Positions 1-64,000 of a stretch of DNA of 64,000 nt are shown here, one piece after another. The first letter of the stretch is position 1; each line of letters begins with the position of its first letter. The DNA comes from Acidiphilium multivorum AIU301. Lineage in GTDB: Bacteria > Pseudomonadota > Alphaproteobacteria > Acetobacterales > Acetobacteraceae. The notes beneath the pieces were generated by a model, which searched no databases, was not told where the DNA came from, and saw only the letters and a list, made by a program, of their open reading frames with translations. Location of the stretch: the NCBI RefSeq assembly GCF_000202835.1, contig NC_015186.1:3009501-3073500 (forward strand), given 5' to 3'. Made by a program: the position numbers and the translations under genes.

Positions 1-751
1 TCGTCCCCGGAATGTCGGAGACGATCGCAACCTCCTCGCCGGCAAGCGCGTTGACCAGGGTGGACTTGCCGGCATTTGGCGCGCCGAGCACGACGATCTC
101 CACCCCCTCGCGCAGCCGCTCGGCCGCAAGCCCGGCGCCGATGGCGGCAACGATTTCGTCGCGCAGCCGCGCCATCGAAGCCAGCATCGCGGCTTCCACC
201 TCCGCCGGCAGGTCTTCATCCGCGAAGTCGATCAGCGCCGCGAGCTGCGCCATCAGCCCGATCAGCGCCTCCCGCCAGGCCGCGACCGCGCGGCTCATCG
301 CCCCGCCCGCGAGGTCGAGCGCGAGTTGCCGTTGCGCCTCGGTCTCGGCGTCGATCAGGTCGGCGATGCCCTCGGCCTCCAGCAGGTCGAGCCGGCTGTT
401 GAGAAAGGCGCGGCGGGAGAACTCGCCCGGTTCCGCCGGCCGCGCGCCGAGATCGAGCAGGGCGGCGGTGATCGCCGCGCGCACCGCCCGGCCGCCATGC
501 AGGTGGAACTCGGCATAATCCTCGCCGGTCACGCTGGCCGGGCCGGGAAACCACAACAGCAGCCCGCGGTCGATGATTCCGCGCCGCCCATCGCGAAAAC
601 TGCGCAGGCTGGCGCGGCGTGGCGCCGGCAGGCTGCCGGCCAGCGCCCCGATCACCCGCGCCACCCCCGCCCCGCTGAGGCGGAGGAGCGAAATGGCGCC
701 GCCGACGCCGCTCGCCGGCGCGAAGATCACGTCGGGCGGAGCGAGACTCAT
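1..751 (-). CDS. mnmE: tRNA modification GTPase MnmE (5' part; gene runs off the left edge)
   Basis: MnmE works with MnmG to modify the wobble uridine of certain tRNAs (cmnm5U/nm5U). About 250 N-terminal residues are present. They begin MSLAPPDVIFAPASGVGGA, the usual start of the folate-binding domain, followed by the helical region and the P-loop GAPNAGKSTLVNAL near residues 225-238. The sequence ends just after VSDIPG, in switch I of the G domain. The C-terminal half, including the conserved terminal Cys, lies outside the window. The ATG overlaps the stop of the upstream ferredoxin gene by 4 bases (ATGA), so the two are probably co-translated. In many alphaproteobacteria mnmE belongs to the origin-proximal mnmE-gidA-gidB-parAB cluster. 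That neighbourhood would lie to the left and cannot be seen. Confidence 0.93.
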   Translation of the reverse strand, partial: MSLAPPDVIFAPASGVGGAISLLRLSGAGVARVIGALAGSLPAPRRASLRSFRDGRRGIIDRGLLLWFPGPASVTGEDYAEFHLHGGRAVRAAITAALLDLGARPAEPGEFSRRAFLNSRLDLLEAEGIADLIDAETEAQRQLALDLAGGAMSRAVAAWREALIGLMAQLAALIDFADEDLPAEVEAAMLASMARLRDEIVAAIGAGLAAERLREGVEIVVLGAPNAGKSTLVNALAGEEVAIVSDIPGT

Positions 752-1098
752 TTCGCCGGCGCGACCTCGCCCGGCAGCATCAGCTCGGCGACCGGGCGGC
801 CGCCCTGCACATCCTCGGTCAGGATCCGGTCCACCGCGTCGCGGTCCGGCACGCGATACCAGCGCCCCGCCGGGTAGATCACCACGGTCGGCCCGTGCTC
901 GCAGCGGTCGAGACAGCCGGCGGCGTTGATGCGCACGCCCTGCAGGCCGAGTTCCTTCGCGCGGGCCTTCATGTAGTCGCGCAGTTTCTCCGATCCCTTG
1001 CCGCCGCAGGAGCCGCGCGGATGTCCCTCCGGGCGGTGATTGCCGCAGACGAAGACGTGATGGGCGAAATACGGAGGCTGCGCCGGAACATCATTCAT
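748..1098 (-). CDS. thioredoxin-like [2Fe-2S] ferredoxin
   Basis: A 116-residue protein with four cysteines placed as in the small thioredoxin-like [2Fe-2S] ferredoxin family (Aquifex Fd4 / NuoE-like fold): C18 in FVCGN, C31 in GSCGG, and C62 and C66 in AGCLDRC. The conserved GP.VVIYP strand follows. It probably carries electrons in the cytoplasm; its partner is unknown. It is the first gene of a leftward unit with mnmE (4-base overlap). It is divergent from the YyaL-type gene across a 99-base gap that must hold both promoters. Family assignment is secure, physiological role is not. Confidence 0.88.
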   Translation of the reverse strand: MNDVPAQPPYFAHHVFVCGNHRPEGHPRGSCGGKGSEKLRDYMKARAKELGLQGVRINAAGCLDRCEHGPTVVIYPAGRWYRVPDRDAVDRILTEDVQGGRPVAELMLPGEVAPAK

Positions 1099-1197
1099 GT
1101 CGTTCAGCTTTCATATCAATCTCGGGAAGAGCCCTCGCGTTCGGGCGCCGGACTGCTATCTACCGGAGCAGAAACGCTTCAGAAAGTCCGCAGCTCC

Positions 1198-3252
<2,055 letters not shown>

Positions 3253-3293
3253 ACCCGACCACAGGCTGACCCAGAGGCTGACAAGGACAGATC

Positions 3294-4376
3294 ATGGCTG
3301 CGATAGACGAAACTGCGGTGCGCGCGCGCATCGGCGCCTTCCGGACGGCGGAGGGCGCGGGCATTCCCGCCGGCATGGTGGACAGCGTCGCCACCCGCGA
3401 GGGGCTGGTGCAGGTGGCGCTGATGGTGGCGAAGGCGGATGCCGCGCGGCAGGAGCCGATGCGCCGGGCGCTGGAGGCCGATCTCGCCGCGATGCCGGGC
3501 GTGCGCAACGCGACGGTGATGTTCACCGCCCCGCGCGCCGCCACCCCGCAACCACAGGCCCAAGCGCAGGAGCCGGGCACGCTGCTCGGCCAGGTGGGCT
3601 CGATCGTCGCGGTGGCTTCCGGCAAGGGCGGGGTCGGGAAATCGACCGTCGCGGTCAATCTCGCGGTGGCGCTGGCGCGGCAGGGCAAGCGCGTCGGCCT
3701 GCTCGACGCCGACATCTACGGCCCCTCGCTGCCGCGCATGCTCGGCACGAAGGGCAAACCCGAGATGGCGGGCAACAAGCTCGTGCCGATCGAGGCCTGG
3801 GGGCTGAAGGCGATCTCGATCGGCCATGTCGTCGAGGAGGAAACCGCGATGGTCTGGCGCGGGCCGATGGTGCTCAACGCGCTGACCCAGCTGATGACGC
3901 AGGTGGCCTGGCCCGAGCTGGATGTCATGGTGCTCGACCTGCCGCCCGGCACCGGCGACGTGCAGCTCACCCTCGCCCAGCGGCTGAAACTCGCCGGCGC
4001 GGTGATCGTCTCCACCCCGCAGGACATCTCGCTGCTCGATGCGCGGCGCGGCATCTCGATGTTCCGCCAGGTGCGGGTGCCGATCCTCGGCGTGGTCGAG
4101 AACATGAGCTTCTTCTGCTGCCCGAATTGCGGCACGCGGACCGATATTTTCGGCCATGGCGGCGCCGAGGCCGAAGCGCAGCGGCTCGGCGTGCCCTTCC
4201 TCGGCGCGGTGCCGCTGCTGGCACCGATCCGCGAGACCTCGGATGCCGGCACGCCGATCGCCGCCAGCGCGCCGGAAAGCGAGGCCGGGCGCGCCTTCGC
4301 CGCGGTGGCCACGGCGGTGGCGGCGGGGCTCGACGGCGCCGGGCCGGCGCGCGGGCCGCGCATCGTCATCGAATGA
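3294..4376 (+). CDS. mrp: Mrp/ApbC-type iron-sulfur cluster carrier ATPase
   Basis: A 360-residue P-loop ATPase of the Mrp/NBP35 family, which loads Fe-S clusters onto apoproteins in the cytoplasm. An N-terminal MIP18/DUF59 domain (about residues 1-80) is joined by a Gln/Pro-rich linker to the ATPase. The deviant Walker A ASGKGGVGKST is at 108-118, DADIYGPSLPRM is the switch/Walker A' region, and LDLPPGTGD is the Walker B part. C276 and C279 form the CPNC motif that bridges the cluster in the dimer. It lies in a rightward run with the YyaL-type gene upstream and the holC-like gene 4 bases downstream. Confidence 0.95.
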   Translation: MAAIDETAVRARIGAFRTAEGAGIPAGMVDSVATREGLVQVALMVAKADAARQEPMRRALEADLAAMPGVRNATVMFTAPRAATPQPQAQAQEPGTLLGQVGSIVAVASGKGGVGKSTVAVNLAVALARQGKRVGLLDADIYGPSLPRMLGTKGKPEMAGNKLVPIEAWGLKAISIGHVVEEETAMVWRGPMVLNALTQLMTQVAWPELDVMVLDLPPGTGDVQLTLAQRLKLAGAVIVSTPQDISLLDARRGISMFRQVRVPILGVVENMSFFCCPNCGTRTDIFGHGGAEAEAQRLGVPFLGAVPLLAPIRETSDAGTPIAASAPESEAGRAFAAVATAVAAGLDGAGPARGPRIVIE

Positions 4377-4380
4377 GACG

Positions 4381-4848
4381 ATGGCCCAGCTCGGCTTCTA
4401 CCACCTGACGCGCACCGGGCTGGAGGCCGCCCTGCCCGCCCTGCTCGCCCGCACCCTCGCCGCCGGCGCGCGGGCGGTGGTGCGCGGCACCGATCCCGCC
4501 CGGATCGAGGCGCTGGACGCCGCCCTCTGGCTCGCGCCGGGGGTGGACTGGCTGCCGCACGGCACCGCCGCGATGGGTCATGGCCCCGACCAGCCGGTCT
4601 GGCTCACCACCGGCGACGACGTGCCGAACGACGCGCGGTTCCTGTTCCTGGTGGATGGCGCGACGGCGGATCTCGCCCGCTTCGAGCGGGTGTTCGACCT
4701 GTTCGACGGCAACGACCCCGATGCGGTGGCCGCCGCGCGCGCCCGCTGGAAGGCCGCGCGCGCCGCCGGCCACGCGCTGACCTACTGGCAGCAGGGCGAG
4801 ACCGGCTGGATCAGGCAGGCGGAAGTCGCGCCGGAAACCTCGCGTTAA
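4381..4848 (+). CDS. holC: DNA polymerase III chi subunit (HolC-like)
   Basis: 155 residues. The opening MAQLGFYHLTRTGLEAALPALL and the later motifs WLPHG...P.WLT and ARFLFLVDGA fit the HolC/chi family, which links the clamp-loader complex to single-strand binding protein. The C-terminal half (VFDLFDGND..AVAAARARWKAARAAGHALTYWQQ) matches the usual chi pattern. It starts four bases after mrp stops, so it is likely co-transcribed. Assignment rests on remembered family motifs, not an alignment. Confidence 0.82.
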   Translation: MAQLGFYHLTRTGLEAALPALLARTLAAGARAVVRGTDPARIEALDAALWLAPGVDWLPHGTAAMGHGPDQPVWLTTGDDVPNDARFLFLVDGATADLARFERVFDLFDGNDPDAVAAARARWKAARAAGHALTYWQQGETGWIRQAEVAPETSR

Positions 4849-4896
4849 GGCTTTCATGCGAATCTCGCGGCGAAAGACCAAGAGGGTCCGCCGCCG

Positions 4897-6486
4897 ATGG
4901 ATTCACACGCCAGAGACATGTTCGACGAAGGCAACGCCGCCTTCAACGCCGGCCGGTACGACGATGCGGCGGCGGCCTTCGCGTCCTGCCTCGCGCGCGA
5001 GCCGGACCGGGTGGAGGCGCTGTACAATCGCGGCAACGCGTTGCAGAAGGCTGGCCGGCTGATCGAGTCGGTGGAGAGCTATCTGACCTGCGTGCGCATG
5101 GCCCCCGATTTCGCCCCCGTCTATTGCGCCCTGGCGGAAGCCCTGCGCGGCCTCCGCATGTTCGGCGACGCCAAGGCCATGGCGCAGGAGGCCGCAGCGC
5201 GGATGCCCCGCGATGTCGACACGCTGATCTGCCTCGCCGGCAAGCATTTCGATCTCGGCGAATTCCCCGAGGCGGCGCGGTTCTATGGCGAGGCGCTGGC
5301 GCTCGATCCCCTGCATGCGGGCGTGCTCAACAATCTGGCGAACGCGCTGCACTGCGTCGGCCAGGTCGACGCCGCGCTGGTGATGCACGAGCGCTGCTAC
5401 CGGCTGGAGCCCGACAACCCGACCTGGCGCTACAACCGCGCGCTCGCGATGCTGGCGGCGGGCGATTTCAAACGCGGCTGGGCCGAGCATGAATGGCGCC
5501 GGCGCGAGCCGGTGGCCCCGCAGGCCGGGCCGCTCTGGCGCGGCGAGGATCCCGCCGGCCGCCGCATCCTGCTGGTGGCCGAACAAGGGCTGGGCGACAC
5601 GCTGCAATTCGTCCGCTACGCGCCGCTGGTCGCCGCGCGGGGCGCCACGGTCGTGCTCGAAGCCCAGCCGGGGCTGGAGCGGCTGCTGCGCTCGGTGCCC
5701 GGCGTTGCCGAGGTGGTTCCGCGCGGCGCCAGCGCGCCCACCGACATGCACTGCCTGCTGATGAGCCTGCCCTGGCTGTTCGGCACCACGGTACAGACCA
5801 TCCCGGCGACCTTGCCCTATCTCGCCCCGCCGGACGCGCTGCGGACCGCCTGGGCGACCCGGGTCGGCGACGAGCCGCGCCTGCGCGTCGGGCTGGTCTG
5901 GGCCGGCGGAGCGCGCCCCGACGATATCGACTGCGAGGTCATCGACCGCAGGCGCTCGATCGGCAATCCCGCCCTGCTGTCGCGCCTCGCCGAGGTGCCG
6001 GGGGTGCGGTTCTACAACCTGCAAAAGGACCGCGCCGGGTTGCCCGCGGAGCTCGACGCGGTCGACCTGATGGGTGGGGTCGCGGATTTCGCGGATACCG
6101 CGGCGCTGGTCGCGCAGCTCGACCTGGTGATCGCGGTCGATACCTCCGTGGCCCATCTTGCCGGCGCGATGGGCAAGCCGGTCTGGATGCTGTCCCGCCG
6201 GGACGGCTGCTGGCGCTGGATGCAGGATCGCGAGGATACCCCCTGGTACCCGACGATGCGGATCTATCGCCAGCGCACGCAGGGCGACTGGACCGAGGTG
6301 CTCGGCCGGGTGGCGACGGATCTGCGGGCCCTCGCGGCAGCGCACCAGCCGCGCCGCGCGGCACCCGCCGCACCCGCAGATCCGGCAACCGCCCCGGCAA
6401 CCGCCCCCGCAGCGCCGCGCACGGCCAAGATAACCGGCGCCGGCAACGGGCCGATCCTGCGGGGGCCCGCACGAATTCCGGCCTGA
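4897..6486 (+). CDS. TPR protein with C-terminal glycosyltransferase-9-like domain
   Basis: 529 residues. Residues 1 to about 200 are tandem tetratricopeptide repeats (for example AALYNRGNALQKAGR and VLNNLANALHCVGQVDAAL). The middle and C-terminal parts resemble the ADP-heptose transferase/GT9 fold: LLVAEQGLGDTLQFVRYAPLV, then VGLVWAGG, then the donor-binding region DLVIAVDTSVAHLAGAMGKPVW near residue 410. This TPR-GT9 layout is common in Rhodospirillales and is often linked to protein or surface glycosylation. The acceptor is unknown. A Pro/Ala-rich tail (about 490-529) follows. The gene is convergent with the BaiN-type gene, with only 7 bases between stops. Confidence 0.82.
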   Translation: MDSHARDMFDEGNAAFNAGRYDDAAAAFASCLAREPDRVEALYNRGNALQKAGRLIESVESYLTCVRMAPDFAPVYCALAEALRGLRMFGDAKAMAQEAAARMPRDVDTLICLAGKHFDLGEFPEAARFYGEALALDPLHAGVLNNLANALHCVGQVDAALVMHERCYRLEPDNPTWRYNRALAMLAAGDFKRGWAEHEWRRREPVAPQAGPLWRGEDPAGRRILLVAEQGLGDTLQFVRYAPLVAARGATVVLEAQPGLERLLRSVPGVAEVVPRGASAPTDMHCLLMSLPWLFGTTVQTIPATLPYLAPPDALRTAWATRVGDEPRLRVGLVWAGGARPDDIDCEVIDRRRSIGNPALLSRLAEVPGVRFYNLQKDRAGLPAELDAVDLMGGVADFADTAALVAQLDLVIAVDTSVAHLAGAMGKPVWMLSRRDGCWRWMQDREDTPWYPTMRIYRQRTQGDWTEVLGRVATDLRALAAAHQPRRAAPAAPADPATAPATAPAAPRTAKITGAGNGPILRGPARIPA

Positions 6487-6493
6487 TTGACCG

Positions 6494-7666
6494 TCAGGCG
6501 GCGCTGCCGGCGGCCCAGCCGCTCGCCCAGGCCCACTGGAAATTGTAACCGCCGAGCCAGCCGGTGACATCCACCGCCTCGCCGACCACGAAAAGGCCGG
6601 GCACGCCCGTCGCCGCCAGGGTCCGCTGCGACAGGCCGGCCGTGTCCACCCCGCCGGCGGTGACCTCGGCCTTCACATAGCCTTCCGTTCCCGCGGGAAC
6701 GATCCGCCAGGACTTGAGCCGGGCGCCGAGGTCGAGCAGCGCGCGGTCGGCGATGGCCGCGACCGGGCCGGGAGGCAGCGCGGCGGGCATGAACGCATCC
6801 GCCATGCGCTGCGGCATCACCCCGCCGAGCAGCGTGCGCAGCGCGGATTTCGGCGCCTCGCGCTTGCGGCGGAGCAGAAAATCCGGGCCTTGGTCGGGCA
6901 GCAGATCGATCCCCACCGTCATCCCCTCGCGCCAGGCGGTCGAGACTTGCAGGATCGCGGGGCCGGACAGGCCGCGATGGGTGAACAGCATCGCCTCGCG
7001 GAAGCGGGCACGGCCGCAGGCGGCGACGACCGGTTGCGACACGCCGGCCAGCGGGGTGGCGCGGGCGCGTTCCTCCCCCTCCAGCACGAAGGGCACCAGC
7101 GCCGGGCGCGGGGCGACGATGCGAAGGCCGAAGCGGGCGGCGAGGTCGTGGGCGAAGCCGGTCGCGCCGAGTTTCGGGATCGACAGGCCGCCGGTCGCGA
7201 GGATCAGCGATCCGGCGGCGAACGGGCCGGCCGAGGTGTCGAGGCGGAAGTCGGGCCCGCCGCCGACCTCGGTGATGGTGCAGAGCGTGCGGATTTCCAC
7301 GCCGGCGGCCGCGCATTCGGCGAGCAGCATGGCGACGATGGCGCGGGCCGGCCCATCGCAGAACAGCTGGCCGAGCGTCTTCTCGTGCCAGGCGATGCGG
7401 TGCGCCTCGACCATGGCGAGAAAGTCGCGCGGCGAAAACCCGGCGAGCGCCGAGGCGCAGAACCGCCGGTTCTCCGAGAAGAAGCGGTCCGGCGCGGTAT
7501 GGATGTTCGTGAAGTTGCAGCGCCCGCCGCCCGAAATCAGGATCTTGCGGCCCGCTTCCGGCGCATGGTCGAGCACCAGCACGCGGCGGCCGCGCCGCCC
7601 GGCGGCGATGGCGGCCATCAGCCCGGCGGCCCCAGCGCCCAGAATGATCACGTCGAACTGCCGCAT
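6494..7666 (-). CDS. BaiN/HI0933-family FAD-dependent oxidoreductase
   Basis: 390 residues. The N-terminal dinucleotide-binding motif is IILGAGAAGLMAAIAAGRRG. The diagnostic signature of the family, ISGGGRCNFTN, lies near residue 45, and the C terminus carries the second FAD motif ending GWLGGYNFQWAWASGWAAG. The family (HI0933/YhiN/BaiN; TIGR03862 in its alphaproteobacterial form) is annotated as flavoprotein or aminoacetone-oxidase-like. Substrates are unproven for most members. The gene is monocistronic-looking and divergent from the LysR gene across about 110 bases. Confidence 0.88.
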   Translation of the reverse strand: MRQFDVIILGAGAAGLMAAIAAGRRGRRVLVLDHAPEAGRKILISGGGRCNFTNIHTAPDRFFSENRRFCASALAGFSPRDFLAMVEAHRIAWHEKTLGQLFCDGPARAIVAMLLAECAAAGVEIRTLCTITEVGGGPDFRLDTSAGPFAAGSLILATGGLSIPKLGATGFAHDLAARFGLRIVAPRPALVPFVLEGEERARATPLAGVSQPVVAACGRARFREAMLFTHRGLSGPAILQVSTAWREGMTVGIDLLPDQGPDFLLRRKREAPKSALRTLLGGVMPQRMADAFMPAALPPGPVAAIADRALLDLGARLKSWRIVPAGTEGYVKAEVTAGGVDTAGLSQRTLAATGVPGLFVVGEAVDVTGWLGGYNFQWAWASGWAAGSAA

Positions 7667-7778
7667 TCCCGCTCCCAGGGCACCAACCGAAGCGCCCGCC
7701 TTAAAGCAGGATGGCGAAAGAGCAAAAATTTGAAACGCTTAATTTGCCGGAGGAAAAATTAAGCGTTACTTTCATCGG

Positions 7779-8708
7779 ATGATGAACATCACGCTTCGGC
7801 AGATGCGCGCCGTCGCCGCACTCGGCCGCCACGGTTCGGTGACGCGGGCGGCGGGCGACCTGCATGTGTCCCCGCCGGCGGTAACGCTGCAGATCAAGGC
7901 GATCGAGGACCAGCTCGGCGTGCCTCTGGTCGAGCGCTCGACCGGCGGCATGGCGCTGACCGCGGCGGGGCGGATCGTCGCCGAGTCGGCCGCGCGGATC
8001 GAGGCGGTGCTGCGCGAGACCGAGGCCGGCATCGCGGCGTTGAGCGGGGCGGAGCGCGGGGCCGTGCATGTCGGCATCATCAGCACGGCGAAATACTACG
8101 CGCCGCGCGCCCTCGCCGCCTTCGCCGCCGCGCATCCGGGGATCGAGCTCAAGCTGACGGTCGGCAATCGCGACGAGATCATCGCCGGCCTCGCGCAGCA
8201 TGACGTCGATCTCGCGATCATGGGCCGGCCGCCGACCGACATGAAGGTGATCGCCGACCTGATCGGCGACCATCCGCACGTGGTGATCGCCCCACCGGGC
8301 CACCGCCTCGCGGGGCGGCGCGACATTCCGCCGGCGGAACTGAACGACGAGGTGCTGCTGGTGCGCGAGGCCGGCAGCGGCACGCGCCGGCTGATGGAGG
8401 ATTACGCCGCCGCCGCCGGCATTTCGCCGCGCATCGGCATGCAGATCGGCAGCAACGAGACGATCAAGCAGGCCGTCATGGCCGGGCTCGGCATCGCGTT
8501 CCTCTCGGCGCACACCGTCGACGCCGAGCTGCGCGACGGCCGGCTGGCGCGGCTCGACATCCGGGGCACGCCGGTGGTGCGGCAGTGGTATGCGGTGCAT
8601 CTCGCGGAACGGACGACGATGCCCGCCTCGGCCACGCTGCTCGGCTTCCTGCGGGAGAACGGCGCCGCGTTCATGCCCGGCACCGGGGCGGCCGCAAACA
8701 GCGGGTGA
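7779..8708 (+). CDS. LysR-type regulator, CbbR-like
   Basis: 309 residues. The winged helix-turn-helix occupies about residues 5-65 (LRQMRAVAALGRHGSVTRAA, PPAVTLQIKAIEDQLGVPLVER), followed by a periplasmic-binding-protein-like effector domain. The stretch GSNETIKQAVMAGLGIAFLSAHTV is characteristic of CbbR, the activator of Calvin-cycle genes, and the PAVTLQ recognition helix also fits. No RubisCO or phosphoribulokinase genes are in this window, so the target is unknown and the CbbR name is withheld. The start at ATG-ATG follows an AT-rich leader that contains a GCTTAATTTTTC-type stretch, plausible as its own promoter or operator. Confidence 0.85.
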   Translation: MMNITLRQMRAVAALGRHGSVTRAAGDLHVSPPAVTLQIKAIEDQLGVPLVERSTGGMALTAAGRIVAESAARIEAVLRETEAGIAALSGAERGAVHVGIISTAKYYAPRALAAFAAAHPGIELKLTVGNRDEIIAGLAQHDVDLAIMGRPPTDMKVIADLIGDHPHVVIAPPGHRLAGRRDIPPAELNDEVLLVREAGSGTRRLMEDYAAAAGISPRIGMQIGSNETIKQAVMAGLGIAFLSAHTVDAELRDGRLARLDIRGTPVVRQWYAVHLAERTTMPASATLLGFLRENGAAFMPGTGAAANSG

Positions 8709-8756
8709 GCGGACGCAATTGATGCCGGCCCGAACTTCGGTCATGGTCCGCGCCGC

Positions 8757-9845
8757 ATGAACACGGTTCCCTATTTCGCCCATCCGGGCATTGCGACACT
8801 CGCCCTGCCGCGCCATCTCGCGCTGTTCGCCGGCCTCGCGCTGTTTTCAGGCTTCGTCGTGCGGCTGATGATCGCCATCGGCGTTCCCGACCGGCCGGAC
8901 GCCCGCAAGGCGCACACCAGGGTGATGCCGAAATCCGGCGGCGTCGGCATCGTCGGCGCCTTCATGCTCGGCATCCTGCTGCTGTACCGCTACGGCCATG
9001 TCTCGCGCCTCGCGGCTCCGGTGTTTCTCGGGGTGATCGCGGCGGCCGCGCTCATCGCGGCCGTTTCGCTGCTCGACGACCTGAAGGATTTTCCCTTCGC
9101 GGTGAAGCTGGGGGCGCAGTGCGTCGCCGCCGTGGTCGCGGTGGGATCGGGGATTTCGGCGGTGCGGTTCGACCTGCCGCTGATCGGTGGGGTGGCGCTT
9201 GGCGCGGCGGGGCCGGTGCTCTCGGTCGGCTGGATCCTGTTCGTCACCAATGCGATGAACTTCATCGACGGGCTGGACGGTCTCGCGGCCGGCACGACGC
9301 TGGTCACCTGCCTGTTCCTCGCCGGCATCGCCGGGCTGCATGGCGGCTTCTTCGTCTACACCACGGCCCTGCTGCTGGCCGGCGGCGTGGCCGGGTTCCT
9401 GCCGTTCAACTGGCCGCGCGCGCGGATTTTCATGGGCGATGTCGGCAGCCAGTTCTGCGGTTTCATGCTGGCGGTGCTGGGGCTCGCGGCGACGCATTAC
9501 CAGCACGTCCCGCTCTCGTTCCTCGTGGTGCCGCTGCTGCTCTCGGGCGTGCTGCTGGATGTGAGCTTCACCCTCGCGCGGCGGGCCCTGGCCGGCAGGA
9601 ACCTCGCGCGGGCGCATCGCGGGCATCTGTATCAGGTCGCCCACCGCGCCGGGGTCGATCCGCGGATCGTCGCGGTGGTCTACTGGGGGTTCGCGGCGTT
9701 CGGCGGCGTTGTGGTGATCGGGTTCCTCAACGCGGCGACGGCGTGGAAGCCGCTGGTGGTCTTCGCGCCGCTGCTCCCCTTCGCGCTCTGGGCCGGCTTC
9801 GTCATCCGCAGGGCGCGCGCGGTGAACCTCGGCGACTGGGGATAG
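8757..9845 (+). CDS. polyprenyl-phosphate sugar-1-phosphate transferase (WecA/MraY-like GT4)
   Basis: 362 residues with about ten hydrophobic segments. Active-site motifs of the WecA/TagO/MraY superfamily are all visible: LLDDLKDFPFAVKL (Asp pair), NAMNFIDGLDGLAAG, ARIFMGDVGSQFCGF and the basic loop RAHRGHLYQ. These enzymes move a sugar-1-phosphate from a UDP-sugar to undecaprenyl phosphate at the inner membrane, starting a surface polysaccharide. The length and the HRGHLYQ loop favour the WecA branch over MraY. It converges with the DUF2142-GT2-EamA unit, separated by only 12 bases, which supports a shared role in envelope glycan assembly. Confidence 0.87.
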   Translation: MNTVPYFAHPGIATLALPRHLALFAGLALFSGFVVRLMIAIGVPDRPDARKAHTRVMPKSGGVGIVGAFMLGILLLYRYGHVSRLAAPVFLGVIAAAALIAAVSLLDDLKDFPFAVKLGAQCVAAVVAVGSGISAVRFDLPLIGGVALGAAGPVLSVGWILFVTNAMNFIDGLDGLAAGTTLVTCLFLAGIAGLHGGFFVYTTALLLAGGVAGFLPFNWPRARIFMGDVGSQFCGFMLAVLGLAATHYQHVPLSFLVVPLLLSGVLLDVSFTLARRALAGRNLARAHRGHLYQVAHRAGVDPRIVAVVYWGFAAFGGVVVIGFLNAATAWKPLVVFAPLLPFALWAGFVIRRARAVNLGDWG

Positions 9846-9857
9846 GCGAAGGCGCGA

Positions 9858-10217
9858 TCAGCCGGAGCTGCCGAGCTGCGTCACCAGGATGCCGGCCACG
9901 ATCAGCAGCGCGCCGAGCCAGAAGATCGGGCGGATCGCATCGCCATAGACGGCGCGCGACGCCAGCGGAACCAGGACGACGCCCAGCGCGACATAGGGAT
10001 AGGCCCGGCTGAGCGGCACGCGCGAGAGGATCCAGATCCAGATCAGCGTCGCGATGCCGTAAAGCGCGAGCGCCGCGTAGAGCGCCGGCGCGCGCAGCAG
10101 CACGGGCACGCCGCTGGCCAGGGAATGGCCGCGCAGGTCCAGCCCCACCTTGCGGAACAGGAGCTGGCCGCTCGCCATCAGCAGCGTGAACAGCAGCAGA
10201 ATCAGGTTATCGATCAC
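9858..10217 (-). CDS. small EamA/SMR-like membrane protein (ArnE/ArnF-like)
   Basis: 119 residues with four hydrophobic helices. The conserved pattern SRAYPYVALGVVLVPLASRAVYGDAI matches the half-size EamA/SMR family that includes the undecaprenyl-phosphate-aminoarabinose flippase subunits ArnE/ArnF. Its start overlaps the end of the GT2 gene by 11 bases, so it is the last gene of the DUF2142-GT2-EamA operon. The likely role is flipping a lipid-linked sugar made by the GT2 enzyme; this is inferred from context only. Confidence 0.8.
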   Translation of the reverse strand: MIDNLILLLFTLLMASGQLLFRKVGLDLRGHSLASGVPVLLRAPALYAALALYGIATLIWIWILSRVPLSRAYPYVALGVVLVPLASRAVYGDAIRPIFWLGALLIVAGILVTQLGSSG

Positions 10218-11247
10218 CTTCGTCCTCGCCTGCGGACAGAAACGGGTGGAGCGCGCGCCGCGGCACCGACAGAATGTCGTAATTGATGAAGGACAGGATC
10301 ATCTGCAGTCCGGCGATGATGGGCAGCGCGCTCAGCATGACCGTGCCCGAACTGGTGATGATGCCGCGGGAGGCGTTGATGGCCCAGTTCCACGCGCCGA
10401 AGATCACGCCGAACACCAGGATCAGCGCACCGAATGCCAGTTCGAGCGTGGCGATCGAGAAGTCGCGCAGGACGTAGTTGTAGACGATCCGCTTGGCGAA
10501 GTTGCGCGCATGCCCGGCAAGGAAGGCGGGAATCACGCGGAATATCCGCAGATGGCTGCGCTCCTCGCCATAAACCGCCGTCATCGGGATATCGATCACC
10601 GCCGCCCTGATCGTGCCGAGCCGGAACAGCAGGTCGGATTCGAAGAAATAGCGCGGGGCGATGCGCTCCAGCGGAAGCTGCGCCAGCGTTCGCGCATGGA
10701 CCGCGGTGTAGCCGTTGGTCGGGTCGAAGATGTTCCAGTAGCCGGACGAGAGCTTGGTCATGAACGACAGCACCGCATTGCCGGCGAGCCGCACCGCCGG
10801 CATCGACCGCACGTCCTCGGGATTGAAGAAGCGGTTGCCCTTCGCGTAGTCGGCGGTTCCATCGAGGATCGGCCGCACGAAGCGGGGCAGCAGGCGCGGG
10901 TCCATCTGGCCGTCGCCGTCGATCTTCACGAGAATGTCGCAGCCATCCGCCATGGCCTGACGGTAGCCGGTGATGGTCGCGAGGCCGACCCCGCCATTAT
11001 CCTGGCGGCGGATGACCCTCACCCGCGCATCGGCGCAATGCGCCTGCACGAAATCCCCCGACCGGTCGGGGCAGCGGTCGTCGACGACATAGATCGCCGC
11101 AACCTCGGGGCCGATCCGCGCCAGCACGTCGAGGATATGCGCGGTCACGCGATAGCTCGGAATGACGACGGCGATCCGCGCCACCCGCGGCGGCGGCGGG
11201 CCCGGCGAGCGCGACCGGAGCGGCTCCTGCGGCCAGTTGTCCATCAT
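10207..11247 (-). CDS. GT2 family glycosyltransferase (polyprenyl-phosphate type)
   Basis: 346 residues. A GT-A domain in the N-terminal two thirds has AVVIPSYRVTAHILDVL, IYVVDDRCPDRSG and KIDGDGQMDPRLLPRFV (the D.D metal site). Two or more hydrophobic helices occupy the C terminus (about 240-320), as in DPM1/GtrB/ArnC-type enzymes that load a sugar on polyprenyl phosphate. It is the middle gene of a three-gene leftward unit: the DUF2142 gene ends 36 bases upstream and the flippase-like gene overlaps its end. The start chosen is the first ATG (MMDN); an internal start after the Pro/Arg-rich first 20 residues is possible. Confidence 0.87.
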   Translation of the reverse strand: MMDNWPQEPLRSRSPGPPPPRVARIAVVIPSYRVTAHILDVLARIGPEVAAIYVVDDRCPDRSGDFVQAHCADARVRVIRRQDNGGVGLATITGYRQAMADGCDILVKIDGDGQMDPRLLPRFVRPILDGTADYAKGNRFFNPEDVRSMPAVRLAGNAVLSFMTKLSSGYWNIFDPTNGYTAVHARTLAQLPLERIAPRYFFESDLLFRLGTIRAAVIDIPMTAVYGEERSHLRIFRVIPAFLAGHARNFAKRIVYNYVLRDFSIATLELAFGALILVFGVIFGAWNWAINASRGIITSSGTVMLSALPIIAGLQMILSFINYDILSVPRRALHPFLSAGEDEGDR

Positions 11248-11283
11248 GCCGGATCTCGTGGAGTGTGGGCCACGGGATGCCGC

Positions 11284-12789
11284 CTACCAGAACCTGTGCC
11301 GGATCACCGCCGGCAGCACGGCGATGTCGACGGCCGACAGGATCAGGACCGGGGCGACCAGGACGAACCCGAGCGCGGCCGAGAGCGGCGCCGGCAGGGC
11401 GGATGCCCGCCATCGCGGCGACGGGCGCGGAACCAGCAGCGGAACGAAGGGAACCAGCGGCAGGAAATACCGCCCCTGGACGCCCATGAGCATCGTCGCG
11501 CCGACCGGCGTCCATGACACATACAGCGACAGGCAGACCGCGATCACGCTGGCCAGCACGAGCGACAGGGTGAAGCCGCCATCGGGCAGCGTCCAGCGCC
11601 GCGCCCCGCGGCGCTGCATGAGCGGCACGGCGCAGCAGGCCAGCAGCAGGGCGACCAGCCAGGCCTCGCGCAGCCAGGATGGAATCGGAACGTTCAGCCA
11701 GCCGAGATCACCGATGAACTCGGCCACCAGCACATTGAAATAGGTCTCGACATAGCGGACCGGTATCGCCACGATCTGCGCCGGGTGGGCGAGCAGGACA
11801 TGCAGGTTCGCCATCACGTCGATGCTGTCGAACATCTGGCCGGGACGGCCGGGCCAGAGCGGTCCGGCCGGGTAGGGCGTGACGTCGCGCGGCACGAAGC
11901 TCGTCCGCATCATCACGGCAAGCCAGATCGTGGCGGGAATCCCGCACAGCCCGGCCGCGACGAGCCGCCGCCACAGGCCGCGCTCCATCACCGGCATCGC
12001 GGCGCAGAACACCAGCAGGCCATAGGGCGGCTTCGAGCAGACCATGATCGCGAGCAGCCCCGCCGCCAGCCAGCGGAACGCCGGCCGCGTGGCCGGGTCG
12101 TGGGTGAGCAGGGCGCCGGCGAGCGCGCAGGTGGCGATGATCATGCCGTCCTGGTTGAAGGACGCCGCGAGCGAAACCGTCATCGGCAGGCTGAGCAGCG
12201 CGAACAGCAGCACCGCGCCGAACCGCGCGATGAACAGGGCGAGCGCGCCCAGCGTGAGATAACCCAGCAGCATGAAGACGCGGCCGAGATAAAGCGCGCC
12301 GAGCGGACGCAGCCCGATCAGCCGCCCCGCCGCGATCCCCAGCGCGCCGGGCATGTACAGCACCGGGAGATATTCGATGCTCCCGCTCGCCACGAAATAG
12401 ACGGGCGGGCCGGAAGACCAGGGTATCGCCGCCGCCCTGGCGCGGTCCGCCGGGGTCAGGAGCCGATGCCGGAGCGGGCGGAATTCCGACAGGCTGGCGC
12501 GGAGGACCCCGTCATTCACGAAAAGACCCGAGACCTGCGTATGGCCGATGACCGCACGGTGACCAAGAATGTCGAAATCGAGCAGCCCGGCGGCCCGGGC
12601 GATATGCGACGGCTCGTCCGCCACCTCGCCCATCGGGGTCGCATAGACCAGGCGCAATCCGCACCAGCCGCTGAGAAACACGAATGTCGCGACAAGGAAC
12701 AAACGGCGGGCGTCGGGCCGCGACGAACCGAAATCGATCCGCATGCGGAAGACATGGCCCGGCAACAGGTCCGGCATCTCGAACTCCAA
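11284..12789 (-). CDS. DUF2142 multi-pass membrane protein
   Basis: 501 residues with about ten transmembrane helices. The DUF2142 hallmarks are present: ADEPSHIARA near residue 60 after the first helix, and the late GVQGRYFLPLVPFVPLL. The acidic DEPSH motif facing the periplasm is reminiscent of GT-C glycosyltransferases, so it may transfer a sugar from a polyprenyl-phosphate donor made by the adjacent GT2. It is the first gene of the operon. Several Met codons occur in the first 20 residues (MEFEMPDL, MRIDFG), so the exact start is uncertain. Confidence 0.8.
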   Translation of the reverse strand: MEFEMPDLLPGHVFRMRIDFGSSRPDARRLFLVATFVFLSGWCGLRLVYATPMGEVADEPSHIARAAGLLDFDILGHRAVIGHTQVSGLFVNDGVLRASLSEFRPLRHRLLTPADRARAAAIPWSSGPPVYFVASGSIEYLPVLYMPGALGIAAGRLIGLRPLGALYLGRVFMLLGYLTLGALALFIARFGAVLLFALLSLPMTVSLAASFNQDGMIIATCALAGALLTHDPATRPAFRWLAAGLLAIMVCSKPPYGLLVFCAAMPVMERGLWRRLVAAGLCGIPATIWLAVMMRTSFVPRDVTPYPAGPLWPGRPGQMFDSIDVMANLHVLLAHPAQIVAIPVRYVETYFNVLVAEFIGDLGWLNVPIPSWLREAWLVALLLACCAVPLMQRRGARRWTLPDGGFTLSLVLASVIAVCLSLYVSWTPVGATMLMGVQGRYFLPLVPFVPLLVPRPSPRWRASALPAPLSAALGFVLVAPVLILSAVDIAVLPAVIRHRFW

Positions 12790-13447
12790 ATATCTTCGGG
12801 CCCGCCTGGCGCCGGCCGTCGTGAAATGGCGGAGTGGCTTTCCGCGGTAACGTTAATGCAAATGACAATACCAGCCGATTGGGCAGAATGGCAAACGGTC
12901 CGTCAGTAGCGCGGAAACCCCCGAATCGCGCCGCGTCTTGCCTGCGCGAACCGGATCGCCGAAAGGTGGGATCATTCGGAGAGACAGATTGATGCGACGG
13001 CTATACGTGCAGCGGTGAATCGCGGAGCGCGCGGCCTTTCTGGTCCTGGAGCATCATCCGATCGGATAAAGACACTCTGATGATCAACATCATGGAGCAC
13101 GATCAGATCCGGAACGGTCGGATCGTGCTCCGGGGGCGCCGCTGCCGTTATCGTGCCGGACCGACGCCAACCGCGATCTACAGGACGATCACCTGCAAGC
13201 GCCCTTCGCGGCGCTGGACGGTCTTGCCGGCGCCACGACGCTGTCCGAAGCCGGCACGACCCATGACGACATCCCGAGCACCGGCCTCGCGCGGCTCGGC
13301 GCGGCGCGCTTCAGACGCCATTTCACGACCCGGTCCTCCCGCCGCGACCGAACGGACAATGGAGCGCCCGGCAGCACGCGTCCCGACCCGAAACAAGCCG
13401 GGTCATCACAGCGGCGGCAATTCGGGCAGGAAGCAAGGGGATCGCGC
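12790..13447. other. gene-free stretch of about 660 bases
   Basis: No convincing gene is seen. The left part should hold the promoter of the DUF2142 operon. A palindromic repeat lies at 13048-13131. The GC-rich segment 13150-13440 is open in more than one frame, but none of the translations has a recognisable domain or a good ribosome site, so a decayed gene is possible but unsupported. The right end abuts tRNA-Gly. Confidence 0.6.
13048..13131. repeat. palindromic intergenic repeat, copy 1
   Basis: The left half, GAGCATCATCCGATC followed by GGATAAAGACACTCT, matches the reverse complement of the hairpin at 40159-40207 but lacks its central 18 bases. The right half is a separate hairpin with perfect 11-base arms, GGAGCACGATC at 13094-13104 and GATCGTGCTCC at 13121-13131. 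It is a member of a dispersed palindromic family shared with 40107-40207. Confidence 0.75.
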
Positions 13448-13521
13448 TGGAGCGGGTAGCGGGAATCGAACCCGCACGTTCAGCTTGGGAAGCTGACAGG
13501 CTACCATTACATCATACCCGC
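13448..13521 (-). tRNA. tRNA-Gly (anticodon CCC)
   Basis: On the minus strand a complete cloverleaf can be folded: acceptor GCGGGTA paired with TACCCGC, D-arm around ATGTAATGGTAGCC, anticodon stem TCAGC/GCTGA enclosing the loop TTCCCAA (anticodon CCC, glycine), and a T-arm GCGGG-TTCGATT-CCCGC. The discriminator base is T and a CCA end is encoded at 13448-13450. The tRNA lies 17 bases beyond the stop-codon end of the sugar-acid kinase gene. No integrated element is seen at its 3' end. Confidence 0.97.
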
Positions 13522-13538
13522 ATGGCGCGAGCCGAGAT

Positions 13539-14813
13539 TTAGTCCGCGCCGGGCGTCGGCGCAACTCCCATGGCGGCGAGGGCGCGGGGGAAAAAATCGG
13601 GGCCACCGAAATTGCCGGATTTGAGGGCGAAGAGACGCGGCTCGGGCTCGATGCTGCGCAGCAGCGGCACGCCGGGGGCGATTTCGGCGCCGATCTCGAA
13701 GGCGGGGATGCCGAGACGGTCGACGATCGCGCCCGAGGTTTCACCGCCGGCGACGATCAGGCGGCGCACACCGCGATCGGCGAGCCCCGCGGCGAGGGTG
13801 GCGAGGGCGGCTTCGATCCGCGCGCCGACCTCGGCGCCATGGGCGGATTTCAGCGCCGCGACCGCTTCCGGCGTCGCCGAGCTGGCGAGCAGGACGGGGC
13901 CGGAATCGAGCAGTTCACCGGCCCAGTCGAGGGCGGCGGACATGTCGCCCGCGAGCAGGGAGTCGGCGTCGAGATGGCAGATCGGTATCCGCCCCCTCAC
14001 CGCCGCGATCTGGTCCAGCGTCGCCGCCGAGCAGCTGCCGGCGATGATTGCGGCCGGCCCTTCCGGCGCGGGGAAATCGGGGGCGGCGGCCGGTGCGGCG
14101 CCGCCGGCGATGGCGCGGGCGAGGCCGAGGCCGAGGCCGGACGCGCCGGTCGAGACCGGGCGGCGCAGCGCCGCCTCGCCCAGGGCGAGAAGATGCCGCT
14201 CGGCGATGGCATCGACGATGCAGGCCCCCCTGCCCTCGCCCAAAGCCGCATCGAGCGCCGCCGAAATCGCCGCCGCCCCGCGCTCGACGACCTCGAACGG
14301 CACGAGGCCGACCGGGCGGGATGACTGGCGGGCGAGCACGCGGAGGAGGTTGGAATCCCGCATCGGGTTGAGCGGATGGTCCTTGAGCGGGCTTTCGGCG
14401 AGCGGCACGGCGCCGACGAAGAGATGCCCCTGGTAGACGGTGCGGCCGGTTTCGGGAAAGGCCGGGCAGACCGGCACGGAGAGGCCGCCGGCACGGGCCG
14501 CCAGCGCCTCGGTCACCGGGCCGATATTGCCCGCGTCGGTCGAATCGAAGGTGGAGCAGATTTTATACATGACATGCCCGGCCCCCCGGGCCGTGCAATA
14601 CTCGGCGGCGGCGAGGGCGGCGGCGGCGGCCTCCCGCGCCGGCACCGAGCGGATCTTGAAGGCGACGACGATGGCGTCGATCTCCGGCAGGGCAAGGCCA
14701 TCGGCGGGGATGCCGATGGTCTGCACCGTGCGCAGGCCGTTGCGGCTGAGCGTGTTGGCAAGGTCGGAGGCGCCGGTATAGTCGTCGGCGATGCAGGCGA
14801 GGCGCAGGCTCAT
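13539..14813 (-). CDS. otnK: 3-oxo-tetronate kinase (four-carbon acid sugar kinase)
   Basis: 424 residues, DUF1537/four-carbon acid sugar kinase family. It opens with LACIADDYTGASDLANTL (substrate-binding DDxTGA) and ends with LIVAGGETSGAIVDRLGI (ATP-binding GGETSGA) followed by GAEIAPGVPLLRS and KSGNFGGPDFF. In the known tetronate pathway this enzyme phosphorylates 3-oxo-tetronate at O4 before decarboxylation. It is last in the leftward lacI-ltnD-otnI-otnK unit and overlaps otnI by 4 bases. The other half of the pathway, an OtnC-type aldolase, is encoded divergently at 18688. Confidence 0.92.
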   Translation of the reverse strand: MSLRLACIADDYTGASDLANTLSRNGLRTVQTIGIPADGLALPEIDAIVVAFKIRSVPAREAAAAALAAAEYCTARGAGHVMYKICSTFDSTDAGNIGPVTEALAARAGGLSVPVCPAFPETGRTVYQGHLFVGAVPLAESPLKDHPLNPMRDSNLLRVLARQSSRPVGLVPFEVVERGAAAISAALDAALGEGRGACIVDAIAERHLLALGEAALRRPVSTGASGLGLGLARAIAGGAAPAAAPDFPAPEGPAAIIAGSCSAATLDQIAAVRGRIPICHLDADSLLAGDMSAALDWAGELLDSGPVLLASSATPEAVAALKSAHGAEVGARIEAALATLAAGLADRGVRRLIVAGGETSGAIVDRLGIPAFEIGAEIAPGVPLLRSIEPEPRLFALKSGNFGGPDFFPRALAAMGVAPTPGAD

Positions 14814-15583
14814 CGTCCGCGCCCCGCGAACCAGGCGAGGCCGTCCTCGGTGCGGCCGCGCGGGCGGTATTCGCAGCCGACGATGCCGGCATAGCCGAGC
14901 CGGTCCAGCTCGTCGAAGAGGAAGGGATAGTTCAGCTCCTCGCCATCCGGCTCGTGGCGCGAGGGGACCGAGGCGATCTGCACATGGCCGATCTGGCGGA
15001 TCAGCCGGCGCAGCCGCATCGTCACGTCGCCGTGGATGATCTGGCAGTGATAGATGTCGAACTGGAGGCGGACATTGCCGATGCCGAGGCCCGCGATGAA
15101 CGCGGCCGCCGCGTCGATATCGTTGAGGAAATAGCCCGGCATGTCGCGCCCGTTGATCGGCTCCAGCAGCAGGTCGATGCCGTGATGGGCCAGCGTCTCG
15201 GCGGTGCGGATGACGGCGTCGCGATAGCGCGCGCGGGCGGCGGGGTCGGCGGGGTCGGCGATTCCGGCCATCAGGTGCAGGCGGGTCACACCCGTCGCCG
15301 CCGCATAGTCGAGCGCGCGGGCGGTGCCGGCGGCAAGCTCCTCCTCGCGGCCGGGCAGTGCGGCGAGGCCGCGCTCGCCGCCCGCCCAGTCGCCCGGCGG
15401 GAGGTTGAACAGCGCCTGGGTCAGCCCGTGCTTCGCGAGGCGGGCGCCAATTTCCTCCGGCCGGTGTTCATAGGGAAAGAGGAACTCGACGGCATCGAAC
15501 CCCGCATCCGCGGCGGCGGCGAAGCGGTCGAGGAACGGAACCTCGTTGAACATCATCGAGAGATTGGCGGCGAAGCGGGGCAT
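14810..15583 (-). CDS. otnI: 2-oxo-tetronate isomerase (hydroxypyruvate isomerase family)
   Basis: 257 residues, a TIM-barrel of the xylose-isomerase-like/Hyi family. The opening PRFAANLSMMFNEVPFLDRFAAAADAGFDAVEFLFPY is typical of OtnI and hydroxypyruvate isomerase. Conserved metal/catalytic segments include LLLEPINGRDMPGYF (Glu), LQFDIYHCQIIHGDV (Asp, His) and GHVQIASVPSRHEPD with a final GCEYRPRG. In context it interconverts 2-oxo- and 3-oxo-tetronate between LtnD and OtnK. It lies 27 bases after ltnD and overlaps otnK. Confidence 0.91.
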   Translation of the reverse strand: MPRFAANLSMMFNEVPFLDRFAAAADAGFDAVEFLFPYEHRPEEIGARLAKHGLTQALFNLPPGDWAGGERGLAALPGREEELAAGTARALDYAAATGVTRLHLMAGIADPADPAARARYRDAVIRTAETLAHHGIDLLLEPINGRDMPGYFLNDIDAAAAFIAGLGIGNVRLQFDIYHCQIIHGDVTMRLRRLIRQIGHVQIASVPSRHEPDGEELNYPFLFDELDRLGYAGIVGCEYRPRGRTEDGLAWFAGRGR

Positions 15584-15610
15584 GGGGCCCTCCGGATCAG
15601 GCAGATGGGG

Positions 15611-16522
15611 TCAGGACGGTTCGGGCAGCGAGATCGGCGCGATGCGGGCGAAGAGCCGGGCGACGGAGGCATCGTCGTCCCGCCCCATGCCGGCGGCGGC
15701 GGTCATCAGGAAGAGTTGCAGCGCTTCGGAGGCCATCGGCACCGGCATCCGGCCGCGCCGCGCCATGTCGAGCACGATGCCGAGATCCTTGGTGAAGATG
15801 TCCACCGCGCTGCGCGGGGCGTAGTCGGCATCGAGAATGTGGGGGACGCGGTTCTCGAACATCCAGCTGTTGCCGGCGGAACCGGTGATCACCTCGTAGA
15901 CGCGGCGCAGGTCGAGGCCCATCGAGGCGGCGAAGGCGACGGCCTCGCAGGCGGCGGCGATGTGCACGCCGGCGAGGAGCTGGTTGACCATCTTGAAGCC
16001 GGCGCCGGTGCCCGGCTCGTCGCCCAGCTCGTGGATGGTGGCGGCCATCGCGTCGAGCGCGGGGCGGGCGGCGGCGAAGGCCGCTTTGCTCCCCGAGGCC
16101 ATGATGGTGAGTTTTCCCTCCGCCGCGCGGGCGGTGCCGCCGCTGATCGGCGCGTCGAGATAGTGGATGCCCATCGCCTCCAGCCGGGCGGCCAGGGCGC
16201 GGACGGCCTCCGGCGCCATCGTCGCACAGGAGATGAAGACCGCGCCCGGCGCCATCGCCGCGGCACAGCCGGCCGCGCCGAACAGCACCGCCTCGGTCTG
16301 CTCGGCATTGACGACGACGCTGACGACGATCTCCGCACCGCGCGCGGCGGCCTCGGGGGATGCGGCCGGCGCACCGCCGGCGGCAGCGAGACGCTCGAGA
16401 TTGGCGGGAACGACGTCGAAGCCGCGGACCGAGAATCCGGCGCGCAGCAGGGCGGCGGCCATGCCGCCCCCCATCGAGCCGAGGCCGATGACGGCGGCCG
16501 CCCTGCCCTCGCCCGCGCTCAT
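15611..16522 (-). CDS. ltnD: L-threonate dehydrogenase (beta-hydroxyacid dehydrogenase family)
   Basis: 303 residues. Rossmann motif AVIGLGSMGGGMAAALL, substrate loop DAPISGGTARAAEGKLTIMASG, catalytic Lys in GAGFKMVNQLLAGVHIAAACEAVAFA, then ITGSAGNSWMFENRVPHIL and DYAPRSAVDIFTKDLGIV. This last block is characteristic of LtnD, which oxidises L-threonate to 2-oxo-tetronate with NAD. It is the second gene of the lacI-led operon, 45 bases after lacI. A second, distinct dehydrogenase of the same superfamily is encoded on the divergent arm. Confidence 0.9.
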   Translation of the reverse strand: MSAGEGRAAAVIGLGSMGGGMAAALLRAGFSVRGFDVVPANLERLAAAGGAPAASPEAAARGAEIVVSVVVNAEQTEAVLFGAAGCAAAMAPGAVFISCATMAPEAVRALAARLEAMGIHYLDAPISGGTARAAEGKLTIMASGSKAAFAAARPALDAMAATIHELGDEPGTGAGFKMVNQLLAGVHIAAACEAVAFAASMGLDLRRVYEVITGSAGNSWMFENRVPHILDADYAPRSAVDIFTKDLGIVLDMARRGRMPVPMASEALQLFLMTAAAGMGRDDDASVARLFARIAPISLPEPS

Positions 16523-16567
16523 TGCCGTCCGTCCGCTGAAGCGATGGTCATGCCGTTCTCCTGAATC

Positions 16568-17665
16568 TCATGTGCTGCCGCCCGCCTCGAGCGTGAAACC
16601 GACATCGAGGCGGCGGGTGGTCGGCTCCCGCCCGGCGATCCGGGCAAGGAGCATGGCGGCGGCCTCGCGGCCGATCTGCTTGCGGGGCGAGACGATGGTG
16701 GTCAGCGTCGGCGTCGTCAGCGCCGCGATCGGCAGGCCGTTGAAGCCGGCGATGGCGATGCGGCCGGGCACGTCGGTCCCGTCGCGCCGCGCCCGCAGCA
16801 GGGCGCCGACGGCCATTTCGTCATTGGCGAAGAACAGCGCGTCGAGCGCCGGGGTGATGGCGAGCAGGTCCGGCAGCGCGTCCCAGCCGACCTGCTGGCC
16901 GCCGCCCTGCCCGGCCCCGCCCTCGCGGTCGAACAGCACGACGGCCGCCTTCCCGGCGAGTTGGCGGCGCAACCCGTCATAGCGCTGGCGGGCGCGGTAA
17001 TCGTCCTTCATGCGCAGGCCGACGAAGCCGATGCGCCGGTAGCCGCGCGCGAGCAGGTGCTCGGCCATCGCGGCACCGGCCCGAACATGCGAGAGGCCGA
17101 CATTCATGTCGATCGGCGCGCGGCCGGTTTCCATGAATTCGACGATGGGGATGCCGGCGTTGCGCAGCAGCGTCGCGGTGCGCGTCTCGTGCCGCAGGCC
17201 GGCGACCATCATGCCCGGCGGCGCCCAGCCGAGCAGGGTGGCGGCCAGCGCCGCCTCGTGCCCGAGATCGTAGCCGGTGCTGCCGAGCAGCATCTGGTAG
17301 CCTTGCGCCTCGACCGCTTCCTGGATGCCCTCGATCACCTCGACGAAGACGACATTGGAGAGCGAGGGCACGATGACCGGGATGACGCGGGTGCGCGCCG
17401 AGGCGAGCGCGCCGGCCATGCGGTTCGGCACGTAGCCGAGCTGCTCGACCGCCTGCTCGATGCGGCTCCGCAGGGCCGGGGAGACGGAGGCCGGATTGTT
17501 GAGCGCGCGGGAGACGGCGATCGGCGCAACCCCCGCGCCCGCCGCGACCTCGTTCAGCGTCACGGCGGCGCGCCGGCGGCGGGTGCGGCGCGGCGCCGCG
17601 CAGGCCTCGCCCGTCGCCTGTTTCGCTTCATCGGCCGTGGCACCGCGTGCGCGGGTTCCTCTCAT
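16568..17665 (-). CDS. LacI-family repressor of the tetronate locus
   Basis: 365 residues. An Arg-rich N-terminal extension of about 34 residues precedes the LacI helix-turn-helix (VTLNEVAAGAGVAPIAVSRALNNPASVSPALRS), followed by the periplasmic-binding-like sugar domain (VIPVIVPSLSNVVFVEVIEGIQ, FFANDEMAVGALLRA). It heads the operon with ltnD, otnI and otnK and is divergent from the second dehydrogenase and otnC. Two LacI-type operators lie in the 117-base divergent promoter, so it most likely represses both arms and itself. The chosen ATG has no obvious Shine-Dalgarno. A GTG at the HTH start (V35) is an alternative, and a promoter placed for leaderless initiation is discussed separately. Known tetronate loci often use DeoR regulators, so a LacI type is a variation. 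Confidence 0.9.
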   Translation of the reverse strand: MRGTRARGATADEAKQATGEACAAPRRTRRRRAAVTLNEVAAGAGVAPIAVSRALNNPASVSPALRSRIEQAVEQLGYVPNRMAGALASARTRVIPVIVPSLSNVVFVEVIEGIQEAVEAQGYQMLLGSTGYDLGHEAALAATLLGWAPPGMMVAGLRHETRTATLLRNAGIPIVEFMETGRAPIDMNVGLSHVRAGAAMAEHLLARGYRRIGFVGLRMKDDYRARQRYDGLRRQLAGKAAVVLFDREGGAGQGGGQQVGWDALPDLLAITPALDALFFANDEMAVGALLRARRDGTDVPGRIAIAGFNGLPIAALTTPTLTTIVSPRKQIGREAAAMLLARIAGREPTTRRLDVGFTLEAGGST

Positions 17666-17702
17666 GCCGCGACTATCGCGGAGATCGGCGTCCCATGCAA
17701 GA

Positions 17703-17735
17703 TGGTAGCGCTGTCAGAACCTGGTTGCGCTACCA
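17703..17735. promoter_or_regulatory. twin LacI-type operators
   Basis: TGGTAGCGCTGTCA (17703-17716) and TGGTTGCGCTACCA (17722-17735) are near copies of the LacI-family palindrome TGGTAGCGCTACCA, with two and one mismatches respectively. Their centres are 19 bases apart, about two helical turns, so two dimers could bind on one face. The second site covers the -35 of the rightward promoter. They are the natural target of the adjacent LacI-type protein. Confidence 0.8.
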
Positions 17736-17753
17736 CCGCGCCGCTCCTATACA
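17725..17753 (+). promoter_or_regulatory. predicted promoter of the dehydrogenase-otnC unit
   Basis: TTGCGC (17725-17730), 17-base spacer, TATACA (17748-17753), followed by a GGAG ribosome site at 17771 and ATG at 17783. The -35 lies inside the second operator-like palindrome, as expected for repression. Confidence 0.65.
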
Positions 17754-17782
17754 GGAGCGGTCGGATATCGGGAGAAACAGGA

Positions 17783-18691
17783 ATGTCGGGCAGCGGATCA
17801 AAACCCTCCATCGGCTTCATCGGCGTCGGCTTCATGGGCCACGGCATGGCGAAGAACATCGTCGAGGCCGGCTACGCCCTCACGGTGATGGCGCACCGCA
17901 ACCGCGCCCCGGTCGAGGACCTGATCGGCCGCGGCGCGAAGGAAGCGAAAACCCCGCGCGAAATCGCCGAGGCGAGCGACATCGTGTTCCTCTGCGTCAC
18001 CGGCAGCCCGCAGGTGCGCGCCGTGACCGAGGGGGAAAACGGCCTCGCCGCCGCCGGCCGGACGCTCACCATCGTCGACTGCTCGACCTCCGATCCGTCG
18101 GTCACGGTGCCGCTCGCCGAGAGCCTCGCTGCGCGCAACATCACCCTGCTCGACGCCCCGCTCGGCCGCACGCCGAAGGACGCTTGGGAAGGCACGCTCG
18201 ACGTGATGATCGGCGGCGCCGCCGAGGATGTCGCCCGCGTGCGCCCGGTGATCGACACCTTCGCCCAGCGCGTGATCCATACCGGGCAGACCGGCACCGG
18301 CCACACGATGAAGCTGCTGAACAACTTCCTCTCGATGGGCTATGGCGCGCTCTATGCCGAGGCGCTGATGCTCGGCGCCAAGGCCGGGCTTTCGGCCGAG
18401 ACCTTCCACAGCGTGATCGCCGGCGGGCGGATGGATTGCGGCTTCTACCAGACCTTCATGCAATACGTGGTCGGGCGCGACCGCAACGCCCACAAGTTCA
18501 CGCTGAACAACGCGCTGAAGGACACCGCCTATCTCAACGCCTTCGCGGTGGCGCAGGGCGCGGCCAACCCGCTCGCCGCCGCCGTGCGCAATTCCTATGC
18601 CCAGGCGGTGGGCGCCGGGCGGGGCGACGATTTCGTGCCGATGCTGGCCGATTTCATCGCCGAGGCCAACGGGGTGAAACGGGCGGAATGA
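17783..18691 (+). CDS. NAD(P)-dependent beta-hydroxyacid dehydrogenase (YihU/3-hydroxyisobutyrate dehydrogenase-like)
   Basis: 302 residues. Rossmann motif IGFIGVGFMGHGMAKNIVEAG, substrate loop DAPLGRTPKDAWEGTLDVMIGG, and the catalytic Lys in GTGHTMKLLNNFLSMGYGALYAEA. The GRTP.DA.EGTL form of the loop differs from LtnD (GGTARAAEGKL) and is closer to the sulfolactaldehyde/tartronate-semialdehyde reductase side of the superfamily. It starts the divergent arm under the LacI operators and overlaps otnC by 4 bases. It may oxidise a different C4 acid stereoisomer or act on a pathway product; the substrate cannot be read from sequence. Confidence 0.87.
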   Translation: MSGSGSKPSIGFIGVGFMGHGMAKNIVEAGYALTVMAHRNRAPVEDLIGRGAKEAKTPREIAEASDIVFLCVTGSPQVRAVTEGENGLAAAGRTLTIVDCSTSDPSVTVPLAESLAARNITLLDAPLGRTPKDAWEGTLDVMIGGAAEDVARVRPVIDTFAQRVIHTGQTGTGHTMKLLNNFLSMGYGALYAEALMLGAKAGLSAETFHSVIAGGRMDCGFYQTFMQYVVGRDRNAHKFTLNNALKDTAYLNAFAVAQGAANPLAAAVRNSYAQAVGAGRGDDFVPMLADFIAEANGVKRAE

Positions 18692-19323
18692 GCGAGAGCG
18701 CGCTGCGCGAGGCGATCTGCCGCTTCGGCCGGTCGCTGTTCGAGCGGGGGCTGACGCCCGGTTCCTCGGGCAATATCAGCGTGCGGCTGGAGGATGGCGG
18801 CTGGCTCTGCACGCCGACCGACGCCTCGCTCGGCTTTCTCGACCCCGCGCGCATCGCCCGGCTCGACGCGAACCGCCGGCTGGTTTCCGGCGACAAGCCG
18901 ACCAAGGAAATCCCGCTGCACGACGCGCTGTACGACACGCGGCCAGAGGCCGGCGCGGTGGTGCATCTGCATTCGACCCACGCCGTCGCCCTCTCGATGC
19001 TGCCGGAGATCGACCCGGCGGAGGCGCTGCCACCGCTGACGCCGTATGTGATGATGCGCGTCGGCAAGGTGGCGCTGGTGCCGTTCCACGTGCCGGGCGA
19101 CCCGGCGGTGGGCGATGCCATTCGCGGGCTCGCCGGCAAGCACAGCGCCGTGCTGCTGGCCAATCACGGCCCGGTCGTCGCCGGCACGTCGCTCCAGGCG
19201 GCGGTGTTCGCGATGGAGGAGCTGGAGGAGACGGCGAAGCTGCACCTGCTCACCCGCGGGCTCAACCCGCGGCTGCTGACGACAGAACAGCAGGCGGCGG
19301 TGCGGGCGAAATTCGGGGTCTGA
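18688..19323 (+). CDS. otnC: 3-oxo-tetronate 4-phosphate decarboxylase (class II aldolase family)
   Basis: 211 residues of the class II aldolase/adducin family. The phosphate-binding TPGSSGNISVRLEDG motif is near residue 22. Zn ligands lie in VVHLHSTHAVALSML (two His), and a third His in LLANHGPVVAGTSLQAAVFAMEELEETAKL, and the family's PTDASLG occurs in between. In the tetronate pathway OtnC decarboxylates 3-oxo-tetronate 4-phosphate to dihydroxyacetone phosphate, feeding glycolysis. The ATGA overlap with the upstream dehydrogenase and shared control with otnK/otnI/ltnD support this. Confidence 0.9.
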   Translation: MSESALREAICRFGRSLFERGLTPGSSGNISVRLEDGGWLCTPTDASLGFLDPARIARLDANRRLVSGDKPTKEIPLHDALYDTRPEAGAVVHLHSTHAVALSMLPEIDPAEALPPLTPYVMMRVGKVALVPFHVPGDPAVGDAIRGLAGKHSAVLLANHGPVVAGTSLQAAVFAMEELEETAKLHLLTRGLNPRLLTTEQQAAVRAKFGV

Positions 19324-19338
19324 TCCCCTTCCCCGCCG

Positions 19339-19917
19339 TCAGGCCCGGCCGGCTTCGTCGGGAAAATGCTGCGGCGCCTCGCGCCGGTCGGTCATGCCGT
19401 AGTCGCGGATGACGCGCACCAGCCGGTGCGACGCCCCCTCGCCCGCCCCGGCTCCCGTTCCGCTCCTGAGGAGCAAAACATCGCCCGGGGTGAGGACGGC
19501 CTCGAACACGTCCCAGCCGACGAGGCCAGGCACCGCGGGGTCGAGCCCGAGGTCGCGGGCCAGGGCCTCCGCCGTCATGCCCGCCGCCCCCTCGCGCCGC
19601 GCGGTGAGGAGCGAAACGCCTGCGGAGTCCGCCTCCGCCACCACCCCGACGCGCAGGCGATAATCCGCGAACAGCGCGCGCCGCGCCTCTTCCTGGGCGC
19701 GGTGATGCAGGGCGTGGCGGCGCCAGGCGATCAGCGCCGCCTCGTCCCGCCAGAGCGAGACCGAGAGCAGCCAGCCCGGCCGGGTCAGGCTGCGATAGCG
19801 GATGTTCTCGATGAACCCGTCGATCCCTTCGAGTTCGGGCCGCAGCAGCCGGGCATGGCCGAAATAGTCGTCCAGCCGGCCGTCCTTCGGCCTGACCTCG
19901 AAGATGACGGCGTGCAT
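19339..19917 (-). CDS. antibiotic biosynthesis monooxygenase (ABM)-domain protein
   Basis: 192 residues. Residues 1-95 form one ABM/dimeric alpha-beta barrel unit: HAVIFEVRPKDGRLDDYF, IDGFIENIRYRSLTRPGWLLSVSLWRDEAALIAWRRHALHHRAQ. The C-terminal part (about 100-192) is less clear but has a second sheet-like stretch (GLVGWDVFEAVLTPGDVLLL), possibly a degenerate second ABM unit. ABM proteins range from haem-degrading enzymes to quinone monooxygenases. No catalytic residues here allow a choice. It converges with otnC and has the DUF2889 gene immediately upstream on the same strand (gap 4 bases). Confidence 0.78.
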   Translation of the reverse strand: MHAVIFEVRPKDGRLDDYFGHARLLRPELEGIDGFIENIRYRSLTRPGWLLSVSLWRDEAALIAWRRHALHHRAQEEARRALFADYRLRVGVVAEADSAGVSLLTARREGAAGMTAEALARDLGLDPAVPGLVGWDVFEAVLTPGDVLLLRSGTGAGAGEGASHRLVRVIRDYGMTDRREAPQHFPDEAGRA

Positions 19918-19921
19918 CGCT

Positions 19922-20512
19922 CTATTCGGCCGCCGCCTCGGCCTCGCGCCGGCGCTCTTCCGCCCGGGCGCGAACCTTGGCGACCAGCGGCCCCTGCTCG
20001 TTATAGGCGTGGCAGGAATTGAGCAGGGCGCTCGGGATGTCCCAGCGGTCCTCGGTGGTGCCGCCCTCGCGCGCCGATTTGTGGGCGCGGATCGAGAACA
20101 TCGTCTGGATCGCGGTGGTGGCGACCTGCTGGAGCAGCTCGCGCAGATGGGTGCAGCCGGCCGTGCCGCCGACGCGCTCCATCGCCCCCTTGAGGAAGCC
20201 CTTGCCGATCGTCAGCCCCGCCAGCGCGGCGAAGTTCGGCGCCACCCCGGGGCAGATCGCGTGCGGCGTGTCGTCCATCGCCGCCTCGGCGCGGACGACG
20301 GTGAGCTTGTCGTCGATCGTCAGGCGCAGACCCATCCCGTGCAGCGCCTCGCCGGCGTTGATCCGCCCGCGGTCGTGATTGCCGAAACTGTAGGTCTTGG
20401 TGTCCTTCATGTGGGCTTCGATGTCCACGAGGCCGTCGGCGCGCAGATAGCCGCGGATCGCGATGTCGCGCAGGTGGAGCAGTTGCCGGGATTCGGCATG
20501 GCTGAGGGGCAT
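19922..20512 (-). CDS. DUF2889 family protein
   Basis: 196 residues. It matches the DUF2889 pattern: RDIAIRGYLRADGLVDIEAHMKDTKTYSF near the start, INAGEALHGMGLRLTIDDKLTVV, then ICPGVAPNFAALAGLTIGKGFLKGAMERVGG and GCTHLRELLQQVATTAIQT with the conserved Cys-Thr-His. Its function is unknown; DUF2889 genes often sit near aromatic or CoA-dependent catabolism genes in proteobacteria. The frame stays open far upstream, but the ATG giving MPLSHAESRQLLHLR is chosen because homology starts there. Confidence 0.82.
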   Translation of the reverse strand: MPLSHAESRQLLHLRDIAIRGYLRADGLVDIEAHMKDTKTYSFGNHDRGRINAGEALHGMGLRLTIDDKLTVVRAEAAMDDTPHAICPGVAPNFAALAGLTIGKGFLKGAMERVGGTAGCTHLRELLQQVATTAIQTMFSIRAHKSAREGGTTEDRWDIPSALLNSCHAYNEQGPLVAKVRARAEERRREAEAAAE

Positions 20513-20701
20513 GGAGCGAAAACTTTCCCTGATCTCGATGTTGACGAATAGGTTAAGCGCTGCCCGGACGGCTTGCAAATGCTCCGGCGCGATGCATGAC
20601 AGGGTTGCTGCCCCTCGCGCGCGGTTGTCTGCCGCGCGAGACCGGCGCAATCTGTCGCGCCTCGTTTTCATCGCCCCTCCCGGCGCCACCCGAACGGACC
20701 C

Positions 20702-22186
20702 ATGGAATACACGCACAGGCAACGGCTTCAGGTCATCTCCGGTATCATCCTGTGCATCCTGCTGGCGGCGATCGACCAGACGGTGGTGATCCCCGCGGTG
20801 CCGGCGATGGCGGCGGGGCTGCACGGCTTCTCCCATCTCTCCTGGGTGGTGACGGCCTATCTGCTGACCTCGACGGCGACGACCCCGCTTTACGGCCGGC
20901 TGTCCGACCAGTTCGGCCGGCGGCAGACCCTGATCCCCTCGATCGCGCTGTTCGTCCTCGCCTCCTGCGTCTGCGCCACGGCAGAAACCCTGCCCTGGCT
21001 GATCGCCGGGCGGGCCTTGCAGGGGGTGGGCGGCGGCGGGCTGATGGCGATCGCGCAGGCGGCGATCGCCGACGTGGTCAGCCCGCGCGAGCGCGGCAAG
21101 TACCAAGCCTACATGGCCGGGACCTGGGGCGTCGCCTCGACCGCGGGGCCGGTGGTCGGCGGCTGGGTGACCGATCATCTCTCGTGGCAGTGGATCTTCT
21201 GGTTCAACGTGCCGCTCGGCCTCGCCGCGCTGGTGCTGAGCCAGATCGGGTTGCGCCAGCTCAGGACGGTGGCACGCGGCGGGCGGATCGACTACGAGGG
21301 CGCGGCCCTGCTCACCTGCGCCGTCACCGCCTTCCTGATCGGCCTGTCCTGGGGCGGGCGGAACTATCCGTGGCTTTCGGCGCCGGTGATCGGCATCTTC
21401 GCGGCGGGCTTCGCGCTGATCGCCGCCCTCTGGCGGTGGGAGGCGCGCGCCGCCGTCCCGCTGCTGCCGATGCGGCTGTTCGGCAGCGCCTCCTTCGTGC
21501 GGCTGGTCGGGATCGGGTTCCTCACGGCGCTGGCGATGTTCTCGGCGATCTTCCTGCTGCCGCTGTTCTTCCAGCTGGTCTACCGCGCCAATGCCGCGCA
21601 GTCCGGCTGGGACATCATGCCGTTCATGATCGCGAGCACGATCGGCGCCTACGCCGCCGGCCAGGTGGCGCGGCGCACCGGGCGGACGCGCAAGCTGCTC
21701 ATCGGCGGCCTCGTCGTCGGCACCGCCGGCTTCGTCCTGCTCGGCCTGCTGCCGCGCGCGACCCCGCTCGGCCTCGTCGTCTTCAACTGCTTCGTCATGG
21801 GGCTCGGAATCGGCTTCGTCCTGCCCTCGAACCTCGTCGCGGTGCAGAATGCGGCGACCCGACACGATGTCGGCGCCGCGACCGCGACGCTGCTGCTGCT
21901 GCGGGCGATGGGCGGCGCGTTCGGCGCGACCATCGCCGGCGCGGTGCTGCTGCTGCGCCTCGGCCGGCAGATCGACGCGCCGGGCGCCGCGGCCGAACGC
22001 GCGATGGCGGCGAACCCGGCGCTGCCGGCGGCATTCCACGCGGCGTTCCTGATCACCGCCGGCTTCGCCCTGCTCGGCCTCGTCGCGGCTATCCGGGTGG
22101 AGGACACGCCGCTGCGCGAAACCGTGGCATCCGACGGCACCGACACCGACGAGGCCGACGCCGAACCCGCCGCGATCGGCCACTGA
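20702..22186 (+). CDS. MFS transporter, DHA2 (14-TM) drug:H+ antiporter family
   Basis: 494 residues with about 14 hydrophobic helices. Family motifs: LLAAIDQTVVIPAVPAM in TM1 (DHA2 motif D1), LYGRLSDQFGRRQTLIP between TM2 and TM3 (motif A), and GTWGVASTAGPVVGGWVTD in TM5 (motif C, antiporters). It probably exports a drug or metabolite across the inner membrane. No TetR/MarR regulator or membrane-fusion protein is adjacent, so the substrate is open. A GC-rich perfect palindrome lies just past the stop. Confidence 0.9.
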   Translation: MEYTHRQRLQVISGIILCILLAAIDQTVVIPAVPAMAAGLHGFSHLSWVVTAYLLTSTATTPLYGRLSDQFGRRQTLIPSIALFVLASCVCATAETLPWLIAGRALQGVGGGGLMAIAQAAIADVVSPRERGKYQAYMAGTWGVASTAGPVVGGWVTDHLSWQWIFWFNVPLGLAALVLSQIGLRQLRTVARGGRIDYEGAALLTCAVTAFLIGLSWGGRNYPWLSAPVIGIFAAGFALIAALWRWEARAAVPLLPMRLFGSASFVRLVGIGFLTALAMFSAIFLLPLFFQLVYRANAAQSGWDIMPFMIASTIGAYAAGQVARRTGRTRKLLIGGLVVGTAGFVLLGLLPRATPLGLVVFNCFVMGLGIGFVLPSNLVAVQNAATRHDVGAATATLLLLRAMGGAFGATIAGAVLLLRLGRQIDAPGAAAERAMAANPALPAAFHAAFLITAGFALLGLVAAIRVEDTPLRETVASDGTDTDEADAEPAAIGH

Positions 22187-22195
22187 CGTTTTGCC

Positions 22196-22215
22196 CCCGC
22201 GCCGCGCGGCGCGGG
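22196..22215 (+). terminator. GC-rich palindrome after the MFS gene
   Basis: A perfect 20-base self-complementary sequence (10-base arms starting CCCGCGCCGC, no loop bases) ten bases after the MFS stop. It has no U-tract, so it is a weak intrinsic terminator at best and could be a Rho-assisted pause. Confidence 0.4.
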
Positions 22216-22427
22216 CGAAATCACGTTTCCGTGATGATGCGGCGCGGCATCCGGGCCGCCTCGTCCCCCGCGCAATAAAATTTCGCGATCCACGCGGCGC
22301 GAGGGCAGCGGGATTGCCGCGCGGCACCGCCGCGCGCAGCGATCGGCAAGCCGTTACGATCCGGACAAAAACCTGATTTTGCTCGCAAATTTCGATCACG
22401 CGGCGCATAATTCGCAGCGGATAAAAA

Positions 22428-22447
22428 GCCCGGCGCAAAGGCCGGGC
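22428..22447 (-). terminator. intrinsic-terminator-like hairpin facing leftward, just upstream of the IOR gene
   Basis: Perfect 7-base arms GCCCGGC (22428-22434) and GCCGGGC (22441-22447) around a 6-base loop. Read on the minus strand it is followed by TTTTTATCC, the classic terminator form. No minus-strand gene lies upstream, so it would stop antisense transcription coming out of the IOR gene. On the plus strand the hairpin lies in the leader 15 bases before the IOR ATG. Confidence 0.5.
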
Positions 22448-22461
22448 GGGGGAAATTCCGC

Positions 22462-25400
22462 ATGAAGACCGCCGACACCATGCTCGACATCCGCTACCGC
22501 CCCGGCCCCGGACGGGTGATCCTGACCGGAACCCAGGCGCTGATCCGCCTGCTGCTGGCGCAGCGCCGGCGCGATGCGGCCTCGGGGCTGAACACGGCGG
22601 GGTTTCTCTCCGGCTATCGCGGCTCGCCGCTCGGCGCGGTCGACATCCAGGCCCATGCCGCCGCCGCGGTGCTGGCGGCGGAGGGCATCGTCTTCCGCCC
22701 CGGCGTGAACGAGGACCTGGCGATGACCGCAATCTGGGGCACCCAGATCGTCCCGCTCTTCCCCGGCGCCACACACCAGGGCGTGTTCGCCATGTGGTAT
22801 GGCAAGGGGCCGGGCGTCGACCGCTCGGGCGATGCGCTCAAGCATGCCAATTACGCCGGCACCACCCGCCACGGCGGCGTGCTGGTGGTCGCGGGCGACG
22901 ATCATGCGGCGAAATCCTCCACCGTCGCGCATCAGAGCGAGCCGGCGCTGATCGCCGCCGGCGTGCCGGTGCTGGCGCCGAGCTCGGTGGCGGACATTCT
23001 CGAACTCGGGCTTTATGGCTGGGCGGCCTCGCGCCATTCCGGCCTCTATGTCGGGTTCAAGACGGTCGAGGAAATCATCGACTGCACCGCCTCGGTCGAG
23101 ACCGGCCTCGATGTCCCGATCATCCTGCCGGACATCGACCCCGACAGCGTCGCGATGCGGCTGCACGAGCCGGTGCTGGCGCAGGAGGCGCGGGTGCTCG
23201 GCCTGCGCCGGCCGGCGCTGATGGATTTCGTCGCCGCCAACCGGATCAACCGCATCGTCGAACCCGCCCCCGGCGCGCGGCTCGGCATCGTCACCGCCGG
23301 GAAATCCTTTCTCGATGTCGAGCAGGCGCGGGCCGATCTCGGGCTCGGCTTCGCCCGCGTGCTCAAGCTCGGCATGACCTGGCCTGTCGAGCCCGGGATC
23401 GTGCGGGAGTTCGCGCGCGGGCTGGAGGAGATCGTCGTCGTCGAGGAAAAGGCGCCGGTGATCGAGGACCAGCTGCGGGCGATCCTCTACGGCATGGCCG
23501 GCGCGCCACGCATCGTCGGCAAGCGCGACGAGACCGGGGCCACGCTGTTCCGCGCCGAGAGCGACCTCTCCGCCGCCGATGTGACGCTCGGGCTCGGCCG
23601 GCGGGCGCAGCGCCTCCTGCCGGACGAGGCGCGGGAGGCGGCGCTCGCGCACCTCGCCGCGACGATCAAGGCCGGCCACGCGCTCGATTTCGGCGCCCAC
23701 CGGGTGCCGCATTTCTGCGCCGGCTGCCCGCACAACACCAGCACGAAAGTGCCGGAGGGCTCGCGGGCGATGGCGGGCATTGGCTGCCATTTCATGGCGA
23801 CGTGGATGGACCGCGCGACCGATGTCTATTCCCACATGGGCGGCGAGGGCGCGGCCTGGATCGGCCAGGCGCCGTTCACCACCGAGCGGCACGTCTTCGC
23901 CAATATCGGCGACGGCACCTATCACCATTCCGGCCTGCTCGCGATCCGCGCCGCCATCGCCGCCGGGGTGAACATCACCTATCGCGTGCTGTTCAACGAC
24001 GCGGTGGCGATGACCGGCGGCCAGCATGTCGACGGGCCGCTGAGCGTGCCGCAGATCACCCGCGAACTCGCCGCCGAAGGGGTGCGGCGGATCGAGGTGG
24101 TCACCGACGAGCCGGAGAAATACCGGGGTGTTGCCGATCTCGCGCCCGGCGTCACCGTATCCCATCGCCGCGAGCTGGACGCGATCCAGCGCGCCATCCG
24201 CGAGATCCCCGGTGTCACCGCGATCGTCTACGACCAGACCTGCGCGACCGAGAAGCGCCGCCGCCGCAAGCGCGGCACGATGGCCGACCCGGCGAAGCGC
24301 GCCTTCATCAACAAGCGCGTCTGCGAGGGCTGCGGGGACTGTTCGCTGGTGTCGAACTGCATCGCCGTGGTGCCGGTGGAAACCCCGTTCGGGCGCAAGC
24401 GGGCGATCGACCAATCCGCCTGCAACAAGGATTTCTCCTGCGTCGAGGGGTTCTGCCCGAGCTTCGTCACCGTGCATGGCGGCGGGCTGAAGCGGCCGGA
24501 GGCGACGCGCGCCGCCCCGCCCGATGACCTGCCCGAACCCGCGCTGCCGCCGCCGGAATGGGACATGGTGGTGGCCGGGATCGGCGGCACCGGCGTGGTG
24601 ACGATCGGCGCGCTGCTCGGCGTGGCCGCGCATCTCGACGGCACGCCGGTTTCGGTGGTCGATGTGCTCGGCCTCGCGCAGAAGGGCGGCGCCGTGGTCT
24701 CGCATCTGCGCTTCGGGGCGGCGGCCGGGGTGGCGCAGGCGCTGCGGGTGCCGGCCGGCCGGGCCAACCTGCTGCTCGGCTGCGACGCGCTGGTCGCCGG
24801 CGAGCGGGAGACGCTCGACTGCCTCGGCGAACAGACCCGGGCGGTGGTCAACCTGCACGAGACGATCACCGGGGAGTTCACCCGCAACCCCGCCTTCTCG
24901 CTGCCGATGGCGCGGCTGCGGCAGACCCTCGCGCGCCGGGTGGGCGAGGCGCATCTCGACACGATCGAGGCCACCGCGATCGCCACCGCGCTGATGGGGG
25001 ACGCGATCGCGACCAACCTGTTCCTGCTCGGCTATGCCTGGCAGCGCGGGCTCGTGCCGGTGAGCCGGGCGGCGATCGCGCAGGCGGTGGAGCTGAACGG
25101 GCAGGCGGTCGCCCTCAACCTCGCCGCCTTCGCCTGGGGCCGCGCCGCGGCGCATGACCGCAGCACCGTTGCGGCGGTGGCGGCACCGCCGGGGGCCGAG
25201 CCTTCCGGGTTCGACGCGCTGTTCGACATGCTGCGCGACGATCTCGCCGCCTACCAGAACCGCCGCTACGCCGCGCGCTTCGCCGAGACGGTCGCCGCCG
25301 TGCGCGAGGCCGAGCGGGCGGTGCGGCCAAACTCGACGGAACTCGCCGAAACCGTGGCGCGCACGCTGCACCGGCTGATGGCCTACAAGGACGAATACGA

Positions 25401-25881
25401 GGTCGCCCGGCTGTATTCCCGTCCCGCATTCCGCGCCGAGCTCGCGCGCACCTTCACCGACACGCGGGATATCCGCCTGCACCTCGCCCCGCCGCTGCTC
25501 GCCCGGCGCGACAAGGTGACCGGCCTGCCGCAAAAGCGCGAATACGGCCCCTGGATGCTGAAGGCGCTGGCCGCGCTGGCGCCGCTAAAGGTGCTGCGCG
25601 GCACGGTGCTCGACCCGTTCGGCCACAGCGCCGAGCGGCGGGGCGAGCGCGCGCTGATCGGCCGCTACGAGACCACGGCGCGGCGGATCGCGCTGATGCT
25701 GGCCGAGGACAACTTCGCCGCCGCCCTGGCGCTGGCCGCGATTCCCGCCGAGATCCGCGGCTTCGGCCATGTGAAGGCGCGCAACCTCGCCGCCGCCGGG
25801 GCACGCTGGGCGGAGCGCGAGGCCGCCTTCATCGCGCCGGCCCCGGCAGCCGCGCCGCGACTGCCGGCGGCGGCGGAATAG
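22462..25881 (+). CDS. indolepyruvate ferredoxin oxidoreductase, fused single-chain type
   Basis: 1139 residues, the length of the fused IorA-IorB enzyme of aerobic proteobacteria that oxidatively decarboxylates arylpyruvates (from Trp, Phe, Tyr) to aryl-acyl-CoA. The N-terminal pyrimidine-binding domain (GYRGSPLGAVDIQAHA; NEDLAMTAIWGTQ) is followed by the TPP-binding domain with GDGTYHHSG and LFNDAVAMTGGQHVDG around residues 480-525. A cysteine-rich linker has C621, C624, C627 and C633, then C654, C660 and C665, for Fe-S clusters. The gamma-type domain begins at VVAGIGGTGVVTIGALLG (about 705), and a C-terminal DUF6537 extension completes the protein. It stands alone; convergent with the AbrB-type gene with no intervening base. 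Confidence 0.93.
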   Translation: MKTADTMLDIRYRPGPGRVILTGTQALIRLLLAQRRRDAASGLNTAGFLSGYRGSPLGAVDIQAHAAAAVLAAEGIVFRPGVNEDLAMTAIWGTQIVPLFPGATHQGVFAMWYGKGPGVDRSGDALKHANYAGTTRHGGVLVVAGDDHAAKSSTVAHQSEPALIAAGVPVLAPSSVADILELGLYGWAASRHSGLYVGFKTVEEIIDCTASVETGLDVPIILPDIDPDSVAMRLHEPVLAQEARVLGLRRPALMDFVAANRINRIVEPAPGARLGIVTAGKSFLDVEQARADLGLGFARVLKLGMTWPVEPGIVREFARGLEEIVVVEEKAPVIEDQLRAILYGMAGAPRIVGKRDETGATLFRAESDLSAADVTLGLGRRAQRLLPDEAREAALAHLAATIKAGHALDFGAHRVPHFCAGCPHNTSTKVPEGSRAMAGIGCHFMATWMDRATDVYSHMGGEGAAWIGQAPFTTERHVFANIGDGTYHHSGLLAIRAAIAAGVNITYRVLFNDAVAMTGGQHVDGPLSVPQITRELAAEGVRRIEVVTDEPEKYRGVADLAPGVTVSHRRELDAIQRAIREIPGVTAIVYDQTCATEKRRRRKRGTMADPAKRAFINKRVCEGCGDCSLVSNCIAVVPVETPFGRKRAIDQSACNKDFSCVEGFCPSFVTVHGGGLKRPEATRAAPPDDLPEPALPPPEWDMVVAGIGGTGVVTIGALLGVAAHLDGTPVSVVDVLGLAQKGGAVVSHLRFGAAAGVAQALRVPAGRANLLLGCDALVAGERETLDCLGEQTRAVVNLHETITGEFTRNPAFSLPMARLRQTLARRVGEAHLDTIEATAIATALMGDAIATNLFLLGYAWQRGLVPVSRAAIAQAVELNGQAVALNLAAFAWGRAAAHDRSTVAAVAAPPGAEPSGFDALFDMLRDDLAAYQNRRYAARFAETVAAVREAERAVRPNSTELAETVARTLHRLMAYKDEYEVARLYSRPAFRAELARTFTDTRDIRLHLAPPLLARRDKVTGLPQKREYGPWMLKALAALAPLKVLRGTVLDPFGHSAERRGERALIGRYETTARRIALMLAEDNFAAALALAAIPAEIRGFGHVKARNLAAAGARWAEREAAFIAPAPAAAPRLPAAAE

Positions 25882-26940
25882 TCAGCCGCTCAAGCCGGCA
25901 CGGCGGCGCAGCAGGCGGGCGAAGAGCGGCATGGTGAACATCACCAGCACCACCCGCAGCACATGCACGGCGAGCACGAAGGTCACGTCGGTCCGGGCGG
26001 CGATCGCCATCGCCAGCGCGGCATAGATGCCGCCGGGCAGCGTGGCGAGATAGCCGTCGAAATCCGAGGCGCCGGCGAGATGCGCGAGCAGAACGCCAAG
26101 CCCGGCGCAGATCACGTTCACCAGCAGGATGAGCGCCAGCGCCGTCGGCAGCGCGCGGCCGATCTCGGCGAGCCGGCCGCGGGTGAAGCGCACCCCGGCC
26201 TGCCAGCCGATCGCCGCATAGGCGAGATCGACGATCGGGAACGGCACGCTCGCGCCGCCGGTGCGGCCGGTGAGGGTGATCCCGGCGGCGACGATCAGCG
26301 GGGCGAGCAGCGGCCCGGCCGGCATGCGGGTGAGGCGCGCGAGCACCAGGCCGGCCGGCGCGGCGATGGCGACGAGGGCAAGCCCCGCCAGCCCGGCCGG
26401 CCGCGGCGCCGCCGCCGGATGCCCGGCGGCATGAAACACGAAGGCGGCGACCAGCGGCATCGTCGCGGTGACGAAGCCGACGCGCAGATATTGCACCACC
26501 GCGACCATGCGGATGTCGGCGCCGAGTTCGGCGGCCAGCGCCACGACGGCCGAGGCGCCGCCGGTGGTCAGCGCCAGCGCCCCCGTCGTCGCGTCCACAT
26601 CGCGGCGCAGCCCCATCAGCAGCCCGGCGCCGATCGAGACCAGCAATGTGATGAAGGTGACGATCACCACCGGCACCGCATGGGCGGCGAGCGCGCGCAG
26701 CGTCGAGGCACGGACTAGCGCGCCGATGACGACGCCGAGCACTGCCTGCGCCGCGAGCGTCGCGCCGCGCGGCACGCCCTCGGGCGCCAGCCCGGCCAGG
26801 GCAAGCGCGGTGGCGACGAACAGCGCCGCGAACAGCGCCGCGGAAGGCACCCCCACCCGCGCCAGCAGAAGGGACAGCGCCACGGTCGCAAGCACGAGCA
26901 AGGCCCAGCGCGATGCCGCCGCCTGGCGCGGGACCCTCAT
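25882..26940 (-). CDS. AbrB-family (ammonia monooxygenase-like) membrane protein
   Basis: About 352 residues with ten or so hydrophobic helices in two similar halves, the Gneg_AbrB_dup/AbrB integral-membrane family (TIGR03082 type). Family-like segments include QAVLGVVIGALV, GASAVVALAAELGADIRMVAVVQYLRV in the first half and GWQAGVRFTRGRL, LPGGIYAALAMAIAARTDVTFVLAVHVLRVVLVM in the second. The old name ammonia monooxygenase is misleading; members are regulators or transporters of unknown substrate. The start is taken at MRVPRQAAASRW; MFMRVPRQ two codons earlier (26946) is equally possible, and the upstream extension to 27054 looks non-coding. Confidence 0.83.
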   Translation of the reverse strand: MRVPRQAAASRWALLVLATVALSLLLARVGVPSAALFAALFVATALALAGLAPEGVPRGATLAAQAVLGVVIGALVRASTLRALAAHAVPVVIVTFITLLVSIGAGLLMGLRRDVDATTGALALTTGGASAVVALAAELGADIRMVAVVQYLRVGFVTATMPLVAAFVFHAAGHPAAAPRPAGLAGLALVAIAAPAGLVLARLTRMPAGPLLAPLIVAAGITLTGRTGGASVPFPIVDLAYAAIGWQAGVRFTRGRLAEIGRALPTALALILLVNVICAGLGVLLAHLAGASDFDGYLATLPGGIYAALAMAIAARTDVTFVLAVHVLRVVLVMFTMPLFARLLRRRAGLSG

Positions 26941-27060
26941 GAACATGCCGGTAGAAACGTCAGGTCGGGTGCCATTCGCATGGCGGAAACTCTGGCACCG
27001 GGCGGAAGATCCCGCCAGTTCCCGCCGTGCGCCCCACCCATGAGGCCAGGACAATGGCCC

Positions 27061-27083
27061 GCCGCCCGCGCGCGGCGGGCGGC
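27061..27083 (-). terminator. GC hairpin after the LysR gene
   Basis: GCCGCCCGC (27061-27069) and GCGGGCGGC (27075-27083) form a 9-base perfect stem with a 5-base loop, eight bases beyond the LysR stop. There is no U-run, so it is a candidate terminator of the trxB-lysR unit rather than a certain one. Confidence 0.45.
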
Positions 27084-27090
27084 GGCGCGT

Positions 27091-27978
27091 TCAGCGGCGG
27101 CCGATCTCGGTGACGAGAAAGTCCCGGAAGACGGAGACGCGCTTCGAGTTCCGCAATTCCTCGGGATAGACGAAATACATGTCGATCTTCGGCGCCTTCA
27201 CCTCCGGCAGGATGCGGACGAGGCCGGTGGTGTCTTCCGTCAGGTAGTCCGGCACCGCGCCGATGCCGATGCCGCTGCGGATGGCGACCAGCATGGCCTG
27301 CAGCGAGTTCACCTCCAGCGCGCCGGCGCGCTGGGCGGCGCCATCCGGCCGGCCGATGCTGGCGATCCAGTTGACGTCTGCCACCGGCGGCTTGCGGTCG
27401 CCGAACAGGATCAGGCGGTGATCGTCGAGATCCTCCGGCCGCTCGGGGGTCTTGCCCACCTCGCGCAGATAATCCTCCGAGGCGAAGATCTGCCAGCGAA
27501 TCTCGCCCAGGCTGCGCTGCACCAGGTCGGGCTGGCGGGGCGGATGCATGCGGATCGCGACATCCGCCTCGCGCATCGCGAGGTCGAGATCGACATCGTC
27601 GAGCAGCAGCGAGATGCTGACGTCCGGATACTGCTTGAGGAAGGCGCGCAGGCGGGGGGCGAGCCAGACCACGCCGAAACTGTGCGTCGTCGTCACCTTC
27701 AGCCGCCCGGCCGGGCGTTCCTTGCTCTCGGCCAGCAGCGCCTCGGTCATGGCGAGCTTGGCGAAGACGTCGCGCACCGTGCGGTTGAGCTGCTCGCCCT
27801 GCTCGGTGAGGATCAGCCCGCGCGCGTGGCGGTGGAACAGCGGCACCGCCAGCGCCTCCTCCAGCGCCGAAATCTGCCGCGACACCGCGGATTGCGAGAG
27901 GTTGAGCACATCGCCCGCATGGGTGAAGCTGCCCGCCTCGGCGACCGCGTGAAACACGCGCAACTTGTCCCAGTCCAT
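27091..27978 (-). CDS. LysR-type regulator downstream of trxB
   Basis: About 295 residues. The HTH is MDWDKLRVFHAVAEAGSFTHAGDVLNLSQSAVSRQISALEEAL, followed by VPLFHRHARGLILTEQGEQL and an effector domain of the PBP type. The chosen ATG (27978) starts at the conserved MDWDKLR block; a start five codons earlier (MTGNH) is possible. It follows trxB on the same strand, 64 bases on, an arrangement common in alphaproteobacteria. Targets are unknown, though redox control is a fair guess. Confidence 0.86.
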   Translation of the reverse strand: MDWDKLRVFHAVAEAGSFTHAGDVLNLSQSAVSRQISALEEALAVPLFHRHARGLILTEQGEQLNRTVRDVFAKLAMTEALLAESKERPAGRLKVTTTHSFGVVWLAPRLRAFLKQYPDVSISLLLDDVDLDLAMREADVAIRMHPPRQPDLVQRSLGEIRWQIFASEDYLREVGKTPERPEDLDDHRLILFGDRKPPVADVNWIASIGRPDGAAQRAGALEVNSLQAMLVAIRSGIGIGAVPDYLTEDTTGLVRILPEVKAPKIDMYFVYPEELRNSKRVSVFRDFLVTEIGRR

Positions 27979-28042
27979 GTGATTGCCTGTCACGGTGAGC
28001 TTCCCTTTCCCGGCCGCGTTCGGGGCCGTCTTTTATATCGTC

Positions 28043-29014
28043 TCATGCAGCCTGTTGTTCGATTTGCGCGTGGTGCGCAAGAAATTTCTCCGCCTCCAGC
28101 GCGGCCATGCAGCCGGTGCCGGCGGCGGTGACCGCCTGGCGGTAGACGCGGTCCTGCACGTCGCCGGCGGCGAAGACGCCGGGCACCGAGGTCTGCGCCG
28201 TGCCCGGCACGGTGCGGATATAGCCTTCCTCGTCCATGTCGAGCTTGCCGCGGAACAGCGCCGTCGCCGGATCGTGGCCGATGGCGACGAACACGCCCTC
28301 CACCGCGATCGTGCGCTCCGCGCCGGTCTTCACGTCGCGCAGCCGCGCCCCGGTGACGACGGCCGGCGTGCCCGCGCCGATGATCTCCTCCACCGTATGG
28401 TCCCAGATCACCTCGATCTTCGGATGGGCGAACAGCCGGTCCTGCAGGATCTTTTCGGCGCGCAGCGCGTCGCGGCGGTGGATCAGCGTGACCTTGGTGG
28501 CGTGGTTGGTGAGGTAGAGCGCCTCCTCGACCGCGGTGTTGCCGCCGCCGACCACGGCGACCTCGCGGCCGCGATAGAAGAACCCGTCGCACGTCGCGCA
28601 GGCCGAGACGCCGGCGCCCTGGTATTGCCGCTCGGACGGCAGGCCGAGCCAGCGGGCCTGCGCGCCGGTCGCGATCACGACCGCGTCGGCGCGGTAGAGC
28701 GTGCCGGAATCGCCGCGCGCGGTGAACGGGCGGGCGGAGAGATCGATCTCGGTGATGATGTCGTATTCGATCCGGGTGCCGACATGCTCGGCCTGGGCGC
28801 GCATCTGCTCCATCAGCCAGGGGCCCTGGATGACGTCGGCGAAGCCGGGATAGTTCTCGACATCGGTGGTGATGGTGAGCTGCCCGCCCGGCTGCAGCCC
28901 GGCCACGATCACCGGGGCGAGGTTCGCCCGCGCGGCGTAGATCCCCGCCGTGTAGCCGGCCGGCCCCGCGCCGATGATCAGCAGTTTCGTCTCGATCGTA
29001 GCCTGATCCGCCAT
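28043..29014 (-). CDS. trxB: thioredoxin-disulfide reductase
   Basis: 323 residues. FAD motif LLIIGAGPAGYTAGIYAARA at 11-30, redox-active CATC (C139, C142) in GVSACATCDGFFYRGREVAVVGGGNTAVEEALYL with the NADPH motif following, and the C-terminal FAD motif GVFAAGDVQDRVYRQAVTAAGTGCMAALEAE. It keeps thioredoxin reduced in the cytoplasm using NADPH. The start is the ATG giving MADQATIETKLL; the upstream open frame is not conserved-looking. Divergent from the Lrp-type gene. Confidence 0.97.
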   Translation of the reverse strand: MADQATIETKLLIIGAGPAGYTAGIYAARANLAPVIVAGLQPGGQLTITTDVENYPGFADVIQGPWLMEQMRAQAEHVGTRIEYDIITEIDLSARPFTARGDSGTLYRADAVVIATGAQARWLGLPSERQYQGAGVSACATCDGFFYRGREVAVVGGGNTAVEEALYLTNHATKVTLIHRRDALRAEKILQDRLFAHPKIEVIWDHTVEEIIGAGTPAVVTGARLRDVKTGAERTIAVEGVFVAIGHDPATALFRGKLDMDEEGYIRTVPGTAQTSVPGVFAAGDVQDRVYRQAVTAAGTGCMAALEAEKFLAHHAQIEQQAA

Positions 29015-29156
29015 TTCATGCACCTCTGATGCGGAGTTAAGGGCGCGATGGCGGGAATTCCACCTTTCGTCGCACCGCATTCACACTCCGAAGCAATGCA
29101 ATTATATTACCCTTTTATCTCTGTCACGCGATCAACTCTTTCCACCGGTGAAATCC

Positions 29157-29663
29157 ATGCCGCATGCCCCGGCCAGCCAGCCCCTGCCGCGTTCCGCCGC
29201 CGAGGCCCCTCCCCTCGACGACATCGACCGCCGCATCATCGCCGAGCTGCAGACCGACGGGCGGATGACCAACGTGGAGCTGGCGAGCCGCGCCGGCATC
29301 TCGCCGCCGCCCTGCCTGCGCCGGGTGCGCCGGCTGGAGGAGGCCGGGCTGATCCGCGGCTATCACGCCGAGACCGACGCGCTGAAACTCGGCTGGCAGA
29401 TCCAGCTCTTCGCCATCGTCGGGCTCGACAGCCAGCGCCAGGCGGTGCTCGACGCGTTCGAGGCGCTGGTCGGCGGCTGGGAGGAAGTGCGCGAGTGCCA
29501 CATGATCCGCGGCGGCGGCGACTTTCTGCTGCGCATGGTCGCGCGCGACGCCGCGCACGAGAACCAGCTCACCGAACGGCTGACCGCCGCCCCCAACGTC
29601 ACCCGCGTGCAGACCCTGCAGACCATCCGCACCAGCAAGGTGCTTGCCGGGGTGCCGATCTGA
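29157..29663 (+). CDS. Lrp/AsnC-family transcriptional regulator
   Basis: 168 residues from ATG 29157; a GTG three codons earlier (29148) is an alternative, and neither has a strong Shine-Dalgarno. An unconserved N-terminal tail of about 20 residues precedes the AsnC HTH (LDDIDRRIIAELQTDGRMTNVELASRAGISPPPCLRRVRRLEEAGLIRGYHAE) and the RAM ligand-binding domain (LFAIVGLD, VRECHMIRGGGDFLLRMVARD). It usually senses an amino acid. Its own downstream neighbour starts 15 bases later, so the two may be co-transcribed. It is divergent from trxB, whose expression it might influence. Confidence 0.88.
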   Translation: MPHAPASQPLPRSAAEAPPLDDIDRRIIAELQTDGRMTNVELASRAGISPPPCLRRVRRLEEAGLIRGYHAETDALKLGWQIQLFAIVGLDSQRQAVLDAFEALVGGWEEVRECHMIRGGGDFLLRMVARDAAHENQLTERLTAAPNVTRVQTLQTIRTSKVLAGVPI

Positions 29664-29678
29664 GACCATACCCGGCGC

Positions 29679-30635
29679 ATGAACACGACCCGGCATGAAT
29701 TCGACCGCACCGACGCGCGCGGGCTGATCGCCATCGCCGTGCTCGGCGCCGCCCTCGATCTCGCGGAGCGGATGGTGCCCGCCGGCCTGCCCTATCTCGC
29801 GCCCTACATCTTCAACGCCCCGATCTTCGCCGGAACGCTGCTCGCCGCCTTCTGGTACGGCCGCGGCCTCGCCCGGTGCGAAACGCGGCCGGCGCGCTGG
29901 CGCATCCTCGCCTTCTATGCCGGGGTGGCGGCGATCTACTTCGTCGGGCAGACGCGGTTCGAATACGCGGCACAGCACATGTTCTTCCTCAACCGCGTGC
30001 AGCAGACGACGTTCGGCGTGTTCGCGCCGTTCCTGATCGCCTTCTCCTGGCCGCGCGACGTGCTCGCCGCCGGCGTGCCGGCCGGGCTGATCCGCCTCTG
30101 CGAGCGGCCGGCCGCGCGGGCGGCGCTGCGGGCGCTGCGCTTTCCGCCCGTCGCCATCGTGATCATGCTGGTGACGACGGATGTCTGGCTGATCCCCGGG
30201 GTGAACTTCGCCTCGATGATCAATCCGCCGCTCTACGCCTTCATGAACATCGCGATGATCCTCTCCGGCCTGCTGTTCTGGCTGGTGGTGCTCGACCCGC
30301 GGCCCCGGGCCGAGGCCGGCTATTCCTACCTCACGCGGATGGCGGCCGGCTTCCTGCCGATGTTCCCGCAGATCGCCGCCTCGTCCTACATCGCGCTGAC
30401 CTCGACCAATCTCTACAATTTCTACGATCTCTGCGGCCGGCTCTACCCCTCGGTCTCGCCGATGAAGGACCAGATGCTGGGCGGCATCATCCAGTGGATT
30501 CCGCCGGGAATGCTGAACACCGCCGTGCTCTTCGTGCTGCTGCACGCCGTCCGCAAGAGCGAGGAAAGGCAGGTGGCGGACATGCCGATTCCGCCCGGCG
30601 CGCGCGTCATCGAGGCGCGATGGACCGGACGCTAG
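29679..30635 (+). CDS. CtaG-like (caa3-type) cytochrome c oxidase assembly membrane protein
   Basis: 318 residues with about seven transmembrane helices. The pattern AAQHMFFLNRVQQTTFGVFAPFLIAFSWP resembles the caa3_CtaG family signature (HM..Q.....aPfL...g.P), followed by further hydrophobic segments and QMLGGIIQWIPPGMLNTAVLFVLL near the C terminus. The second conserved His of the family signature reads Gln here (RVQQ), so copper handling is uncertain. Not adjacent to oxidase genes; it follows the Lrp-type gene and precedes bamA by about 95 bases. Confidence 0.72.
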   Translation: MNTTRHEFDRTDARGLIAIAVLGAALDLAERMVPAGLPYLAPYIFNAPIFAGTLLAAFWYGRGLARCETRPARWRILAFYAGVAAIYFVGQTRFEYAAQHMFFLNRVQQTTFGVFAPFLIAFSWPRDVLAAGVPAGLIRLCERPAARAALRALRFPPVAIVIMLVTTDVWLIPGVNFASMINPPLYAFMNIAMILSGLLFWLVVLDPRPRAEAGYSYLTRMAAGFLPMFPQIAASSYIALTSTNLYNFYDLCGRLYPSVSPMKDQMLGGIIQWIPPGMLNTAVLFVLLHAVRKSEERQVADMPIPPGARVIEARWTGR

Positions 30636-30730
30636 CCCGGCGCTGCCCTTGCGGCGCGGAGCGGTTGCGGCTAGGCCGCTTGTCTGTGCGGATGCGGGAG
30701 AGGCCCGCGTCCGGTTGGTGACTTCGTGTG

Positions 30731-33088
30731 ATGGGGAGACAGTCCTTGCGGCGACTGCGGTTGGCTCTGATGACCACGGCGTGCCTCGCTCCGGTGTTCC
30801 TGGCTCCGGTCGCCCCGGCCGCGACCCTGCCGCACAGCGCGGCGGCGGCGACGGGCGGGCGCATCGCCGCCATCGAGGTGCGCGGCAACCAGCGCATCGA
30901 TGCGAGCACCATCCTTTCCTACATCCTGCTCCGCCCCGGCGACCGCTTCAGCCAGCGGCGGATGGACCTGAGCCTGAAGACGCTCTACGCCACCGGCCTG
31001 TTCCACACCGTCTCGCTCACCCGCCAGGGCAACGACCTGGTGGTGGACGTGCAGGAGAACCCGGTGGTCAACCAGGTGTTCTTCCGCGGCAACTCGGTGC
31101 TGACCGACGCCAACCTGAAAAAGGTGGTCTCGCTCAAGCCCGGCTCGGTGTTCACCCCGGCGGCGGCGGCGGCCGACACGCGGACGATCCTCGACCAGTA
31201 CGCCAAGCAGGGCCATTACAGCGCGACCGTTACCCCCGAAATCGTGAAGCTGCCGGAAAACCGGGTGAACGTGGTGTTCCGCTGCCATGACGGGCCGGAG
31301 ACGCTGATCAGCCGGATCGACTTCATCGGCAACCGCCACTACGGCCAGACCCGCCTGCGCGAGGTGATCTCGAGCCGCGAGAACGCCTGGTTCCGCTTCC
31401 TCTCCAGCAGCGACGAATACAACCCCGAACGGGTGAAATACGACGAGGCGCTGCTCAGCCGCTTCTACTTCCACCACGGCTATGCCGACTTCAAGGTGAA
31501 GAGCGCCACCGCCCAGCTCGCGCCGGACCGCAAGTCCTTCTTCCTCACCTTCGTCGTCGACGAGGGGCCGCGCTACCACATCGCCTCGGTGAAGGTGGAA
31601 AGCAGCGTGACGAACCTTTCGGCGAAGTCGCTGCGCGCGCTGGTGCCGATCGAGAAGGGCGACATCTTCGACGGCGACGCGATCCAGACCGCGGTGAAGA
31701 ACATCTCGAAGGCCGCGCAGAACCGTGGCTTCGCCTTCGCCCAGGTGGTGCCGGACGTGCACGAGAACCACGCGAACCACACGATCGACCTCACCTTCCG
31801 CGTGGTCGAGGGGCCGAAGGTCTACGTCAACGACGTGGTGATCCGCGGCAACACCCGCACCGAGGACCAGGTGATCCGCCGCCAGGTCGAACTCGCCCCC
31901 GGCGATGCCTACAACCAGGACGCGGTCGACCAGTCGAAGCAGAACCTCGAGAATCTCGGCTATTTCAAGAAGCAGGACGGGGTGAAGATCGCCACCTCGC
32001 CGACCAGCACGCCCGACCGCGTCAACCTCGATGTCGATGTCGCCGAGCAGGCGACCGGCCAGTTCTCGCTGGGCGGCGGCTATTCGACCGATCTCGGCGC
32101 GCTGGCGAATATCGGGCTGAGCCAGAACAACTTCCTCGGCACAGGCATCAGCGCCTCGATCTCGGCGCTGCTGGCGCAGAAGGGCACGCAGTTCAATCTC
32201 GGCGTGACCAACCCGTATTTCCTCGGCCGCAACCTGATCGCCGGCTTCGACCTCTTCCGCACCGACACCTACAACTCCACCGCCTACGTGTTCAGCGAGC
32301 GCTCGATCGGCGGCGACCTGCGGCTCGGCTTCCGCTACAACGACCATGTCAGCCAGGCCTTCACCTACACGCTGAGCACGCGCGACATCTACAACATCGC
32401 CAGCTCGGCGAGCCTCTACATCCTGAGCGAGGAGGGCAAGACCACGCTCTCGCAGCTCGGCACCACCCTCACCTTCGACTACCGCAACAACCGCATCGAT
32501 CCCTCGAGCGGCGAGATCCTCGCGCTGTCCGGCGACTTCGCCGGCCTCGGCGGCACCGCGAAATACATCCGCCTCGAGGCGCGCGGCGCCTACTACATCC
32601 CGCTCGAGCGCTATTTCGGCGACAAGGCCTGGGTGCTGGAGTTCGACGGCCATGTCGGCAAGATCTTCGGCATCGAGGGCTACCGCACCACCCTGGCCGA
32701 CCGCTTCTTCCTCGGCGGCGACAGCATGCTCGGCTTCCAGACCGGCGGCGCCGGCCCGCACGACACGCAATATGGCGACAGCATCGGCGGCAACTTCATC
32801 TGGACGCAGGACACGGTGCTGCACTTCCCGCTGCCCGTCAGCCCCGATCTCGGCGTCTCCGGCTTCGCCTTCACCGATATCGGCAGCCTGACCGGCGTCT
32901 CGCCGATCACGGTGAACGGCCAGACGCTCGGGGTCTACGACAATGCGGCCCCGCGCATCTCCGCCGGCGTCGGCGTGGCCTGGAACACCCCGTTCGGGCT
33001 CATCGACCTGTCCTATGCCCAGCCGATCAAGAAATACAAATACGACCAGGTCGAGCAATTCCGCGTTTCCTTCGGTACGAGGTTCTGA
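30731..33088 (+). CDS. bamA: outer membrane protein assembly factor BamA
   Basis: 785 residues. A signal peptide (about 1-30: RRLRLALMTTACLAPVFLAPVAPAA) precedes POTRA repeats starting IAAIEVRGNQRIDASTILSYI, with VNQVFFRGNSVLTDANLKK, ISRIDFIGNRHYGQTRLREVI and VNDVVIRGNTRTEDQVIRRQ as further units. The C-terminal beta-barrel carries GYSTDLGALANIGLSQNNFLG and RFFLGGDSMLGF (the VRGF-type loop, here MLGF) and ends with Phe (RVSFGTRF) as outer-membrane barrels do. It inserts beta-barrel proteins in the outer membrane. ATG at 30731 is chosen over the adjoining GTG at 30728. It heads the skp-lpxD-fabZ-lpxA-lpxI run. Confidence 0.95.
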   Translation: MGRQSLRRLRLALMTTACLAPVFLAPVAPAATLPHSAAAATGGRIAAIEVRGNQRIDASTILSYILLRPGDRFSQRRMDLSLKTLYATGLFHTVSLTRQGNDLVVDVQENPVVNQVFFRGNSVLTDANLKKVVSLKPGSVFTPAAAAADTRTILDQYAKQGHYSATVTPEIVKLPENRVNVVFRCHDGPETLISRIDFIGNRHYGQTRLREVISSRENAWFRFLSSSDEYNPERVKYDEALLSRFYFHHGYADFKVKSATAQLAPDRKSFFLTFVVDEGPRYHIASVKVESSVTNLSAKSLRALVPIEKGDIFDGDAIQTAVKNISKAAQNRGFAFAQVVPDVHENHANHTIDLTFRVVEGPKVYVNDVVIRGNTRTEDQVIRRQVELAPGDAYNQDAVDQSKQNLENLGYFKKQDGVKIATSPTSTPDRVNLDVDVAEQATGQFSLGGGYSTDLGALANIGLSQNNFLGTGISASISALLAQKGTQFNLGVTNPYFLGRNLIAGFDLFRTDTYNSTAYVFSERSIGGDLRLGFRYNDHVSQAFTYTLSTRDIYNIASSASLYILSEEGKTTLSQLGTTLTFDYRNNRIDPSSGEILALSGDFAGLGGTAKYIRLEARGAYYIPLERYFGDKAWVLEFDGHVGKIFGIEGYRTTLADRFFLGGDSMLGFQTGGAGPHDTQYGDSIGGNFIWTQDTVLHFPLPVSPDLGVSGFAFTDIGSLTGVSPITVNGQTLGVYDNAAPRISAGVGVAWNTPFGLIDLSYAQPIKKYKYDQVEQFRVSFGTRF

Positions 33089-33092
33089 TCAC

Positions 33093-33872
33093 GTGACACG
33101 CATCGCGAAAATCCGCGCCGGTCTGGCGCTTCCGGCCCTGATCATGGCGTTCGGCGCCGGCCTCGGCGTCGGCCACGCCCAGTCGGAGAACGGCAAGGGC
33201 TACTTCATCCCGAAGCCGAAGGCCGAGGCGCCGCACACCGCCCCGATCCACGCGCCGCTGCCCAAGCCGCAGCCCGCGCCCGTCGGCCAGCCCGGCGTGC
33301 AGCAGATTCCGCCCGAGAAGCTCCCGCCCATCCCGCAGCTCGCCCCGCTGCCCAAGGAAAAGTCGCCGCCCGCCGCCGTGATGGGCGTGCTCTCGGTGCC
33401 CGACGTCATGCAGAATTCGACCGCCGCCCAGGGTGTCGAGAAGATCATCAACGCCCGACGCAAGAAGCTGGCCGAGGAAGCCCAGGCCGACCAGAAGCGC
33501 TGGGAGCAGGAGCAGCACACCATCACCGCCGAGAAGGGCAAGCTCTCCAAGGCCACGCTCGCCGCGCGCGAGCAGCACCTGCAGGCCGAGATCGAGCAGG
33601 CGCAGGTCGACTTCCACAACCGCAACGTCGCCATCGAGCTCTCGGCGCGCAAGGCGCTCGGCAAGATCGAAAGCTCGCTGATCGCGGTGATCCGCCAGGT
33701 GTCGCAGGCGCACGGAATGAACCTGGTGCTGCACCGCTCGCAGGTCGCGCTGAACGTGAACGCCTTCGACATCACCAAGGAAGTCACCGAGCAGCTGAAC
33801 AAGATCCTGCCTTCGGTCGCGGTGCCGCCCTCCGTGGTGCCGAACCTGTCGAAGGGCGAGAAGAAGAAGTAG
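33093..33872 (+). CDS. skp: Skp/OmpH-family periplasmic chaperone
   Basis: 259 residues, longer than E. coli Skp (161) because of a Pro/Lys-rich insert (about 35-95) after the signal peptide ([25 protein letters not shown]). The OmpH part begins [46 protein letters not shown], a long coiled coil forming the tentacles, and returns to the body with [38 protein letters not shown]. It escorts unfolded outer-membrane proteins to BamA. It begins with GTG four bases after the bamA stop. Confidence 0.88.
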
Positions 33873-33877
33873 GCCGG

Positions 33878-34963
33878 ATGAGCGGCACGGCGGACCCGCG
33901 GCCGGGCGACCCCCGCTTCTTCGCCCGTCGCGGCCCCTTCACGGTGGCGGAGCTTGCCGCCGCGACCGGGGCCGAGCCGGCCGGCGACGCCGCGCGCGAG
34001 CTCACCGGCGTCGCCCCGCTGCAAACCGCCGGCCCCGCGGATGTCAGCTTTCTCGACAACCGCAAATATCTGCCCCTCCTCGCGGCGACGAAGGCCGGCG
34101 CGGTCATCCTGCGCGGCGACATGGCGGCCGCTTCCCCCGCCGGCGCCGCCACGCTGGCCACCGACGCGCCCTACGAGGCCTGGGCCAGGGCCTGCGCCCT
34201 GTTCCACCCCGCGCCCGAGGCGGTGCCCGGCATCCACCCGAGCGCGGTGATCGCCGACGCCGCGAAGATCCACCCCTCGGCCGAGATCGGCCCCTTTGCG
34301 GTGATCGGCGCAGGCAGCCGCATCGGCGCCGGCAGCCGCATCGGCCCGCACGCCGTCATCGGCCCCGGCGTCGAGATCGGCGCGGGAACCAGCGTCGGCG
34401 CGGGTGCCAGCATCGGCTTCGCCCTGATCGGCGACCGGGTGACGATCCACCCCGGCGTGCGCATCGGCCAGGACGGGTTCGGCTTCGCGACCACGAAACA
34501 GGGGTTTCTCTCCGTCCCGCAGCTCGGCCGGGTCATCATCGAGCACGACGTCGATATCGGCGCGAACACCACGATCGACCGCGGCTCGGCGCAGGACACC
34601 GTGATCGGCGCCGGCACGCGGATCGATAACCTCGTGCAGATCGCCCACAACGTGCGCATCGGCCGCTGCTGCGTGATCGTCGCGCAGGTCGGCATATCGG
34701 GCTCGACCACGCTGGAGGATTTCGTGGTCCTCGCCGGCCAGGCCGGAATCTCCGGCCACGTCACGCTCGGCAAGGGCGCGCGCATCGGCCCGCAGGCCGG
34801 CGTGATGTCGGACGTGAAGCCGGGGATCGACATGCTCGGCAGCCCGGCCCAGCCGGCGAAGGACTTCATGCGCGAGGTCGCGGCGGTCCGGCGCTTTGCA
34901 CGGCGCGGCGGTTTGAGGCATTCTCCGGCCCAACCGGAGCCGGAGCGGGATGCGGAATCCTGA
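33878..34963 (+). CDS. lpxD: UDP-3-O-(3-hydroxyacyl)glucosamine N-acyltransferase
   Basis: 361 residues. The N-terminal uridine-binding domain ([20 protein letters not shown] ... [24 protein letters not shown]) is followed by a left-handed beta helix of hexapeptide repeats from about residue 115 to 320, including the catalytic His region [24 protein letters not shown]. LpxD adds the amide-linked acyl chain in the third step of lipid A synthesis. It follows skp by 5 bases. Confidence 0.95.
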
Positions 34964-35004
34964 CCGGATCATTCACAACAGGAACGGGACGCGGACGCTC
35001 TGAC

Positions 35005-35502
35005 ATGGACGGAACCTCGACGGACACCAGCGCGCAACAGGCGGAAGGACGGACGGTCGACATCGCCGGCATCATGCGCGCGATCCCGCACCGCTACCCG
35101 TTCCTGCTGATCGACCGCGTGGTCGAGCTGGTGCCGAACGTCTCGGCCATCGGGGTGAAGAACGTCTCCGTCAACGAGAGCTTCTTCCAGGGCCATTTCC
35201 CCGGCCACCCGGTCATGCCCGGCGTGCTCATCATCGAGAGCATGGCGCAGACCGCCGCCGTGCTGGTGGTGGAAACCCTCGGCCCCGAGGAAGCCGGCAA
35301 GGTGGTCTATTTCATGTCGGTCGAGGGCGCGAAATTCCGCCGCCCGGTGGTGCCGGGCGACGTGCTGCGCATCCATGTCGCGAAGGAGCGCAACCGCGGC
35401 AATGTGTGGAAGTTCAACGCCGTCGCGCGGGTCGATGGCGTCGCCGTCGCCGAGGCGACCTATGCCGCGATGATCATGGACAAGAAAGCCGGCGAGGGAT
35501 GA
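35005..35502 (+). CDS. fabZ: 3-hydroxyacyl-ACP dehydratase FabZ
   Basis: 165 residues with a short unconserved N-terminal tail, then IMRAIPHRYPFLLIDRVVE. The active-site pair is H64 in FQGHFPGHPVMPG and E78 in VLIIESMAQ. It dehydrates 3-hydroxyacyl-ACP in fatty-acid elongation and competes with LpxA/LpxD for hydroxyacyl-ACP, which explains its place in the lipid A operon. Its stop overlaps the lpxA start (ATGA). Confidence 0.96.
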   Translation: MDGTSTDTSAQQAEGRTVDIAGIMRAIPHRYPFLLIDRVVELVPNVSAIGVKNVSVNESFFQGHFPGHPVMPGVLIIESMAQTAAVLVVETLGPEEAGKVVYFMSVEGAKFRRPVVPGDVLRIHVAKERNRGNVWKFNAVARVDGVAVAEATYAAMIMDKKAGEG

Positions 35503-36305
35503 TCCACCCCACAGCGTCAGTCGATCCGCGGGCCTCGCTCGGCGCGGGGGTCAATGTCGGCCCGTTCTGCGTCGTCGGCCCGGACGTCGTCCTCGAAGAC
35601 GGCGTCGAACTGGTCTCCCACGTGGTGGCGGACGGCCACACGCGGATCGGCGCGGGAACGAAGGTGTTCCCCTTCGCCACGATCGGCCTCGCGCCGCAGG
35701 ATCTGAAATACCGGGGCGAGCCGACTGAAACGGTGATCGGCCCGGGCTGCACCATCCGCGAGCATTGCACGATCCATCGCGGCACCGTCACCGGGCACGG
35801 CATCACCCGCGTGGGCGCCGGCTGCCTGCTGATGGCGGTGGTCCATGTCGCGCATGACTGCGCGCTCGGCGACAACATCGTCATCGCCAACAACGTGGTG
35901 ATGGGCGGCCATGTCGAGATCGCCGACCGCGCCATCATCGGCGGCGCCACCGCGATCCACCAGTTCGTGCGGATCGGCACCGGCGCGATGGTCGGCGGCG
36001 CCTCCGGCGTCGAGGCGGACGTGATCCCCTATGGCTCGGTGATCGGCAACCGCGCGCGGCTGCACGGGCTCAACATCGTCGGCCTGCGCCGGCGCGGGCT
36101 CGACAAGGAGGGCCAGCACCGGCTGCGCAACGCCTACCGCCTGCTGTTCCAGGGCGCCGGCACCTTCGCCGCGCGGGTCGAGATGCTGCGCCGCGAGGCC
36201 GGCGACGATCCCTATCTCGCCGAGATCCTCACCTTCATCGACGCGCCGAGCAAGCGCGGCCTGATCCGCAGCACCACCCGCCACGACGCCGACGCCGAGG
36301 CCTGA
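35499..36305 (+). CDS. lpxA: UDP-N-acetylglucosamine O-acyltransferase
   Basis: 268 residues. Hexapeptide beta helix from the start (IHPTASVDPRASLGAGVNVGPFCVVGP) with the catalytic-His segment VVHVAHDCALGDNIVIANNVVMGGHVEI and the LpxA-specific GLNIVGLRRRGLDKEGQHRLRNAYRLLF in the C-terminal helical domain. It catalyses the first acylation in lipid A synthesis. Overlap of 4 bases with fabZ. Confidence 0.96.
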   Translation: MIHPTASVDPRASLGAGVNVGPFCVVGPDVVLEDGVELVSHVVADGHTRIGAGTKVFPFATIGLAPQDLKYRGEPTETVIGPGCTIREHCTIHRGTVTGHGITRVGAGCLLMAVVHVAHDCALGDNIVIANNVVMGGHVEIADRAIIGGATAIHQFVRIGTGAMVGGASGVEADVIPYGSVIGNRARLHGLNIVGLRRRGLDKEGQHRLRNAYRLLFQGAGTFAARVEMLRREAGDDPYLAEILTFIDAPSKRGLIRSTTRHDADAEA

Positions 36306-36329
36306 CCGCCCGATGACGGCAGCGCGCGC

Positions 36330-37193
36330 ATGAGCGGATCGGCGGCGGGCCCGCTCGGCATCGTCGCCGGCGGCGGCAGGCTGCCCGGCCAGGTGGCCGC
36401 CGCCGCCCGCGCCGCGGGGCGCGGCGTGTTCATCGTCGCCCTCGACGCCCATGCCGATCCCGAGGTCGTCGCCCCGTTCCCGCACGAGACGATCCGCCTC
36501 GGCGCCGTCGGTGCGGCGATCGACGCGCTGAAACGCGCCGGCTGCCGCGAGATCGTCCTCGCCGGCCCGGTCAGGCGCCCCTCGCTGTTCGACCTGCGGC
36601 CGGATGCGGTGGGCGCCAGGCTGCTCGCGCGCATCGGCCGCGCCGCCTTCGCCGGCGATGACGGCTTCCTCGCCGCGATCGTGCGGGTGCTCGGCGAGGA
36701 AGGCTTCACCGTGCTCGGCGCGCATGAGGTGATCAGCGAGGTTTTCGCGCCCGAGGGGCTGCTGTCCGGCGCCGCGCCGGATGCGGCGGCGCTGGCCGAC
36801 ATCGCCCGGGGCATCGCCGTGGTGCGCGCGCTGGGGGCGGTGGATGTCGGCCAGGGCGCGGTCGTGCAGCAGGGCATCGTGCTCGCGGTCGAGGCGGCGG
36901 AAGGCACTGATGCCATGCTCGCCCGCGCCGCCACGCTGCGCCGGCCGGGGCCCGGCGGCGTGCTGGTCAAGCTGGTCAAGCCCGGCCAGGAGCGCCGCGC
37001 CGATCTGCCGACGCTCGGGGTCCGAACCGTGCGGGGCGCGGTGGAGGCTGGGTTGCGCGGCATCGCATTCGAGGCCGAGGGCGCCATATTGATGGATCGC
37101 GAGGTAATGGTGCGCGAGGCCGAGGCGGCGGGGCTGTTCCTGCTCGGCATCGACCCCGGCGCCGCAAGATGGGACGAAGGAAAACGGGAATGA
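36330..37193 (+). CDS. lpxI: UDP-2,3-diacylglucosamine hydrolase, LpxI type
   Basis: 287 residues of the LpxI/DUF1009 family: [29 protein letters not shown] at the start, and near the end the catalytic-domain signature [46 protein letters not shown]. LpxI replaces LpxH in alphaproteobacteria, releasing UMP to give lipid X. lpxB, which usually follows, is absent here; the next gene, overlapping by 4 bases, is gloA. Confidence 0.94.
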
Positions 37194-37582
37194 GCGATTT
37201 TCAGTATCTGCACACGATGATCCGGGTGAGGAACCTGGACGAGAGCGTGAAATTCTATACCGAACTGCTCGGCATGAAGGAACTCCGCCGCAACGACGTG
37301 CCGGACGGCAAGTATACGCTCGCCTTCGTCGGCTATGGCGACGAGGCCTCGCACACGGTGCTCGAGCTGACCTACAATTACGGCGTCGACAGCTATGACC
37401 AGGGGACGGCTTTCGGACATCTGGCCCTCGGCGTGCCGGACATATACGGTGCGGTGGAGAAGCTCCGCGCCGCCGGCGTGAAGATCACGCGGGAGCCGGG
37501 GCCGGTGAAGTTCGGCAAGACGGTGATCGCCTTCATCGAGGACCCGAACGGCTACAAGATCGAGCTGATCGAACGGAAGTGA
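37190..37582 (+). CDS. gloA: lactoylglutathione lyase (glyoxalase I)
   Basis: 130 residues, full length for bacterial GloA. The vicinal-oxygen-chelate fold shows metal ligands in [11 protein letters not shown] (His), VLELTYNYG (Glu), AFGHLALGV (His) and YKIELIE (Glu), with the GloA-typical YTELLGMK and [12 protein letters not shown]. It isomerises the methylglyoxal-glutathione adduct, probably with Ni or Co. Its start overlaps the lpxI stop, placing it in the lipid A transcript, an odd position usually held by lpxB. Confidence 0.95.
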
Positions 37583-37589
37583 GCTGAGC

Positions 37590-38864
37590 ATGCCGCGCGA
37601 CCCGGTACCCGAACCGCCCGTGAAACGACCCGGCAAGAGCCTGCGCTTCCGGCTGCTCTCGGCCGGGTTCGGCGCGGCGGAGGCGGTGCTGCCGCGCGGC
37701 ATTCCGGCAATCGACGCAAGCGCGATCGAGGCCGCCGGCGGCAGCACGCTGCCGGATTTCGCGCGCGAGGGGCTCGAGCGGCTGACCGCCTCGATCGCGG
37801 CGGAGACCAGCCTGTCGCTGTTTGGCCGGGTCTCGGTCCGCTACGACCTCACGCGGCTGGTCCGCAACGCCGAGACGATCCGGCGGATGCATGCCGCCAC
37901 CCCGGGCATCGGCCGCGAGCCGGTGCGGGCGCCGGTGTTCATCATGGGGTTGCCGCGGTCGGGGACCACGTTCCTGCACACGCTGTTCGGCTTCGACCCC
38001 GACGTGCTGGTGCCGCGCGTGTGGCAGACGCTGTATCCGGCGCCGCGGCCGCGCGGGTTCGATCCGCGCGCGAGCGCCGTGGCGCGCAAGACCGACCGGC
38101 AGCTCGACATGTTCGCCGGCATGGCGCCGGAGTTTCCGGCGATTCACCCGATCGACGCCGACAGTCCGCAGGAATGCAGCGAGATCACCGCGCATGTGTT
38201 CCACTCGCTGCGGTTCGACACGACGTTCCGGGTGCCGAGCTACACCGCCTGGATCGACAGCCAGGACGATGCGCCGGCCTTCGCGTTTCACCGGCAGTGG
38301 CTGCAGGCGATGCAGCACGGCACCGGGGGAAGATTCTGGGCGCTGAAATGCCCGGAGCACACGTTTTCGGTGAAGGCGATCCTGCAGACCTATCCGGATG
38401 CGCGGTTCGTCGTCGTGCATCGGGACCCGGTGCATGTGTTCGCCTCGGTCGCGCACATGACCGAGGTGCTGCGGCGGCCGTTCCTGCGCGGGATCGACCC
38501 GGCGGAGATCGGCCGGCAGGTGACGGAGCGGTGGATCGACGGGGCGCGGCGTCTGGTGGAGTTCGACCGCAGCGGGGCGGTGCCGGCGGAGCGGCTGGTG
38601 AACATTCAGTACGAGACGCTGACGGCGGACCCGATCAAGGCGGTGTCGGGCATCTACGCGCATTTCGGCGAGACGTTCTCGCCCGCGGCGGAGGCGGCGA
38701 TGCGGGCGCATCTCGATGCCGCGCCGCGCGGCGGCTATGGGCGGAACCGCTACCGGCTCGCGGATTTCGGGATCAACGTGGAGCGGCTGCGGCCGCGGTT
38801 CGCGCCGTATATCGAGTATTTCGGCGTGCGGGCGCGCCCGTCGGACGGCACGCAGGCGGCCTGA
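37590..38864 (+). CDS. sulfotransferase-family protein
   Basis: 424 residues. The PAPS 5'-phosphosulfate loop is VFIMGLPRSGTTFLHTLFG (about 117-133), with ALKCPEHTFSVKAILQTYPDARFVVVHRDPVHVFAS as the 3'-phosphate-binding region and a later INIQYETL-like stretch (VNIQYETLTADP). The long N-terminal helical part (1-115) is typical of the bacterial Sulfotransfer_3 family, whose acceptors are mostly unknown. It begins 7 bases after gloA. Base composition is more G/C-repetitive than upstream genes but codon pattern is normal. Confidence 0.87.
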   Translation: MPRDPVPEPPVKRPGKSLRFRLLSAGFGAAEAVLPRGIPAIDASAIEAAGGSTLPDFAREGLERLTASIAAETSLSLFGRVSVRYDLTRLVRNAETIRRMHAATPGIGREPVRAPVFIMGLPRSGTTFLHTLFGFDPDVLVPRVWQTLYPAPRPRGFDPRASAVARKTDRQLDMFAGMAPEFPAIHPIDADSPQECSEITAHVFHSLRFDTTFRVPSYTAWIDSQDDAPAFAFHRQWLQAMQHGTGGRFWALKCPEHTFSVKAILQTYPDARFVVVHRDPVHVFASVAHMTEVLRRPFLRGIDPAEIGRQVTERWIDGARRLVEFDRSGAVPAERLVNIQYETLTADPIKAVSGIYAHFGETFSPAAEAAMRAHLDAAPRGGYGRNRYRLADFGINVERLRPRFAPYIEYFGVRARPSDGTQAA

Positions 38865-38901
38865 CGGGTTTTTTTCTCCGGGAAAAGCGAGGGGTCAGGC
38901 C
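38858..38901. terminator. inverted repeat shared by two convergent genes
   Basis: GGCCTGAC (38858-38865) and GTCAGGCC (38894-38901) overlap the stop codons of the sulfotransferase and of the downstream minus-strand gene, with a T7 run inside the loop. It may act as a bidirectional transcript end, but it is not a textbook terminator. Confidence 0.35.
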
Positions 38902-39467
38902 GGGCGCGGGGGCGCGCGGACGGGGCGTTGCGCGCGCGGGCGGATTCGGGGCGCGGGCGGGGCGGCGTGTGTCGGGATTTCGGGGATAAATTCGGGGTCG
39001 GGAGCCGGTTTGGGGCGCCTGGGCGCGGGCGGTGGCTCGCGGGGGGCGATGCTGGCGGGCGGGCGGATGCCGAGGTGGCGGCAGAGCGGGCGGAGGATGC
39101 GGCCGAAGCGGGGTTCGGCTTCGAGGAGGGCGGCGCAGGCCGGGTCCGCCATCAGGTGGCGGAGCTGGGAGGCGGCGGCGGTGGCCTCGGGGATGGGGCG
39201 GAGCAGCCAGGCGAAGCGGCGCGGCAGGGTTTTGCTCCGGCGGGCGGGGCGGTTGCGCCGGCGATCCGGCTTCGGTGCGGGGAGGGCGCCGCCGGCGGCA
39301 TCGAGCCGGGCGGCGAGGCTGTCGATCCGCTTTGAGGCGCGGTTGAGGCGGAGCCAGAGCAGGATGACGACCGGGGCCGCGAGCGCGCCGCGGGCGCCGC
39401 GCGCGGCCACGGCCCGGCAGAGGGCGTGGACGATGGCGGCGAAGCGGAGGGCCAGCGCGGCGTGCAT
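38895..39467 (-). CDS. hypothetical protein, basic and proline-rich
   Basis: 190 residues, not recognised as a named family. One N-terminal hydrophobic segment (about 25-40, GALAAPVVILLWLRL) is followed by a helical region, then a conserved-looking block PEATAAASQLRHLMADPACAALLEAEPRFGRILRPLCRHLGI (about 92-135), and a Pro/Arg/Ala-rich tail. Similar uncharacterised proteins occur in Acetobacteraceae as far as I recall. It could be a membrane-anchored cytoplasmic protein. Stop codon overlaps the shared inverted repeat. Confidence 0.6.
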   Translation of the reverse strand: MHAALALRFAAIVHALCRAVAARGARGALAAPVVILLWLRLNRASKRIDSLAARLDAAGGALPAPKPDRRRNRPARRSKTLPRRFAWLLRPIPEATAAASQLRHLMADPACAALLEAEPRFGRILRPLCRHLGIRPPASIAPREPPPAPRRPKPAPDPEFIPEIPTHAAPPAPRIRPRAQRPVRAPPRPA

Positions 39468-39520
39468 GAACGGAACATGAACACGACCGGGCGGGGGTGG
39501 GCAAGGGCGATGTTTCGCGC

Positions 39521-40012
39521 TCAGGCGAAGAGGCGCTGGTGGGCGGGGCGGAGGGCTTCGGAGAAGCGGAGGGTGGCGAGGTGGTCGCGGCCGGAGCAGA
39601 TGGCTTCGGCGGAGAGGCCGAGGGTGGCGCGGGGCGGCTTGCCGGCGAGGGTTTCGATGGCGGCGAAGGCGCGGCGGAAGGACGAGCCGCCGGCGGTGGC
39701 GAAGATGGCGTATTCGGGCAGGTTGCGGGCCTCGCGGCGGAGCCAGAGGCGGACGGGGGCGGCGGCGGACCAGGCCCAGACGGGGGTGCCGACGAGGACG
39801 AGATCGTAGGTGGCGGGGTCGTAGGCGGCGGAGGAGATCGGCGGTTCGATGAGGCCGAGGGCGATCAGGATGGTGCGGAGCAGGCCGCGCCCGCCGGGGC
39901 CGCAGCCGGGGCAGCGGATGCGCTCCATGTCGGCGCCGAACTCGGCGGCGAGCATGCGGGCGATGCGTTCGGTGGTGCCGGTGCGGGAATAATAGACGAC
40001 GAGGGTGCGCAT
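39521..40012 (-). CDS. flavodoxin-family protein
   Basis: 163 residues. FMN-binding P-loop VVYYSRTGTTERIARMLAAEF at the N terminus and a second flavin loop around VLVGTPVWAWSAAAPVRLWL. Electron carrier or small flavin reductase; partner not evident. The start is the ATG giving MRTLVVYYSRTG (40012), because the 14 residues upstream in the open frame look non-coding. It precedes the repeat-rich gap. Confidence 0.85.
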   Translation of the reverse strand: MRTLVVYYSRTGTTERIARMLAAEFGADMERIRCPGCGPGGRGLLRTILIALGLIEPPISSAAYDPATYDLVLVGTPVWAWSAAAPVRLWLRREARNLPEYAIFATAGGSSFRRAFAAIETLAGKPPRATLGLSAEAICSGRDHLATLRFSEALRPAHQRLFA

Positions 40013-40420
40013 GGCCTTCGTTCCATACTGGTATCGAGCGTGCATGTATTCCACGACGCCGGCGCGCGCGCCTTGATCCTGCTCAATTCGTGAAACGGCA
40101 TATACAGCACTTTCCGATCCCTTCGGATCGGATGTAGTGCTCTATCATATTGATAAACAGAGCATCTTTATCCGATCAGATGACTCCATCTGATCGGATG
40201 ATGCTCTAAAAAATTCTGGAACGCAGTGGCGGCCGGACGAACGCTCCGCCGCCGAGCAAGCAAGGGCCAGAGCGCCTTCCGATCCAAACGGCTCGTAAGG
40301 CGCTCCATCTTCCTCATCAATCGAGTTTCGTTGTCCGCTCCGATCGGGATACGAGGAAAAACAACAGTATAGTGGCCTGATTGTCCCTGAAATTCACACA
40401 CGAGTTTCAGGGGCGGGACA
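40013..40420. other. gene-free stretch with palindromic repeats
   Basis: About 400 bases of lower GC than the flanks. It holds the flavodoxin promoter on its left, two hairpins of the dispersed palindrome family (40107-40207), about 150 unremarkable bases, and an inverted repeat (CCCTGAAA 40385-40392 / TTTCAGGG 40405-40412) just past the stop of the next minus-strand gene that may end its transcript. Confidence 0.6.
40107..40207. repeat. palindromic intergenic repeat, copies 2 and 3
   Basis: Hairpin A (40107-40140): GCACT/AGTGC outer and TCCGATCC/GGATCGGA inner arms around CTTC. Hairpin B (40159-40207): outer AGAGCATC/GATGCTCT and inner TCCGATCAGATG/CATCTGATCGGA arms, all perfect, around ACTC. 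B is the full-length relative of the left part of the repeat at 13048. Confidence 0.8.
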
Positions 40421-41092
40421 TTAGTTGAAGAATTTCCTGGCGAATTGGCCTTTCAGGGAGAGGGGGCGGGGCTTGGGAGAGAACTCTTTGCGGCCGGTTT
40501 TGGCACGGCCGAGATTGCCCAGACCCGCGGGGCCACGACGGTATTTGTGCAGGACAGGATCGGGCGGGTTGGCGCCCTTGTCGAAGCTGGCGGGGAAGGA
40601 GTCGATGGCGTCGGCATAGCCGAAGAACTTGCAGAACTTGTAACCGCGGGCGAACATTTCATCGGCGATGAGTTGGGCGAAGGGGGGATGGTAGTTGCCG
40701 TAATCATCAACCCGGCCTTCAGCCGAGTGGCAGTTGAAGCACTTGATATCGCCGAAGAATTCGCGTTTCAGGCCGGTGGTGATGAGGCGCTGGACGACTT
40801 CCGTGTAATGGATCTTTTCACCGTTGCGGGCGACCTCGATCGTCGGGGAGCCGGGCATGCCGTGGCCGCGAATGTAGATTTGCGCGGTGTTGAAGCTGCT
40901 GAAATAGGGGTCCGACCCGCCATCGTACCGAACGACGATGGACGAGCGGCCCTTCAGGAGATCGTCATCGACGACGAGCTGGGCCTTGTTGATGCCGGGC
41001 TGGCCGCCGAAGGCCTGGTTGCCGTATTCGTGGTGGGCCATGGTGATGAAGACACTTTTCGGGTCCGCGGGGATGAACATTACCTTGGTCAT
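40421..41092 (-). CDS. uncharacterised protein with a caspase-like His/Cys pattern
   Basis: 223 residues, not assignable by name. After a strand-like AQIYIRG comes H77-G78 (RGHGMPGSP), and about 40 residues later a second strand GDIKCFN leads to C121-H122-S (CHSAEG). A hydrophobic strand ending in His-Gly, then another ending in Cys, is the layout of clan CD cysteine peptidases (caspase, C80/RTX toxin CPD) and of some adhesin-like relatives. The segment FAQLIADEMFARGYKFCKFFGYAD continues that fold pattern. The C-terminal 40 residues are basic (RKEFSPKPRPLSLKGQFARKFFN). No signal peptide. It lies downstream of the Tsi6-like gene on the same strand, so the two may form an effector-immunity pair; this is inference. 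Confidence 0.65.
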   Translation of the reverse strand: MTKVMFIPADPKSVFITMAHHEYGNQAFGGQPGINKAQLVVDDDLLKGRSSIVVRYDGGSDPYFSSFNTAQIYIRGHGMPGSPTIEVARNGEKIHYTEVVQRLITTGLKREFFGDIKCFNCHSAEGRVDDYGNYHPPFAQLIADEMFARGYKFCKFFGYADAIDSFPASFDKGANPPDPVLHKYRRGPAGLGNLGRAKTGRKEFSPKPRPLSLKGQFARKFFN

Positions 41093-41260
41093 GGACGAGT
41101 TCCATGGGGCGTCTTGCCCCGGTGATGGGCGGTGAAGCGACCGGTTGCGCCGGGGTTCGGGGCGCGAGCAAGGATATGATTACGATCCGGCAGCGATCGT
41201 CAATCGCAGCGCGGGGCCGAGCCGGTTTGGTTGTGACAGCGGTCACAGGGCTGGGCGCGC

Positions 41261-41539
41261 TTATGCAAGCGGTGTGGCGCGCCGGTTAACCGCCGCCTGG
41301 ATCGAGTGGAGGAGGTCGGCCAGTTCATCGTCCCAGCCCTCGACTTCGCGGACAGCGAGGAGGCCCAGAATGATCTCCGCGAGCCGTTCCGGCCCGGCGG
41401 TTCCGGCGCAGACTTGCTGAAGATAGATCAGCTGGTTGCGGATGGAGACGAGGGGCGGCAAGCCCGGACGCCCGGCGAGCAGAGACTCGCACCGTTGCAG
41501 CGCGTCGGCGAGGTCGGGTTCCAAGTCGTCCATAGTCAT
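41261..41539 (-). CDS. Tsi6-like putative immunity protein
   Basis: 92 residues, all helical. The pattern ALQRCESLLAGRPGLPPLVSIRNQLIYLQQV then LAEIILGLLAVREVEGWDDELADLLHSIQAAV follows the Tsi6 family, the immunity protein to the NAD(P)-degrading type VI effector Tse6 of Pseudomonas: PG near residue 25, a QL.Y block, and a G..AV+E....D.EL block. The match is from memory of the family and needs a profile search. No Tse6 toxin domain is seen next to it; the only same-strand neighbour is the 223-residue gene 168 bases downstream. A second ATG two codons on is an alternative start. Confidence 0.68.
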   Translation of the reverse strand: MTMDDLEPDLADALQRCESLLAGRPGLPPLVSIRNQLIYLQQVCAGTAGPERLAEIILGLLAVREVEGWDDELADLLHSIQAAVNRRATPLA

Positions 41540-41736
41540 ATCCTTGCGCCTTCAGCGTCCATCCGGGGTCTTGCGCCGCGCAGGCAACAACGGCGTTGGC
41601 CTCAGGATTGATCTTGCTGTTTTTCGATTATGATGTTTTACTGATTGAAAATATTCAGGCACCACAACCATAAAATCGATATCAAAGTGCAAGACAACTT
41701 TTTTGAAAAACGTAGTGCGTTAGTAGTTCGCTTACA

Positions 41737-42525
41737 ATGAATCGATGCCGTCTCTTCATCGATGAGGTAGGAAACGACGATCTTAAGCCGTCGTCGCACG
41801 ACGAGAATCAGAGGTATCTGAGTCTGACGTCTCTCCTTACGAGGATCGACCTTTATGAAAGCCGATTTATTCCTCGTTTAGCCGATTTTAAAACAAGCAT
41901 TTTTGGTAATGGATCGGACGCTATAGTACTACATCGTCGCGAAATTTTACGCCGCGAAAAGGACTTCATTATTCTAAATGACGATGCATTGCGAAACCGC
42001 TTTGATGCTGAAATGCTCATTTTACTTCGTCAGCTTCCATATCTTATATCAACTGTAGTTATAGATAAATTCGAATATGTGAAAACGCGCGGTGAATGGC
42101 TATTTCATCCATATCATTATTGCTTAAAGACTCTTGTTGAGCGGTATGTTCTTTGGATGAGGCGTAATGAGCATGTCGGGGATGTTGTTATTGAGCAAAG
42201 GTATCCGAAAGCAGACAAGCAAGTAAAAGTTGCTTTTCAAAATATATACGAACAAGGCACGGAGCACATACCAGCCAAAATTGTGCAAAAACACCTTACT
42301 TCAAAAGAAATTAAATTCGTTTCAAAAAAAGAGAATTGTCCAGCGATGCAAATCGTAGATTTAATCGCCTATCCTAGCTTTAAAGCTTTGAAATATGAGC
42401 AAAAAGGCGATCAATTACCAAATGATTATGGAAAAAAGATCGTCGATATTTTAGAGGGATGGAAATATGCCCGTCATCCGACGACTTTCAACAAGGAAGG
42501 ATGGGGCAAAAAATGGCTTCCGTAA
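41737..42525 (+). CDS. DUF3800 family protein
   Basis: 262 residues. DUF3800 signatures: N-terminal RLFIDEVGNDDL (acidic residues of an RNase H-like core), a middle part ending in DVVIEQRYPKADKQ, and the C-terminal ENCPAMQIVDLIAYPSFKALK with a conserved Asp. Members are predicted nucleases and often sit in variable or defence-associated loci; activity is unproven. The gene and its flanks (about 41600-42690) are AT-rich with AAA/TTT/ATA codons, unlike the rest of the window, a clear sign of horizontal acquisition. It stands alone, with no methylase or toxin partner next to it. Confidence 0.85.
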   Translation: MNRCRLFIDEVGNDDLKPSSHDENQRYLSLTSLLTRIDLYESRFIPRLADFKTSIFGNGSDAIVLHRREILRREKDFIILNDDALRNRFDAEMLILLRQLPYLISTVVIDKFEYVKTRGEWLFHPYHYCLKTLVERYVLWMRRNEHVGDVVIEQRYPKADKQVKVAFQNIYEQGTEHIPAKIVQKHLTSKEIKFVSKKENCPAMQIVDLIAYPSFKALKYEQKGDQLPNDYGKKIVDILEGWKYARHPTTFNKEGWGKKWLP

Positions 42526-42532
42526 AAGCAAC

Positions 42533-42549
42533 GGGGGCCTAAAGCCCCC
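42533..42549 (+). terminator. hairpin after the DUF3800 gene
   Basis: GGGGGC (42533-42538), loop CTAAA, GCCCCC (42544-42549), seven bases after the stop. Strong short stem, without a clear U-tract. Confidence 0.55.
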
Positions 42550-42693
42550 GCCGATCGCGTTCACGATCTCCCTCCAACCGAAATTGGATTATTCCTCTTA
42601 TACCTCATTCAAACGAATCGATCAACCTTTTTTCCAACTCAGATTTTTAGAAATTTGTCAATATTCTCTTGATCAATAGCCGAAACACGTCAT

Positions 42694-43206
42694 CTAACTC
42701 GCACTCTCATACACCAGCATCTGCACGCCGTTGCGGAGAAAAGAATCGGATTCGGTCATGCCGATGGCGCCGAGGACGGTGCGGGAGGCGAAATTGTCGG
42801 CGCGGGCGACGGCGATGATGCGGGGCAGATGGGCGCGGTCGTGGCCGTAGCGGAGGGCGGCGCTGGCGGCTTCGCGGGCGAGGCCGGCACCGCGGACTTC
42901 GGGCCATAGGGCGAAGCGGAGGGCAATGCCGCGGCCGTCCGGGCGGTCGGCGAGGCCGGTGATGCCGAGGAAGGCGTTGGTGGACTGGCCGCGGATGGTC
43001 CAGATTCCGAAGCCTTGCGCGCCCCAGGCGGCGATGTCTTCCGCCAGTTCCGCCGTGGCCTGCTCGGCGGTGCGGACGCCGCCGAGCATCATGGCGAAGG
43101 CGCGGGGGTCGGTTTTCAGGGCGACCAGGTCGTCGCGGTCCGCCCAGTTCACCGGCTCCAGTCGCAGCCGCGCCGTGGTGACGCGCCAGGCGGGGTTGGC
43201 GGTCAT
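42694..43206 (-). CDS. GNAT family N-acetyltransferase (RimJ/RimL-like)
   Basis: 170 residues. The opening TTARLRLEPVNWADRDDLVALKTDPRAFAMMLGG, the strand FGIWTIRGQSTNAFLGITGLADRPDGRGIALRFAL and the acetyl-CoA loop EVRGAGLAREAASAALRYGHD are typical of RimJ/RimL-type acetyltransferases. Substrate unknown; these act on ribosomal protein N termini or small amines. It lies between the AT-rich DUF3800 islet and a hairpin array, on the same strand as ettA. Confidence 0.87.
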   Translation of the reverse strand: MTANPAWRVTTARLRLEPVNWADRDDLVALKTDPRAFAMMLGGVRTAEQATAELAEDIAAWGAQGFGIWTIRGQSTNAFLGITGLADRPDGRGIALRFALWPEVRGAGLAREAASAALRYGHDRAHLPRIIAVARADNFASRTVLGAIGMTESDSFLRNGVQMLVYESAS

Positions 43207-43215
43207 GGAGATGGC

Positions 43216-43422
43216 GGGGCCTTGCCCCGGACCCCATCAGGGGCGCCGCCCCTGAACCCCGCCAAAGGCGGAGCCTTTGGAATCCATTCGTTTTGGTTTT
43301 GGGGAGGGCATCCGGGCAATTGCCTTGGTAAAGGCAGGGACACGCCCTCCCCAAAACCAAAACGCGAGCGCGGTTCCAAGGGCTCAGCCCTTGGCGGGGG
43401 TGCAGGGGGTGGAACCCCCTGC
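43216..43422. repeat. array of perfect hairpins, five of them with three-base loops
   Basis: Consecutive perfect palindromes: GGGGC/GCCCC (43216-43228), CAGGGGC/GCCCCTG (43238-43254), CCAAAGGC/GCCTTTGG (43262-43280), a large one with 21-base arms (43289-43309 and 43344-43364) holding an inner TGCCTT/AAGGCA stem, CCAAGGGC/GCCCTTGG (43376-43394) and GCAGGGGGT/ACCCCCTGC (43402-43422). All the small ones have a 3-base loop. It fills the space between ettA and the GNAT gene, so ettA transcripts would pass through it. Confidence 0.85.
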
Positions 43423-43455
43423 GTGGGCCCGGAACCAAGACCCTGCATCCGCTGG

Positions 43456-45135
<1,680 letters not shown>

Positions 45136-45221
45136 CGGGAGTTCCTGTGCGCGTGCGGAGTTTGCAGCCCGTATAGGTGGGGGGCGGCGCGCGGGCAACC
45201 GAGGGCGGGTTTTTGGGGCGT

Positions 45222-45290
45222 GGAATGAGGAACGGCCGGAGCAAAAACTCCGGAGCGGAATGAAGAACGGCCGGAGCAGAACTCCGGCCG
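45222..45290 (-). terminator. tandemly repeated hairpin after the membrane-protein gene
   Basis: A unit of about 33 bases (GGAATGARGAACGGCCGGAG...) occurs twice in tandem, at 45222-45253 and 45257-45289. The second contains a perfect 9-base stem CGGCCGGAG (45268-45276) / CTCCGGCCG (45282-45290), loop CAGAA; on the minus strand TTCTTC follows. It lies 26 bases after the stop of the 45316 gene and probably terminates it. Confidence 0.6.
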
Positions 45291-45315
45291 TGTGCTCAGG
45301 CGTTGGGCGTGCGGG

Positions 45316-45927
45316 TCAGATGTAGACGTGCCAGCCGAGCGAGAGGTTCAGCACGATGCCGTAGGTGAGATACATCAGCAGCAGGCCGGTGAGGATGTGC
45401 ACGAGGCCGAGGGCCTTGCGGCTGAGCGGCATGAACAGGTCGAAGCAGTAGAAGAATTCGAAGAAATACACCGCCATCAGGCCGGCGAAGAGCAGCGTCA
45501 CCGGGCCGTCGCCGGCGGTCTTGAAGACGATGAGGCCGAGCAGGGCGACGAGGAAGAAGGCGACGCTCATGAAGCCGTTCGGCACGATCGAGCCGCCGCG
45601 CATGCGGCTGAGGCCCATCGCCAGCCAGTGGATGCCGAAGACGGTGGTTTCGATGCCGGCGGCGTAGAGCGGGGTGGATTTCGCGCCGACGCCGAAGACG
45701 TTGAACCAGGTCAGGCCGACCAGGATGTAGGTGCCGCAGAGGAATTGCAGCATGCCGGGCATCCAGAAGCCCCACCAGCCGTTGGTGAGTTCGCTGGACT
45801 CGGATTTCGCCGGGAAGCCGAAGAGTTCCTGCGGGCCGAAGATGAGGTAGCCGGTGCCGAGGCCGAAGAAGGCGAGGCCGAGGGGCACGTAAGCGGATTG
45901 CGTGAGCGCGAATGATGTTGGGGTCAC
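45316..45927 (-). CDS. small multi-pass transporter-like protein (AceTr/SatP-like or AmiS/UreI-like)
   Basis: 203 residues with six hydrophobic helices. The first helix reads YVPLGLAFFGLGTGYLIFG; then WMPGMLQFLCGTYILVGLTWFNVFG followed by YAAGIETTVFGIHWLAMGL. This G.LQ..aG......TFG....ttfG.fW rhythm resembles the acetate uptake family (AceTr/GPR1-FUN34-SatP). Size and helix number also fit the AmiS/UreI amide and urea channels. The NPAPLGL signature of AceTr is not intact. Direction and substrate (acetate or urea) cannot be fixed from sequence. It is a single gene between ettA and the panE-family unit, with its own terminator. Confidence 0.62.
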   Translation of the reverse strand: MTPTSFALTQSAYVPLGLAFFGLGTGYLIFGPQELFGFPAKSESSELTNGWWGFWMPGMLQFLCGTYILVGLTWFNVFGVGAKSTPLYAAGIETTVFGIHWLAMGLSRMRGGSIVPNGFMSVAFFLVALLGLIVFKTAGDGPVTLLFAGLMAVYFFEFFYCFDLFMPLSRKALGLVHILTGLLLMYLTYGIVLNLSLGWHVYI

Positions 45928-46082
45928 TGGGCGTCTCTCTATTGTTTGATTGAGCCCGCGCCGGCGGTGGGCGCGACGCGGGCGGGTCCGACGACTGTTC
46001 GGCGCCGAAGGTTTAATATTCGAGACGGATTACCAGATCGCCACTTCGTGCGTTCACTTATGCGTAATTCACGCGAGCGTGA

Positions 46083-47054
46083 TCAGACGCCCGCGATTCT
46101 GGCACGCTGGCGCACGAGGGCGAGGACCGAGGCGGAGATCGGCGCCGGGATATCGACCCAGCCGGCCATCTCGACCACGGCGCCGAGCAGCGCCTCGATC
46201 TCGATCGGGCGGCCGCGCTCGAGGTCCTGGAGCATGGAGGTCTTGTGCGCGCCGACCTCGGCCGCGCCGTCGATCCGCTTTTCGACATCGATGGCGAAGC
46301 GGACGCCGAGCGCCTCGGCGATGGCCGCGCCTTCCAGCATCATCGACCGGGCGAGGGCGCGGGTGCCGGGATCGGAGGTGATGACGTCGAGTGTCGCACC
46401 GGTCAGCGCGCTGATAGGGTTGAAGGCCATGTTGCCCCAGAGCTTCACCCAGATGTCGTCGCGGATGCGGGGACGGACGGGCGCCTTGAGGCCGGCGTCG
46501 ATCATGAGGCGGCTGATCAGGGCGGCGCGCTCGGTGCGGGCGCCGTCCGGCTCGCCGAGGATGAAGCGGTCGCCATAGGTGTGGTTGACCACGCCGGGCT
46601 CGACGATCTCGGCGGCGGGATAGACGATGCAGCCGAGCGTCTGCGCCGGCGGCAGCGCGGCCCAGACCGCGCCCTCGGGATCGACCGCCTTGATGCGCCG
46701 GTCGGTGAAGGGGGCGGGCAGGCCGTAGGTGTACCACCAGGGGATCCCGTTGATCGCGGCGATGATGGTGGTCCGCGGGCCGATCAGGTGGCGGAGCTGC
46801 GGCAAGGCGGGCTCGATGCCCTGGGCCTTGAGGGTGACGAGAACGTAATCCTGCGGGCCGAGCTCGGCGGCATCGGCCACGCGGGGGCGGGTGAGGATTC
46901 TTTCTCCGCCGGAGAGGAGCAGAAGCCCGTTGGCCTCGATGGCGGCGCGGTGCGGGCCGCGGGCGACGATCGAGACATCGGTGCCGGCGGCTTGCAGGCG
47001 GGCGGCGACGAGGCCGCCGATGGCCCCGGCGCCGAAGACGCAGACGCTGGTCAT
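46083..47054 (-). CDS. panE: 2-dehydropantoate 2-reductase family protein
   Basis: 323 residues. NADP motif VCVFGAGAIGGLVAARLQAAG at the N terminus; the ApbA/PanE C-terminal helical domain has MAFNPISALTGATLDVITSD and KTSMLQDLERGRPIEIEALLGAVVEMA, with the catalytic Lys in DIWVKLWGNMAFNP and Glu in RPIEIEALLG. PanE reduces ketopantoate for CoA synthesis. But it overlaps an acyl-CoA ligase gene by 4 bases rather than lying near panB/panC, so it may reduce another 2-oxo acid. Confidence 0.85.
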   Translation of the reverse strand: MTSVCVFGAGAIGGLVAARLQAAGTDVSIVARGPHRAAIEANGLLLLSGGERILTRPRVADAAELGPQDYVLVTLKAQGIEPALPQLRHLIGPRTTIIAAINGIPWWYTYGLPAPFTDRRIKAVDPEGAVWAALPPAQTLGCIVYPAAEIVEPGVVNHTYGDRFILGEPDGARTERAALISRLMIDAGLKAPVRPRIRDDIWVKLWGNMAFNPISALTGATLDVITSDPGTRALARSMMLEGAAIAEALGVRFAIDVEKRIDGAAEVGAHKTSMLQDLERGRPIEIEALLGAVVEMAGWVDIPAPISASVLALVRQRARIAGV

Positions 47055-48571
47055 GCCTCGATCCCGAGGCGGGACGCGAGGCCGACGCGCTGGACCTTGC
47101 CGGTCGGGCCCTTGGGGATCGCCTCCATGATCAGGATGCGGCGGGGCACCTTGAAGGCGGCAAGGCGGCCGGCGGCGAAATCGCGGATCGCCTGCGGGTC
47201 GGGCGCGGTGCCGGCGCGGGGGACGACGATGGCGCCCACCTCCTCGCCCAGCTTGTCGTGCGGGATGGCGAAGGTGCAGACCTCGGCGATGTCCGGATGG
47301 TCGAGCAGGGCGACATCGACCTCCAGCGGGCTGATCTTCTCGCCGCCGCGGTTGATCTGCTCCTTGAGCCGGCCGGTGAGGAAGAGATAGCCCTCTGCGT
47401 CGAGCATGCCCTGGTCGCCGGTGCGGAACCAGCCATTGGTGAAGGCCTTGGCGTTGGCCTCGGGGTTGGCGGCGTAGCCGGCGGTGACGTTGGGGCCGCG
47501 GATGACGACCTCGCCGGTTTCGCCCTGCGGCAGCAGCGTGCCGTCATCGTCCATGATGGCGATTTCGGGGCCGGCGGCGATGCCGACCGAGCCGGCCTTG
47601 CGGGCGCGCGGCGGCAGCGGGTTGGAGGCCATCTGGTGCGCCGCCTCGGTCATGCCGTAGGCCTCGATCACCGGGGCGCCGAATTTCTGCTCCAGCGCCG
47701 CCATCACCTGCGGCGGCAGCGAGGCGGAGGAGGAGCGGATGAAGCGCAGATTGGCGAGCGCCCTGACCGCGTCGTCCTCGGGGGCGCGGAGCAGGATCGC
47801 CTGGTGCATGGTCGGCACCGCCGTGTACCAGGTGGGGTTTTCCTCCTCGAGCCAGGAGAAGAAGCGGAAGGCGTTGAAGCCCGGCGTGCAGCAGACGGCG
47901 CCGCCGGCGCGCAGCGAGGCGAGGGTGGCCGCGATCAGCCCGTGGATGTGGAACAGCGGCATCACGTTGAGGCAGAGATCGTCCGGCGCGAGCGCCAGGC
48001 TGGCGGCGATGTGCCGCGCCGAGGCGGCGAGGTTCTTGCTCCGCAGCGGGACGATCTTGGGCCGCGCGGTGGTGCCGGAGGTGTGCAGGACCAGCGCCTC
48101 GTCCTCGGGCTCGGCCGGGCCGGGGTTGGCGGCGGGGGTTTCGGGCAGGGCGGAGACGTCGAGCGTGAAGGCGCCGGCCGGAGCGGACTCGTCCTCGGCG
48201 AGGTCGAGCAGGGGGATGCCGAGTTTGGCGGCGACGCCGCGCACCGGGCTGTCGGCGCCGGCGGCGACGATGACGGCGCGGGGCTTCAGGTCGTCGAGAT
48301 AGAATTCGAATTCCTGGTCCTTGTAGGCGGGGTTGAGCGGGGCGGCGCAGCACATCGCGGCGATGGCGGCGAAGGCGGTGGCGGCGGCGGGGCCGTTGGG
48401 CAGGACGATGGCCACACGGTCGCCGCGGCCGATGCCGCGGGCGTTCAGGGCGGCGCGCACCTCCTCCGCCAGCGCGGCGAGGGCGGGGCCGGACAGCGGC
48501 GCGCGGCCGGGCGCGGCGATGGCGCGGGCGCCTGCATGGGCGCGCAGGATGTCGTGAACCGTTTCGCTCAT
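47051..48571 (-). CDS. AMP-dependent acyl-CoA synthetase (oxalate/malonate-CoA ligase-like)
   Basis: 506 residues. ANL motifs: VLHTSGTTARPKIVPL (P-loop), YGMTEAAHQMASNP, WFRTGDQGMLDAEGYLFLTGRLKEQINRGGEKISPLEVD (ATP and hinge) and GPTGKVQRV (catalytic Lys). The sequence MTEAAHQMASNPLPP is typical of the oxalyl-CoA synthetase/AAE3 branch, so oxalate or a related short diacid is a reasonable guess. It overlaps the PanE-family gene by 4 bases at its 3' end. The ATG giving MSETVHDILRAHAG (48571) is chosen; the longer frame upstream is low-complexity. Confidence 0.87.
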   Translation of the reverse strand: MSETVHDILRAHAGARAIAAPGRAPLSGPALAALAEEVRAALNARGIGRGDRVAIVLPNGPAAATAFAAIAAMCCAAPLNPAYKDQEFEFYLDDLKPRAVIVAAGADSPVRGVAAKLGIPLLDLAEDESAPAGAFTLDVSALPETPAANPGPAEPEDEALVLHTSGTTARPKIVPLRSKNLAASARHIAASLALAPDDLCLNVMPLFHIHGLIAATLASLRAGGAVCCTPGFNAFRFFSWLEEENPTWYTAVPTMHQAILLRAPEDDAVRALANLRFIRSSSASLPPQVMAALEQKFGAPVIEAYGMTEAAHQMASNPLPPRARKAGSVGIAAGPEIAIMDDDGTLLPQGETGEVVIRGPNVTAGYAANPEANAKAFTNGWFRTGDQGMLDAEGYLFLTGRLKEQINRGGEKISPLEVDVALLDHPDIAEVCTFAIPHDKLGEEVGAIVVPRAGTAPDPQAIRDFAAGRLAAFKVPRRILIMEAIPKGPTGKVQRVGLASRLGIEA

Positions 48572-48677
48572 GTCTGGCTTTCCGCCTCCTTGCGATGTTC
48601 CTGGACCGCGACGTCTCTGGCGCGGATCGGGCGGCGGAGCAAGGGGCGGAATGGCGGGCGGGGGCGCGGAAAGCCGG

Positions 48678-49802
48678 TCAGGGCGTGGAAAAGCGGGCGA
48701 TGAAGCGGCGGTCGATCCGGTCCTTCCAGCGGCGGACCCAGGCGCCGGAAAAGACGATGCCGTTGCGGGTGCCGATCGCGTGGTCCGGCCCGGTGGCGAG
48801 CAGGTAGAGGGCGGCGCGCTGCGGGCGGAACGGGCGGAGCGGCCGGCCATCGACATGGCGGCGGAGATTCTCCGCCAGGACCGGGCCCTGGCGGACCGCG
48901 TAAAGCCCGGATTTCGGCACCTTCATGCCGCCGAACCCGGCGATGTCGCCGGCGGCGAAGACATTCTCGTGCGAGATGGAGCGCAGCGTGGGGGCGACGG
49001 CGACGAAGCCCTTCGCGTCGGTGGCGAGGCCGCCGCCGCGCAGCCAGGACGGGGCGGCGGCGCCGCTGGCCCAGAGCGAGACGTCGGCTTCGATCCGGGA
49101 GCCGTCATCGAGCGGGATCGCGCCGTCCTTCGGCGCGCCGGCGAGGCCGGACGGGCCGACCTCGATGCCGCGGGCGGCGAACAGGGCGCGGACCTGGCGG
49201 GCGACGCCGGCGGGCAGGGTCGGCAGCAGGCCGAACGGGCCGGGCAGCAGGACGAAGGACAGCGTCGCCGGGTCGGCGCCGGCTTCGGCGCGGCGGGCGC
49301 GCAGCCGGGTTTCGAGCGCGAAGACCAGTTCCACCCCCGCCGCGCCGCCGCCGACCACGGCGATGCGGAACGGCGCGGGGCGCGCGGCCGCCTCGTCGAG
49401 CGGGGCGAGGCGGGCGAGCAGCTCGTCCGCCGGGCGGACGGGCAGCGCCTGCGGCGCGTCGGGCGTGGCCGGCGGGGCGCCGACATCGAGCACCAGCAGG
49501 TCGTAATCGACCGGATCGCCGCCATCGCGGAAGACGCGGCGGCGGCCGGCATCGACGAAGCTCGCGCGGTCGACGCAGAGGGCGGCGCCGGCGGCGCGGG
49601 CGAGGCCGGCCGTGTCGATCGTCCCCGCCGCCGGATCGGCATGGCCGGCGACGATGCCGGGCAGCATTCCCGAATACCGGAGCGCGGGCGAAGGCGTGAG
49701 CACGGTCAGCCGCAGGCCGGCCACCGGCGCCAGCGCGAAGCTGCGCAGCACCTCGATGCTGGCATGGCCGGCGCCGACGAGAAGAAGGTGACGGACGGGC
49801 AA
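48678..49802 (-). CDS. FAD-dependent pyridine nucleotide-disulfide oxidoreductase (SelD N-terminal-like family)
   Basis: 374 residues. It starts HLLLVGAGHASIEVLRSFALAPVAGLRLTVLTPSPALRYSGMLPGIVAGHAD, the pattern of the flavoprotein that in some bacteria is fused ahead of selenide-water dikinase (TIGR03169 family), also related to NDH-2. The second dinucleotide motif FRIAVVGGGAAGVELVFALE and the FAD-binding NVFAAGDIAGFGG follow. The C-terminal SelD domain is absent. It lies 16 bases after the copZ gene, so it is probably co-expressed with copper homeostasis genes; a role as copper or quinone reductase is speculative. Confidence 0.85.
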   Translation of the reverse strand: MPVRHLLLVGAGHASIEVLRSFALAPVAGLRLTVLTPSPALRYSGMLPGIVAGHADPAAGTIDTAGLARAAGAALCVDRASFVDAGRRRVFRDGGDPVDYDLLVLDVGAPPATPDAPQALPVRPADELLARLAPLDEAAARPAPFRIAVVGGGAAGVELVFALETRLRARRAEAGADPATLSFVLLPGPFGLLPTLPAGVARQVRALFAARGIEVGPSGLAGAPKDGAIPLDDGSRIEADVSLWASGAAAPSWLRGGGLATDAKGFVAVAPTLRSISHENVFAAGDIAGFGGMKVPKSGLYAVRQGPVLAENLRRHVDGRPLRPFRPQRAALYLLATGPDHAIGTRNGIVFSGAWVRRWKDRIDRRFIARFSTP

Positions 49803-49818
49803 GCGCCGGGCTCCGGGT

Positions 49819-50025
49819 TCAGGGTGACGATGTCACCTTGTAGCCCTCTTCCTCGATCGCGGCGACAAGGGCGGGCTGCTCCTGCGCCGCGGCGGCGGGA
49901 ATCCGCACCTTGCCGGTTTCGAGATCGACCGCGACCTCGGCGCCGGGATGGACGGTGCGCACCGCCTCGGTGACGGCGCGGACGCAATGCTGGCAGGTCA
50001 TGCCCTCTACATTGAGCTCGATCAT
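49819..50025 (-). CDS. copZ: CopZ-like copper chaperone (HMA domain)
   Basis: 68 residues: [25 protein letters not shown] with the metal-binding MTCQHC (C11 and C14), then a babbab fold ending [13 protein letters not shown]. It shuttles Cu(I) in the cytoplasm, presumably to CopA encoded divergently 156 bases away. The start is the second in-frame ATG because AAAAGGAG lies 8 bases ahead of it and family members begin at this Met. Downstream on the same strand is the flavoprotein gene. Confidence 0.93.
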
Positions 50026-50065
50026 GGTTCGCTCCTTTTCATGCGATGCATGATGCAAATGGCGA

Positions 50066-50086
50066 TTGCCCACGGGGAAAGGTCAA
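50066..50086 (-). promoter_or_regulatory. copper-promoter motif facing copZ
   Basis: On the minus strand TTGACCTTTCC-N5-GGCAA, a -35-like TTGACC overlapping an imperfect palindrome, reads toward copZ. It is nearly identical to the motif facing copA at 50132. Resembles MerR/CueR operator layout (TTGACCTTCC...), but the right half (GGCAA) departs from the enteric GGAAGG. Confidence 0.55.
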
Positions 50087-50131
50087 GGCCGGCGGATGGG
50101 GGCAGGGATGCGCGGCGCGGGGGGCGCGGGT

Positions 50132-50163
50132 TTGACCTTCCCACGATGGCAAACCCATATGCT
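50132..50163 (+). promoter_or_regulatory. copper-promoter motif facing copA
   Basis: TTGACCTTCCC-N5-TGGCAA begins at 50132; TTGACC (50132-50137) is separated by 20 bases from TATGCT (50158-50163). A 19-20 base spacer is the hallmark of MerR-family (CueR) activated promoters. The ribosome site AAGGAG is at 50170-50175, so the leader would be very short. Confidence 0.55.
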
Positions 50164-50181
50164 GCGGCGAAGGAGCTTGCC

Positions 50182-52419
50182 ATGGACCAGATCAGCGGCG
50201 CGGCGACGCGCCAGGACAGCGCGGCGGACACGGTGATCGACCTTTCGGTCGGCGGGATGACCTGCGCCTCGTGCGTGGCGCGGGTGGAGCGGGCGGCGCG
50301 GAAGGTGCCGGGGGTGGCGGCGGCGTCGGTCAACCTCGCCAACGAGCGGGCGCGGATCTCCGGCCACGGGTTCGACGCGGCGGCGGTGATCGCGGCGATC
50401 GGCAAGGCGGGATACGAGGCGCGCGCGGTGGCGGACGCGCCGGAGGCGGCCGCCGGCGAGGAGGCGCGGCGGGCGGCGGAAGGCCAGCGGGAGCTGCGGC
50501 ACGTGACCGTCGCCGCCGCGCTGACCGTGCCACTGGTCGGCGCCATGGCGCTGCACATGGCGGGATCGCGCTTCATGTTGCCGGGATGGGCCGAGCTGCT
50601 GCTGGCCACACCGGTGCAGTTCTGGCTGGGCGCGCGGTTCTATCGGGCGGGATGGGCGGCGGCGCGGGCGTTCTCGGGGAACATGGACCTGCTGGTCGCC
50701 CTCGGCACCAGCGCCGCCTACGGGCTGAGCGCGGTGCTGCTGGCCGAGGCCTGGGTGACGGGGCGGGGCGCGCCGCCGCTGTATTTCGATTCGGCGGCGA
50801 CGGTGACGACGCTGATCCTGTTCGGCAAGTGGCTGGAGGCGCGGGCGCGGCGGCAGACCGGGGCGGCGCTGAAGGCGCTGGAGGCGCTGCGGCCGACCAC
50901 GGCGCTGGTGCGCGGGGCGGATGGCGCCGAGCGGGAGGTGCCGATCGGCCAGGTGCGGACGGGCGACCTCGTGGTGGTGCGGCCGGGCGGGCGGATTCCG
51001 GTGGACGGGACGATCGAGGCGGGGGAGTCCGCCGTCGATCTCTCGATGCTGACGGGGGAAAGCCTGCCGGTGCCGAAGGCGGCGGGCGGGCGCGTGCCGG
51101 GCGGGGCGATCAACGGCGAGGGGGTTCTGCTCGTCCGCACCGAGGCGGTGGGGGCGGAAACCACGCTCGCGAAGATCATCCGCCTGGTCGAGACCGCGCA
51201 GGCGGAGAAGGCGCCGATCCAACGGCTGGTGGACCGGGTGGCCGCGGTGTTCGTGCCGGCGGTGGTGGCGGTGGCGGCGGTGACGCTGGCGGGATGGCTG
51301 CTGGCGGGGGCGACGGTTTCGGCGGCGATCCTGAACGCGGTGGCGGTGCTGGTGATCGCCTGCCCCTGCGCGCTGGGCCTGGCGACGCCGACCGCGGTGA
51401 TGGCGGGAACCGGTGTCGCGGCGCGGCACGGCATCCTGGTGAAGGACGCCGAGGCGCTGGAGGCGGCGGAGCGGGTCGATACCGTGGTGTTCGACAAGAC
51501 GGGGACGCTGACGGAGGGGAAACCCTCGGTCGTGGCGGTGGCGCCGGCCGAGGGGGTTTCGGAGGCGGAACTGCTCGCGGTGATGGCAGGGGTGCAGGCG
51601 GGCAGCGAGCATCCGCTGGCGCGCGCGGTGTGCGCGCGGGCGGCGGCGGACGGGGTCGCGGCGCGGCCGGCGAGCGGGGTGACGGCGCTGCCCGGGCGGG
51701 GCGTGAGCGGAACCGTCGGGGGGATCGGAATCCTGATCGGCAGTTCGCGGTTGCTGGAGGAGCAGGGCGCTGCGCCGGGGGCGCTGGCGGAGCGGGCGAC
51801 GGCGCTGGAGGAAGAGGGGCGCAGCGTGTCCTGGGTGATCGGCGAGGGGCGGGTGCTCGGGCTGGTCGCGTTCGGGGATGCGCCGAAGCGTGGCGCGCGC
51901 GAGGCGGTGGCGGCGCTGCGGGCACAGGGGCGGCGCGTGGTGCTGCTGACCGGCGACAATGCGGGCAGTGCGGCGGCGGCGGCGAGGGCCGTCGGCATCG
52001 ACGAGGTGATCGCCGGGCAGTTGCCGGAGGGCAAGGCCGCGACGGTGGCGGCGCTGCGGCGGGAGGGCCGCGTGGTCGCCATGGTCGGCGACGGGGTGAA
52101 CGACGCGCCCTCGCTCGCCGCGGCGGACATCGGCATGGCGATGGCGAGCGGATCGGATGTCGCGATGCACACCGCGGGGATCACGCTGATGCGCGGCGAC
52201 CCGGCGCTGGTGGCGGCGGCGCTGGATGTGGCGCGGGCGACGATGCGCAAGATCCGCCAGGGGCTGTTCTGGGCCTTCGCCTATAACGTGATCGGGATTC
52301 CGCTGGCCGCGATCGGGTTCCTGAGCCCGATGGTGGCGGGGGCGGCGATGGCGGCATCGAGCGTGAGCGTGGTGACGAACGCGCTGCTGCTGCGGCGCTG
52401 GACGCCGCCGGTGAAATAA
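50182..52419 (+). CDS. copA: copper-exporting P1B-type ATPase
   Basis: 745 residues. One N-terminal HMA domain (GGMTCASC, C28 and C31), about eight transmembrane helices, C394-P395-C396 in the transport helix, phosphorylation site D438 in DKTGTLT, the P1B His-Pro motif in SEHPLARAV, and GDGVND near 636. CPC plus the MTCASC domain indicate Cu(I)/Ag(I) export from cytoplasm. The start at ATG 50182 ([11 protein letters not shown]) is fixed by AAGGAG six bases upstream. It converges with the SDR gene and is divergent from copZ. No cueR gene is adjacent. Confidence 0.95.
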
Positions 52420-52426
52420 CGGCGCG

Positions 52427-53170
52427 TCAGTAGGTGGCGCGGCCGCCGGAGATGTCGAACACCGCGCCGGTGCTGAAGGAGGCTTCGTCGGAGGCGAGGA
52501 AGCAGATGAGGGCTGCGATTTCGTCGACCGTGCCGAAGCGGTTCATCGGGATTTTCGAGAGCATGTAGTCGATGTGCTGCTGGCTCATCTGCTCGAAGAT
52601 CGCGGTGCGGACGGCGGCGGGGGTGATGCAGTTCACCGTGATCGGCGTGGTGGCGAGTTCCTTGCCGAGCGACTTGGTGAGGCCGATGACGCCGGCCTTC
52701 GACGCGCTGTAGGCCGAGGCGTTGGGGTTGCCTTCCTTGCCGGCGACGGAGGCGATGTTCACGATGCGCCCGGCGTTGCGCGCGCGCATGTGCGGCACCA
52801 CCGCCTTGCAGGAGAGAAAGATGCCGGTGAGGTTGACCTCGATCACCTGCCGCCAGGCATCGACCGGATAGTCCCAGGTGGTGGTGTTGGGGCCGGTGAT
52901 GCCGGCGCCGGCGATGAGGATGTCGATCGCGCCATGGTCGCGCACCGCCTCGGCGGCGGCGTGTTCGAGCGCGGCGAAATCGGTGACGTCGAGCGCCTCG
53001 CCGGAGCAGGCGGGGCCGAGTTCGCGGGCCGCGGCGACGATCGCGTCACGGCTGCGATCCCACAATACCGCGTTGCCGCCCTCGGCGATGATTCGCGTGG
53101 CAGCGGCGAGGCCGATGCCGGCGGCGCCGCCGGTGATGACCGCCGTCTTGCCTTCGAAACGGTTTTTCAC
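52427..53170 (-). CDS. short-chain dehydrogenase/reductase
   Basis: 247 residues, classical SDR. Cofactor motif TGGAAGIG (13-20) with a D38 after the second strand (WDRS) suggesting NAD preference, NAG-like AGAG, and the catalytic triad S141, Y154 and K158 (ASAYSASKAG). It is last in a five-gene leftward operon (rraA-like, ilvD-like, hydroxyacid dehydrogenase, dapA-like, SDR) of sugar-acid catabolism, where it may oxidise the free sugar or a downstream intermediate. Confidence 0.9.
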   Translation of the reverse strand: MKNRFEGKTAVITGGAAGIGLAAATRIIAEGGNAVLWDRSRDAIVAAARELGPACSGEALDVTDFAALEHAAAEAVRDHGAIDILIAGAGITGPNTTTWDYPVDAWRQVIEVNLTGIFLSCKAVVPHMRARNAGRIVNIASVAGKEGNPNASAYSASKAGVIGLTKSLGKELATTPITVNCITPAAVRTAIFEQMSQQHIDYMLSKIPMNRFGTVDEIAALICFLASDEASFSTGAVFDISGGRATY

Positions 53171-53182
53171 TTGCGGTGTCCT

Positions 53183-54109
53183 TCAGAAATGGGCGCGGGG
53201 ATCGTGCTTCGCGAGGCGGCGGAGCAGAAAATCGATTTCGGCGCGGGCGGTTTCGGTGAGCTTGCCGGCGGGGGCGCGCTGGGCATCGTGCGCGATGGCG
53301 CCGCGCTTCTGCAGCACGTATTTCCGCGTGGCGAGGCCGACGCCCTGCTGCTGTTCGTAGCGGATCAGCGGGAGATGGGCGTCGAACAGGTCGTGCGCCT
53401 CGTCGCGCTTGCCGTCGTTCGAGAGGCGGACGACATCGGCCAGCATGTCGGGGAAGCAGTAGCCGGTCATCGCGCCGTCGGCGCCGCGCTCCATTTCGAA
53501 ATCGAGAAAGAGCCCGCCATTGCCTGTGAGAATCGAAAGCGGGCGCAGGCTGCCCTCGCGCTGGAAGGCGCGCAGCGCGGAGATCTTTTCAAGCCCCGGC
53601 CAGTCCTCGTGCTTGAGCATGACGCAGGAGGGCAGGTCCATGACGATGCGGCGGATGACGGCGGGCGTCATGATCACCGAGAGGGTGAGCGGGTAGTCCT
53701 GGATCACGAACGGGATTTCGCCGCCGATCGCCTCGATCGCGTTGTGGTAATACGTCACGATCTGGTCGTCGGTGCGCAGTGAGGGCGGTGGGGCGATCAT
53801 GACGCCGGCGGCGCCCGCATCCATCACCGCACGGGCGAGGTTGCGCATGGCGGCGAAACCGGGGGCGGAGACGCCGACGATGACGGGAATTTCGCACCGC
53901 CCGATGACCTGGCGGGAGATGGCTAACGCCTCGTCAGCGTCGAGCTTGGGGGCCTCGCCCATGATGCCGAGAATGGTCAGGCCGGTGGCGCCGGCGGAAA
54001 AATAGAAATCGCACATCGTGTCGATCGACTTCGTGTCGACCGCGCCGTCGGGCAGGAAGGGTGTGGGGGCGATGGGAAAGACGCCGCGTGCGGTATGATC
54101 GAGCTTCAT
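53183..54109 (-). CDS. DHDPS/N-acetylneuraminate lyase-family aldolase or dehydratase
   Basis: 308 residues, TIM barrel. The family's GxxGE is LGIMGEAP (about 48-53), the catalytic Tyr is Y139 in VIQDYPL, and the Schiff-base Lys is K166 in CVMLKHEDWPG. The LKHEDWPG context differs from true DapA, and the gene lies between a 2-hydroxyacid dehydrogenase and an SDR next to an IlvD/Edd dehydratase. A 2-keto-3-deoxy sugar acid as substrate is therefore likely, either cleaved as an aldol or dehydrated. It overlaps the hydroxyacid dehydrogenase gene by 4 bases. Confidence 0.88.
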   Translation of the reverse strand: MKLDHTARGVFPIAPTPFLPDGAVDTKSIDTMCDFYFSAGATGLTILGIMGEAPKLDADEALAISRQVIGRCEIPVIVGVSAPGFAAMRNLARAVMDAGAAGVMIAPPPSLRTDDQIVTYYHNAIEAIGGEIPFVIQDYPLTLSVIMTPAVIRRIVMDLPSCVMLKHEDWPGLEKISALRAFQREGSLRPLSILTGNGGLFLDFEMERGADGAMTGYCFPDMLADVVRLSNDGKRDEAHDLFDAHLPLIRYEQQQGVGLATRKYVLQKRGAIAHDAQRAPAGKLTETARAEIDFLLRRLAKHDPRAHF

Positions 54110-55104
54110 TGTTTTGATATCGAACTATCTGTTTGTGGCGCGCGGCGCCCGGGCGCCGGTGTCTCGGCGACAGGCGTGATCGGCCCCTCGCCGCCGAACC
54201 ACGCACGGACATTGCGGATCAGCAGATCCGCCATCAGGCCGCGCGTGTGATGCGTGGCGGTGCCGACATGGGGGACCAGCACGGCGTTGTCGCAGGCGAG
54301 AAGGGCTGCCGGCACGCGTGGCTCGTCCTCGAAAACATCGAGGCCGGCGGCGAGGATTTTCCGGCTGCCGAGTGCGTCGATCAACGCGGCTTCGTCGACG
54401 ACCGTGCCGCGCGCGACGTTGATCAGGACGCCGTCAGGACCAAGCGCCGCGAGCACCTCGGCGTTCACCGCATGGCGCGTCGCCGGGCCGCCGGGGAGCA
54501 CGACGATGAGCACGTCGACATTGGCGGCAAGTTCGACGAGCGAGGGAAAATGCGGATAGTCGAGATGGGAAACCTTGTTGCGGGAGTGATATGAAATCGA
54601 CAGGTCGAAGCCGGAGAGGCGACGGGCGATGACCTGGCCGATGCGGCCCATGCCGGCGATGCCGATGCGCCGGCCGCGCAGGCTGTTGCCGAGGGGGAAG
54701 GCGTCGTGCAGCCATTTTCCCGCGCGCAGGAAACGCTCGGCCGCGGGCAGGGTGCGGATGGTGGCGAGCAGCAGGCCGACGGTGAAATCGCCCATCTCGT
54801 CGTTCAGCACGTCCGGCGTGTTGGTGACGATAACGCCGTGTTTGGCGGCGGCCACGGCATCGACCGTGTCGTAGCCGACGCCGAAATTGGCGATCAGTTC
54901 GAGGGCGGGCAGCCGGGCGATCAGCGCGGCGTCGGTCGGGCGGCGGCCGCGCGTGACGATGCCGCGGATTTCGGCGCCGTGACGCTCGATCAGCGCGTCG
55001 AGATTGGTGCCGTCGTCACGGAGGATTTCGAAGCCGGCTTCGAGGGAGTTCTCGATGACCGGCATCAGGCTGCCGAGGAACAGAAGTTTCGGGCGGTCGC
55101 TCAT
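54106..55104 (-). CDS. D-isomer-specific 2-hydroxyacid dehydrogenase (GhrB-like)
   Basis: 332 residues. NAD(P) motif GIAGMGRIGQVIARRL (about 150-165) and the catalytic Arg, Glu, His set in NVARGTVVDEAALI, DVFEDEP and VLVPHVGTATHHT. Close in pattern to glyoxylate/hydroxypyruvate reductases. In the operon it may recycle glycolate/glyoxylate or reduce hydroxypyruvate released by the aldolase. The start (MSDRPKLLFLGSLMP) overlaps the ilvD-like stop (ATGA); a poorly conserved tail of about 15 residues ends the protein. Confidence 0.9.
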   Translation of the reverse strand: MSDRPKLLFLGSLMPVIENSLEAGFEILRDDGTNLDALIERHGAEIRGIVTRGRRPTDAALIARLPALELIANFGVGYDTVDAVAAAKHGVIVTNTPDVLNDEMGDFTVGLLLATIRTLPAAERFLRAGKWLHDAFPLGNSLRGRRIGIAGMGRIGQVIARRLSGFDLSISYHSRNKVSHLDYPHFPSLVELAANVDVLIVVLPGGPATRHAVNAEVLAALGPDGVLINVARGTVVDEAALIDALGSRKILAAGLDVFEDEPRVPAALLACDNAVLVPHVGTATHHTRGLMADLLIRNVRAWFGGEGPITPVAETPAPGRRAPQTDSSISKQ

Positions 55105-56804
55105 TCTTGTGGGCCTCCCTGCAGGAAATCGAAATCGCAGCCTTCGTCGGCCTGCAACACGGTGGTTTCGAAAAGGCGGGCGTAGCCGCGCGCAGGCGGC
55201 GGGCGCCTTGGCGTCGCGGCATGTTCGGCGGCGCGGCGCTGCCATTCGGCATCGTCGATCAGCAGGTCGAGCGTTCGCGCCGCGACGTCGAGCCGGATCG
55301 GATCGCCGGTGCGGACCAGGGCGAGCGGGCCGCCGGCCGCCGATTCCGGGGCGATGTGCAGCACGATGGTGCCGAAGGCGGTGCCGCTCATCCGCGCATC
55401 CGAGATCCGCACCATGTCCTTCACGCCGGCGCGGGCGAGCTTGCGCGGGATGGGCAGGTAGCCGGCCTCCGGCATGCCGGGCGCGCCGATGGGACCGGTA
55501 TTGCGCAGGACGAGGACGGTCTCGGGTGTGACGTCCAGCTCGTCGGAATCGATTCTCGCCGCCATGTCCTCGACATTTTCAAACACGAGGGCAGGGCCGG
55601 TGTGGCTCAGCAGATGCGGCGAGGCGGCGGATTGCTTGATGACGGCGCCGCGCGGGCAGAGATTGCCGCGCAGCACGGCGAGGGCGCCGGTGGATTTCAG
55701 CGGCTTGTCCGCGCCGCGGATGACGGTCTGGCCGGGGACGATCTCGGCGGCTTCGGCGATCTCGCCGATGGTCCGGCCGCTGACGGTGGGGGACGCAGGA
55801 TCGAGATGGCGCGAAAGTTCGCGCAGCAGGCGGGGGACGCCGCCGGCATGGTGGAAATGCTCCATGTAGTGATCGCCGGAGGGTTTCAGGTCGACCAGGA
55901 CGGGGACGTTGCGGCCGATCTCGTCCACCGTTTCGAGTTCGATTCTTGTTCCGGCGCGGCCGGCCATGGCGGTGAGATGGATGATGCCGTTGGTCGAGCC
56001 GCCGATGGCTTGCAGGACGGTGAGGGCGTTGCGCAAGGCGGAGGGCGTGATGAGGTCGCGCGGGCGGGGCGCGCCGGCTTTCGCCAGGTCGACGATGCGC
56101 TTGCCGCTGGCCTCGGCGATGCGGCGGCGCTCGGCATGGACGGCGGGGATTGTGGCACTCATGGGGAGCGAGAAACCGAGCGCCTCGATCACGCAGGCCA
56201 TGGTGCTGGCGGTACCCATCACCATGCAGGTGCCGACCGAGGGGGCGAGGCGGCCGCTGATGGTCTCGATTTCGGCGGCGTCGATCTGCCCGGCGCGGTG
56301 CATTCCCCAGAGGCGGCGGCAATCGGTGCAGGCGCCGAGCACCTCGCCCTTGTGGTGGCCGACGACCATCGGGCCGGTGGGGACGACGATGGTGGGCAGG
56401 TTGGTGCTGATCGCGCCCATGAGCTGGGCGGGGAGCGTCTTGTCGCAGCCGCCGATGACGATGACGGCGTCCATCGGCTGGGCGCGGATCATTTCCTCGG
56501 TGTCCATCGCCATCAGGTTGCGCAGGAACATCGAGGTGGGGTGCGCGAAGCTCTCGCCGATGGAGATGGTGGGGAAGACCATCGGCAGGCCGCCGGCGAG
56601 CATGACGCCGCGCTTGGCGGCCTCGATCAGGTCGGGGCTGTTGCCGTGGCAGGGGTTGTAGTCGCTGCCGGTGTTGGTGATGCCGATGATGGGGCGGTCC
56701 AGCGCATCGTCGGAATAGCCCATCGCCTTGATGAAGGCCTTGCGGAGAAAAAGCGAGAAGCCGGCATCGCCGTAGCTGGTCAGGCCCTTGCGCAAGCCCG
56801 ACAC
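55101..56804 (-). CDS. IlvD/Edd family dehydratase (sugar-acid type)
   Basis: 567 residues. The three Fe-S cluster cysteines are C52 (NPCHG), C120 (GGCDKTLPA) and C193 (GTCMVMG), with MGTASTMACVIEALG following as in all IlvD/Edd enzymes. Members dehydrate dihydroxy-acids. The operon context (SDR, DHDPS-like, RraA, hydroxyacid dehydrogenase) favours an aldonate dehydratase such as for L-arabinonate, xylonate or fuconate over the branched-chain enzyme, which is normally single. Two bases separate it from the RraA-like gene upstream. Confidence 0.88.
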   Translation of the reverse strand: MSGLRKGLTSYGDAGFSLFLRKAFIKAMGYSDDALDRPIIGITNTGSDYNPCHGNSPDLIEAAKRGVMLAGGLPMVFPTISIGESFAHPTSMFLRNLMAMDTEEMIRAQPMDAVIVIGGCDKTLPAQLMGAISTNLPTIVVPTGPMVVGHHKGEVLGACTDCRRLWGMHRAGQIDAAEIETISGRLAPSVGTCMVMGTASTMACVIEALGFSLPMSATIPAVHAERRRIAEASGKRIVDLAKAGAPRPRDLITPSALRNALTVLQAIGGSTNGIIHLTAMAGRAGTRIELETVDEIGRNVPVLVDLKPSGDHYMEHFHHAGGVPRLLRELSRHLDPASPTVSGRTIGEIAEAAEIVPGQTVIRGADKPLKSTGALAVLRGNLCPRGAVIKQSAASPHLLSHTGPALVFENVEDMAARIDSDELDVTPETVLVLRNTGPIGAPGMPEAGYLPIPRKLARAGVKDMVRISDARMSGTAFGTIVLHIAPESAAGGPLALVRTGDPIRLDVAARTLDLLIDDAEWQRRAAEHAATPRRPPPARGYARLFETTVLQADEGCDFDFLQGGPQE

Positions 56805-56806
56805 GG

Positions 56807-57529
56807 TCAGGCCTTCCGGCTGGCGCGGAAGGCTTCGTAGCGGGCTTTGGTTTCGGCGTTGGCGGGGTAGAGGCCGGGGAGCGGCACGCCGCGGTCGATC
56901 TCGGTCATGATCCAGGCTTCCAGCGCCTCCTGCTCGATCGCCTCGGGCACCACCTCGTCGAGCAGGGCCTGGGGGATGACCACGGCGCCGTCGTCATCGA
57001 CCACGATCACGTCGTTCGGGAAGACGGCGACGCCGCCGCAGGCGATGGGCTGCTGCCAGGCGACGAAGGTGAGGCCGGCGACCGAGGGCGGGGCGGCGGC
57101 GCCGCGGCACCAGACCGGCAGGCCGGTGCCGAGCACGCCGGCGAGATCGCGCATCACCCCGTCGGTGACGAGGCCGGCGACGCCGCGCTTGCCCATGCGG
57201 GCGCAGAGAATGTCGCCGAAAATGCCGGCATCGGTGATGCCCATCGCATCCGCGACGGCGATGCAGCCTTCGGGCATCGCCTCGATCGCGGCGCGGGTGG
57301 AGATGGGCGAGGCCCAGGAGGCGGGGGTGGCGAGATCCTCGCGGGCGGGGACGAAGCGCAGCGTGAAGGCGCGGCCGACCTTGCGGCCCTGGCCGGGGGC
57401 GAGCGGCGCCGTGCCGCGCAGCCAGACATTGCGCAGGCCCTTCTTGAGCAGGACGGTCGTCAGCGTCGCGGTCGAGACCGAAAGCAGGGCCGTGCGGATT
57501 GCCTCGTCGAGCGGTGCGCTTTCGGTCAT
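56807..57529 (-). CDS. RraA-family aldolase/decarboxylase-like protein
   Basis: 240 residues. The RraA-like fold is shown by GRAFTLRFVP, the substrate motif GVAGLVTDGVMRD with R127 and D128, and FPNDVIVVDDDGAVVIPQALLDEVV. The family includes 4-hydroxy-4-methyl-2-oxoglutarate/4-carboxy-4-hydroxy-2-oxoadipate aldolase and oxaloacetate decarboxylase, besides the RNase E inhibitor. R-D plus an IlvD partner favour an enzyme role. First gene of the operon, preceded by a promoter-like sequence. Confidence 0.87.
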   Translation of the reverse strand: MTESAPLDEAIRTALLSVSTATLTTVLLKKGLRNVWLRGTAPLAPGQGRKVGRAFTLRFVPAREDLATPASWASPISTRAAIEAMPEGCIAVADAMGITDAGIFGDILCARMGKRGVAGLVTDGVMRDLAGVLGTGLPVWCRGAAAPPSVAGLTFVAWQQPIACGGVAVFPNDVIVVDDDGAVVIPQALLDEVVPEAIEQEALEAWIMTEIDRGVPLPGLYPANAETKARYEAFRASRKA

Positions 57530-57557
57530 CGTTATCCCCCTTTTGTCGTGTTCCGAC

Positions 57558-57573
57558 GGCGCCCTGGGGCGCC
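57558..57573 (-). promoter_or_regulatory. palindrome in the leader of the sugar-acid operon
   Basis: GGCGCC-CTGG-GGCGCC, a perfect 6-base palindrome between the predicted transcription start and the RraA-like ATG, possible operator or leader hairpin. Confidence 0.4.
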
Positions 57574-57584
57574 ATCCGGTCGGT

Positions 57585-57612
57585 TGTATATGAGGGACAC
57601 GACGGGCCGCAA
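57585..57612 (-). promoter_or_regulatory. predicted promoter of the sugar-acid operon
   Basis: On the minus strand TTGCGG (57612-57607), 16 bases, TATACA (57590-57585), with transcription starting near 57578 and the RraA-like ATG at 57529. The -35 lies inside an inverted repeat CCGCAAGG (57607-57614) / CCTTGCGG (57621-57628), which could be an operator. Confidence 0.55.
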
Positions 57613-57674
57613 GGCGGCCACCTTGCGGCAGGCGGGATGCCTGCCATGATCAGGCCCGGGACGGGCTCAGTTCA

Positions 57675-57833
57675 TCAGCGGTCGTCGTCGTCGTGATGCC
57701 AGCCGCCGTGATAGTAGCCGCCGCCGTAATAGCCGGGGCCGCCATAGGGGTAGTAGACGCAGCCGGCGAGCGCGGTGGCGAGACCGGTCAGCGCGAGGGC
57801 CAGAACGACGGCCCTGAGGGCGGATTGTTTCAT
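57675..57833 (-). CDS. small lipoprotein, Tyr/Gly/His-rich
   Basis: 52 residues, short enough to be easily missed. A signal sequence (MKQSALRAVVLALALTGLAT) leads to the lipobox LAGC at 22-25; the mature peptide is CVYYPYGGPGYYGGGYYHGG followed by WHHDDDDR. A GGAGGA ribosome site lies 6-7 bases before the ATG, which strongly supports translation. The tail has three His and four Asp and could bind metal, but that is a guess. Similar tiny YYGG lipoproteins are scattered in proteobacteria without known function. Confidence 0.75.
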   Translation of the reverse strand: MKQSALRAVVLALALTGLATALAGCVYYPYGGPGYYGGGYYHGGWHHDDDDR

Positions 57834-57930
57834 GTCTCTTCCTCCATCCTTGCGGATCGGGGAGATATGACGCGCGAAAACCGGTGTTTCGATGACCGGA
57901 ATGTGGCGGTGATGTGGAACCTGCGCCGGC

Positions 57931-58380
57931 TCAGGGCTTCACGAAGACCATGATGACGATCACGATCATCAGGATGGTCGGGACTTCGTTGGCGATGCGG
58001 TAGAAACGCTCGGGCTTCGTGTTGGCGTCGTTGAGGAAGTTCTTCCGCCATTTGGAGAGCGCGCCGTGGAAGCCGCTCATCAGGATGACGGAGATGAATT
58101 TCGTCCACCACCAGCCGGCCGACCAGGAGATGGCGCCGGGGGTGAGGATGAGCAGGATGCCGAAGGTCCAGGACGAGATCATCGCCGGGGTGGCGATCTG
58201 CTTGAGCAGGCGGCGTTCCATCACCTTGAAGCGGGCGGATTCGGCCGAGCCGGGGGCGAGCTGGCAGTGATAGACATAGAGGCGCGGCAGGTAGAACAGC
58301 GCCGCCATCCAGGCGATGACCGACATCACGTGGAAGGCGAGTTCCCAGCGGTAGAACGGCGCGAGGGCGGCGATGGTCAT
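57931..58380 (-). CDS. hemJ: protoporphyrinogen oxidase HemJ
   Basis: 149 residues with four transmembrane helices. HemJ signature: YRWELAFHVMSVIAWMAALFYLPRLYVYH with the conserved His, and WTFGILLILTPGAISWSAGWWWTKFISVILMSGFHGALSKWRKNF with the second conserved His. It oxidises protoporphyrinogen IX in the inner membrane and is the common alphaproteobacterial form. It overlaps the HAD gene by 4 bases; the haem operon is hemE-hemH-HAD-hemJ. Confidence 0.94.
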   Translation of the reverse strand: MTIAALAPFYRWELAFHVMSVIAWMAALFYLPRLYVYHCQLAPGSAESARFKVMERRLLKQIATPAMISSWTFGILLILTPGAISWSAGWWWTKFISVILMSGFHGALSKWRKNFLNDANTKPERFYRIANEVPTILMIVIVIMVFVKP

Positions 58381-59069
58381 GCTTTTGCTCCGATCGCGGC
58401 GGCGAGGGCGACGAGGTCGCGCAGTTCGTGGTGGCCGCTTATGACCCGTTCGGCGCCGGCGGCGAGAAGAGGCTCGCCGTTGCCGTGCGGAGCAAAACCG
58501 TAGCAGGTCATGCCGGCGGCGATGGCGCCGGCGATGCCGGTGACGCTGTCCTCGATCACGAGGCAGGTTTCGGGGGCGGCGGGCAGCGAACGCGCGGCGG
58601 CGAGGAAGACGTCCGGCGCGGGTTTCGGGCGGCCGCCCTCGGGGAACAGGCGCGGGGCGGAAAAGGTGCGGCCGGCGACGAGGTCGAGCCAGCCGGTGCG
58701 GCCGAATTTCGCGTCCATCTCCACATCGGCCGAGTTGGAGGCGATGCGCCAGGGCTGGCCGACGGCATCGAAATGCTCGAGGATCTCGCGCGCGCCGGGA
58801 ATGGGTTCGGCGTGACGCTCCATCGCGGCGACGATGCGGGCGACCAGCATCGCGTTCCAGTCAGGCGGCAGGGGACGGCCGAGATCGTCCTCGATCATCG
58901 GGCGCATGGCGCGCAGCGAGACGCCGACGAAGCGGGCCATCGCCGCTTCCGGCGTGACCGGCAGGCCGAGCTCGGTCATCGATTCGGCGATGACCGCGGC
59001 GGAGACGCGCTCGCTGTCGATCAGGACGCCGTCGCAGTCGAAGATGACGAGGCCGAAAGTGCGTTTCAT
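58377..59069 (-). CDS. HAD-superfamily hydrolase (beta-phosphoglucomutase/phosphatase-like)
   Basis: 230 residues. Motif I LVIFDCDGVLIDSE (nucleophile and general-acid Asp), motif II IASNSADV, motif III GGRPKPAPDVFL (Lys), motif IV VIEDSVTGIAGAIAAGM. Cap type C1 as in phosphoglycolate phosphatase and beta-phosphoglucomutase. Substrate unknown. It sits inside the haem operon, overlapping hemH (4 bases) and hemJ (4 bases), though it has no known haem role. Start is MKRTFGLVIFDCDG; the longer frame is not conserved-looking. Confidence 0.9.
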   Translation of the reverse strand: MKRTFGLVIFDCDGVLIDSERVSAAVIAESMTELGLPVTPEAAMARFVGVSLRAMRPMIEDDLGRPLPPDWNAMLVARIVAAMERHAEPIPGAREILEHFDAVGQPWRIASNSADVEMDAKFGRTGWLDLVAGRTFSAPRLFPEGGRPKPAPDVFLAAARSLPAAPETCLVIEDSVTGIAGAIAAGMTCYGFAPHGNGEPLLAAGAERVISGHHELRDLVALAAAIGAKA

Positions 59070-60154
59070 GCAGCCACGACTGCCCGATAGCGGGCCCAGG
59101 GGCAATCCCGGTTGCGGGCATCGCAGGCCCGCCCGCCGCGATGCGAGCAGAGGCCCGGGCCGTGGGCGACGGCGCGGCGGGCGATGCCGGCCAGGGCGGC
59201 GATGAAGGCGGGGTCGTCGTTCTGCGCCGGGGCCCGGTAATAGCCGGGCAGTTTCAGGTGGTCGGCCACCTCGCGGTATTCGACGTCGAGCTCGACCAGC
59301 GTCTCGATATGCTCGGAGACGAAGGCGATGGGGATGACGACGACGGCGGTATTGTCGCGCGCGGCCTGTTCGATCGCCTGCTCGGTCGAGGGTTCGAGCC
59401 ATTTCTGCGGGGTGGCGCGGGACTGGTAGCAGACCTGATGGTCCGGGCGGTGGCCGAGGCGGCGCTCGATCGCCGCCATCACCGCCTCGGTGCAGGCCTC
59501 GACCTCCTCCTGGTAGGGGTCGCCGGCCTTGACGATGGATTCCGGCAGGCCGTGGGCGGAGAAGAGCAGGCGGATTTTCGCGCCGGCCCCGAGTTCGGCG
59601 CGGGCCGTTTCGTAGGTGCGGATGACCGGCTCGGCGGTGGCGGCGGCGAAGGCGGGATCGTCATACCAGCAGCAGAGCGTGGTGGTCGGCGCGACGAGGC
59701 CGGCGCGGGCGGCGGAATCGTGCCAGTCCGCGAGCGAGCTGCCGGTCGTGGTGGTGGAAAATTGCGGGTAGAGCGGGAGCAGAAGGATGCGCTCGGGGTT
59801 CCAGGCCTTCACCTCGCGGGCGACGTCGCGCGCGAAAGGGTGCCAGTAGCGCATCGCGATGAAGCATTTCGCGCCGGGCAGGGCGGATTCCAGCGCGTCC
59901 GCCTGCTGGCGGGTGAGGTCGAGCAGGGGGGATTTGCCGCCCATCAGCGCATAGCCCTCCTCGGCCTTTTTCTGGGCGGAGCGGGCGATCAGCCGGGCCA
60001 GCCAGAAGCGGACGAAGACCGGGGCGCGGATGATCGCCGGGTCCGAGAAGAGGTTGACGCGGAAGGGCTTGATCGAGTCCGGACCGTCCGGACCGCCGAG
60101 GTTGAACAGGACGATGGCGGTGCGGACGGGCAGGACGGGTTCGGAATCGTTCAT
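59066..60154 (-). CDS. hemH: ferrochelatase
   Basis: 362 residues. AIVLFNLGGPDGPDSIKPF at the start, the conserved MRYWHPF, PLYPQFSTTTTGSSLADW, the iron/porphyrin His in LLFSAHGLPESIVKAGDPY, and CYQSRATPQKWLEPSTEQAI. It inserts iron into protoporphyrin IX at the membrane. No C-terminal chlorophyll-binding extension is seen; a Cys-bearing tail (GLCSHRGGRACDARNRDCPWA) may bind the [2Fe-2S] cluster some alphaproteobacterial ferrochelatases carry. hemE ends five bases upstream. Confidence 0.95.
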   Translation of the reverse strand: MNDSEPVLPVRTAIVLFNLGGPDGPDSIKPFRVNLFSDPAIIRAPVFVRFWLARLIARSAQKKAEEGYALMGGKSPLLDLTRQQADALESALPGAKCFIAMRYWHPFARDVAREVKAWNPERILLLPLYPQFSTTTTGSSLADWHDSAARAGLVAPTTTLCCWYDDPAFAAATAEPVIRTYETARAELGAGAKIRLLFSAHGLPESIVKAGDPYQEEVEACTEAVMAAIERRLGHRPDHQVCYQSRATPQKWLEPSTEQAIEQAARDNTAVVVIPIAFVSEHIETLVELDVEYREVADHLKLPGYYRAPAQNDDPAFIAALAGIARRAVAHGPGLCSHRGGRACDARNRDCPWARYRAVVAA

Positions 60155-60159
60155 GGCGC

Positions 60160-61236
60160 TCAGGTGGCGGCGAGGGCGGATTCCTCAAGCTCGCCGGGTT
60201 CCAGCGAGCGGAGGCGTTCGATCACCGCGGCGACGTGCTCGGGCGGGGTGTCCGGCACGATGCCGTGGCCGAGATTGAAGATATGCGGATGGCCTGCGAG
60301 CCCGCGGGCGATCCGCTCCACCGCCTGGCCGAGCGAGATGCCGCCGGCGCGCAGCAGCAGCGGGTCGAGATTGCCCTGGAAGGCGACGCGGCGTGGGGCG
60401 AGCCGGGCGAGGGCGACGGGATCGACCGAAGTGTCCATCCCGACGGCGTCGACGCCGGTATCGGCGATGTAGGGCAGCGTCATCAGCCCGCCGAGGCGCG
60501 GGAAGCCGATGACCTTCACGCCCGGATGGCGGACGCGCAGCTGTTCGACGATGCGCGCCGTGGGGTGGATGACATGGGCGCGGAACAGATCGGGCGGCAG
60601 CAGCCCGGCCCAGGAATCGAACAGCATCACGCAGTCGGCCCCGGCTTCGATCTGCCAGGAGAGGTAGTCGATCGTCGCGGTGGTGACGGTTTCGATCACC
60701 GCGGCGAGCAGGGCGGGATCGGCGTAGGCGACCTCGCGGGTCAGCGGGAAATCGCCGCCGCGGCCGTCGATCATGTAGCAGGCGACGGTGAAGGGGCTGC
60801 CGGCGAAGCCGATCAGCGTCGTCTCCGGCGGCAGTTCGGCGCGGACGCGGGAGACGGTTTCCATCACCGGCTCGGTGCCCTGGCGCAGGGCGGCGGGATC
60901 GAGCGCCTCGAGGCCGGCGAGACCGTCGATCCGTTCGAGGCGGGGGCCCTCGCCCTCGGCGAAGCGGAGTTTCTGGCCCAGCGCCCAGGGCAGGATCAGG
61001 ATGTCGCTGAACAGGATCGCCGCGTCCATGCCGAAGCGGCGGACGGGTTGCAGCGTCACCTCCGTCGCGAGCGGGGGGGTGGTGCACAGGGCGATGAAGT
61101 TGCCCGCCTTTTCCCTGAGCTTGCGATACTCGGGCAGGTAGCGGCCCGCCTGGCGCATCAGCCAGACCGGCGGCGGCCAGACCGCCTCTCCCCCGAGCAC
61201 CCTGAGAACCGGTTTTTCAGCGCGTTGTCCCGTCAT
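60160..61236 (-). CDS. hemE: uroporphyrinogen decarboxylase
   Basis: 358 residues. The N-terminal active-site motif WLMRQAGRYLPEYR, the ILPWALGQKLRFAEGEGP loop, and LFDSWAGLLPPDLFR and GVDAVGMDTSVDP further on. It decarboxylates uroporphyrinogen III to coproporphyrinogen III in the cytoplasm. It opens the hemE-hemH-HAD-hemJ operon; a TATAAG box lies on the minus strand about 25 bases before the ATG. In several alphaproteobacteria hemE borders the chromosomal origin, and the gap upstream here carries DnaA-box-like sites. Confidence 0.96.
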   Translation of the reverse strand: MTGQRAEKPVLRVLGGEAVWPPPVWLMRQAGRYLPEYRKLREKAGNFIALCTTPPLATEVTLQPVRRFGMDAAILFSDILILPWALGQKLRFAEGEGPRLERIDGLAGLEALDPAALRQGTEPVMETVSRVRAELPPETTLIGFAGSPFTVACYMIDGRGGDFPLTREVAYADPALLAAVIETVTTATIDYLSWQIEAGADCVMLFDSWAGLLPPDLFRAHVIHPTARIVEQLRVRHPGVKVIGFPRLGGLMTLPYIADTGVDAVGMDTSVDPVALARLAPRRVAFQGNLDPLLLRAGGISLGQAVERIARGLAGHPHIFNLGHGIVPDTPPEHVAAVIERLRSLEPGELEESALAAT

Positions 61237-61504
61237 GCGACCTGCCTAGCTTCAATTCGTCTTATAGGAAAGGACGGGGGGAGTAGTGTTAGCTGTGAAC
61301 TCTGGGGAACCCCGCAATCCGGTTTTTTCTGCACAGAGTTTTCCACAGCAAAACTCGGCCTGCAATCTGCTGATTCTGCATCAAACCCCCGGTTTTTCCA
61401 CATATGCGGGGGATGCCCGGGAAATTCATCCACCGCTCGCCTCGGTGTGAAATTCATCCACGCTTTCCACCGCGGGCGGTTTCGCGGCCCGAGTTATCCA
61501 CGCT
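61237..61504. other. probable replication origin (oriC), hemE-PPSR intergenic region
   Basis: The 268-base gap between divergent hemE and the PPSR-type gene holds six DnaA-box-like 9-mers in one orientation: TTTTCCACA (61339-61347), TTTTCCACA (61394-61402), TCATCCACC (61426-61434), TCATCCACG (61454-61462), CTTTCCACC (61463-61471) and TTATCCACG (61494-61502). The last is one base off the TTATCCACA consensus, and two others are one base off. The left half is AT-richer (61240-61400) and could be the unwinding element. The origin of Caulobacter crescentus and of Rickettsia lies beside hemE, which makes this the expected place. The gap also holds both genes' promoters. Confidence 0.72.
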
Positions 61505-62383
61505 ATGAGACCATGCATGGACGGCAAGCGGCTCAATCTCCACCTGGTTTCCGACGCCACCGGCGACACGCTGAACGCGGTGGCGCGGGCGGCCTCGGTG
61601 CAGTTCGAGGGTTCGGACATCCATCTGCACCGCTGGAGCCTGATCCGCTCGCGGCTGCAGCTGCACCGGGTGCTGGAGGGGATCGAGGCGGAGCGCGGCC
61701 CGGTGCTGTGCAGCCTGCTCGACCAGGCGCTGCGCCACGAGCTGGACGAGGCCTGCCAGCGGCTGGGCCTGCGCATCCTGCACGTGCTCGACCCGGTGTT
61801 CGACCTGCTGGCCGAGGAGCTGGGGACGCCGACGCGGCCGACCCCGGGGCGGCAATACGTGCTGGATGCCGATTATTTCCGCCGGATCGACGCGATGCAT
61901 TTCGTGCTCTCGCACGATGACGGCCAGGCGCTGCGCGGGCTGGCGGAGGCGGATGTGATCCTGGTCGGCGTCTCGCGCTCGTCGAAGACGCCGACCTCGT
62001 TCTACCTCGCCAATCGCGGCATCAAGGCGGCGAACGTGCCGATGGTGCCGGGGATCGAGCTGCCGGGCGTGCTGGACGATCCGCCCTGCCCGGTGGTCGG
62101 CCTGTTCATCGACGCCGAGCCGCTGATCGAGATCCGCCGGCACCGGCTCACCCTGCTCGGCCAGGGCGGCGGGGCGGCGGGGGCGTTCCGGCCGGACAGC
62201 GGCGACTATGTCGACGAGGAGGCGGTGAAGGCGGAGCTGCTCTGGGCGCGGCGGACCTGTAGCGCGCGCGGCTGGCCGACGGTGAACGTCACCCGCCGCT
62301 CGATCGAGGAGACGGCGGCGGCGGTGCTCAAGCTGATGGACGCCTGGCACGAGCGGCGCCGGCGGACGGCGACGTCCGCCTGA
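61505..62383 (+). CDS. pyruvate, phosphate dikinase/PEP synthase regulatory protein (PPSR, DUF299)
   Basis: 292 residues. [21 protein letters not shown] at the start and the P-loop-like [30 protein letters not shown], followed by [17 protein letters not shown] and [15 protein letters not shown]. These bifunctional kinase/phosphotransferases switch PPDK or PEP synthase on and off, tying pyruvate/PEP flux to ADP. ATG at 61505 ([10 protein letters not shown]) and ATG at 61517 ([10 protein letters not shown]) are both possible; the second matches the family better. The gene starts right at the last DnaA-like box. Confidence 0.93.
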
Positions 62384-62429
62384 CCTGATCGCGGACGGCG
62401 ACGTCCGCCTGAAGCGGTCGCGGACGGCG
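62362..62429 (+). repeat. 29-base tandem repeat across the PPSR stop
   Basis: Unit starts at 62362, 62391 and (partial) 62420, two full copies plus ten bases, beginning GCGGACGGCGACGTCCGCCT. Each unit holds the perfect hairpin GCGGACG-GCGA-CGTCCGC. The first copy includes the stop codon. The hairpins could help end the transcript. Confidence 0.75.
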
Positions 62430-62489
62430 GGCGATCACGTCGGCTTGACTTCCGGAAGCGAGGCTCTAGCCTGAACCGAGGAAAGTCCA

Positions 62490-62981
62490 GTGCCCTCATT
62501 ATCAATGCAGCATCCGGTTTTCGGCGGTTTCGTCCTGCATGAGCGGGCGGGGGCGATCGTGTCGATCGACTTCGGCGGCGACGGCGGGGCGGCGGACGAG
62601 GCGACGCCGCTGCTGCGCCGCGCGGCGGATGCGCTCGCGCGCTATTTCGACGGCGGCCCGCTGGCCGAGGATCTGGCGCTGGCGCCGGCGGGCACCGAGT
62701 ATCAGCGCCGCGTGTGGGCGTATCTGCGCACGATCCCGCGCGGCGAGACGCGGACCTATGGCGAGGTGGCGCGCGATGTCGGCGGCAGCGCCCGCGCGGT
62801 CGGCGGCGCCAACCGCGCCAATCCGATACCGATCCTGATCCCCTGCCACCGCGTGCGCGCGGCGGACGGGCTGGGCGGGTATTGCGGCAGCAGCGAGGAA
62901 GGCTGGGGACTGGCGATGAAGCGCCGGCTGCTCGCCCTCGAAGGCGCCGCTTTCAGTGACGGCGCGCGCCGCCGCGCCTGA
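62490..62981 (+). CDS. ogt: methylated-DNA-[protein]-cysteine S-methyltransferase (Ogt-type)
   Basis: 163 residues. The acceptor Cys is C119 in IPILIPCHRVRAADG, followed by GLGGYCGSSEEGWGLAMKRRLLALEG; the DNA-binding helix GETRTYGEVARDVGGSARAVGGANRANP precedes it. The N-terminal part is short, as in Ogt, without the Ada regulatory domain. It repairs O6-alkylguanine. The start MPSLSMQHPVFGGF (62490) or MQHPVFGG (62505) cannot be separated by RBS. Confidence 0.92.
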   Translation: MPSLSMQHPVFGGFVLHERAGAIVSIDFGGDGGAADEATPLLRRAADALARYFDGGPLAEDLALAPAGTEYQRRVWAYLRTIPRGETRTYGEVARDVGGSARAVGGANRANPIPILIPCHRVRAADGLGGYCGSSEEGWGLAMKRRLLALEGAAFSDGARRRA

Positions 62982-63000
62982 CATTCCGGGAGAAACAGAG

Positions 63001-63978
63001 ATGACGACAAAGGCCATCCGTATTCATGCCCATGGCGGGCCCGAAGTGTTGCGCTGGGAGGACGTGCCCACGCCCGAGCCCGGCCGCGGCGAGGCGCTGG
63101 TGCGTCACGAGGCGGTGGGGCTGAACTACATCGACGTGTATTTCCGCACCGGCCTCTACAAGGTGCCGCATCTGCCGGCGACCATCGGCATGGAGGGGGC
63201 GGGCGTCGTCGTCGCGGTGGGCGAGGGGGTGACCGAGGTGGCGGCGGGCGACCGCGTCGCCTATGCCGGCGGGCCGGTCGGCGCCTATGCCACCGAGCGG
63301 GTGATCGCCGCCGACCGGCTGGTGAAGCTGCCGGCCGGGATCGACTTCCAGACCGGGGCGGCGATGATGCTCCAGGGCATGACCGCGCAATACCTGCTGC
63401 GGCGGACCTACCGGGTGCAGGCGGGGGAGACCATTCTCGTGCACGCCGCGGCCGGGGGCGTCGGCCTCATTCTCTGCCAGTGGGCGCGGCATCTCGGCGC
63501 CACGGTGATCGGCGTCGTCTCGACCGAGGCGAAGGCGGATATCGCCCGCGCGCACGGGGCGCATCACGTCATCGTCGGGCACGAGCATCTCGCCGCCGAG
63601 GTGAAGCGGCTGACCGATGGCGCGATGGTGCCGGTGGTCTATGATTCGGTGGGCAAGGACACGTTCGGGCCGAGCCTTGATTCGCTCGCGCCGCTCGGCC
63701 TGATGGTGAGCTACGGCAATGCCTCGGGCCCGGTGCCGCCGGTCGATGTCGGCATTCTCGCGGCCAAGGGCAGCCTGTTCCTGACCCGGCCGACGCTGGC
63801 GACCTATACGGCGAAGCGCTCCGACCTCGTCGCGGTGGCGAACGACCTGTTCGGGGTGGTCGAGGCCGGGGCGGTGAAGATCCGCGTCAACCAGACCTTC
63901 CCGCTCGCCGAGGCGGCGGCGGCGCACGAGGCGCTGGAGGCGCGGCGGACCACCGGCAGCACCGTGCTGCTGCCCTGA
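63001..63978 (+). CDS. NADPH:quinone oxidoreductase (zeta-crystallin type)
   Basis: 325 residues, zinc-free MDR family. AIRIHAHGGPEVLRWEDVPTPEPGRGEALVRHEAVGLNYIDVYFRTGLY is the QorA/zeta-crystallin opening; cofactor motif HAAAGGVGLILCQWARHLGATVIGVVST near 150-175 and the end ALEARRTTGSTVLLP. It reduces quinones with NADPH in the cytoplasm. GGGAGAAAC before the ATG serves as ribosome site. 19 bases after ogt, so likely the same transcript. Confidence 0.92.
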   Translation: MTTKAIRIHAHGGPEVLRWEDVPTPEPGRGEALVRHEAVGLNYIDVYFRTGLYKVPHLPATIGMEGAGVVVAVGEGVTEVAAGDRVAYAGGPVGAYATERVIAADRLVKLPAGIDFQTGAAMMLQGMTAQYLLRRTYRVQAGETILVHAAAGGVGLILCQWARHLGATVIGVVSTEAKADIARAHGAHHVIVGHEHLAAEVKRLTDGAMVPVVYDSVGKDTFGPSLDSLAPLGLMVSYGNASGPVPPVDVGILAAKGSLFLTRPTLATYTAKRSDLVAVANDLFGVVEAGAVKIRVNQTFPLAEAAAAHEALEARRTTGSTVLLP

Positions 63979-64000
63979 CGGGCGGCGGCGGCGCGGGATC

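Follow-up and report, generated by a model that had tools for sequence, protein, structure and literature searches.

A candidate hemE-type replication origin in Acidiphilium multivorum AIU301 and a displaced strand-asymmetry switch

The intergenic gap between hemE and the PPSR gene of Acidiphilium multivorum AIU301 is the best candidate for the replication origin here. Its sequence, the divergent layout of its flanking genes and its top-ranking DnaA-box cluster suggest that it is a DnaA/IHF-type origin element of the Caulobacter hemE type, which probably works as oriC (we put the probability at roughly 0.7). The gap was analysed within a window, that is, a 64-kb stretch covering bases 3,009,501-3,073,500 of the 3,749,411-base contig C6 (NC_015186.1) in an assembly of 9 contigs and 4.21 Mb; positions are given in window coordinates. 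A replication region on contig C1 of this assembly shares 98.3% identity with a plasmid of A. multivorum. The gap consists of 268 bases at 61237-61504 (C6:3,070,737-3,071,004). hemE, encoding uroporphyrinogen decarboxylase (PF01208), is located on the minus strand at 60160-61236, and the gene for PPSR, a kinase/pyrophosphorylase of the DUF299/COG1806 type (PF03618), on the plus strand at 61505-62383. Because the hemE start codon is at 61236 and the PPSR start codon at 61505, both genes are directed away from the gap; an earlier note on this DNA had claimed this polarity, and Pfam confirms the identity of both genes. Also on the minus strand are hemH (ferrochelatase, PF00762) at 59066-60154 and a gene for a UPF0093 protein (PF03653), presumably HemJ, at 57931-58380. 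The AT content of the gap is 44.8%, above the background of 30.3% in the window, and its AT-richer side is toward hemE as claimed, although the difference is slight (47.8% in the hemE half vs. 41.8% in the PPSR half). No Rfam match was found across 36-64 kb of the window. Should initiation take place in the gap, the Acetobacteraceae of this branch would have a well-defined DnaA/IHF origin lacking CtrA sites, and the zero point of the record, now set by dnaA, would be replaced.

DnaA boxes were defined as 9-mers with two or fewer mismatches to TTATCCACA, and those with one or none formed a stricter class. Six such 9-mers are present on the plus strand between 61327 and 61502, three of them in the stricter class. 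The first is a weak DnaA-like 9-mer, TTCTGCACA (61327-61335, two mismatches). It is followed by box 2 (61339-61347) and box 3 (61394-61402), which both read TTTTCCACA with one mismatch and are 55 bases apart, by a further box, TCATCCACC (61426-61434, two mismatches), by box 4, TCATCCACG (61454-61462, two mismatches, 60 bases from box 3), and by box 5, TTATCCACG (61494-61502, one mismatch, 40 bases from box 4), which adjoins the PPSR start codon. The place of box 1 on the minus strand (61294-61302) is degenerate here. Six same-strand boxes had been reported in 165 bases; the number of boxes and the three in the stricter class stand, but the six span 176 bases, and the last five span 164.

The three stricter boxes are the only matches of their class in the window. 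Three matches per window are unremarkable as a number; the unusual part is their crowding. At least five same-strand boxes in 176 bases were observed in none of 20,000 shuffles of the gap composition and in none of 60 Markov windows of 64 kb. The pattern TTWTCCACR occurs at 46 sites genome-wide, and only at this gap are three found within 165 bases. We also built a DnaA-box matrix from the boxes of relatives, excluding the own species and its near relative L054. The gap scores 71 bits; within the surrounding 264 kb the runner-up among separate clusters reaches 44, and nothing in another 0.92 Mb of sampled sequence exceeds 37. Across the 1.18 of 3.75 Mb that were matrix-scored, no other DnaA-box cluster is as strong, the full genome being covered for TTWTCCACR only. 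The gap is also the top box cluster in each of five Acidiphilium regions (40-264 kb), with scores of 71-84 bits.

Relatives were collected by PPSR in three sets: 64 loci on named genome contigs, 60 genomes of the family (PPSR in 46) and 13 genomes of the genus (PPSR in 11), the last two including the own genome. The named-contig and family sets, which partly overlap and include a few outgroups, gave 94 loci, and the divergent hemE-gap-PPSR layout was found in 75 of them. A hemE match was absent from the stretch in the other 19, namely 14 from Gluconacetobacter or Acetobacter and five more loci, mostly truncated. The Gluconacetobacter and Acetobacter loci, L094 and L096-L108, have neither hemE within the 3 kb fetched around PPSR nor a DnaA-box cluster upstream of it. 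Measured from one alignment end to the other, the 68 unique gaps (with the own gap among them) range from 268 to 1,244 bases, 62 of them being 250-450; together they contain 128 boxes of the stricter class vs. 3.3 expected from shuffles, and nine contain none. The earlier note had asked whether the boxes are conserved in close relatives, and they are, in place and together with an IHF site. All 12 gaps of the Acidiphilium clade (two identical) have a box with at most two mismatches at offsets 102, 189 and 257, which are those of box 2, the further box at 61426 and box 5, eight have one at offset 157 (box 3) and four at offset 217 (box 4). The weak 9-mer is present in six of the 12, and seven keep a box with at most two mismatches at the offset of box 1, where the own gap has none. 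Identity in the nine distinct clade gaps is 0.92 in box columns vs. 0.69 elsewhere, which was matched by none of 20,000 random placements. The 55-base pair formed by boxes 2 and 3 is found with at most one mismatch in 12 of the 68 family gaps, own included and mostly of the Acidocella type, and the complete spacing series of 55, 60-61 and 40 bases in four (L059, L060, L068 and L116).

The gap also has an exact match, AATCAGCAGATTG, to the IHF consensus WATCAN5WTR (taken from PMC1914354) on the minus strand at 61363-61375, 24 bases on from the first base of box 2. The consensus recurs at this place, at a distance of about 24 bases, in 11 of the 12 Acidiphilium-clade gaps and also in several gaps of the Acidocella type; anywhere in the gap, it is present in 17 of the 68 family gaps vs. 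3.1 in shuffles. A GATTC (GANTC) site at 61372-61376 lies within the most conserved non-box segment. CtrA sites (TTAA-N7-TTAA) were searched for as well: neither strict nor loose ones were found in the own gap, and strict ones in one of the 68 family gaps. CtrA sites are not universal, and the published account of hemE-type origins names some members without any. The AT-richest 40 bases (61316-61355, 60% AT) are, by composition, a possible unwinding region. In the mechanism that we propose, DnaA would bind the plus-strand row of boxes at 61339, 61394, 61426, 61454 and 61494, with IHF bending the stretch that separates boxes 2 and 3. Next, the AT-richer half proximal to hemE would melt, and two replisomes would be loaded.

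The oriC of Escherichia coli has an IHF site among its DnaA boxes, as in the gap, but it is flanked by mnmG and mioC and not by hemE and PPSR. DnaA-box clusters with IHF are also found in E. coli datA and DARS, which are not origins and are not known to lie at hemE; DnaA boxes and an IHF consensus are likewise present in the gap. Caulobacter crescentus Cori lies between hemE and the COG1806 gene (the hemE/CC0001 gap) and, as described in PMC1914354, resembles the gap in its hemE and COG1806/PPSR flanks, about five DnaA boxes, one IHF site and an AT content above the genome average. According to the same source, Cori differs in its five CtrA sites, none of which has a strict or loose counterpart here, and in its length of 404 bp vs. 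268; furthermore, the strand-asymmetry switch here is displaced by 24 kb. A strand-skew shift is one of seven elements listed for hemE-type origins, not all of which are required, and skew is called a poor universal predictor in that account. The gap has the hemE/PPSR flanks, boxes above chance, an IHF site, a raised AT content and no equal rival region in the sequence scored, and it lacks CtrA sites and a strand-skew shift at the site. In Hyphomonas neptunium, PMC6650430 reports a marker-frequency peak close to hemE, whereas no clear answer came from skew, dnaA or DnaA sites. This species resembles A. multivorum in the hemE landmark, in two perfect parS sites beside parAB and in uninformative skew and dnaA. 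It differs in that parAB is about 7 kb from hemE and that a marker-frequency maximum was measured (PMC6650430); in the own genome, parS is 64 kb from the gap. Origins adjacent to hemE are also predicted in Sphingomonadaceae (PMC4741004), and another predicted alphaproteobacterial oriC lies away from dnaA (PMC3794950). The earlier note regarded hemE-adjacent origins as established in Caulobacter and Rickettsia. This holds for Caulobacter but not for Rickettsia, whose origin was not experimentally established then, because PMC1914354 gives that of Caulobacter as the only one experimentally identified among alphaproteobacteria. A literature search for Acidiphilium with origin or DnaA box apparently gave no paper on this origin among the matches listed.

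Polarity on the scale of the chromosome supports an origin within about 100 kb of the gap and not at dnaA. GGGNAGGG polarity in 43 sampled stretches places the best origin at 3.05 Mb (133 vs. 44), with the turnover on the other side of the chromosome near 1.1-1.15 Mb. T-A skew also fits best at 3.05 Mb; raw GC skew is noisy, with the best single fit at 2.0 Mb and 2.9-3.05 Mb close behind. When 875 ORFs in 1.18 Mb were fitted gene by gene, the best position was 3.02 Mb for GC3 (R2 0.053 vs. 0.022 at the gap) and 2.98 Mb for TA3 (R2 0.091 vs. 0.067 at the gap). The terminus is not fixed by dif, because an E. coli-like core pattern gave just two matches, each with three mismatches. Two perfect parS sites, adjoining ParB, are located 64 kb to the left of the gap. 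In nine relatives (G069, G071, G077, G044, G006, G033, G011, G003 and G053), parS shares a contig with the gap at a distance of 22-99 kb; in G011, G003 and G053 the sites carry one mismatch. Seven of the 25 genomes searched have no parS with at most one mismatch. The distance between parS and PPSR on the same contig exceeds 300 kb in G001 and G022 and is 108 kb in G042, a one-mismatch site lies 6.5 kb away in G005, and the remaining genomes searched have parS on another or an unidentified contig.

The fine-scale strand asymmetry gives a different place. A skew minimum at the gap had been proposed as a check, and it was not found: in the own chromosome GC3 and TA3 switch about 24 kb to the left, and the skews of hemE and PPSR are opposite instead of sharing a leading-strand sign. 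In the continuous 264-kb stretch, change points are at 36.8 kb of the window for GC3, 37.4 kb for TA3 and 29.2 kb (21-43) for GGGNAGGG, and forcing the switch to the gap causes log-likelihood losses of 36.5, 9.8 and 7.4, respectively. The support interval of the switch, 35856-39182 (35.9-37.4 kb for GC3, 35.9-39.2 kb for TA3), is almost all coding and contains lpxI, glyoxalase and sulfotransferase genes; the best box cluster near it reaches only 25 bits. In twenty ORFs at 38-61 kb, GC3 on the plus strand is in excess by +0.31 on average (standard error 0.03), an excess that hemE, hemH and the UPF0093 gene share. This sign is not gene-specific, because it is reversed in the orthologues of these three genes in the four further Acidiphilium genomes of the comparison, only just so for hemH in G069 (+0.01) and with the UPF0093 gene not seen in G079. 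The near relative L054 has the same GC3 sign as the own genome.

The offset of the switch from the gap for GC3/TA3, positive on the PPSR side, is -24.6/-24.0 kb in the own genome, +45.6/+45.6 kb in G069, +21.2/+21.2 kb in G071, +18.2/+18.2 kb in G077 and +5.2/+5.2 kb in G079, for which the analysis covered just -4 to +34 kb. The switch is thus 5-46 kb from the gap in five Acidiphilium genomes, and for TA3 in G071 the gap is only 1.5 log units worse than the best switch. In other relatives, the TA3 switch of G006 coincides with the gap (+0.5 kb; interval -7.4 to +6.0), and GC3 of G053 switches -0.7 kb from it (-31.9 to +4.2). The GC3 signal is weak in G045, G044, G006 and G011, and the best TA3 points at +63 kb in G044, +26 kb in G011 and +24 kb in G053 bring small gains. 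No GC3 switch of the origin type was found in G033 and G003. G033 (L201-L205) has a very strong GC3 skew of up to 0.6, whose sign change is the reverse of that for an origin near the hemE gap. Applied to E. coli as a control, the method placed the best change at +6.4 kb, with a gain of 1.7 log units over oriC itself; the genes used to the left of oriC are all on one strand.

hemE and PPSR should both be leading in every arrangement if the origin is in the gap; their skews are instead anti-correlated. GC3 skews of hemE/PPSR are -0.25/+0.15 in the own genome, -0.30/+0.21 in L054, +0.34/-0.39 in G071, +0.23/-0.30 in G077 and +0.14/-0.16 in G069, and both are positive only in G079 among the five genomes compared. 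We compared 73 species, drawn from 104 loci after excluding those with either gene missing, fewer than about 200 aligned residues or a duplicate PPSR. The two skews have a Pearson r of -0.66 (phylogenetic contrasts -0.68, with 47 of 72 contrasts negative). Nineteen species have hemE above +0.1 and PPSR below -0.1, seven the reverse, two have both at +0.1 or more, one has both at -0.1 or less, and 44 are weaker. In the 53 species that do not belong to the Acidiphilium-Acidocella clade, the rank correlation is -0.43. A gene-composition artefact was ruled out, because four-fold sites give the same result (-0.70). With its boxes masked, the gap too varies with the polarity (rho 0.47). TA3 of hemE and of PPSR showed no correlation (Spearman 0.08), and the TA3 difference tracks the GC3 difference (0.31). 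The skews read as if forks ran through the gap.

This through-running asymmetry, with its turnover 24 kb to the left, is not accounted for by an origin in the gap. An unlikely alternative is that forks diverge elsewhere, here about 24 kb to the left, and that the hemE array is passively replicated as a former origin or as a DnaA-titrating or resetting element of DnaA boxes and IHF, comparable to E. coli datA or DARS. The agreement of GC3 and TA3 change points in each of the five Acidiphilium genomes and the polarity running through hemE and PPSR argue for it. So does the comparison with G069, in which the core is flipped relative to the block from EttA (our assumed name for the block gene near the switch) to LpxI and polarity stays with the flanks. 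However, box clusters in the five switch zones reach only 12-25 bits (three hits in the top one, of 25 bits) vs. 71-84 at the gaps, and the support interval here is almost entirely coding. The five zones also share no common sequence: only coding or repeat matches between G071 and G077 and a 66-base match between the own genome and G069, inside an ORF, were found. In addition, the evidence is uneven, given the small TA3 difference in G071, the partial view of G079, and the switches at the gap for TA3 in G006 and GC3 in G053. We regard as doubtful the broader form of this alternative, in which forks in Acidiphilium, possibly in much of the Acetobacteraceae, start 5-46 kb off at a site that lacks a canonical DnaA-box cluster and cross the gap, and the hemE-PPSR core flips around a moving start. 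If it is true, the DnaA/IHF array at hemE persists as a regulator or relic; if the strand asymmetry is right, hemE with DnaA boxes, the customary marker of origins in alphaproteobacteria, is misleading across the whole family. We keep the gap as the most likely oriC because the switch zone is nearly all coding with weak box clusters, because the gap has DnaA/IHF anatomy and lies within 46 kb of the switch in five Acidiphilium genomes, and because initiation beside hemE is experimentally supported in Caulobacter and Hyphomonas. The reading of the gap as an origin in the earlier note is supported in part: by the box/IHF pattern, its conservation, its uniqueness in the scored sequence, the nearby parS, the turnover of polarity in the neighbourhood and the Caulobacter and Hyphomonas parallels, but not by the fine-scale skew switch, which lies elsewhere.

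The gap separates divergent start codons and must presumably hold or adjoin both promoters, so that the boxes might merely regulate hemE and PPSR via DnaA without initiation. This is very improbable: the conserved row of boxes, IHF, parS and chromosome-scale polarity exceed a promoter operator, and a weak scan found no sigma-70-like promoter pattern. An origin adjoining dnaA, which lies at C6:354 near the record start and 679 kb from the gap, was predicted for Acetobacter pasteurianus (PMC3751514) and has a negligible chance here, because leading-strand coefficients of -0.012 for GC3 and -0.003 for TA3 mean no signal or the wrong sign and GGGNAGGG polarity does not turn there, the proposed check for a turnover at dnaA instead of the gap region having failed to find one.

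The hemH-hemE-gap-PPSR core (57000-63000) is kept together within the genus, with most of its surroundings rearranged, and it is inverted in place relative to G069, beside the EttA-GNAT-LpxI block. Inversion of the hemE-PPSR core was rejected as an explanation by the reasoning that, with an origin between hemE and PPSR, it cannot on its own flip the two genes. A recent translocation breakpoint was also rejected as the cause of the displaced switch: one exactly at the switch is unlikely because the sulfotransferase-GNAT-EttA order is common to the own genome and G069. Another candidate origin was the gap at about 1.1 kb of the window between genes that we take to be ferredoxin/trmE and YyaL, beside gidA-parAB. 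It fits G071 and G077, but here it was dropped, as there is no polarity turn and no cluster of it among the 15 best.

An ORF at 38895-39467 was considered for its similarity to one near the G069 switch and dropped, as it holds a recurring stretch: its residues 78-134 recur with 48-67% identity at three other sampled places of the chromosome and in G069, a dispersed family. Part of the ORF with the 66-base match to G069 likewise recurs elsewhere in the own chromosome. A repeat of about 170 bases at about 43240-43410 recurs in G071 and G077 with 73-75% identity. In G071 it occurs twice, once in each orientation (about +22.3 and +29.5 kb), around a block that we take to be ferredoxin-trmE-gidA-gidB-parAB; such copies may explain inversions near the origin. 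At 40055-40420, a low-GC intergenic stretch with nested palindromes of the AGAGCATC...GATGCTCT type, identified by eye, looks like a mobile palindromic repeat. Finally, an AT-rich island at 41500-42500, in which GC falls to 37-46% from the 70% of the region and an ORF has a foreign composition, is likely acquired DNA.
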